Program-made: the position numbers and the translations under genes | The notes under the pieces: generated by a model | Database searches by the model: none | What the model was told of the DNA's origin: nothing | What the model saw: only the letters and a program-made list of their open reading frames with translations | Part shown: positions 1 through 22,396 of the stretch, in pieces | Layout: every line of letters starts with the position of its first letter | Position numbering within the stretch: position 1 is the stretch's first letter | DNA from: a virus | Strand: one strand, 5' to 3' | DNA length: 22,396 bases | Virus record (IMG/VR): IMGVR_UViG_3300007344_000283 | Coordinates: 1 to 22,396 of that record

Positions 1-241
1 CAAGGAACAGATCATACAACCAACGGTAGTTGTTGTTGGTTTCTCTTGCCCACACTGCTGAAGGATGGTTCTTGTGTGTGCATTTGTACATGCTTTGCTT
101 GTCAGCAAAGTCGTCGCCATCAATCATGCGCCATGCTGTTGACAGTAGCTGACCTGTCTCAAGGATCATCTTCACTACGTGCTTGTCACAGTGATACTGT
201 GCAGCTTTTACTGGGTCTATGTCTAGCATAAAGATATTCAT
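1..241 (-). CDS. Phage protein of the 'DKHVVKM' family, possible UV-endonuclease-like enzyme (3' end missing)
   Basis: The reading frame starts at the ATG at 241 and runs off the left edge after 80 codons, so only the N-terminus is seen. It begins MNIFMLDIDPVKAAQYHCDK, followed by HVVKMILETGQLLSTAW and later THKNHPSAVWARET. This signature recurs in many phage genomes, where the protein is often labelled as a UV-repair endonuclease or DNA lyase; I know of no firm biochemical proof. The start overlaps the stop of the upstream gene as ATGA, so translation is probably coupled. It is the most downstream leftward gene visible. I am confident that it is a gene and that the family is phage-conserved, much less so about the function. 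Confidence 0.75.
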   Translation of the reverse strand, partial: MNIFMLDIDPVKAAQYHCDKHVVKMILETGQLLSTAWRMIDGDDFADKQSMYKCTHKNHPSAVWARETNNNYRWLYDLFL

Positions 242-411
242 TCGTCTTCATCCATTATGTCATTCACAAACATTTGGTCTTCAGTCATGATCTCGTCTGC
301 CTCTTGCTTGGCAAGACGCTTGGCTTCCTTGCTACTGTATCCTTCCTCAATGTATGTGGAATACAGTTCTCGAAAGACAATCTTCCTGTCTTTTACCCAA
401 AGGTTCTTCAT
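238..411 (-). CDS. Small phage protein, unknown function (57 aa)
   Basis: A 57-residue protein starting MKNLWVKDRKIVFRELYSTY and ending in the acidic tail NDIMDEDE. It looks helical and charged, with no cysteine, signal peptide or membrane segment. Its ATG shares a base with the stop codon of the upstream gene (TGATG), and its own stop overlaps the next ATG (ATGA). This gap-free chain is the main evidence that it is real. The segment around residues 18-40 (TYIEEGYSSKEAKRLAKQEA) could form a short helix-turn-helix-like fold, but that is only an impression. No function assigned. Confidence 0.7.
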   Translation of the reverse strand: MKNLWVKDRKIVFRELYSTYIEEGYSSKEAKRLAKQEADEIMTEDQMFVNDIMDEDE

Positions 412-698
412 CACTCCTCGCTGATATCTTTCTCTAGTTCTTCCAGCATCTTTTCAGATGTATTGCCCAGCGCCTTTTCTTTCCGAACCTTCTGGATTGC
501 AGTATCAATATACTTCTCCTCGTCTTCAATGCCGGATATATCCTTGACAATATATGTACGTGCAATCTCGTAGCCTTCAGGACCAAACTCATTCTGAATA
601 ATCTTCAGAATATCTTCCATTGACCAACCACGAATGGCACTGGCTTTGCCAAGGTCCATTAGCTGATCGACACGATAGGTGATTTCACTCTCGTTCAT
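411..698 (-). CDS. Phage hypothetical protein (95 aa)
   Basis: I choose the ATG at 698 (MNESEITYRV) because AGAGGA lies five bases before it and the upstream gene ends at 709. The frame is open back to an ATG at 755, but that start would overlap the upstream gene by 47 bases and lacks a clear ribosome site. The 95-residue protein is mostly helical and acidic, with the segment MEDILKIIQNEFGPEGYEIA near the middle and an EELEKDISEE tail. It has no cysteine and no membrane segment. Its stop overlaps the next start as TGATG. I do not recognise the family. Its place among coupled leftward genes suggests an early or accessory role. Confidence 0.7.
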   Translation of the reverse strand: MNESEITYRVDQLMDLGKASAIRGWSMEDILKIIQNEFGPEGYEIARTYIVKDISGIEDEEKYIDTAIQKVRKEKALGNTSEKMLEELEKDISEE

Positions 699-708
699 GT
701 TGTCCTCT

Positions 709-936
709 TCACCAGTCAGGTTGTTTAGGGGTTGTGAGGTCATCGTCATCTTCAATAAACTCCTCGTAGATAAGTTTCCAGAACTCAGTCAGGTCGTCCT
801 GATCGTTGGGGTTGTAACCCATTGCCATCATTTCGATGCGGATAAGGCGGTGGAAGTCAACCTTGCCCTGATAATACATACGTTCAACAGCCCAGTCAAA
901 TGGTATTAGCTTCCCTGACCCCGGTACTTCTTCCAT
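709..936 (-). CDS. Phage hypothetical protein (75 aa)
   Basis: A 75-residue acidic protein with aromatic residues, starting MEEVPGSGKLIPFDWAVERM. The middle is helical (FHRLIRIEMMAMGY, then DLTEFWKLIYEEFIEDDDD). AGAGG lies six bases before the ATG. Its 5' end overlaps the tail of the small basic gene at 906-1046 by 31 bases in another frame. It ends eleven bases before the next start, and the SD of that next gene (AGAGGA) immediately follows its stop. The family is not recognised and no catalytic motif is visible. Confidence 0.7.
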   Translation of the reverse strand: MEEVPGSGKLIPFDWAVERMYYQGKVDFHRLIRIEMMAMGYNPNDQDDLTEFWKLIYEEFIEDDDDLTTPKQPDW

Positions 937-1046
937 GATTGCCTCTTGTGTTTATTCTTTGGTTGGGAGTTAGCTGACCGCCCGATAGATGTTCGTCGAT
1001 GTTGTTCAGAAGGTGGTTTCTCGTTGCCACGTAGTGTTTTAGCCAT
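906..1046 (-). CDS. Tiny basic protein ending KKYRGQGS (46 aa)
   Basis: A 46-residue, strongly basic protein (MAKTLRGNEKPPSEQHRRTS..., then KNKHKRQSWKKYRGQGS). The ATG at 1046 lies inside the end of thyX and overlaps its stop by eight bases (ATGGCTAA), with a strong GGAGAGGA ribosome site in the last thyX codons. The tail WKKYRGQGS resembles the ends of tiny proteins I recall from other marine phages, which supports it as a real gene rather than chance. It has too few structured residues for an enzyme. Its charge would fit nucleic-acid binding, but this is inference. Confidence 0.65.
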   Translation of the reverse strand: MAKTLRGNEKPPSEQHRRTSIGRSANSQPKNKHKRQSWKKYRGQGS

Positions 1047-1740
1047 TGTCCTCTCCAGTTAGTGTCTTCCATGATACGGGAAACAGGCGGTTAGCATAGT
1101 AGCCAATGCCTTTGGCAACCTCACCTGTCTCTCGTTGTGCTGTCTCCTCCATGCGTAAGTTATACACACGAGAGAAGGCATACAAACTTCCTGACCAGTA
1201 CCATTCGGTAAACATCCCTTGTGGTAGGACGGCTCGTGCTTGTTCAGCACACGCACCCAAGTTAATCAGGCCGTTGTAGGCATCAATAGCATGTCGTGTT
1301 GCGTCTTCATATATGTGGATAGCAAGGCTTGGAGATATTATCTCCTCGTCCATTGAACCTTGCTTCAGGTTTTCGTCTTGCTTACGCCATGTCTCAGGTA
1401 TCCAGAGGTCAGGATCATAGGTGACGTAACGGCGGCTGATCTCATTCCACGACAACCCCACCTGATGCTTTGCTAGTTGCCTTGCAACAAAGATTGGTGC
1501 TGCAATACGCACTGACATGGTGGCATGAGAGAAAGGCGACCAGTGATTGTGCAGTGCCAAATACTCAATTAGTTTCTCGTCTTTCTTGCGTAACGTCTTG
1601 GTTTTGCTACGACTTTTGTCGTCCAAGTCCCAGTCAGATTGTTTGTTGAATGACACACGTGCTGCGTTCACCACTGAAAGATCACTGCCCATGTGGTCGA
1701 TTAGTTCGACTGTTACGAGATGATTGAATTTATATTCCAT
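1039..1740 (-). CDS. thyX: FAD-dependent thymidylate synthase ThyX
   Basis: ThyX converts dUMP to dTMP using methylene-tetrahydrofolate, with FAD and NADPH as hydride carriers, and so supplies thymidine nucleotides for phage DNA synthesis. The 233-residue protein has a normal family length. The signature is at residues 87-105: RQLAKHQVGLSWNEISRRY. The usual RHR is replaced by KHQ, while the SxNExSxRY half is intact. Upstream is HNHWSPFSHATM (residues 65-75), the conserved segment before the FAD-binding part, and the C-terminal region has SRVYNLRMEETAQRETGEVA. The KHQ form fits phage ThyX variants. The start codon overlaps the stop of the deaminase gene (TAATG), so the two pyrimidine enzymes are translationally coupled. 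Confidence 0.95.
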   Translation of the reverse strand: MEYKFNHLVTVELIDHMGSDLSVVNAARVSFNKQSDWDLDDKSRSKTKTLRKKDEKLIEYLALHNHWSPFSHATMSVRIAAPIFVARQLAKHQVGLSWNEISRRYVTYDPDLWIPETWRKQDENLKQGSMDEEIISPSLAIHIYEDATRHAIDAYNGLINLGACAEQARAVLPQGMFTEWYWSGSLYAFSRVYNLRMEETAQRETGEVAKGIGYYANRLFPVSWKTLTGEDNG

Positions 1741-2168
1741 TACAGGTAACGATGTCCTTCGTTGGTTGTGTAAACTACGTTCTTGATTTCAAACTCTGCT
1801 ATGCAGCGGCGGCAACCGATACATGGCTTTGCCATAGCTCTTTCATATCCAGTGTCGTTTATGTTGCGAACTCTGGCAATGTAAAGAGTACTTTTTCTCA
1901 GGGTATCAAGTCCACTCCGCTTGATTGCGTTCTTGATCGCATTGATTTCAGCGTGTAAGTGGATAGCGTGATCGTTCTTGCCCCACTTCGCCTGAAAGGG
2001 ATCAGTCTTGTATGAGTTGGCCCCAAATGAAATGATTTCTTTCTTATAAACAACAGCAGACGTGAGCCTGTAATTCCTGACAGGATCAGGAATATCAACA
2101 GCAGCTTTCATAAGGATGTCCAAGAACTTTTCATTTCGTTTGAAGACCGCCGAGCCTTCTTCGTCCAT
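1740..2168 (-). CDS. Cytidine/deoxycytidylate deaminase-family protein
   Basis: A Zn-dependent deaminase of the dCMP/CMP deaminase superfamily. In phages it usually turns dCMP into dUMP, the substrate of ThyX, which is the next gene. The motif HLHAEINAI is at residues 70-78, with His72 and Glu74 as Zn ligand and proton shuttle, and KPCIGCRRC at 114-122 supplies Cys116 and Cys119. At 142 residues it is slightly shorter than typical dCMP deaminases. dCMP is the likely substrate from context, although free cytidine or a guanine base cannot be excluded from motifs alone. The ATG at 2168 has only a weak ribosome site, and initiation may rely on readthrough from the gene ending at 2170. The stop overlaps the thyX start. 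Confidence 0.85.
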   Translation of the reverse strand: MDEEGSAVFKRNEKFLDILMKAAVDIPDPVRNYRLTSAVVYKKEIISFGANSYKTDPFQAKWGKNDHAIHLHAEINAIKNAIKRSGLDTLRKSTLYIARVRNINDTGYERAMAKPCIGCRRCIAEFEIKNVVYTTNEGHRYL

Positions 2169-2169
2169 G

Positions 2170-2391
2170 TTATTTTACCGGGAGTATCTCCGTTGCATCG
2201 GGATAGTCTAGTCGTGCATCAGCTATGCTGTCATACATTTCTTTGTACTCAACAAAGCCGTCGCCACAACACCATCTGCACTGGCTTACTAGGCCTTCAC
2301 GCCAAGGTTCATATACATATGATTCAATACTTCCTTCACCGTCACAATCAGGACAGCGAACACGAATGATTGTGTTAGCGGTAGAAGACAT
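2170..2391 (-). CDS. Small zinc-ribbon protein with two CxxC(x)G(x)G knuckles
   Basis: A 73-residue protein with CPDCDGEG at residues 13-20 and CRWCCGDG at 38-45. The paired CxxCxGxG knuckles are like half of a DnaJ-type zinc domain and probably bind one Zn ion. Outside them the protein is acidic, with no enzyme motif. AAGGA lies nine bases before the ATG at 2391. The 5' end overlaps the endolysin gene by 17 bases, and the stop comes two bases before the deaminase gene. Such tiny DnaJ-zinc-finger-like proteins are common in phages, and their role is not known. Confidence 0.8.
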   Translation of the reverse strand: MSSTANTIIRVRCPDCDGEGSIESYVYEPWREGLVSQCRWCCGDGFVEYKEMYDSIADARLDYPDATEILPVK

Positions 2392-2794
2392 GCTTGTTAA
2401 TCCTTATTGTCTTTTCTTTGGTAATGCTCCATTTAGGAGCTACGTAATCTGCATGATAATACAACGCACCATCTGATATGTCAACAGATTGGTTGTGCAT
2501 AACACGCCATGAAAGATACTTTGCTTTGTCCCAAGACTTATGATCCTTTGGATCATCTGACTTGCCGTCGCAGTAGAAACTGAACTGACACATATGTCTG
2601 ACAGGTATATCGGGATTGCTCTTGTAGGTTGGGCCTTGAGTCACAACGTCACAGACGTTATCGGGAAAGCCATCGTCGTTGACACGATTGAGGACAACAT
2701 GTGCCACTGCTACTTGTCCAGCAGTAGGCTGGTTCCTTGCCTCCCAATAGATAGCGAGGGCAAGGCACGTTGCCGGATCGGCAAAGATATTCAT
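2375..2794 (-). CDS. SleB-type cell-wall hydrolase (endolysin)
   Basis: A 139-residue protein matching the SleB/Hydrolase_2 catalytic domain from end to end. Features seen are AIYWEARNQP (Glu18 is the likely catalytic residue), VAHVVLNRV at residues 30-38, CQFSFYCDG at 69-77, and ALYYHADYVAPKW at 110-122. The family cleaves the glycan strand of peptidoglycan as a lytic transglycosylase or muramidase. There is no signal peptide, cell-wall-binding domain or membrane segment, so release to the periplasm would need a holin, which is not identified here. It lies in the leftward operon, not with the structural genes. AGGA precedes the ATG by about ten bases. Confidence 0.9.
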   Translation of the reverse strand: MNIFADPATCLALAIYWEARNQPTAGQVAVAHVVLNRVNDDGFPDNVCDVVTQGPTYKSNPDIPVRHMCQFSFYCDGKSDDPKDHKSWDKAKYLSWRVMHNQSVDISDGALYYHADYVAPKWSITKEKTIRINKHVFYR

Positions 2795-2798
2795 GATG

Positions 2799-3122
2799 CT
2801 AGTGTCCTAAGTAAAGTTTAGCGTTCTCTATGTTATAGGAACCTATAAATTGCCTACCGTATTCTTCTTCAAGGTAGTCAGCAAGATAGCGGAAAGAGGT
2901 GATAACATCTTTCACCTGTTGTGCTGCTTCAGCGTCATCAGTTTTGATGCCAACCACCAACTCTCCGCTATCTGTCTGCTTCAAGGGTGACATGAGACTG
3001 TCAAGAAAATCCTCCGCTAAGTGTTGGTATGTAATTGTAATGTGATTGAAGTCATCTTCGTCAAACCTAAACGAGATGCCAATGCCTTCCTTATCAGGAA
3101 GTGCTAGTACCATGTCACCCAT
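2799..3122 (-). CDS. Phage hypothetical protein (107 aa)
   Basis: I choose the ATG at 3122 (MGDMVLALPDKEG) because the upstream gene ends at 3137 and longer forms would be buried in it. AAGGA is present but lies eleven bases away, so the ATG at 3113 (MVLALPD) is also possible. The protein alternates predicted strands in its first half with a helical, acidic second half (DDAEAAQQVKDVITSFRYLA). A small alpha/beta fold is likely. No cysteine, membrane segment or catalytic motif is seen. It ends four bases before the endolysin start, and the AGGA for the endolysin lies in its last codons. Function unknown. Confidence 0.7.
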   Translation of the reverse strand: MGDMVLALPDKEGIGISFRFDEDDFNHITITYQHLAEDFLDSLMSPLKQTDSGELVVGIKTDDAEAAQQVKDVITSFRYLADYLEEEYGRQFIGSYNIENAKLYLGH

Positions 3123-3136
3123 GTAATGTTTAGTCC

Positions 3137-3325
3137 TTACCAGCCGCTTGTGGTTGCAGAGTATTGTAACGCAGGATCGTTCTCCCACTCCTCATAGCCA
3201 TTCATGAAGTCATTGATGTCTCCCAAGGCAACATCATAAAGCATCTCAGCGTCAGCCACTGTGAGAATATATGCCTCTACTGAGGAAGGTATCTCGCTGT
3301 AGCTTTGGTAATTGTACTTAGTCAT
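3137..3325 (-). CDS. Small acidic phage protein (62 aa)
   Basis: A 62-residue acidic protein, MTKYNYQSYSEIPSSVEAYI..., rich in Tyr and Asp/Glu, with a helical centre (TVADAEMLYDVALGDINDFM). AAGGAGAG lies a few bases before the ATG and is one of the strongest ribosome sites in this operon, so the start is clear. It is the first gene after a short spacer with a hairpin (3355-3380). No domain is recognised. Small acidic early proteins of phages often bind and inhibit host proteins, but nothing here shows that directly. Confidence 0.7.
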   Translation of the reverse strand: MTKYNYQSYSEIPSSVEAYILTVADAEMLYDVALGDINDFMNGYEEWENDPALQYSATTSGW

Positions 3326-3354
3326 GGATCACTCTCCTTTCGGGGTGGATAGGA

Positions 3355-3380
3355 GTTGGACGTGGAACGACACGCCCAAC
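3355..3380. repeat. 10-bp hairpin in the spacer between leftward genes
   Basis: GTTGGACGTG at 3355-3364 and CACGCCCAAC at 3371-3380 form a ten-base-pair stem when transcribed leftward (one G-U pair) with a six-base loop. It sits between the stop of the gene at 3394-3684 and the strong ribosome site of the gene at 3137-3325. There is no following U-run on the minus strand, so it is not a classical terminator. It may be a processing or mRNA-end-protecting hairpin. Confidence 0.6.
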
Positions 3381-3393
3381 GAACCCTACTATT

Positions 3394-3684
3394 TTAAATC
3401 AACTCTACAGGCATGTCAAGTTTGTACGCCTCAAGCCATTCAGGTTCTGCATGGGTAAGGTGTGCAAAGTTTTCAAGCTCTTTGATATACATATCACCAG
3501 CCTCAAATGAACCATAGGTCATTGGGGATTTTGCCCACACAAACCACCTTGCATATTCATTGCCCCTTTCCTTATCGGGACGCTGGTATGTCTTACAGAC
3601 ATGGAACACAAAGTCTCCTGCTTCATAGATGGCATACGGATTGTCTTTGTCACGGCTCTTGCCGAAAGGGTTCTTCGTGGTCAT
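3394..3684 (-). CDS. Conserved-looking phage hypothetical protein (96 aa)
   Basis: A 96-residue protein, MTTKNPFGKSRDKDNPYAIY..., with alternating aromatic and charged residues (AGDFVFHVCKTYQRP, then NEYARWFVWAKSPMTYGSFE), suggesting a small beta-rich fold. The N-terminal pattern looks like a phage family I have seen without a known function. GGAGGAG precedes the ATG closely, so the start is sure. It lies directly downstream of copy 1 of the repeated hairpin (3710-3763), so this element could shape the 5' end or the stability of its message. It has one cysteine and no membrane segment. Confidence 0.75.
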   Translation of the reverse strand: MTTKNPFGKSRDKDNPYAIYEAGDFVFHVCKTYQRPDKERGNEYARWFVWAKSPMTYGSFEAGDMYIKELENFAHLTHAEPEWLEAYKLDMPVELI

Positions 3685-3709
3685 TCGTCATCTCCTCCAT
3701 GAGGTTTCT

Positions 3710-3763
3710 AAGAGAACCATCTTAGTCTCTCATATAAGAGAGGCTAAGTGGTATCTCTAAGGG
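3710..3763 (-). repeat. Repeated hairpin element, copy 1
   Basis: This is one of four copies of a roughly 55-base inverted repeat. On the plus strand the constant outer arms are AAGAGAACCAT and TGGTATCTCTAAGGG. The inner stem in this copy is CTTAG-T-CTCTC with a six-base loop and GAGAG-G-CTAAG. It differs from the other copies at both sides of the stem at once, so pairing is kept. It lies between the genes at 3810-4091 and 3394-3684, just before the ribosome site of the latter. Confidence 0.85.
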
Positions 3764-3809
3764 TTGCGAGGCTAACCGTGGCCCCGCACGTGCCTATTGA
3801 GCGGCAAAC

Positions 3810-4091
3810 CTATTCGTCACCATAGTACCCGTAGTCTTCGTCAGTTCCCCATCCCGCAGAAGCTAATGCTTCAGCGTCATCGGAATAGTCATTAGCTGAA
3901 TACGGTTCTTCCTCATCTTGATTAAGATGGTAGTCCTCGTGGTTCAACTCATAGAGGTAGTCATCCGTTACAAAGTAACGAACATCTGCCTCAGTTGTAA
4001 ACGCATCACGGTGTTTCAGCCCTTCAGCAATCAGCTTGTTAAGTTCAAGCCGTTGTTCAACGGAAAGGTCTTCGATGCTTTCATATTTCAT
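3810..4091 (-). CDS. Very acidic phage hypothetical protein (93 aa)
   Basis: A 93-residue protein with a helical N-terminus (MKYESIEDLSVEQRLELNKL) and an acidic, Tyr-rich, probably disordered C-terminus ending GTDEDYGYYGDE. The Asp/Glu density suggests a partner-binding or DNA-mimic-like tail, but no known inhibitor family is recognised. AGGAGG lies six bases before the ATG, so the start is clear. It follows the pentapeptide-repeat gene by ten bases. Copy 1 of the repeated hairpin lies after its stop. Base use is like the rest of the operon and unlike its GC-rich neighbour. Confidence 0.7.
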   Translation of the reverse strand: MKYESIEDLSVEQRLELNKLIAEGLKHRDAFTTEADVRYFVTDDYLYELNHEDYHLNQDEEEPYSANDYSDDAEALASAGWGTDEDYGYYGDE

Positions 4092-4101
4092 TGCTTACCT
4101 C

Positions 4102-4815
4102 CTATTCGACGATCTTCACATCGTACCCGAGCAGTTTGGATACTTCTGCGACGGTCAGTTCTTTGATCTGTCCTTCCCGGTCTTTGATCTGTCCTTCAAG
4201 GACATCGATGCCGCTGATCCCGTAGAAGATATCAGGGTCGAATCCGGGGATGTCCCAGACACGCTTCCGATCTTCCGGGTCGGCCTCGTCCCACGACTTC
4301 TGGAAGGCCTCCTTGTATTCGTAGGACTTCAGGTAGCCTCCCGTTGTCTTGTATTCAGGGTGGTCCTTCTTCTCCCGGTCAGTCATGTCAGATTCCTCGA
4401 CCCACTTGGTCAGGTTGAAGTTTAGGAATTTGGGGAGATGCGCCTGAGCCCATTCGGACCGGCTGATCGTCTTGTTGAATGCCCGGATGGTGTCAGCCTT
4501 GGTCGTGTTGAAATACCCGGTCTCGGAGTTGACCGAGTTCCAGTTGCCGGTGTTCCAGTGGCCTGTGTTCCAGTGGCCTGTGTTCCAGTGGCCGGTGTTG
4601 CGGCTGCCGGTGTTGCAGTGGCCGGTGTTCAAGTTTCCGGTGTTGCGGTCCCCGGTGTTGCGGTGGCCGGTGTTCCAGTCCCCGTTGTTGTGGTTGCCGG
4701 TGTTGTAGTTCCCGTTGTTGTGGTTGCCGGTGTTGTTTTTGCGGTCAATCATTGATTGCTTCTCCGTAGCGTTCTCTGGTTTCACGGACCAGTCGTCTGT
4801 ATTGGTTAAGGCCAA
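4102..4815 (-). CDS. NTG-type pentapeptide-repeat protein with a helical C-terminal domain
   Basis: The frame is open from a TTG at 4815 (237 residues). The ATG at 4752, with GGAG nine bases upstream, is an equally good start and gives 216 residues; the residues between look protein-like, so I keep the longer form. Residues 27-104 are about sixteen pentapeptides of the xNTGx kind (for example WNTGH three times in a row), expected to form a repetitive beta structure. Residues 105-237 are charged and mostly helical, with TGGYLKSYEYKEAFQKSWDE and IPGFDPDIFYGISGID. I recall this two-part architecture from gut bacteria and their phages. Function unknown; DNA mimicry is possible but unproven. The gene is clearly richer in GC than its neighbours, which suggests transfer. 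Confidence 0.85.
   Translation of the reverse strand: MALTNTDDWSVKPENATEKQSMIDRKNNTGNHNNGNYNTGNHNNGDWNTGHRNTGDRNTGNLNTGHCNTGSRNTGHWNTGHWNTGHWNTGNWNSVNSETGYFNTTKADTIRAFNKTISRSEWAQAHLPKFLNFNLTKWVEESDMTDREKKDHPEYKTTGGYLKSYEYKEAFQKSWDEADPEDRKRVWDIPGFDPDIFYGISGIDVLEGQIKDREGQIKELTVAEVSKLLGYDVKIVE
4504..4737 (-). repeat. 15-bp tandem repeats coding NTG pentapeptides
   Basis: About sixteen degenerate 15-base units, read on the minus strand as xx-AAC-ACC-GGx-type codons, for example the near-identical block around 4546-4596. The units in the middle are most alike, which suggests recent unit duplication. Copy number is likely variable between relatives. Confidence 0.85.
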
Positions 4816-4826
4816 GGCCGTGGCTC

Positions 4827-5102
4827 TTACTTTGCCTCCACTGGAAGTGCTGCCTTCATTGCTTCAATCCATTGTACCAGATCAGCAATAGCTGTGTCCA
4901 GATCAGCTTTCTTGTAGGTCTTGCCAGTGTGTTCACTGACCATGCCCAACAAATCCTTGAGCCTGACACCACGATGGACTTTCAGTCCCACCTTCCACAT
5001 CTTCAAGGCTCCCTTGATTTGGAAGGCTCTAAAGAGTTGGATGGCATCCGGTCCAACAAAGCTAGTGCCTACGGCATTGGTGGAAATGTAGCTGTCAGTC
5101 AT
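4827..5102 (-). CDS. Conserved phage hypothetical protein (91 aa)
   Basis: A 91-residue protein, MTDSYISTNAVGTSFVGPDA..., followed by IQLFRAFQIKGALKMWKVGL, an RGVRLKDLLGMV segment and TGKTYKKADLDTAIADLVQW. The order FVGPDA-x-LFRA, RG and TGK.YK resembles a common small phage protein family of unknown function. It is helical and mildly basic in the middle. The ATG at 5102 overlaps the stop of the upstream gene (TAATG) and has GGGAAAG before it. No enzymatic motif is recognised; the TGK triplet is not in a P-loop context. It ends eleven bases before the TTG proposed for the pentapeptide gene. Confidence 0.75.
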   Translation of the reverse strand: MTDSYISTNAVGTSFVGPDAIQLFRAFQIKGALKMWKVGLKVHRGVRLKDLLGMVSEHTGKTYKKADLDTAIADLVQWIEAMKAALPVEAK

Positions 5103-5293
5103 TAGATTTCTTTCCCTGCAAAATTAATTTCATACTGGGCTGAAGTATTCAGCCACTGTTCAAACTGCAGTATGGCCGAAAACTTGTCGTCATCGCCTGT
5201 TTCCAGCATGTAGCTTTCGATCCAGCGTTGCTCATAAGTATCACGGGCCTCAGTAGTGAGGTCATCCCATCCAAGCCATTTGCTGTCAGTCAT
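5102..5293 (-). CDS. Small acidic phage protein (63 aa)
   Basis: I choose the ATG at 5293 (MTDSKWLGWDDLTTEARDTY) since GAGGAG lies six bases before it. The frame is open further to 5350, but that part is coded inside the preceding small gene. The 63-residue protein is acidic and helical (ARDTYEQRWIESYMLETGDD) and ends FAGKEI. Its start overlaps the stop of the gene at 5286-5447 (ATGACTGA), and its stop overlaps the next start (TAATG), so it is fully embedded in a coupled chain. No family is recognised. Confidence 0.7.
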   Translation of the reverse strand: MTDSKWLGWDDLTTEARDTYEQRWIESYMLETGDDDKFSAILQFEQWLNTSAQYEINFAGKEI

Positions 5294-5447
5294 TAGTTTG
5301 CTCCTCACTACGCTTGGTGATGGAATCACCAAACTGGATTGCCTGTTCATACGTTCTGTTGTTCAGATAGTAAGAGGCAGAGCCTGTTTCAACTACCCAG
5401 CACTCATCCCCTGAGTCATAGCTAACGCTAAAGAGTTTGCTTTGCAT
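5286..5447 (-). CDS. Small phage protein (53 aa)
   Basis: A 53-residue protein starting MQSKLFSVSYDSGDECWVVE and ending SITKRSEEQTND. GGAG lies seven bases before the ATG at 5447. It fills an otherwise empty stretch of the leftward operon and overlaps both neighbours by short segments (20 bases with 5428-5622 and 8 bases with 5102-5293). The alternating pattern FSVSYDSG..CWVVETGSASYY suggests a small beta sheet followed by a helix (YEQAIQFGDSITKR). No known function. Confidence 0.65.
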   Translation of the reverse strand: MQSKLFSVSYDSGDECWVVETGSASYYLNNRTYEQAIQFGDSITKRSEEQTND

Positions 5448-5622
5448 TGGAAATCTCCAGATCAAGGTTGTTTGTAAAGAACTTTACATCGTGTTCAACA
5501 CCTTTCCCATCCGTTACCGTTACCGTAAAAACCCTAAAGGGTTCAAAGGCAATGTTAGGATCAGTATGTGAACGATCACTCACCTTAATGTCTGTGACAT
5601 TATGTATGCTAAACTCAGCCAT
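5428..5622 (-). CDS. Small phage protein, beta-rich (64 aa)
   Basis: A 64-residue protein, MAEFSIHNVTDIKVSDRSHT... followed by PFRVFTVTVTDGKGVEHDVK. The alternating hydrophobic residues suggest a small beta sheet. GAGGAGGAATAAACG precedes the ATG at 5622, and the stop of the upstream gene lies within this ribosome site. It has no cysteine, membrane segment or catalytic motif. Genes on both sides are short, coupled leftward genes. The family is not recognised. Confidence 0.7.
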   Translation of the reverse strand: MAEFSIHNVTDIKVSDRSHTDPNIAFEPFRVFTVTVTDGKGVEHDVKFFTNNLDLEISNAKQTL

Positions 5623-5625
5623 CGT

Positions 5626-5859
5626 TTATTCCTCCTCATCTTTCAGATGTTCAGCAATCTCATGCCAGTTTACTTCCGAAAGGAAGGCCATAGCATAGTT
5701 ACGGGCCAGTCCTTCGGACTGAGCGTCGATATGTTCTGTCACTAATTCCTCACATTCTTCAGCAGTCATTCCTTTAAAGGAATCCATGCCATCGAACCAT
5801 TCCAGATTGACACGCCAAGTGGCGTAGTTTGTCCAGCCATTGTGGGTTGTGTTGTCCAT
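5626..5859 (-). CDS. Phage protein with the NGWTNYATW signature (77 aa)
   Basis: A 77-residue protein starting MDNTTHNGWTNYATWRVNLE, then WFDGMDSFKGMTAEECEELV and an acidic helical end (HEIAEHLKDEEE). The NGWTN-x-TW-x-V motif near the N-terminus is typical of a widespread small family in phages, usually followed by a helical region as here. Its function has not been shown to my knowledge. GGAG lies eight bases before the ATG at 5859. It is four bases away from the next gene and fifteen from the one before. Confidence 0.8.
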   Translation of the reverse strand: MDNTTHNGWTNYATWRVNLEWFDGMDSFKGMTAEECEELVTEHIDAQSEGLARNYAMAFLSEVNWHEIAEHLKDEEE

Positions 5860-5874
5860 GAGACAGTCTCCGAA

Positions 5875-6477
5875 TTAGTTGATGCCAAGTATGGCATCGG
5901 TGTGAAGGAATGAAACGGCATCTGCATCGCTGAAGTGTTTGGGATAGCGGTTCGCCATACCCTCACACCACTGGTTCCAAAGGAACTCAGAGCCACCAAT
6001 TTTCTCACAAGTATCAACGTAGTTGCGGACTTTCCTGAGATTACCTTCGGTATGCTTGTTGTGGGAAAGCTTGAACGAACCTTCCTTGTAACCATACTCT
6101 TTCAGATTATGGCAATCCAGACAGCCAACCTTGCCTGTAAGGCACTGAAGCATAAATCCTGCCTTCACCAAGCCAATGCAAGGGATGCGCTGTAGTTCTA
6201 ACAGAACTTCCTCAGTTGAGATACCGCCATTGCGATAGTTCTCTACAAGATTGTAGAGCCAGTCACGGTTCTGTCGGACATACAGAATACCTTCACGCTG
6301 TTTCGGCATTAGCTCTGCTAATCCATTCTTGCCACGTTTCCGGTAGGTCTTCATGATACGGGGGAGCGTCACAAGCTGGGTACGGATTGATGCAATGACA
6401 AACACTGCTACACTTTCAGTGTTCTTGGGGCTTTGCTTTGCAAAGGCTTCAATCATTCTTTGATCACGAACAAACAT
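5875..6477 (-). CDS. HhH DNA glycosylase-like protein
   Basis: A 200-residue protein. At residues 97-110 it has QRIPCIGLVKAGFM, which fits the helix-hairpin-helix of endonuclease-III/HhH-GPD proteins (LPGVGxKxA), followed at 117-126 by VGCLDCHNLK. Asp121 is at the place of the catalytic Asp of 'vDtHv'. The first 95 residues are basic and helical (PRIMKTYRKRGKNGL). There is no FeS-cluster Cys set at the C-terminus. Phage genomes carry a family like this without biochemical data, so base-excision activity is inference; a DNA-binding role without catalysis is also possible. AAAGGA lies before the ATG at 6477. Both this gene and the one cut at the left edge could be DNA-repair proteins. Confidence 0.6.
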   Translation of the reverse strand: MFVRDQRMIEAFAKQSPKNTESVAVFVIASIRTQLVTLPRIMKTYRKRGKNGLAELMPKQREGILYVRQNRDWLYNLVENYRNGGISTEEVLLELQRIPCIGLVKAGFMLQCLTGKVGCLDCHNLKEYGYKEGSFKLSHNKHTEGNLRKVRNYVDTCEKIGGSEFLWNQWCEGMANRYPKHFSDADAVSFLHTDAILGIN

Positions 6478-6510
6478 AGTTTGTTTCCTTTTAGTGATAG
6501 GCTCATCAGT

Positions 6511-6546
6511 GACGGCTTCACCGCCAGACAGGGATTAACTCCCTGT
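6511..6546 (-). repeat. Two adjacent short hairpins in a leftward spacer
   Basis: ACAGGGA (6528-6534) pairs with TCCCTGT (6540-6546) around a five-base loop. Next to it, GACGG (6511-6515) and CCGCC (6521-6525) can pair in the leftward transcript with one G-U pair. They lie just after the stop of the gene at 6553-6789, where a 3'-end or processing structure would be expected. No clear U-run follows. Confidence 0.5.
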
Positions 6547-6552
6547 TTCGCC

Positions 6553-6789
6553 TTATGCTGCTACGTTGTGGCTGATACGAACCCGACGCTTCCGATTGTT
6601 TTCAACAATCCAGCGAAGTCCTGAACGGCTAGACCGAATGGTCTTTTTGCCCTGTGTGCCGCCGTCAAAGACTGTCAGGCTGTGCCACGGGATGTCAAGC
6701 CGCCATCCATTGTTAATGGAATGGAAGCCGTAGCCATACTTCGGGGAACGAGCATTAACACGGAAGGTCAGCTTTGCTGTTTTAGCCAT
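6553..6789 (-). CDS. Small basic phage protein (78 aa)
   Basis: A 78-residue basic protein beginning MAKTAKLTFRVNARSPKYGY, with the Arg/Lys-rich end GLRWIVENNRKRRVRISHNV. The middle (YGFHSINNGWRLDIPWHSLT) is aromatic and may form strands. The charge suggests nucleic-acid contact, but no known DNA-binding motif is visible. AAGGA lies nine bases before the ATG at 6789. It follows copy 2 of the repeated hairpin, which ends 38 bases upstream of its start, and precedes two small hairpins. Function unknown. Confidence 0.7.
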   Translation of the reverse strand: MAKTAKLTFRVNARSPKYGYGFHSINNGWRLDIPWHSLTVFDGGTQGKKTIRSSRSGLRWIVENNRKRRVRISHNVAA

Positions 6790-6827
6790 TGGTAGATTTC
6801 CTTGTGGTTGATTGCAATGCAGTGGTT

Positions 6828-6882
6828 AAGAGAACCATCTATATCTCTCACAGGATGTGAGATATAGTGGTATCTCTAAGGG
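6828..6882 (-). repeat. Repeated hairpin element, copy 2
   Basis: Same outer arms as the other copies. The inner stem is CTATATCTCTCACA pairing with TGTGAGATATAG around GGA, with a two-base bulge. It is identical over its length to copy 3 at 7081. It lies immediately after the stop of the gene at 6884-7054 and before the ribosome site of the gene at 6553-6789. Confidence 0.85.
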
Positions 6883-6883
6883 T

Positions 6884-7054
6884 TTAGGCTGAGTGGTTGT
6901 TGACAAAGCTTTCAGCTTCATCGGGTGAGATGGTTTCAACAAAGTCACCGTTCTGGTCATGAATATCAAGATATTCATCAGAGCCAACACTGACATAAAC
7001 AGCAAAGCTGGTGTTGAACTCAATATCGTCAATTGCTTGTGCAATGGTTGTCAT
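6884..7054 (-). CDS. Small acidic phage protein between two hairpin copies (56 aa)
   Basis: A 56-residue acidic protein starting MTTIAQAIDDIEFNTSFAVY, then VSVGSDEYLDIHDQNGDFVE, and ending AESFVNNHSA. AAAGGAAG lies about eight bases before the ATG at 7054. A frame on the same strand at about 6826-7044 is open too, but it has no ribosome site and runs through the hairpin, so I prefer this one. The gene sits exactly between copies 2 and 3 of the repeated hairpin, giving it a cassette-like look. It is probably a small alpha/beta protein of unknown role. Confidence 0.7.
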   Translation of the reverse strand: MTTIAQAIDDIEFNTSFAVYVSVGSDEYLDIHDQNGDFVETISPDEAESFVNNHSA

Positions 7055-7080
7055 AGGAGGAACTTCCTTTCAGGGTTGGT

Positions 7081-7135
7081 AAGAGAACCATCTATATCTC
7101 TCACAGGATGTGAGATATAGTGGTATCTCTAAGGG
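7081..7135 (-). repeat. Repeated hairpin element, copy 3
   Basis: Identical to copy 2 through both arms and the loop. It stands between the genes at 7148-7375 and 6884-7054. The perfect identity of copies 2 and 3, separated by one small gene, suggests a recent duplication of an element-gene unit or ongoing gene conversion. Confidence 0.85.
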
Positions 7136-7147
7136 TTGTCAAGCTGC

Positions 7148-7375
7148 CTAGCGACGGCGGCTGCGGATCATAGCCCGACGATGGCGACGCTGTTCCCTTG
7201 CCATAGCCCGACGATGGCGACGCTGTTCCCTTGCCTTGACCTCAACCAAACGGTTGAGACGACGCTGTTCGGTAACATCGGCAAGACCCAAAGTGGCAGT
7301 GATGGACAGCCAAAGGCTGTAAGCTGCTACCAGAACACTGGCTACTGCCAGACCATACAAAACCATCTCAACCAT
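7148..7375 (-). CDS. Small single-span membrane protein with Arg-rich repeated tail
   Basis: A 75-residue protein. Residues 5-29 are hydrophobic (VLYGLAVASVLVAAYSLWLS onward) and form one probable membrane span. Residues 37-75 are strongly basic, with the unit REQRRHRRAMA repeated twice, then IRSRRR. The basic tail would place the C-terminus in the cytoplasm by the positive-inside rule. It is the first gene of the leftward operon. One-span small proteins can be holins or host-membrane effectors, and the phage has a SleB endolysin without signal, so a holin role is conceivable but unsupported by any motif. AAGGA precedes the ATG by about eight bases. The tail duplication comes from a 33-base DNA duplication. 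Confidence 0.7.
   Translation of the reverse strand: MVEMVLYGLAVASVLVAAYSLWLSITATLGLADVTEQRRLNRLVEVKAREQRRHRRAMAREQRRHRRAMIRSRRR
7169..7234 (-). repeat. Perfect 33-bp tandem duplication in a coding region
   Basis: The unit at 7169-7201 (CATAGCCCGACGATGGCGAC and thirteen more bases) is repeated exactly at 7202-7234. It adds eleven residues in frame to the basic tail of the membrane protein. Perfect identity suggests a recent slippage or duplication event. Confidence 0.9.
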
Positions 7376-7398
7376 CGTCGTCGTCCTTCAGAGTTGTT

Positions 7399-7452
7399 AA
7401 GAGAACCATCTATGTCTCTCATAAATGAGAGCCATAGTGGTATCTCTAATGG
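7399..7452 (-). repeat. Repeated hairpin element, copy 4
   Basis: The outer arms match the other copies. The inner stem is CTATG-T-CTCTCAT, an AA loop, and ATGAGAG-C-CATAG, so CTATG/CATAG replaces CTATAT/ATATAG and CTTAG/CTAAG of the others with pairing kept. It lies upstream of the first leftward gene (start 7375) and could be in its 5' leader. The right end has TAATGG instead of TAAGGG. Confidence 0.85.
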
Positions 7453-7464
7453 TTCATCACTGTC

Positions 7465-7774
7465 AACCCTTCGGGTTCATCAGGCTACGAGGAATCTCAT
7501 CAGTGTTGCTGAAAGGCAACACATGAGAGATTTGGGGAGTTATTGTATGAAATACAATGGGTTAGGGGGTGTCCTACTTGTCTCTAGAGTGGTATAAATA
7601 CCACACTTAAGAGACAAAGAGAGTGAATTTCTAGACCTTTTAGGTCTACATCGTCTCTCCATTGCCTCTTTAGAGGCAGAGTTGTTGCCATTATGCAACA
7701 CTTGTGTTGTTTTTGCAGACAATAAGGATTCTTTAGAGAATCCTCCAGAATCTAGTGTGTCTATAAAGACACAC
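7465..7774. repeat. Array of nine consecutive short perfect hairpins
   Basis: Stems seen in order are: 7465-7477 (AACCC/GGGTT); 7493-7532 (GTGTTGC/GCAACAC with an outer AATCTCAT arm); 7542-7558 (ATTGTAT/ATACAAT); 7578-7617 (TTGTCTCT/AGAGACAA with inner GTGGTAT/ATACCAC); 7632-7648 (TAGACC/GGTCTA); 7663-7678 (TGCCTCT/AGAGGCA); 7683-7700 (TGTTGC/GCAACA) competing with 7696-7709 (CAACAC/GTGTTG); 7725-7744 (AGGATTCT/AGAATCCT); and 7755-7774 (GTGTGTCT/AGACACAC). Most loops are two to six bases. The stems differ in sequence, so this is repeated structure rather than repeated sequence. It would form a long structured 5' leader of the leftward transcript if the promoter is near 7810. Confidence 0.8.
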
Positions 7775-7806
7775 CCCACCCAAAAAGTCGCGTGGCGCAT
7801 GTATAT

Positions 7807-7835
7807 ATATAATACCCCTGTGACATATAGACCAA
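7807..7835 (-). promoter_or_regulatory. Possible sigma70-like promoter for the leftward operon
   Basis: On the minus strand TTGGTC (7835-7830) and TTATAT (7812-7807) are separated by 17 bases. The -35 is a partial match, and the -10 sits in a run of alternating TA, so its exact register is unsure. It lies inside the inverted repeat ACCCCTG/CAGGGGT (7814-7847), which would suit an operator. The same TA run gives a perfect TATAAT on the plus strand (7808-7813), but without a -35. Confidence 0.3.
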
Positions 7836-7847
7836 AAAAACAGGGGT
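7814..7847. repeat. Inverted repeat ACCCCTG ... CAGGGGT
   Basis: Seven-base arms at 7814-7820 and 7841-7847 are separated by 20 bases that include a run of seven A. The arm distance, about three helical turns centre to centre, would let a dimeric protein bind both arms on one face. It overlaps the possible leftward promoter, so it is a candidate operator. A transcript hairpin with a large loop is less likely. Confidence 0.5.
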
Positions 7848-7889
7848 GATATCATGTCGTGATGATTTGGGACGGAGCCTCGCCTATCT

Positions 7890-7975
7890 AATTAGACTCT
7901 TATAAGACTCTTATGTATATTATTATTGTTATCTTTTTTAATCTTTATATATATCTCTATATATCTTATAAGACC
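7890..7975. other. AT-rich block with direct repeats, possible origin or unwinding element
   Basis: The stretch is almost all A and T. AGACTCTTAT occurs in tandem at 7894 and 7905, and TCTTATAAGAC, with the palindrome CTTATAAG, occurs at 7898-7908 and 7964-7974. Runs such as TATATATATCTCTATATATC lie between. Phage origins and early promoter regions often look like this, but no initiator gene is in view, so the role is open. Confidence 0.35.
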
Positions 7976-8005
7976 CCCTCAGTGACTCGCATAGCATATC
8001 ATGCT

Positions 8006-8036
8006 TTGAAAGAACCTGCAAGTGTGCTACTGTATT
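8006..8036 (+). promoter_or_regulatory. Possible weak promoter for the rightward late operon
   Basis: TTGAAA at 8006-8011 matches a sigma70 -35 at five of six bases. TGTATT at 8031-8036, 19 bases later, is a moderate -10. It lies 126 bases before the terminase start. Late promoters of phages often depend on phage factors, so a poor host match is not surprising. Low confidence. Confidence 0.25.
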
Positions 8037-8161
8037 TTTTATGATGAAAAGAATAAAAACATCCTTGCCTATCTTTTTTGTCATTTTGAGGTGGTCTTTT
8101 TACCTTCCACTTTTGTCATGGGTAGGGTATATTGTAGTGATGATGATATGGGGTACAATTT

Positions 8162-9727
8162 ATGACAAGTGACTTTCCAGATGACTATGAAGAACTGGGT
8201 AGGATCGGAACCTTTTCAGAGCTTTCATCGTCACTTGAACAGTTGGCAATGGCAAATGCAAAGAATGACTTCCTGACCTTTGTAAGAATGTTTGCACCTA
8301 CGCTGGTATCTGACTGGCAAATGGGTAGGCACATTGAAGTTCTTTCTCAGAAGTTGCAAGACGTGCATGAAGGCAAGATCAAAAGGTTGATGGTGTTCCT
8401 ACCACCACGTAGTTCAAAGTCAGTTATATGCTCAAAGCTTTTCCCTGCATGGTACATAGGTAATTCACCTAACCATGAGATTATGTCAGTTTCCCATAGT
8501 GACCAATTGTCATCAGACTTTGGACGAACTGTCAGAGATATTGTCAACACTGAAGAGTTTCAAAAAATCTTTAAGGGTGTTACACTGAGGGCAGACGTTA
8601 GGGCAGCAGGTAAGTGGAAAACAAATCTTAATGGTTCATACTATGCTGCAGGTGTAAGATCACAGATTGCAGGTCGTGGTGCACATATTGCAATTCTAGA
8701 TGACGTGATGTCAGAAGAGGACTCGTTTTCTGAAAGTGGTAGAAAGTATATTAAAGATTGGTATCCCTCTGGTCTACGAACCCGTATCATGCCTAACGGT
8801 TCAATTATTATTATCAACACCCGATACCATTTTGATGACCTTTGTGGTTGGCTTCTAAAGCAAGAGTTAGAAAATGACTTGCAGTATTCATTGCCGTGGG
8901 AAGTAGTCAGTATTCCTGCATGGTTAGATGAACCTGCAAGTGAACTGCTTGGCCTACCTGTAGGGTCTTCCTACTTTCCTGAATGGAAACCGGATGAGCT
9001 ATTGCGTATTGATGAAGAAGAAATTAGAAACAGTAACGGTGGTAAGTACTGGGAAAGCCTTTACATGCAGAACCCTTCACCTGAAGAAGGTGGGCTGATT
9101 AAACGTAAGTGGCTGCAGGACTGGCCGTATGGCGATCCGCCTAGCTGTGACTTTGTAATCCAGACTTACGATACTGCGTTCTCAACTAAGACAACGGCAG
9201 ACTATAGTGTTATCCAGACATGGGGCATCTTCTCCATGCAGGAAGACTATGAAGATGGTACTGAAGACTTTGCCTCCAATCTAATCTTGCTGTCAAACAT
9301 CAAGGGCAGGTTTGAATATCCTGAGTTGAGAAGACTGGCAAAAGAAATGTATATGAAGTTTATGCCTGATGTATGTATGATTGAAAAGAAAGCAAGTGGA
9401 CAATCACTTATTCAGGATATGAGACGGTCAGGGTTGCCAGTTATGGAATACCTGCCTGATCGTGACAAGACCTCAAGGGTCTATGCTTCAACGCCTATGC
9501 TTGAGTCAGGTAGGGTATGGCTACCAGCAGAGAAGGCATGGGCTGAAGATTTGATAGGTGAAGCATTGTCATTTCCCTATGGGCAACACGATGACCAAGT
9601 GGACGCAATGACAATGGCAATCCAGTATGTCAAGGAAAGCTGGAGACTAACACATCCTGAAGACCCTGAATGGGAAGATGATGTTAATCCACGTAGGCAG
9701 AAAAAGGTTGCATACTGGAGAAGTTAG
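8162..9727 (+). CDS. terL: Terminase large subunit
   Basis: The packaging motor: an ATPase that pumps DNA into the prohead through the portal, plus a nuclease that cuts concatemers. The 521 residues are normal for the family. The ATPase has Walker A LPPRSSKS at residues 80-87 and Walker B IAILDD at 176-181, with an RYHFDDLCGW motif after it (221-230). The RNase-H-like nuclease has YDTAF (Asp337), Asp347, MIEKKASGQS (Glu408) and HDDQVDAM (Asp477, Asp478, Asp481), the usual acidic set. The ATG at 8162 has only a weak GGGG-type ribosome site. It is the first gene of the rightward late operon. No small terminase gene is visible here; it may lie elsewhere or be unrecognised. Confidence 0.95.
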   Translation: MTSDFPDDYEELGRIGTFSELSSSLEQLAMANAKNDFLTFVRMFAPTLVSDWQMGRHIEVLSQKLQDVHEGKIKRLMVFLPPRSSKSVICSKLFPAWYIGNSPNHEIMSVSHSDQLSSDFGRTVRDIVNTEEFQKIFKGVTLRADVRAAGKWKTNLNGSYYAAGVRSQIAGRGAHIAILDDVMSEEDSFSESGRKYIKDWYPSGLRTRIMPNGSIIIINTRYHFDDLCGWLLKQELENDLQYSLPWEVVSIPAWLDEPASELLGLPVGSSYFPEWKPDELLRIDEEEIRNSNGGKYWESLYMQNPSPEEGGLIKRKWLQDWPYGDPPSCDFVIQTYDTAFSTKTTADYSVIQTWGIFSMQEDYEDGTEDFASNLILLSNIKGRFEYPELRRLAKEMYMKFMPDVCMIEKKASGQSLIQDMRRSGLPVMEYLPDRDKTSRVYASTPMLESGRVWLPAEKAWAEDLIGEALSFPYGQHDDQVDAMTMAIQYVKESWRLTHPEDPEWEDDVNPRRQKKVAYWRS

Positions 9728-9778
9728 TAATATACTTTCAAGTATTAAGTGTGAAGAATTATTTATGGGGAAGTTTTA

Positions 9779-12304
9779 ATGGCTGTAGAAAGAAATCCGT
9801 TTGATCGCATTGAGCAGGATAATATCATTGAGATTGGTATTGGCCCTGACAGCACTGAAGTCGAAACAGGTCCGGTTAATATGGAGTTTGACGATGACGG
9901 TGGTGTGGTTATTGAATTTGGTAATTCAGATCAGGAAGGACCAGATGAAATACCTGAATATGCGATGGACGACGAAGAAGGTTTCTTCAAGAACCTTGTT
10001 GACGATCTAGACGAGGACACTCTTGAGGAAATTGCAAATCAGGTACTTGACAACTATGAAGCTGACAAAGAAAGTCGGGCTGAGTGGGAGTCAATGTTTG
10101 AGCGTGGCTTTGATCTCCTTGGTCTAAAGATTGAGGAAGCATCTGAACCATTTGAAGGTGCCTGTACTGCAGTCCATCCCCTAATCATTGAGTCAGCAGT
10201 TAAGTTCCAGTCAAAGGCAACTCAGGAGCTATTCCCTCCTGCTGGTCCTGTCAGGACACAAATTTTAGGTAAGTCAGATAAGCGGCGCGAAGAACAGGCG
10301 CAGCGCGTCAAGACATTTATGAATTACCAGTTAACTGAACAGATTCCTGAGTACTTCGATGAAACAGAGCGGATGCTGTTTAATCTTCCGCTAATTGGTT
10401 CAGCATTTAAAAAGATTTATTTTGATATTACGCTCAATAGGCCAGTCTCTGAGTTTGTGCCTATTGACCAGTTCTTCGTGTCGTACTACGCCACGGACCT
10501 GCGACGGGCAGACCGTTATACTCACTTAATCTATCGCAGTCCTATCGAACTCCAACGCTGCATTAACGCAGGAATGTATGCGGAGATCGACCTACCTACG
10601 GCTGCAGTTCCCTCTCAGACCGCAATGGCTGAGAAAATGAATACAATTCTAGGTCTTTCCCCCTCTTCACAGCATGACCCGCAGTACGTTCTTCTTGAAC
10701 AGCACTGCTATTTAGAATTGCCAACGGAACTTACTGAGGAGGATGACGGTCTCGCCCTACCCTATATCGTAACGATTGAAGAGCAGTCCCGACAGGTTTT
10801 GTCAGTTCGCAGGAACTACAATCCTAACGACCCTACCAAGCAGAAGAAAATGTTCTTCACTCATTACCGCTACGTTCCCGGCTTTGGGTTCTATGGTCTT
10901 GGACTAATCCACTTCCTTGGCAACCTTACCATGACTGCCACTGCTGCAATGAGAGCATTGGTAGATGCAGGTCAGTTCGCCAACCTTCCCGGCGGCTTCA
11001 AGCAGAAGGGTGTACGGATTGTCGGTGACAATGCTCCTATCAGCCCCGGTGAGTTTAAGGACGTTGAAGCGACGGGCGTTAATCTGCAACAGGCAATTGT
11101 GCCGCTTCCTTACAAGGAACCAAGCGCAACCCTGTTCAATATGCTTAACTTTATTTCACAAACAGGTCAGAAGTTTGCTGACACATCTGAGCAGATGGTA
11201 TCTGATGCTGCCAGTTATGGGCCGGTCGGTACAACAATGGCATTGCTTGAAGCAAGTTCAAAATTCTTTAGTGCCATTCATAAGCGTTTGCATAGGGCAC
11301 AGAAGGACGAGTTTAAACTTCTTGCAAGATTAAACTATGAGTACTTGCCGGATGAAGAAGCATATAATATTCCCGACGACACAATTACAATCTATCGCCG
11401 TGACTTTGATGGACGTGTTGATGTGGTTCCTGTCAGTGATCCTAATATTCCTTCCAACGCACATCGCATGGCACTTGCACAACTTGCGCTTAATCTTGCA
11501 CAGTCAAGTCCTCCCGGTATGTTTAACATGCAAGAGCTTAACCGTACAATCTTGTCAGCGGCAAATGTTCCTAACCTTGATAAGATTATGCCTGATAAGC
11601 CTGATCCTATTCCACTTGATCCAATGTCAGATATTCTGGCAGCAGTCAAGGGGATGCCTATTCAGGCATTTGTTGGACAGAACCACGACGCACATGTTGC
11701 AATGAAGACGGCATATATCCAAGATCCAATGAACGGTGCTAATCCTGCAATGCAAAGAATTGTTCCGGTGCTACAGGCAAACATTCAGGAACACATGATC
11801 CTCAAGTATCAGGAGCAGATTGGTGGCATGTCTGAACAGGCTGAACAACAGGCTGCAATGTCAGGTCAGTCAATTGACGAGCAGACTGCTGAAATGATTA
11901 TGGCACAGGCAGCACAACAGATTGCACAGACCAACATGATCCTTGCTAAACAGGGTATGAATATTACACCTGAACAGCAGATGGTACAGCTTGAAGGTCA
12001 GCGTCTCAATATTGAGCAGCAGAAACTTCAGGCACAGATTGCCAAGGAACAGGCTGAAGGTGCACTGAAGAATAGAGAGCTACAGCTTAAGGAGATGAAA
12101 CTTTCAGTTGATGCTTATACTCAGGGTGCAGGTGAAATTCTTAAGTCAGATGAAAAAGAAAAAGATCGTAATGCGAAGAAAGCAATGAAGGCAGTTGAAA
12201 TCTTTGCTGACCTACTACAGCAAGAAGAGAACCTGACTAATGATCGCATACTTAAGGCTGCAGATATTGTAGCTGACTTGGCAAAAGACGATACGATTGA
12301 ATAA
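9779..12304 (+). CDS. Portal protein
   Basis: An 841-residue protein forming the dodecameric ring at the capsid vertex through which DNA enters and leaves. It is assigned from its place directly after terminase and before scaffold and capsid, its size (in the range of long portals of short-tailed phages), and its composition. The N-terminus is very acidic (DEEGFFKNLVDDLDEDTLEE), a long mixed alpha/beta core follows, and the last 150 residues are Gln- and Met-rich helix (QRLNIEQQKLQAQIAKEQAE), a possible barrel or coiled coil. GGGGAAG lies before the ATG. The stop overlaps the next start (TAATGA). No frameshift is seen. Confidence 0.85.
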   Translation: MAVERNPFDRIEQDNIIEIGIGPDSTEVETGPVNMEFDDDGGVVIEFGNSDQEGPDEIPEYAMDDEEGFFKNLVDDLDEDTLEEIANQVLDNYEADKESRAEWESMFERGFDLLGLKIEEASEPFEGACTAVHPLIIESAVKFQSKATQELFPPAGPVRTQILGKSDKRREEQAQRVKTFMNYQLTEQIPEYFDETERMLFNLPLIGSAFKKIYFDITLNRPVSEFVPIDQFFVSYYATDLRRADRYTHLIYRSPIELQRCINAGMYAEIDLPTAAVPSQTAMAEKMNTILGLSPSSQHDPQYVLLEQHCYLELPTELTEEDDGLALPYIVTIEEQSRQVLSVRRNYNPNDPTKQKKMFFTHYRYVPGFGFYGLGLIHFLGNLTMTATAAMRALVDAGQFANLPGGFKQKGVRIVGDNAPISPGEFKDVEATGVNLQQAIVPLPYKEPSATLFNMLNFISQTGQKFADTSEQMVSDAASYGPVGTTMALLEASSKFFSAIHKRLHRAQKDEFKLLARLNYEYLPDEEAYNIPDDTITIYRRDFDGRVDVVPVSDPNIPSNAHRMALAQLALNLAQSSPPGMFNMQELNRTILSAANVPNLDKIMPDKPDPIPLDPMSDILAAVKGMPIQAFVGQNHDAHVAMKTAYIQDPMNGANPAMQRIVPVLQANIQEHMILKYQEQIGGMSEQAEQQAAMSGQSIDEQTAEMIMAQAAQQIAQTNMILAKQGMNITPEQQMVQLEGQRLNIEQQKLQAQIAKEQAEGALKNRELQLKEMKLSVDAYTQGAGEILKSDEKEKDRNAKKAMKAVEIFADLLQQEENLTNDRILKAADIVADLAKDDTIE

Positions 12305-12495
12305 TGACACTATGGGATGACATTCTGAAAAAGTTTCAGGAAAAACAAGAAGAAATGAAAAATTCTCTTGCGAACGGTGCAGCATCTGAATATCATGAGT
12401 ACAGGCAAATGGTCGGACAGATCACTGCTATTGAATGGTGTACCGATACACTAAAGGATGTAGTAAACAAACGCATCTACGAAGAAGAACAATAA
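12304..12495 (+). CDS. Small helical phage protein (63 aa)
   Basis: A 63-residue helical protein, MTLWDDILKKFQEKQEEMKN, then SLANGAASEYHEYRQMVGQI and a helical end. The LANGAASEYHEYRQMVGQI segment resembles a small protein that often follows portal genes in phages of this sort. It is coupled to the portal gene by TAATGA. Its charge pattern suggests a coiled coil. No function has been shown, and a minor head or packaging role is possible from position only. Confidence 0.75.
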   Translation: MTLWDDILKKFQEKQEEMKNSLANGAASEYHEYRQMVGQITAIEWCTDTLKDVVNKRIYEEEQ

Positions 12496-12506
12496 AAGGA
12501 GTAGAT

Positions 12507-12929
12507 ATGATTCAGGCTGGAATGGCAAAGGCCATTAAGAATGACCAGTGGATTACGAACGGTGAAGTTCCTGATCTAACTGGAGATGAACTACCAAGTA
12601 TTCCGGGTTACTTTCTGCTTATTCGGCCAGTGTCAGTAAAGCAGGAAACAAAGGGTGGGATTATTCTACCTGACTCGACAAAGGAAGATATGGCATATCT
12701 TACAACTGTTGGCAAGGTTCTTGCCGTTGGAGACTTGGCATATCAGGACAAAGAAAAGTTTGCAAATGGTCCTTGGTGCAAAGCTGGTGATTATGTTTGT
12801 TATGGCAAACATGCAGGAACCAAGTTTCATTACAAGGGCCACAAGCTAATGCTTCTGTTTGACGATCAGGTAATGATGACTGTTAATGATCCCACAGAGT
12901 TAGACCCAACTTATAGTTTGTCAAATTAA
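12507..12929 (+). CDS. GroES-like co-chaperonin (Cpn10 family)
   Basis: A phage-coded Cpn10 of 140 residues. GroES-type proteins cap GroEL rings, and phage versions such as T4 gp31 replace host GroES for capsid-protein folding. Residues 33-43 (PGYFLLIRPVS) match the first conserved strand. Residues 46-60 (QETKGGIILPDSTKE) match the mobile loop with its GGI-hydrophobic tripeptide that docks on GroEL. VGKVLAVG at 68-75 and CKAGDYVCYG at 91-100 fit the following strands (GEVVAVG, VKVGDxVLF). The N-terminus is about 30 residues longer than bacterial GroES. AAAGGAG lies before the ATG at 12507. It lies between portal and scaffold, a fitting place for a head-assembly factor. Confidence 0.85.
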   Translation: MIQAGMAKAIKNDQWITNGEVPDLTGDELPSIPGYFLLIRPVSVKQETKGGIILPDSTKEDMAYLTTVGKVLAVGDLAYQDKEKFANGPWCKAGDYVCYGKHAGTKFHYKGHKLMLLFDDQVMMTVNDPTELDPTYSLSN

Positions 12930-12999
12930 GTTTTATCAGTTAAGATATAACTTATTAGCGTAATCGTAAGTTTCGCAACTGCGTAAAGGAAAAAAATAA

Positions 13000-14049
13000 A
13001 TGTCAGAAGAATGGAATGAAATTGATCTTAACCGTGCCCCACCACAAAAGGAAAAGGTTGAGTTTGAAGTAGAAGGTCAAGAAGATAATGAACCAGTGGC
13101 TGTCGCTTCAGAGCCAGTACAAATTGAGATTGAGCCGGAAACTAAACCAGATGCTAAACCTGCACAAGATGCAGAAGAAGGTTTTGAACCAGCCGAAGCA
13201 CAAGCAGATTCAGAGCTTAAAGGCGTTGAAACTAAAGGTGCACAGAAACGAATTAGGCAGCTAGTCCAGCAGCGCAAGGAACGTGAAGAACAGATTGCTG
13301 CGCTACAAAAAGAAAAGGATGATCTGCAGAAGAAACTACGTGAACAAGAAAAGGATATTGCATCTTCACTAAAGAAGAGCATTGATTCAAACGAACAGTT
13401 TCTTCAGAATAAAATTGAATATGCCAAACGAGCATATCAGCGCGCCGCAGATGAAGGTAATTCTGCTGAGATGCTTGAAGCTCAAGAGGCAATGTCCCAA
13501 GCTTATGCTGAGATGACAGGTGTTAATAGCAGCAAGAGTTCATGGGAAAAGTATAACAGTGAGATTGAACGGCAGATACAGGAAGCTGAACAGTTTCAAC
13601 AGCAGCAGAGACAGCAGCAGCAGCAACAGCCACAGTATGATCCAAAGGCTGTTGAGTGGGCAGGACAAAATGATTGGTTTGGTTCTGACAACGTAATGAC
13701 TGCAGCAGCACTTGCTCTGGATTACGAGTTAAAGAATGAAGGGTTTAATCCTTCAGACGACGAGTTTTATGGAGAGATTGATCGCCGTATGCGCGAACAG
13801 TTTCCACATAAGTTTCAGGCTGCTCCAGTCGAAGAGCAACCTGCAGTTCGTAAGTCGAGTGCGTCAAACTCGACTCAGGTGGTTGCCGGTGCGTCACGCA
13901 CACCAGCATCTCCCTCTTCTGGAAAGAAGGTCAAGCTTACGCAAGAAGATATCCGTCTTGCAAATAAGTGGGGGATTCCACTTGAACGATACGCTGAAGA
14001 GAAGCTTAAGGCTGAACGCTCTTCAGGTGAATATACCACTATTGGTTAA
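13000..14049 (+). CDS. Scaffolding protein
   Basis: A 349-residue acidic protein placed just before the head proteins. Residues 1-75 are acidic and disordered, 80-135 are a strong coiled coil (KEREEQIAALQKEKDDLQKK), 136-200 are helical, and residues 198-211 are a Gln run. Residues 213-271 have DPKAVEWAGQNDWFGSDNVM and the FYGEIDRRMREQFPHKF block, a signature of phage scaffold proteins. The C-terminus (KKVKLTQEDIRLANKWGIPL) is the basic helix that usually binds the coat protein. Scaffolds direct prohead assembly and then leave. AAAGGA precedes the ATG. The Gln run is coded mainly by CAG repeats. Confidence 0.8.
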   Translation: MSEEWNEIDLNRAPPQKEKVEFEVEGQEDNEPVAVASEPVQIEIEPETKPDAKPAQDAEEGFEPAEAQADSELKGVETKGAQKRIRQLVQQRKEREEQIAALQKEKDDLQKKLREQEKDIASSLKKSIDSNEQFLQNKIEYAKRAYQRAADEGNSAEMLEAQEAMSQAYAEMTGVNSSKSSWEKYNSEIERQIQEAEQFQQQQRQQQQQQPQYDPKAVEWAGQNDWFGSDNVMTAAALALDYELKNEGFNPSDDEFYGEIDRRMREQFPHKFQAAPVEEQPAVRKSSASNSTQVVAGASRTPASPSSGKKVKLTQEDIRLANKWGIPLERYAEEKLKAERSSGEYTTIG

Positions 14050-14069
14050 TGCGGTGAAAGGATAATACT

Positions 14070-14564
14070 ATGACACGTACAACAACATCACGTAATGAGA
14101 ACACTAGGGAAGTCCAAACAAGAGAAATGGAAAACGACGTATTTGAAGAGCAAGACTGGCTCACAATCCCGCCGATTATCAAAGATCGTTTCGATCAAGA
14201 AGGTATGACGCTCCGTTGGATTCGCATTTTACTTAAGGGCAGAGATGACATCCAGAATATTGGTAAGCGTCTTTCTGAGGGGTGGCAGTTTGTTACCATT
14301 GACGAAGTTCCTGAAATGGCTCATAACTCTTTCGTGAAAGAGGAAGGGAAATATACTGGCGCAATCTGTCGTGGAGATTTGGCCCTAGCAAAGATGACTA
14401 AGGCTCGTGCACAGTCCCGAAAAGAATTTTATGAGAACAAGAGTAGAGAAATGATTGATGCTGTTAATGCCCAGCTTATGCGCGAAAGCAATTCAGCAAT
14501 GCCCATTTCAAACTCTAGTAGAACTAAAGTAACACGAGGCCGTGCGGCTTCCTTTGACGATTAG
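14070..14564 (+). CDS. Phage head-region protein, unknown function (164 aa)
   Basis: A 164-residue protein, MTRTTTSRNENTREVQTREM at the N-terminus, then LTIPPIIKDRFDQEGMTLRW, GDLALAKMTKARAQSRKEFY and the end VNAQLMRESNSAMPISNSSR. The GDLALAKM...AQ.R.E.Y...REMIDAVNAQL order resembles a conserved family found between scaffold and capsid genes in aquatic phages. Position suggests a minor head or assembly role; this is inference. The first 25 residues are polar and probably flexible. AAAGGA lies before the ATG. It has one cysteine and no membrane segment. Confidence 0.75.
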   Translation: MTRTTTSRNENTREVQTREMENDVFEEQDWLTIPPIIKDRFDQEGMTLRWIRILLKGRDDIQNIGKRLSEGWQFVTIDEVPEMAHNSFVKEEGKYTGAICRGDLALAKMTKARAQSRKEFYENKSREMIDAVNAQLMRESNSAMPISNSSRTKVTRGRAASFDD

Positions 14565-14622
14565 TCAATGAAGTCGAAACTGTCTTTTGTTGCTGTCACA
14601 GTATTAACAAGGGAGAACTGAT

Positions 14623-15207
14623 ATGACTGCTACTGCAAATCCAGACGGTCTTCGCCCTTCACGCATCCGTGGTGGTTCACCAAATAGTGCTGGTGCAAAT
14701 GAGTATCCAATTGCTTCAGGATACAACAGCAATATTTTCAATGGTGATATCGTTACAAATGCTGCAGGGTATATAAATGTTTTAGCTACAACCACCGATA
14801 AGGCAATGGGTGTCTTTATTGGTTGTCGCTATGTTGTCAACGGGGAACCAAAGTGGTCCGATTTCTGGACTGCTGGTGTTTCAGCTTCCGATGCTTATGC
14901 AATGGTAGTTGATAATCCACAGGCAACTTTCGTCGTACAGGCTGATGCTTCTGTTTCAATTGGTGATATTAATTCACAGAACTTTCAGGTTGCTCTTGGC
15001 ACAGGTTCAACAATTACTGGTCGTTCAGGGTTTTCGCTTGATGCGTCTACTCGGACAACTGGTAGTGCTATGCTTCGGCCAATTGCCGTTGTTGATGAAC
15101 CCGGCAATGACATCCTAGTTTCTGCTGAACGCGCCTTCCCTAAGCTTGAGGTTCGAATTGTACGCCACGTTGATGCGTACATCTCAGCCGACGCTTCAGC
15201 TAACTAA
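14623..15207 (+). CDS. Probable capsid decoration or head protein
   Basis: A 194-residue protein with the N-terminal pattern NPDGLRPSRIRGGSPNSAGA, then NEYPIASGYNSNIFNGDIV and AMGVFIGCRYV. This G-rich pattern, starting with a (F/D)GLRP element and a 'Y.I.SGY...I..GD.V' block, is typical of phage proteins coded next to the major capsid gene and often thought to decorate the capsid. The content is beta-rich, with Ser/Thr/Gly/Ala. GGGAGA lies before the ATG. It precedes the major capsid gene by 13 bases, so the two are probably coexpressed at high level. Confidence 0.7.
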   Translation: MTATANPDGLRPSRIRGGSPNSAGANEYPIASGYNSNIFNGDIVTNAAGYINVLATTTDKAMGVFIGCRYVVNGEPKWSDFWTAGVSASDAYAMVVDNPQATFVVQADASVSIGDINSQNFQVALGTGSTITGRSGFSLDASTRTTGSAMLRPIAVVDEPGNDILVSAERAFPKLEVRIVRHVDAYISADASAN

Positions 15208-15220
15208 GGAGGGTTAACAA

Positions 15221-16162
15221 ATGGCTATCAATAGAGCTAGTATTGCAAAAGAACTACTTCCCGGTCTAAATGCCATCTTCGGCATTGAGTATGGCAGCGT
15301 CGATGACGAACATGCCCCACTCTTTGAGACTGAAAATTCAGATCGTGCATTTGAAGAGGAAGTCCTATTCACTGGATTCGGCACTGCCCCAACAAAGGGC
15401 GAAGGTGCTTCAGTCCAGTACGATCAGGCACAGGAAGGCTACACCGCTCGTTACACACACGAGACTGTAGCACTTGCATTTGCCATCACTGAAGAAGCAA
15501 TGGAAGACAATCTTTATGATACGTTCTCCAAGCTTCGTGCACGTGGTCTTGCCCGTGCAATGGCTAACACCAAGCAGGTCAAAGCCGCCGATGTTTTCAA
15601 CAACGGTTTCACTGGTGGTTCCTATGCAGGTGGCGACGGCGTTGCCCTATTCTCTGCTTCTCACCCAACCATTAGTGGCAACCAGTCCAACGTAATTGGT
15701 GCTTCTGATCTAAGTGAGTCTTCACTAGAAGCTGGTCTAATTTCCATCTCTAAGATTAAGGACGACCGTGGTATTCTAATCGGTGCACAGGCAGTTTCAC
15801 TGCATGTTCCAACCGATCTAGTATTTACTGCCGATCAGGTTCTTAACAGCACGATGTCAACTACAATTGGCGTTAACCCCAACAGTTCTACCGTTGGTGC
15901 AACTAACGTCAATGACATCAACAGTGTTCGTAATCAGGGTATGGTCCCCGGTGGTTTCTTCATAAACCGTCGTTTCACTGATACGAATAACTGGTTCCTT
16001 AAGACCGATGTACCTAACGGTACAAAGATGTTTGTCCGTGCACCTCTTGCTACCAAGATGGAAGAGGACTTCGACACAGGCAACCTTCGCTTCAAGGCTC
16101 GTGAGCGTTATAGCTTTGGCTGGTCTGACTGGCGCGGTTTCTTTGGCGCAAACCCAAGCTAA
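15221..16162 (+). CDS. Major capsid protein
   Basis: A 313-residue protein that forms the icosahedral shell, most likely of the HK97 fold. Motifs include LFETENSDRAFEEEVLFTGF near the N-terminus, ARYTHETVALAFAITEEAME, a SASHPTISGNQSN block near residue 148, and the C-terminal RFKARERYSFGWSDWRGFFG, typical of the end of such capsid proteins. There is no long N-terminal scaffold domain, in keeping with the separate scaffold gene. AAGGAGGG, the strongest ribosome site in the window, precedes the ATG, and a terminator-like hairpin follows at 16178. Many codons end in C, unlike the neighbouring genes, as expected for a highly expressed gene. Confidence 0.9.
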   Translation: MAINRASIAKELLPGLNAIFGIEYGSVDDEHAPLFETENSDRAFEEEVLFTGFGTAPTKGEGASVQYDQAQEGYTARYTHETVALAFAITEEAMEDNLYDTFSKLRARGLARAMANTKQVKAADVFNNGFTGGSYAGGDGVALFSASHPTISGNQSNVIGASDLSESSLEAGLISISKIKDDRGILIGAQAVSLHVPTDLVFTADQVLNSTMSTTIGVNPNSSTVGATNVNDINSVRNQGMVPGGFFINRRFTDTNNWFLKTDVPNGTKMFVRAPLATKMEEDFDTGNLRFKARERYSFGWSDWRGFFGANPS

Positions 16163-16177
16163 TTAACTTAGCTAGGT

Positions 16178-16232
16178 AAACAAAAAGGAGAAGGGGTGTT
16201 ACGAAAAGTAATGTCCCTTCTCTGCTTTGTTT
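16178..16232 (+). terminator. Terminator-like long hairpin after the major capsid gene
   Basis: GAGAAGGG (16188-16195) pairs with CCCTTCTC (16215-16222), with an inner TTAC/GTAA stem. An outer AAACAAA (16178-16184) pairs with TTTGTTT (16226-16232). The T-rich end TTTGTTT makes it a likely intrinsic or partial terminator. Genes continue in the same direction, so it probably lowers transcription past the capsid gene or protects its 3' end. Confidence 0.75.
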
Positions 16233-16288
16233 GCGCTAACTAATGCGATATAATGTAATGACTATCGCGCAAATGATTGAGGAACATC

Positions 16289-16594
16289 ATGGCATCAAAT
16301 ATTAGAGTAGGCTTTGTAACTGGTAGTGGCGCAGTCCTTGATACTGTGACCAGTGTTACTGTTACTGATACAAGACTTCATGCGGTACAGTCTTCAGGCG
16401 TTGGTACGTTTCTAATTACAGGAACTGAAACCGATGCCTATGGCACAGTAAACGGAAACAACATTAAGTATGTTAATACAACAGCTAATGATGTTAATGA
16501 TGTTTATCTTCCCGGTCTTGGCGTAAGAATGTATGGTTCAGTAAAAGTTTCAGCACCAACCTCTACTGCTACAACAACGGTTTTCTATGGCTAA
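16289..16594 (+). CDS. Small beta-rich head protein (101 aa)
   Basis: The ATG at 16289 is preferred because GAGGAAC lies before it; an in-frame TTG at 16277 is weaker. The 101-residue protein, MASNIRVGFVTGSGAVLDTV..., is rich in Val, Thr, Gly and Ser and has many short predicted strands, ending TATTTVFYG. Such a fold and the place right after the major capsid gene fit a head decoration or cement protein; this is inference. Its stop is inside the start of the next gene (ATGGCTAA, eight-base overlap). Confidence 0.7.
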   Translation: MASNIRVGFVTGSGAVLDTVTSVTVTDTRLHAVQSSGVGTFLITGTETDAYGTVNGNNIKYVNTTANDVNDVYLPGLGVRMYGSVKVSAPTSTATTTVFYG

Positions 16595-17243
16595 TTACAC
16601 TTACCTTGTTGGTGATATTATAGCTGCTGCAGAGGATGACTCTACAGAGTTTTATAATTATATTCCTAATATGGTTAATCGCGCTGAAGAGCGATTGACA
16701 AAAGACCTTGACGACTATGGCTTGGTCACGTATACGTCTGTTGCAGTATCTGCAGGCAATAACAAGGTAACACTTCCTTCAGGAACTCGTATTGTTAAGA
16801 ATGTAAATATTACAAGCAATGGTTCAAAGATTAATCTTCTTCAGCGTACTGATGAATTTATTAATGACTACTGGCCTGTATCAGCTTCAACGTCAGAGCC
16901 AAAGTATTACGCACGAAGAAATAACACAACAATTTTAATTGCACCAACACCTGCCTCTACAGTTAACGGTGAGATTGTTCATGTTAACAAACCTACCGCA
17001 TTAACTTCAGCAAACCAAACTAATTACTTTAGTGATTACGCATATGATCTTTTGTTCAATGCGTCAATGATTGAGGCTATGTTGTTCATGAAGAACTATT
17101 CACAAGTAGGGACTTATCAAAATGTCTACAATCAAATCTTGGATTTGCAGAGGAACCAAGCTCGTCGTACAAGGCGCGACGACATGCAGTCTCCTTTTTC
17201 TCCAGCTGGTGGCGACAATACGATCATTCCCAATGCGAATTAA
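16587..17243 (+). CDS. Head-tail adaptor-like protein
   Basis: A 218-residue protein with the order NMVNRAEERLTKDLDDYGLV, then VTLPSGTRIVKNVNI, DEFINDYWPVSASTSEPKYY, TILIAPTPAS and MLFMKNYSQVGTYQNVYNQI. The 'LPxGTRxVKNV...DYWP...PKYYA...LAPTP' arrangement is that of a widespread adaptor-type family in podovirus-like phages (similar to phage SU10 adaptors). It would attach to the portal and join the tail to the head. The last 25 residues are Arg- and Asn-rich. The ATG overlaps the preceding gene by eight bases. Assignment rests on pattern recognition. Confidence 0.6.
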   Translation: MANYTYLVGDIIAAAEDDSTEFYNYIPNMVNRAEERLTKDLDDYGLVTYTSVAVSAGNNKVTLPSGTRIVKNVNITSNGSKINLLQRTDEFINDYWPVSASTSEPKYYARRNNTTILIAPTPASTVNGEIVHVNKPTALTSANQTNYFSDYAYDLLFNASMIEAMLFMKNYSQVGTYQNVYNQILDLQRNQARRTRRDDMQSPFSPAGGDNTIIPNAN

Positions 17244-17265
17244 AAAACTTATTAGGAGAAAGTAA

Positions 17266-17961
17266 ATGGCTATTACTGCAAAAATTGCTCGTGAAATTCT
17301 TAAGTTTGCCGGTTCAAAGGGCAAGAGTGAAGCCGTAAAAAAGTACGGCGATGAAGCTGTTAAAGATGCTAAGAAGCAGATGCAGCGTGATGCACGTGAA
17401 GCTTATAAAAAGAAGGAACGTGCAAAAAAGAAAGCTGCTAAAGCTGCTTCAGCCCCACTAAAAACTCCTACTGGTACACGCAAAGCACGTAAAATTTCAC
17501 CTAAAACGCCAAAGGCTAAACAGCGTGAAAATCTTCAAAAAGCTATGCGTGAACGTCCTGAAGATGCAGAGACAATGGTCATAGGTTCACGTGAACGAGG
17601 TAAGGTTGTTAAGAAAGAAGGCATGACCCGCAAACGTGCACGTGATATGATTTCTAAACAAGAGAATGAAACAGGTGAAGAGTTTATGCGCCGCATGGGA
17701 CGTGAAGCTGAACAGACTGGTGTAGGCACTGGTCGTAGATTTAGTGAAGATGATCCCGGTTACGCTCGTGAGCAGATTCAAGACATGATGCGTGGTGACT
17801 ATCCTTCAGGTGAGGAAACAACTAAAGACGTTCTTGAGATGATGGGAGAAAGTATTGGTGGCCGCAAAAAAGGCGGCAAGGTAGCCAAGAAATCTTCTAG
17901 ACCTCATGGTGTTGGCATGGCTCTTCGTGGTTATGGCAGAGCAATGAAAGGTACAAAGTAA
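17266..17961 (+). CDS. Very basic protein with the GGKV...RGYGRAMKG tail, paralogue 1 (231 aa)
   Basis: A 231-residue protein packed with Lys and Arg. Residues 1-60 are a helix (MAITAKIAREILKFAGSKGK, then KKKERAKKKAAKAASAP), and the middle has PKTPKAKQRENLQKAMRE. The end is KKGGKVAKKSSRPHGVGMAL followed by RGYGRAMKG. The same end is found in the next two genes, so the three look like one family with very different bodies. Lys-rich, histone-like sequence suggests DNA binding; a role in DNA condensation or ejection in the virion is inference. AGGAG lies before the ATG; the stop overlaps the next start (TAATG). Confidence 0.75.
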   Translation: MAITAKIAREILKFAGSKGKSEAVKKYGDEAVKDAKKQMQRDAREAYKKKERAKKKAAKAASAPLKTPTGTRKARKISPKTPKAKQRENLQKAMRERPEDAETMVIGSRERGKVVKKEGMTRKRARDMISKQENETGEEFMRRMGREAEQTGVGTGRRFSEDDPGYAREQIQDMMRGDYPSGEETTKDVLEMMGESIGGRKKGGKVAKKSSRPHGVGMALRGYGRAMKGTK

Positions 17962-18272
17962 TGAAAAAGACAAAACGTAATTATGCAAAGGGTGGGCTTC
18001 TTTCTTACCTTTCACCTGCATATGCTGCATCAAAAGGTGGTGTTGAAAATGTACTATCTGCATTTAGCCCTGTTTACATGTTTGGTAAAAAATTTTCCGA
18101 GTCAGGTGAAAAAGAACCTGAAGTTATTAACATGACCAAGAGTAAAGATTTTAAAATTGGTGATGAATTTAATACAACTGGTAAGTTTAAAAAAGGTGGT
18201 AAGGTTGGTAAGCCCCGTGGTTGTGGTGCTGCACAACGTGGTTATGGTAGAGCAATGAAAGGTTCAAAATAA
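17961..18272 (+). CDS. Basic protein with the GGKV...RGYGRAMKG tail, paralogue 2 (103 aa)
   Basis: A 103-residue protein, MKKTKRNYAKGGLLSYLSPA, then YAASKGGVENVLSAFSPVYM and a DKxGDEF-like middle, ending with KKGGKVGKPRGCGAAQRGYG and RAMKGSK. It is the shortest of the three. The KGGLLSYLSPAYAASKGGVE part is hydrophobic enough to be a surface helix but not a clear membrane span. It is coupled to both neighbours by TAATG. No domain of known function; it is probably a minor virion or DNA-associated protein, as judged from the shared tail. Confidence 0.75.
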   Translation: MKKTKRNYAKGGLLSYLSPAYAASKGGVENVLSAFSPVYMFGKKFSESGEKEPEVINMTKSKDFKIGDEFNTTGKFKKGGKVGKPRGCGAAQRGYGRAMKGSK

Positions 18273-18991
18273 TGGTTAAAAAACTTGCCTTGTCTTTAGT
18301 TAAAAGACGACTTTTAAATCGACCTAAAAACACGCCAAAGCCTGAAGAAAAAAAGCCTCGTCAGGTTTCAGAACCCGAAGGTGCACGTCTTGATCCTGAA
18401 ACTGGTGGATCAGCAAATGTAGGTCGTGAAGTTGAAGGTCGTCGCGTTCAAGGACAGGAAAAAATTACCAGAGGTAGAAAGTCTGTTGTTGGTGGTATTG
18501 TTGAGGAAAGCACAAGTAAGGTTGCTAAAGCTAGAGCAAAAACAAAAGTTGAGCTTGAAGCACTTGTTCGTAAAGGAAAAGCTACTCCAGAACAAAAGAG
18601 TCGTCTTAAAGCAATGGAATCTAAAGATGTTGCAGATACTTCACGGGCTGCAAGAACTGCTGCTGCCACTAGAAGAGCTAATGCATCAAAAACAGCAGGT
18701 ACAGATAAGCGTGATCCACGTGATGTTTTCATTCAGACAGGTGAGATTATGGAAGGGTATAATCCAACTCAAGGAGAAATTAGTCAAGCCTTATCTAATC
18801 TTCAGGCCAGACAAACAAGTCCAAAACTAAGAGAAAGAATGGCTATTCTTGAAAAGAAAGCTACAGGTGCTAAAACACTTGGCAAAAAAAGTGGTGGTTC
18901 TATGAAAAAGAAAGGCTATAAGTCTGGAGGTTCAGTTTCTAAACCACGTGGTGTAGGCTGTGCCATGCGTGGTTATGGAAAAGCAATGTAA
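18272..18991 (+). CDS. Basic protein with the GGSV...RGYGKAM tail, paralogue 3 (239 aa)
   Basis: A 239-residue protein, MVKKLALSLVKRRLLNRPKN at the start, with a long Lys/Arg/Thr-rich body including KARAKTKVELEALVRKGKAT and ARTAAATRRANASKTAGTDK. It ends GGSVSKPRGVGCAMRGYGKA-M. The tail matches the two genes upstream. The N-terminus is an amphipathic helix. The low-complexity body may be disordered or coiled. The start overlaps the preceding stop (TAATGG). The protein is strongly basic and probably binds nucleic acid; no known function. Confidence 0.75.
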   Translation: MVKKLALSLVKRRLLNRPKNTPKPEEKKPRQVSEPEGARLDPETGGSANVGREVEGRRVQGQEKITRGRKSVVGGIVEESTSKVAKARAKTKVELEALVRKGKATPEQKSRLKAMESKDVADTSRAARTAAATRRANASKTAGTDKRDPRDVFIQTGEIMEGYNPTQGEISQALSNLQARQTSPKLRERMAILEKKATGAKTLGKKSGGSMKKKGYKSGGSVSKPRGVGCAMRGYGKAM

Positions 18992-18994
18992 CTA

Positions 18995-19165
18995 ATGCCT
19001 CTTAAAAAAGGTACAAGTAAAAAAACAATTAGTGCAAACATTCGTAAATTAAAAAAGGAAGGATATCCTCCAAAACAACGAGTGGCAATTGCACTAAGCA
19101 GCGCAGGTAAGAGTAAACCAAAAGGGAAGAAACGTGGCAGGGTATACAAAACCAAAACTGCGTGA
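18995..19165 (+). CDS. Tiny basic phage protein of the [13 protein letters not shown] family (56 aa)
   Basis: A 56-residue protein beginning [20 protein letters not shown], then [20 protein letters not shown], and ending in Lys/Arg. The 'SKKTISxNIxxLxxEGYPxKQxVAIALSxAGKS' pattern is a very frequent small family in marine phages and their metagenomic relatives. Its function is not known to me; the short helical core with a basic tail would suit a DNA- or RNA-binding role. It starts three bases after the preceding stop, and its last 32 bases overlap the next gene, whose ribosome site AAGGGAAG lies in it. Confidence 0.75.
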
Positions 19166-19541
19166 GCGGATTAAGAATGAAGTAATGGCAAGTAGCAAGG
19201 GCGGTAAAGCTGGTCAGTGGTCAGCACGTAAAGCCCAGCTACTTGCACAGCGTTACAAAGCTGCAGGTGGTGGTTATACTGGTGGTAAATCTAAAACACA
19301 AAAGTCTCTTTCATCTTGGACCAAACAGAAGTGGCGTACTAAATCTGGTAAGCCTTCAACTCAAGGACCAAAGGCAACTGGTGAAAGATACCTTCCTGAA
19401 AAAGCAATTAAGAAATTAAGTTCTTCAGAATATGCTGCAACGACTAAGGCAAAACGGGCTGGTACTAAACAAGGGAAACAGTTTGTAAAGCAACCAAAGA
19501 CTGTAGCAAAGAAAGTAAAGCCATACAGGAGAAAAGCATAA
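19134..19541 (+). CDS. DUF5872-like basic protein (135 aa)
   Basis: A 135-residue protein starting at a GTG (19134) with AAGGGAAG just before it. It has [20 protein letters not shown], then [20 protein letters not shown] and [17 protein letters not shown], then [20 protein letters not shown]. That order is the DUF5872 pattern, known from phages, giant viruses and bacteria and without a proven function. The C-terminus is Lys-rich ([17 protein letters not shown]). It lies in the cassette of small basic proteins, and its stop overlaps the next start (TAATGG). Confidence 0.8.
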
Positions 19542-19888
19542 TGGCTCTTAGTGATTCAGAAAAGGCAAAGCTAAAGCGTTATGGTTTGTCAGGTCTTAAT
19601 AAACCAAAGAAGACACCAAGCCATCCTACAAAGAAAGGCGTAGTAGCCGTTCGTACAGGTTCTGGCAATGTAAAGGTAATTCGCTTTGGTGCACAGAGCA
19701 TGGGTCACAACTATTCTCCTGAAGCACGTAAGTCATTTAAATCACGCCATGCAAAGAACATTGCACGTGGTAAGGAAAGTCCTGCATACTGGGCAGATAA
19801 GTTTTTTTGGGCTGGTCCGGATGGATCAAAGAAGATGCCGCCTAAGTCACAGAAACTAGTTCGTGGTATTAAACGTAGAGGAAAGTAA
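19541..19888 (+). CDS. Conserved basic phage protein with SRHAKNI...YWADK motif (115 aa)
   Basis: A 115-residue basic protein, [20 protein letters not shown], with the core GNVKVIRFGAQSMGHNYSPE and then KSFKSRHAKNIARGKESPAY followed by WADKFFW. The RFG...ARKSFK.RHAKNI..GK..AAYWADK order is a recurrent phage family, often near DUF5872-like genes as here, function unknown. The last 20 residues are Lys/Arg-rich (PKSQKLVRGIKRRGK). Translation is coupled to the gene before by TAATGG, and the next small start lies two bases after its stop. Confidence 0.75.
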   Translation: MALSDSEKAKLKRYGLSGLNKPKKTPSHPTKKGVVAVRTGSGNVKVIRFGAQSMGHNYSPEARKSFKSRHAKNIARGKESPAYWADKFFWAGPDGSKKMPPKSQKLVRGIKRRGK

Positions 19889-19889
19889 G

Positions 19890-19985
19890 ATGGCAATAGG
19901 TAGATCAAGTATTGCCCAGCAGGTTTCAAAACCCGGAACCAAAAAGAAACCAAAGAAAGGAAAACGTAATGGCAAAGGTAACTGA
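19890..19985 (+). CDS. Tiny protein MAIGRSSIAQQVSK (31 aa)
   Basis: A 31-residue protein, MAIGRSSIAQQVSKPGTKKK, ending PKKGKRNGKGN. It has GGAAAG close before its ATG, starts two bases after the preceding stop, and overlaps the next start by 17 bases. The M(A/P)IGRSSI.QQ.SKP start is a form I have met in tiny phage proteins encoded in the same kind of cassette, which makes it more than a chance frame. It is mostly unstructured and basic. Confidence 0.6.
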   Translation: MAIGRSSIAQQVSKPGTKKKPKKGKRNGKGN

Positions 19986-20145
19986 GTATACTTCAAAGTT
20001 TTATGTTGGTGCCTTCAATGATCCAAAGGATGTCTTTGAGTCAACTGGCAAACCAACTGGTCAGGGCTTTGGTGCAGCACGTAAAGGCCCACAAGTAACT
20101 GGCAAACAAGTAAATCTAAAAGACAACTCATCTTCTTCTGACTAA
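19969..20145 (+). CDS. Small phage protein (58 aa)
   Basis: The ATG at 19969 (MAKVTEYTSKFYVGAFNDPK) is chosen because AAAGGA precedes it; the frame is open further to an ATG at 19912, but that part lies within the preceding genes. The 58 residues are polar with a G-rich middle (TGKPTGQGFGAARKGPQVTG) and a Ser/Asp end. There is no membrane segment or cysteine. It is the last gene of the small-protein cassette and less basic than the others. Function unknown. Confidence 0.65.
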   Translation: MAKVTEYTSKFYVGAFNDPKDVFESTGKPTGQGFGAARKGPQVTGKQVNLKDNSSSSD

Positions 20146-20158
20146 GAAAGTTTAACCT

Positions 20159-20833
20159 ATGGCAACGTCAGGAACATTTAACTTCTCAATGGATATTGAC
20201 GAAGTTATCCAAGAAGCAACTGAGATGATTGGTGGGGAGGAGACGCTAGGTCATGAGCCTAAGTCTGCTCGTCGTTCAATTAACCTGTTGCTACAAGATT
20301 GGCAGAACCGTGGCGTTTTGCTATGGACTGCTGATACTACAACGGTTTCAGTATCTACTAGCGTAACAGCATATGATCTAGGCTCAACAGTTGTAGATGT
20401 TCTTGAGGTCGTTGTTAATAGAGATGAAACCGATTTACAGCTTGAACGCATCTCAATGGAGGAGTATCTACGTCTTCCACGTAAGGGGCAGACAGGCAGA
20501 CCCTCACAATATGCAGTTCGTAGAGGACAGGCAGGGGTAACAGTATATCTGTGGCCTATTCCTGAAAATACCACTGATCTTTTGAAACTTGAAAAAGTGA
20601 GGTACATGGAAGATGTTAATAAATCTGCAATACAGACTGCTGATATTTCCAGAAGGTTTTTACCATGTCTTGCCGCTGGTTTGGCATATCAACTATCTAT
20701 GAAACGTCCCGGTGTTGAAGGTGGTCGTATTCAGTTTCTTAAAGAAGAGTATGAAGAACGTCTTGCAAGGGCAATGTCTGAAGATCGTGAAAGAGCAAGT
20801 TATTATTTGAAACCACGACTAAATAGAGTATAA
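20159..20833 (+). CDS. Probable head-tail connector or neck protein
   Basis: A 224-residue protein, FNFSMDIDEVIQEATEMIGG at the start, then ARRSINLLLQDWQNRGVLLW, PSQYAVRRGQAGVTVYLWPI and KRPGVEGGRIQFLKEEYEER. The 'ARRSxNLLLxDWxNRGxxLW' pattern is a widespread phage family located near tail genes and thought to be a connector, neck or tail-completion protein. Here it follows the small basic cassette and precedes the fibre gene, consistent with that. The ribosome site is weak (GAAAG). There is no membrane segment. Assignment is from pattern memory. Confidence 0.6.
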   Translation: MATSGTFNFSMDIDEVIQEATEMIGGEETLGHEPKSARRSINLLLQDWQNRGVLLWTADTTTVSVSTSVTAYDLGSTVVDVLEVVVNRDETDLQLERISMEEYLRLPRKGQTGRPSQYAVRRGQAGVTVYLWPIPENTTDLLKLEKVRYMEDVNKSAIQTADISRRFLPCLAAGLAYQLSMKRPGVEGGRIQFLKEEYEERLARAMSEDRERASYYLKPRLNRV

Positions 20834-20834
20834 T

Positions 20835-21113
20835 ATGGCTAGTAACAAAAGAGCAATTGCCATATGCGACACATGCGGATTTCAGTATCCACACCGTGTT
20901 CTAAAGAAAAACAGTTATGGTATGTTGGTTTGTCCTACTGATTGGGAAGGCCAGTTTGATTTAAAGAACCATCCACAGAACAGAGTTGCAAATACATTTG
21001 ACGATCCTTCAATCCGTGATCCCCGTCCACCACTTAATGATGATCGTAATGTACTCTGGAATAATGCTAACGTAAATTGGGAAAACGAAACTAGCAATTG
21101 GAATAATGTATAA
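20835..21113 (+). CDS. Zn-binding small phage protein (92 aa)
   Basis: A 92-residue protein with CDTCGFQY at residues 11-18, then Cys33 (LVCPTDW) and His46, a plausible Cys3His or partial zinc ribbon. The N-terminus, AIAICDTCGFQYPHRVLKKN, and WEGQFDLKNHPQNR resemble a phage family coded between connector and tail-fibre genes. The C-terminus is Asn/Trp-rich (NVLWNNANVNWENETSNWNN). The stop overlaps the fibre start (TAATGG). A structural role is suggested by position only. Confidence 0.7.
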   Translation: MASNKRAIAICDTCGFQYPHRVLKKNSYGMLVCPTDWEGQFDLKNHPQNRVANTFDDPSIRDPRPPLNDDRNVLWNNANVNWENETSNWNNV

Positions 21114-22396
21114 TGGCAACACTTACTGGTCAAAATATTGCAAATACTTATAAGCAGCTACTACAAGTTGGTAGTAACAATACCGGTCTAACCACTTCAG
21201 TTCAGACTATTCAAGACGGTAGCGGTACTAACAGTGCACTACAGTTAAGTCAATCAGCAGTTAATATTAATGGTACTTTCCAACTTAACGGTTCAACTCT
21301 TACGGCTACTGCTTCAGCACTTAATGCAGTTCCTAATATTACAGCCTACACTGGTTTTATTGCAGTTAGTGGCACTAACATTAATGGTAGAACTCTTGTA
21401 GCTGGTACTGGTGTTTCAATTACAAATGCTGACGGTACTGAAGGCAATCCAAATATTTTCTTAAATACAACTGGTGTTACCTCTGGTACATACGGTCCTG
21501 CAACCAACTTTGAAGTAAATGCAGTAGGTCAGGTTGTAAGTGCAGGAGCAGCTACAAGTGTAAGTGTTTCAGCAGTGACTGCAAATACATTTACAGGCGG
21601 TACGTTTGAAGGTACAACTGGTAACTTTAGTTCAAATGTTTCAGTTGGTGGCGACCTTACTATTACTGGGGCATTTAGTCCTGCAGTTGTAAGCACATCA
21701 GCAGTTAATGCAACAACTGGTACATTCTCAAGTACAGTTAGTGCAGGGTTCTTTTATGGTGATGGTTCAAACCTTACCAATGTTCCTTCTGCTGAAGGTG
21801 GTACAGTAAAAAGAATTGAAGCTGGTCAGGGTATTAAAATAACTGTAGATGGTGCGGTGTCTGCATCTATTCCAGTTAGCGGTACAGTAGCAGTAAGTGC
21901 TAACCAAAACTTTGGGACTGTCTCAGTTAGTACTGCTTTTGCAGTTACAGGATCAGCAAAGTTTGGTGTTGTTTCAGCTACTGAATACTATGGTGACGGT
22001 GCAAACTTAACCAACCTACCTGTATCTGTTTCAGCATATACAGTTAATCAGTTAACAATCGTAAGTGCTGCAACTCTTGCAGGTACTGATCTTGAAACAA
22101 GAATTAATACTGTTTCTGTTAACACTTCAGTTAATGCTGCAGCCATTACTTCAATTAATACAGTTGTAGACAATCTTGATTTTGCAACGAGTGCTGAACT
22201 TGCAATAGTTTCAGCATATGCTACTAGCATTGTTCAGGCTTTGTCCGCTACAATGGCAACAAGCATTGACAATAGTAATACAAACATTACAACAAACGCT
22301 AATGCTATTACAAGTATTAATGCGGTTGTTGCAGGAGTTTCAGTACTTACCAGTATTAATGCAGCAGCGATTACAAGTATCAATGCAATCATTGAA
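21113..22396 (+). CDS. Tail-fibre-like protein (3' end missing)
   Basis: The frame starts at the ATG at 21113 and is open through the right edge (428 codons seen). The protein is rich in Ser, Thr, Val, Ala, Asn and Gly and has no Cys in the visible part. It starts MATLTGQNIANTYKQLLQVG, a typical virion-anchoring end. Two copies of a YGDGxNLTNxP unit are at about residues 214-224 and 292-302. From about residue 310 it has repeats such as AITSINTVV, AITSINAVV and AITSINAII, expected of a trimeric coiled shaft. This fits a fibre that binds the host. The receptor-binding end lies outside. It is coupled to the gene before. Confidence 0.8.
   Translation, partial: MATLTGQNIANTYKQLLQVGSNNTGLTTSVQTIQDGSGTNSALQLSQSAVNINGTFQLNGSTLTATASALNAVPNITAYTGFIAVSGTNINGRTLVAGTGVSITNADGTEGNPNIFLNTTGVTSGTYGPATNFEVNAVGQVVSAGAATSVSVSAVTANTFTGGTFEGTTGNFSSNVSVGGDLTITGAFSPAVVSTSAVNATTGTFSSTVSAGFFYGDGSNLTNVPSAEGGTVKRIEAGQGIKITVDGAVSASIPVSGTVAVSANQNFGTVSVSTAFAVTGSAKFGVVSATEYYGDGANLTNLPVSVSAYTVNQLTIVSAATLAGTDLETRINTVSVNTSVNAAAITSINTVVDNLDFATSAELAIVSAYATSIVQALSATMATSIDNSNTNITTNANAITSINAVVAGVSVLTSINAAAITSINAIIE

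Follow-up and report, generated by a model that had tools for sequence, protein, structure and literature searches.

A chain of short hairpins between divergent phage operons that looks like a folded leader RNA

Why should some 310 bases between two divergent phage operons be packed with short hairpins that have a shape, rather than a sequence, in common? The question is raised by a genome fragment of 22,396 bases, IMG/VR virus record IMGVR_UViG_3300007344_000283, the whole of which is referred to here as the window. The nearest named phages, judged by the terminase, are the Pelagibacter phages HTVC023P and HTVC027P, at approximately 41% identity, the latter having a different layout of its terminase region; the window is a fragment of a marine phage related to HTVC023P. 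A DNA search against named phages gave no match, and no host was found when relatives of the terminase were sought in bacterial genomes.

The rightward genes run from position 8162 and include those for the terminase large subunit (8162-9727, + strand; phrog_38, E value 1e-102), which is the first of a structural gene operon, the portal and the major head protein; a short membrane-like ORF of 43 aa (8041-8171, + strand) overlaps the terminase start. The leftward genes, among them those for an endolysin, a dCMP deaminase and a thymidylate synthase, begin with one encoding a small membrane-like protein of 75 aa (7148-7375, - strand). In three longer relatives, the leftward genes share their strand with one for DNA polymerase A, located 10-14 kb away from the terminase; hence the leftward operon is taken to be the early, or replication, operon. 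The hairpins lie between the two operons, adjoined by an AT-rich tract.

Composition and statistics of the array

All nine of the hairpins predicted at 7465-7774 are present. Hairpin 1 (7465-7477) is an AACCC/GGGTT stem closed by a triloop; hairpin 2 (7495-7528) is bipartite, having 6 bp and 7 bp parts and a small bulge; hairpin 3 (7542-7558) has 7 bp; hairpin 4 (7578-7617) is again bipartite, with an outer stem of 8 bp, an inner stem of 7 bp and an asymmetric internal loop; and hairpin 5 (7619-7659) is the third of this type, its inner 7 bp spanning 7632-7648. The bipartite hairpins therefore number one more than the two originally counted. Hairpin 6 (7663-7678) has 6 bp, whilst hairpin 7 (7684-7709) can adopt two mutually exclusive pairings, at 7684-7699 or 7696-7709. 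Hairpins 8 (7725-7744) and 9 (7755-7774) are perfect 8 bp stems with four base loops, just as first described. The nine stems and loops do differ from one another in sequence, the sole repeat within the array being a weak 22 nt direct repeat (73%).

The original prediction held that chance would rarely produce such a series, and comparison with shuffled controls bears this out, the array being far more stable than the shuffles on both strands. Relative to dinucleotide shuffles, the folding z-scores are -7.6 for the + strand RNA, -8.35 for the - strand RNA and -9.8 for the + strand DNA, and none of 100 shuffles was as stable as the array. Perfect stems of at least 6 bp, with loops of 3-8 nt, number six, against a shuffle mean of 0.43, and those of at least 7 bp number five, against a mean of 0.11; neither count was reached in any of 1,000 shuffles. 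The array is the densest part of the whole window for perfect stems and is among its most stable regions on both strands, whilst the neighbouring noncoding sequence at 7775-8040 is almost without such hairpins. The array is not a chance pattern, and looks like a folded leader RNA.

No regular direct repeats, as in a CRISPR-like array of repeats and spacers, were found within it, and a search for tRNA and tmRNA genes detected none. Intrinsic terminators, consisting of a G+C-rich stem and then a T run, are not enriched (two sites, with 1.4 expected); a single weak terminator-like site occurs in the array, on the + strand only. A coding explanation was rejected, as the ORFs that span the array are not conserved among the window and its relatives L006 and L010.

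Conservation of the pairing in relatives

Terminase searches provided a set of close relatives (L005, L006, L007, L008 and L014) and a second lineage, with 84% terminase identity, represented by L010 and L034; an exact DNA pattern search for more close relatives returned only contigs already known. Pairing, the loss of which in relatives would have counted against the original prediction, is kept in them with compensatory changes. When aligned, L010 keeps the hairpins of the window, yet many of the stems differ in sequence: AGGATTCT/AGAATCCT is replaced by AAGAATCC/GGATTCTT, and TGCCTC/GAGGCA by TCATGC/GCATGA (- strand reading). Both sides are changed at two of the seven pairs of hairpin 3 and at four of the six pairs of hairpin 6, and there are two compensatory pairs in the inner stem of hairpin 4, one in the inner stem of hairpin 5 and three in hairpin 8. 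The stem of hairpin 1 is identical in L010, as is that of hairpin 9, the loop of which has changed. Over all the hand-aligned stems, 12 of 67 pairs are doubly changed and no pair is altered on a single side, a count from which some one-sided changes are removed by construction, because the stems were chosen as being paired in both sequences; L034 has two one-sided changes, by inspection.

In an unselected test, the structure of the window was superimposed on a plain, uncorrected MAFFT alignment, the control being obtained by sliding the partners by 1-3 columns. The proportion of paired cells is 87.6%, compared to 38-45% when slid, and the doubly changed cells number 20, compared to 3-15. Register is not conserved in the outer part of hairpin 5, the outer stem of which is differently registered in L010, nor in a few weak helices. 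A separate pair of homologous arrays, in L109 and L019, has 5 of 52 pairs doubly changed and none of the 52 singly changed.

Template switching also gives rise to covariation without intermediates (PMC8794818); therefore these changes support structure more firmly than they do function, and they could come partly from this process rather than from selection. It might even be that the array is entirely a mutational by-product, with the correction of quasipalindromes making and repairing perfect hairpins, and the paired changes having no function. The double nature of all the differences, the want of one-sided intermediates and the scarcity of G-U pairs are as expected from such a process (PMC8794818). 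However, the noncoding sequence at 7775-8040 is equally free to gain hairpins and has almost none, several lineages have structured leaders at the corresponding position, and the copies of a hairpin element within one genome, described below, share their outer arms and precede start codons; we consider this explanation improbable. The leader offers a natural setting in which to ask which of the two, template switching or selection, maintains perfect hairpins.

A promoter-like block and the case for a leader

To the right of the array is a promoter-like block, TTTTTTTGGTCTATATGTCA...TATATATA (7802-7840, - strand), which is conserved in distant relatives. Read leftward, it comprises TTTTTGGTAAATATATGTCA, 8-17 bases and TATATATATA, with a T-run and a G- or C-rich stretch some 12-20 bases further on; distant relatives retain TTTTTGGTAAATATATGTCA...TATATATA followed by the T-run and G/C-rich stretch. 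The equivalent of the latter in the window, TTTTTGGGTGGGG (7775-7786, - strand), is presumed to be the start of the leader. The block differs from a standard sigma-70 promoter; its order and spacing suggest that it is a leftward promoter, such that the array would begin around 20 bases into the transcript, but it could instead belong to an origin. In the window and its close relatives the block is framed by an 8 bp inverted repeat, ACCCCTGT...ACAGGGGT (7817-7848), which is absent from L010 and L034 and could be an operator.

The folding itself has no strand preference. Interior G-U pairs make up 2 of 77 on the - strand and 4 of 84 on the + strand, compared to 12% in shuffles of the window sequence, and whilst the - strand z-score is the lower in the groups of the window, L010 and L024, the opposite is true of other lineages, such that the two strands do not separate across lineages. 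As neither G-U pairs nor z-scores decide the strand, the assignment of the leader to the - strand rests on the promoter argument.

This symmetry would also suit a role at the DNA level, in which hairpins extruded in single-stranded or supercoiled DNA mark a replication origin, of which the TATATATA block is a part, for priming or unwinding. The stems are almost purely Watson-Crick, the DNA folding z-score is -9.8, an AT-rich tract is adjacent and, in the relatives G002 and G003, the minimum of the cumulative GC skew falls near the divergent region. This last observation is in keeping with the original suggestion that the hairpins are part of an origin; however, GC skew tracks gene orientation, which also flips at the divergent region. 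Sister lineages have the block without the hairpins, and similar hairpins precede individual genes, where no origin is expected. An origin is thus regarded as unlikely, although worth bearing in mind.

A structured leader is the best supported of the four readings first offered, because a long noncoding leader separates the early genes, downstream, from the promoter-like block; the suggestion of a non-coding RNA is inseparable from it. The leader of the early operon would be approximately 420 nt long, transcribed leftward from the block at 7802-7840 as - strand RNA, and what is conserved in it would be the succession of short hairpins, near-perfect and separated by few unpaired bases, while the stem sequences are free to vary. 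That the shape is fixed but the sequence free suggests that the function resides in double-helical RNA as such, and RNase III-type processing and the shielding of untranslated RNA would be the best fit, by analogy with T7 early mRNA. Post-transcriptionally, the hairpins might provide sites for RNase III-type processing and, by capping 5' ends, may keep ribonucleases and Rho away from both the long untranslated leader and the mRNAs once processed. We consider the case for a leader to be fairly strong and the mechanism to be a guess; the full proposal, that the array is a folded 5' leader RNA which shields or processes the early mRNA through its shape and not its sequence, is put forward tentatively, with slightly less than even confidence.

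Structured leaders are also found in the wider group, to which a second, profile-based terminase search added 80 loci. Behind the block, leader z-scores below -3 were found at 17 of the 28 loci carrying it, representing around seven lineages when that of the window is counted; some of the 17 are near-duplicates, and for at least one (L149) the block match is doubtful. The lineages concerned are those of the window and L010, of L109 and L019, of L024, L025 and L028, of L096, of L086 and of L051, with possibly others. In the AT-rich L031, L029 and L022, the block is retained along with a leader of comparable length that has no significant structure. Hence the array is common, but neither universal nor essential throughout the group.

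The leaders vary in other respects. That of L096, on the - strand just past the promoter-like block, has several near-identical palindromes around GAGAATGATTCTC, as does L154 at 5785-5900, making this array repetitive in sequence, unlike that of the window. The L144 leader, to the left of a typical AT-rich block, is 62% G+C, far more GC-rich than other leaders, and contains repeated GCGAGCCTGGC-like units. A 51 nt unit at the leader end, consisting of AAGGGTTTTCGACGATGAACC... and a hairpin, is tandemly duplicated in L034 and L060 (1914-2015 in the latter) and single in L010.

Bulged hairpin elements and known systems

Hairpins recur further along the leftward operon. In the window, a bulged hairpin element on the - strand directly precedes the Shine-Dalgarno site of the first leftward gene (7393-7454), and copies on the same strand are found before the next leftward gene (7075-7137), at 6822-6884, and before the gene at 3394-3684 (3704-3765). 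Each phage has its own family of such elements in this operon, with four 55 nt copies in the window, and six in each of L060 and L028; L016 and L031 have shorter palindromes there. Most directly precede a Shine-Dalgarno site and start codon, as for leftward genes of the window, L060, L028, G002, G003 and G001, with a few lying inside called ORFs or farther from a start. A Shine-Dalgarno-like site and a start codon follow within approximately 16-45 nt of all four elements in the window and all six in L060. Copies within one genome share their outer arms, whilst the inner stems vary with full compensation. The first three leftward genes are homologous between the window and L060 and each has an element, these differing in sequence; if the two families are homologous, three of the nine outer stem pairs are doubly changed in all copies.

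The leader array of L019 and L109 includes members of an ACTACT...AGTAGT family to which the intergenic element also belongs, and in L028 and L024 the loop GTTCTTACGA is common to a leader hairpin and the elements. The leader array and the elements therefore look like one kind of feature, with bulged hairpins standing directly upstream of several ribosome-binding sites in the same operon. A crude test of upstream folding, between all early and all late genes, found no difference (p = 0.51), so the claim covers the repeated elements and not upstream regions in general. An integron attC-like reading of the intergenic hairpins was dropped, their ends being without the expected inverted core sites on inspection.

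The element at 7393-7454 is a hairpin of the processing type lying between the array and the first gene, and cleavage there might release the leader as a free non-coding RNA that acts in trans, for instance through sequestering a host RNA-binding protein or nuclease. The roughly 330 nt of dense, conserved hairpins would be consistent with this. However, no loop or linker motif is conserved among the hairpins or between lineages, and an Rfam search gave no family match above the gathering score; a trans-acting RNA seems distinctly unlikely.

The nearest described feature is found in cluster K mycobacteriophages, whose extended start-associated sequences (ESAS) are inverted repeats of unknown function preceding the starts of a subset of non-structural genes, with several copies per genome and a consensus that differs between subclusters (PMC3203893). 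The elements in the window and its relatives similarly lie just upstream of the start codons of a subset of genes, and differ in consensus between lineages. The available portion of that source (PMC3203893) describes no long tandem array within the leader of an operon, and ESAS are tied to a 13 bp SAS, GGGATAGGAGCCC, overlapping the ribosome-binding site. This SAS is absent here, even with up to three mismatches allowed, and therefore neither the array nor the elements are ESAS members.

The RNase III sites of phage T7 are irregular hairpins that precede start codons and separate early genes carried on one polycistronic transcript. Irregular hairpins are likewise found between the genes of the predicted early transcript here, with cleavage at them putative. 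One of the T7 early mRNA substrates for RNase III is R1.1 (PMC4858673). T7 is not known to have a leader array of nine hairpins, and some of the elements in relatives of the window are only 6-8 bp.

Phage N4 has short hairpin promoters, with a common sequence and loop, in noncoding DNA near its early genes. The window resembles it in having short hairpins near early genes; however, promoters of this type, another of the original suggestions, are disfavoured because repeated promoters should share one sequence, whereas the nine hairpins have no common stem or loop.

The put RNAs of HK022 are folded nascent leaders of an early operon, formed of two hairpins of conserved sequence. Were the array of this type, its folded nascent RNA would modify RNA polymerase such that terminators in the early operon are read through. 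It does open a long early operon with closely spaced hairpins, but the hairpins are many and their sequence free, and no terminators were identified on which read-through could act, making antitermination very improbable.

A search of an available literature collection found no description of this leader, or of the intergenic hairpins, in HTVC023P-type phages, and a paper on HTVC023P-type genomes mentions neither hairpins nor noncoding elements. It is possible, though we think it doubtful, that these features represent an undescribed family of early operon leader RNAs, in which a chain of hairpins and not a sequence is selected, along with start-associated hairpins that, within each lineage, change together as a set. 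Such a family would imply a factor that recognises or processes the hairpins and co-evolves with them. A leader conserved in shape and not in sequence, with hairpins private to each lineage before early genes, would provide a concrete starting point for experiments on how these phages process RNA.

Repeats of other kinds are found within the leftward genes. A perfect 33 bp tandem duplication (7169-7234), near the 3' end of the first gene (7148-7375), encodes repeated basic residues. Inside the gene at 4102-4815 (phrog_14105, of unknown function), about a dozen repeats with a 15 nt period (4475-4750) encode 5 aa repeats, and L060 has a comparable tract, with 12 and 18 nt periods, at 7097-7415.

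Follow-up and report, generated by a model that had tools for sequence, protein, structure and literature searches.

The internal proteins of phage T4 vary among relatives, and encapsulins use C-terminal cargo-loading peptides to load diverse cargo into a shell of the HK97 fold. According to a source on T4, the basic internal proteins of this phage carry an N-terminal targeting sequence (PMC9026906), and a source on phage P1 describes the first 30 residues of DarB as directing a reporter into virions (PMC9024508). For ejection proteins, mosaic exchange of domains and peptidoglycan-active domains are reported in two further sources (PMC8954989, PMC9509320).

The window analysed here is a linear virus record of 22,396 bases, from a group of phages related to marine Pelagibacter phages, with a head module in its right half. 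The module runs in the order terminase, portal, GroES-like gene, scaffold-like gene, capsid protein, SU10-type adaptor, A, B and C, followed 3' of C by three small untailed genes, one further small gene and a second adaptor. Its capsid protein is 52-54% identical to those of the closest named phages (DSL-LC04, 023Pt_psg01, HTVC023P and HTVC027P of Pelagibacter, Pag-Yong1 of Planktothrix, and CRP-901 and CRP-902 of Roseobacter). On the minus strand, the window also holds a protein with many NTGxxNTG-type repeats (4102-4815) and, at 1039-2168, a thymidylate synthase (ThyX)-like gene and a deoxycytidylate-deaminase-like gene, both named by eye. The features used below are the following.

9779 to 12304, plus strand: portal (phrog_1216), a candidate partner of the tail
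13000 to 14049, plus strand: acidic coiled-coil-like protein (phrog_28737), scaffold-like by position, a candidate partner of the tail
15221 to 16162, plus strand: major capsid protein (phrog_371, PF25209), a candidate partner of the tail
16587 to 17243, plus strand: SU10-type adaptor gene (PF24175, E = 1.9e-21), upstream border of the tailed stretch
17266 to 17961, plus strand: gene A, 231 aa, basic body, 61 K/R and 33 D/E
17872 to 17958, plus strand: tail of A, core at 17908-17946
17961 to 18272, plus strand: gene B, 103 aa, 22 K/R and 8 D/E
18195 to 18269, plus strand: tail of B, core at 18219-18257
18272 to 18991, plus strand: gene C, 239 aa, 56 K/R and 25 D/E
18287 to 18851, plus strand: part of the C body that shows no DNA similarity to the relatives L016, L018, L019 and L112
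18926 to 18988, plus strand: tail of C, core at 18950-18988
18995 to 19888, plus strand: three small untailed genes, also basic (phrog_2423; phrog_14910/phrog_17747, with a weak DUF5872 match; phrog_7595)
19912 to 20145, plus strand: small gene with an internal core look-alike, GQGFGAARKGP (from 20065)
20159 to 20833, plus strand: second SU10-type adaptor gene (PF24175, E = 8.7e-11), downstream border

The C-terminal tails of A (KKGGKVAKKSSRPHGVGMALRGYGRAMKGTK), B (KKGGKVGKPRGCGAAQRGYGRAMKGSK) and C (KSGGSVSKPRGVGCAMRGYGKAM) and the three bodies were compared by local alignment against 300 shuffles. The tails align with z = 13.7 (A-B), 12.4 (A-C) and 12.4 (B-C), whereas the bodies do not align (z = 0.5, -1.5 and -1.7 for the same three pairs), which confirms the claim of a first-pass annotation that one tail sits on three adjacent genes with differing bodies and speaks against full-length paralogues, as does the lack of body similarity at E ≤ 0.01 in 130 of 132 pairs of tailed proteins encoded on one locus. 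The consensus given in that annotation captures a real shared tail; as an exact string it does not fit all three genes, because the spacing from GG.V to P.G is unequal and longer in A. The TAATG coupling it described joins A to B and B to C; TAACTAATG comes after C. A six-frame translation of the window contains four copies of the core G.G.A.[RK]G, namely the three tails and the one in the 19912-20145 gene. Each pair of 13-codon cores shares 6-7 identical codons and has 3 synonymous and 3-4 non-synonymous differences. By eye, KGTK in A and KGSK in B, which follow the core, are coded by AAAGG right before the next ATG (17944-17963 and 18255-18274); to judge from the DNA, the tail end of A and B may double as the ribosome-binding site of the next gene.

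In other phages, the motif is RGxGxAx(R/K)G at the C-terminus with a variable end. A DNA pattern for G.G.A.RGYG(R/K)AM that is blind to position in the gene matched at least 119 stretches. Among the matches listed, 196 are in frame (with doubly fetched loci counted both times); of these, 195 lie 0-19 residues before the stop, and the remaining one belongs to an ORF truncated where its contig ends; these matches represent 145 different proteins, and 143 tailed bodies fall into 42 clusters at E < 1e-5. A second pattern, for the KF form RG.GAA.(R/K)G.KF, matched at least 120 stretches; among the matches listed, 108 of 110 in frame lie at most 15 residues from the end and the other two at 17, the distance to the C-terminus is most often exactly 4 residues, and the carriers are proteins of 35-352 residues. 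HTVC023P gp32 and gp51 terminate in the KF form. On this evidence, two expectations of the first-pass annotation are borne out among the matches listed: the carriers, which are basic, have unrelated bodies, and the tail is kept at the C-terminus in relatives. The core glycine codons are GGT, GGC, GGA and GGG in 390, 252, 138 and 16 cases; third codon bases thus vary, and conservation is therefore at the protein level. Tails on unrelated bodies are more alike within a genome than between genomes (0.48 vs. 0.38; 2 of 2000 permutations as high), a pattern that fits either a shared binding partner or exchange at the tail DNA. In small proteins of L203, L206 and L223 (MAGKGMGCATRGGGAVESGP and similar) the core lies near the N-terminus.

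Searches of sequence collections and literature returned little. The sole match in the bacterial genome collection was a phage-like contig with head genes (L136, PACT01000004.1), filed in a Crocinitomicaceae MAG. In the phage collection, full-length tblastn gave no match for A or C and two chance-level matches for B; short tail queries returned four matches, at E = 9, and two other tail queries and one 64-residue tailed protein gave none. A tail match in Anabaena phage A-1(L) was judged to be chance, since it lies inside A1L_62 and not at its end. Clustering by tails alone merged 855 of 1596 into a single group at a threshold that was too lax, and these counts were not used. A literature search on C-terminal capsid signals and on the motif yielded, among the papers listed, no account of the tail.

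Tailed genes belong to head-gene clusters. Among the matches listed, 98 of 104 loci with the YG(R/K)AM form and 117 of 118 with the KF form contain genes homologous to head genes from the window or from isolates. Tailed genes lie either 3' of the first adaptor, as in the window, or between terminase and portal; terL and portal are also among their neighbours, and the KF form, by reading of the tables, is often near the portal gene. For a sample that is blind to the tail, we used loci fetched by the adaptor protein (16587-17243), the best 80 of 290 corresponding to 68 distinct loci. In these 68 loci from the best 80 of 290, none of the 376 ORFs upstream of the adaptor carries the tail, compared with 83 of 325 ORFs within 2.5 kb downstream of it. 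Where at least 1.2 kb follows the adaptor (52 loci, same best 80 of 290), at least one tailed ORF is found in 38 loci and at least two in 24; 14 loci lack the tail, of which 11 have an ORF ending in NRLY and 3 have neither, NRLY-ending ORFs being present in 26 of the 52. A capsid-fetched set, in which the motif is rarer, gave any core match in 20 of 80 loci (27 ORFs) and the strict form in 2, counts that take in internal and N-terminal core matches and come from contigs many of which are short; all 27 core-bearing ORFs are on the coding strand of the module. Seven of nine isolate stretches are without the tail. Homologues of the 19912-20145 gene are kept in relatives, being present in 23 of 104 tailed loci among the matches listed.

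The bodies in front of these tails are basic, with K+R at 24% (n = 151) and 22% (n = 52) vs. 13% in 3855 other ORFs, and most of them match no family. Pfam searches of 59 representatives of the YG(R/K)AM form identified LysM in 2, and those of 77 representatives of the KF form identified LysM in 4, DUF6496 in 2 and EF-hand-like domains in 2. Of 267 tailed ORFs, 9 contain a LysM-like motif, compared with 5 of 3855 others; a comparison restricted to basic ORFs 150-600 aa long (9 of 141 tailed vs. 5 of 132 other) shows no significant excess, and the five untailed LysM-like ORFs end, by eye, in related or other recurrent tails. EF-hand-like loops were counted in 10 of 267 tailed vs. 6 of 3855 other ORFs. 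One portable loop of this kind, FPDLTGDGKVTQKDIL.GRGV, occurs with either tail form (L263, L293, L313, L030, L059 and others). The look of some sequences had suggested membrane insertion, a reading rejected since membrane-like stretches are not enriched (9 of 151 vs. 31 of 509). Profile searches of the representatives recognised no body as an effector: the models of defence systems gave DzbB alone, as a weak match in 2 of 59 representatives, and NCBIfam gave 16 families for the 59, many of them LysM or cell-wall families and the rest single weak or low-complexity matches, which include one, in 1 of 59, to the putative toxin family SAR2788. The predicted model of A has a mean pLDDT of 59, with good confidence for helices at 5-62, values below 50 for the tail and low confidence for the rest, and that of B has a mean of 53; low-confidence models of this kind fit a flexible end peptide, without proving it. 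A PDB sequence search with the A and B families was empty.

The strongest feature of the locus, and one absent from the first-pass annotation, is that bodies are swapped between close relatives while the tail stays. The flanks of gene C in L016, L018, L019 and L112 are 89-96% identical to the window; similarity stops at 18274-18286 and resumes at 18852-18928, where the tail begins or shortly upstream of it. Gene B of L007 likewise has a replaced body, from about 17951 to 18149, and both L007 and L009 have an extra tailed gene inserted at the tail of C. We counted such exchanges in the tail-blind set (best 80 of 290) in pairs of genes whose two 300-nt flanks were both at least 85% identical. 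In this set of the best 80 of 290, the body was replaced in 50 of 188 pairs of tailed genes (21 of 51 genes) and in 32 of 83 pairs of NRLY genes (7 of 14 genes), compared with 2 of 2509 pairs of all untailed genes (2 of 452 genes). A recount separating place from tail and restricted to genes at most 3.5 kb downstream of the adaptor gave 2 of 497 replaced pairs for untailed genes of the same stretch, made up of 0 of 303 for basic and 2 of 194 for other genes (best 80 of 290). The replacements (best 80 of 290) end in an RGxGxAx(R/K)G-type tail in 43 of 50 cases, in NRLY in 2 and in neither in 5. The exchanged segment begins at the start codon and ends inside the tail or shortly ahead of it, the median junctions lying 3 nt after the ATG on the left and 80 nt before the stop on the right, and the core is within the shared DNA in 41 of 55 exchanges and outside it in 14. 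Since exchange pairs share loci and are not independent, the result is to be taken as a contrast and not as an exact rate. A larger test, with loci partly fetched by the tail, gave replacements in 33 of 120 tailed vs. 30 of 803 untailed pairs, and a figure of 33 tailed out of 33 replacements that is biased by the tail-based fetch; we prefer the tail-blind test because the loci of the larger one were partly chosen by the tail. An exchange hot spot of this kind suggests a selective pressure for change in the bodies, which would be expected of proteins that encounter host defences, and suggests that any action of theirs in the host would change often.

One terminal motif, its C-terminal place, unrelated bodies, a position in the head cluster and exchange of bodies with the tail kept are thus the observed properties of this gene class, and a conserved end peptide on freely varying bodies, encoded in a head cluster, is the picture expected of a loading signal. 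By analogy with the T4 capsid targeting sequence (CTS), we give an even chance to the reading that the tail serves as a C-terminal signal by which exchangeable internal proteins are loaded into the capsid; the location of these proteins would be the virion. Under such a scheme, the short linear signal would direct diverse small basic proteins to a single site in the nascent head, where a head protein (portal, scaffold-like or capsid) would bind the tail; the tailed proteins would be packed inside the particle, would probably enter the host along with the DNA and would act there through their bodies, and the tail would apparently stay uncut, unlike the T4 CTS. The bodies would be free to change because the tail alone would suffice for loading, and recombination between start-codon regions and tail-coding DNA would swap whole bodies, so that close relatives may carry different cargo behind the same label. 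Several observations count against a loading signal: the tail is missing in 14 of 52 adaptor-fetched loci (best 80 of 290) and in 7 of 9 isolate stretches, the core is found in only 20 of 80 capsid-fetched loci, cores are N-terminal in at least three loci (L203, L206 and L223), the LysM excess is lost among basic ORFs, membrane-like stretches are not enriched, SU10 gp20-24 are without the tail and no body is recognised as an effector.

Gly/Arg-rich tails might instead bind nucleic acid and coat the packaged DNA, in which case condensing proteins would ride into the head without a protein receptor. Bodies and tails are indeed basic, with RG and PRG steps, and so are the neighbours at 18995-19888; however, the untailed basic genes alongside are not exchanged (0 of 303 pairs, best 80 of 290), and basicity alone therefore does not define the class. 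Mere charge would also need neither the exact spacing, the uncharged residues nor the set distance from the C-terminus that are kept, and NRLY, which ends the same kind of protein, is hardly a DNA-binding peptide, so that we regard this explanation as unlikely. A further explanation is an anchor on the outside of the particle, at its tail, adaptor or shell, with LysM and calcium-loop bodies that hold or cross the cell wall. The LysM-like motifs (9 of 267 tailed ORFs), the EF-hand-like loops (10 of 267 vs. 6 of 3855) and the place of the tailed genes between two adaptor genes would suit such an anchor, but most bodies are basic, have low predicted order (pLDDT of 59 for A and 53 for B) and contain no recognised cell-surface domain, and tailed genes adjoin terL and portal as well; we consider it quite unlikely.

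A role without any binding is conceivable if the tail DNA were kept as a homology arm for recombination among neighbouring genes, which would agree with exchange junctions at or near the tail DNA and with the greater likeness of tails within a genome (0.48 vs. 0.38, permutation 2 of 2000). The residues, however, stay while third bases vary, the left junction is at the start codon, where no tail is needed, the tail is at the protein C-terminus whatever gene comes next, and the core is also found in phages that have diverged too far for their DNA to pair, all of which makes this explanation very unlikely. The first-pass annotation had also offered the tail as a protease tag, that is, a recognition site of a prohead protease. 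A glycine pair, GG, precedes the core; no protease domain was found in the nine head genes of the window, which is a genome fragment, and the capsid protein matches phrog_4523 and phrog_133 over their capsid part only, leaving this proposal extremely improbable.

Other C-termini recur as well. CSHNRLY or CQNRLYM ends small basic proteins 3' of the adaptor (L377, L378, L390 and others), twice per genome in some loci. An FVASxY(D)-like C-terminus was seen at L163:9683-10362, L153:5328-6278 and L157:5442-5600 and in L029, two adjacent genes of L163 sharing this end, and SLDYYKDIM or SLNNYYKGM ends proteins of at least two families (L137, L260, L288, L291, L296 and L308); L137:19361-19726, with an end of the SLDYYKDIM type, corresponds to HTVC023P gp53. 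A broader and doubtful, though conceivable, proposal is that this lineage of short-tailed phages has a limited set of C-terminal labels (RGxGxAxRG in versions that differ at the end, NRLY, FVASxYD-like and SLxYYKDM-like), which would assign exchangeable proteins to set places in the virion, the label DNA serving as the joint for swaps. If so, a phage population would renew its injected proteins with the assembly line unchanged. Many small head-module genes of these phages are unnamed, and a true loading signal would let a single motif assign an entire class of them to the virion cargo, would single out proteins active during the first minutes of infection and would provide a handle for packing chosen proteins into such particles.

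Among known systems, the ejection proteins of SU10, T7 and P22 resemble the genes described here in being different proteins beside head genes, and also in mosaic domain exchange and peptidoglycan-active domains (PMC8954989, PMC9509320). SU10 gp20-24, read by eye, have no such tail, and their K+R content is 3-16%. The likeness to encapsulins is one of analogy, and encapsulins differ in that they are not phage virions. P1 DarB is similar in the role proposed for the tail, a terminal peptide sending a protein into the head; its signal is N-terminal, and the Dar proteins are reported to be without a consensus (PMC9024508), whereas here the consensus is plain. The closest parallel is the CTS of T4 IPI, IPII and IPIII, which, as here, is a short terminal peptide common to several otherwise different small basic proteins of one phage. 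The T4 CTS is N-terminal, comprises about 10 residues and is removed by the gp21 protease, whereas the tail described here is C-terminal, with only few N-terminal cores, is unrelated in sequence and is accompanied by no protease domain in the nine head genes. By this analogy, the tail would be a C-terminal counterpart of the T4 loading signal.
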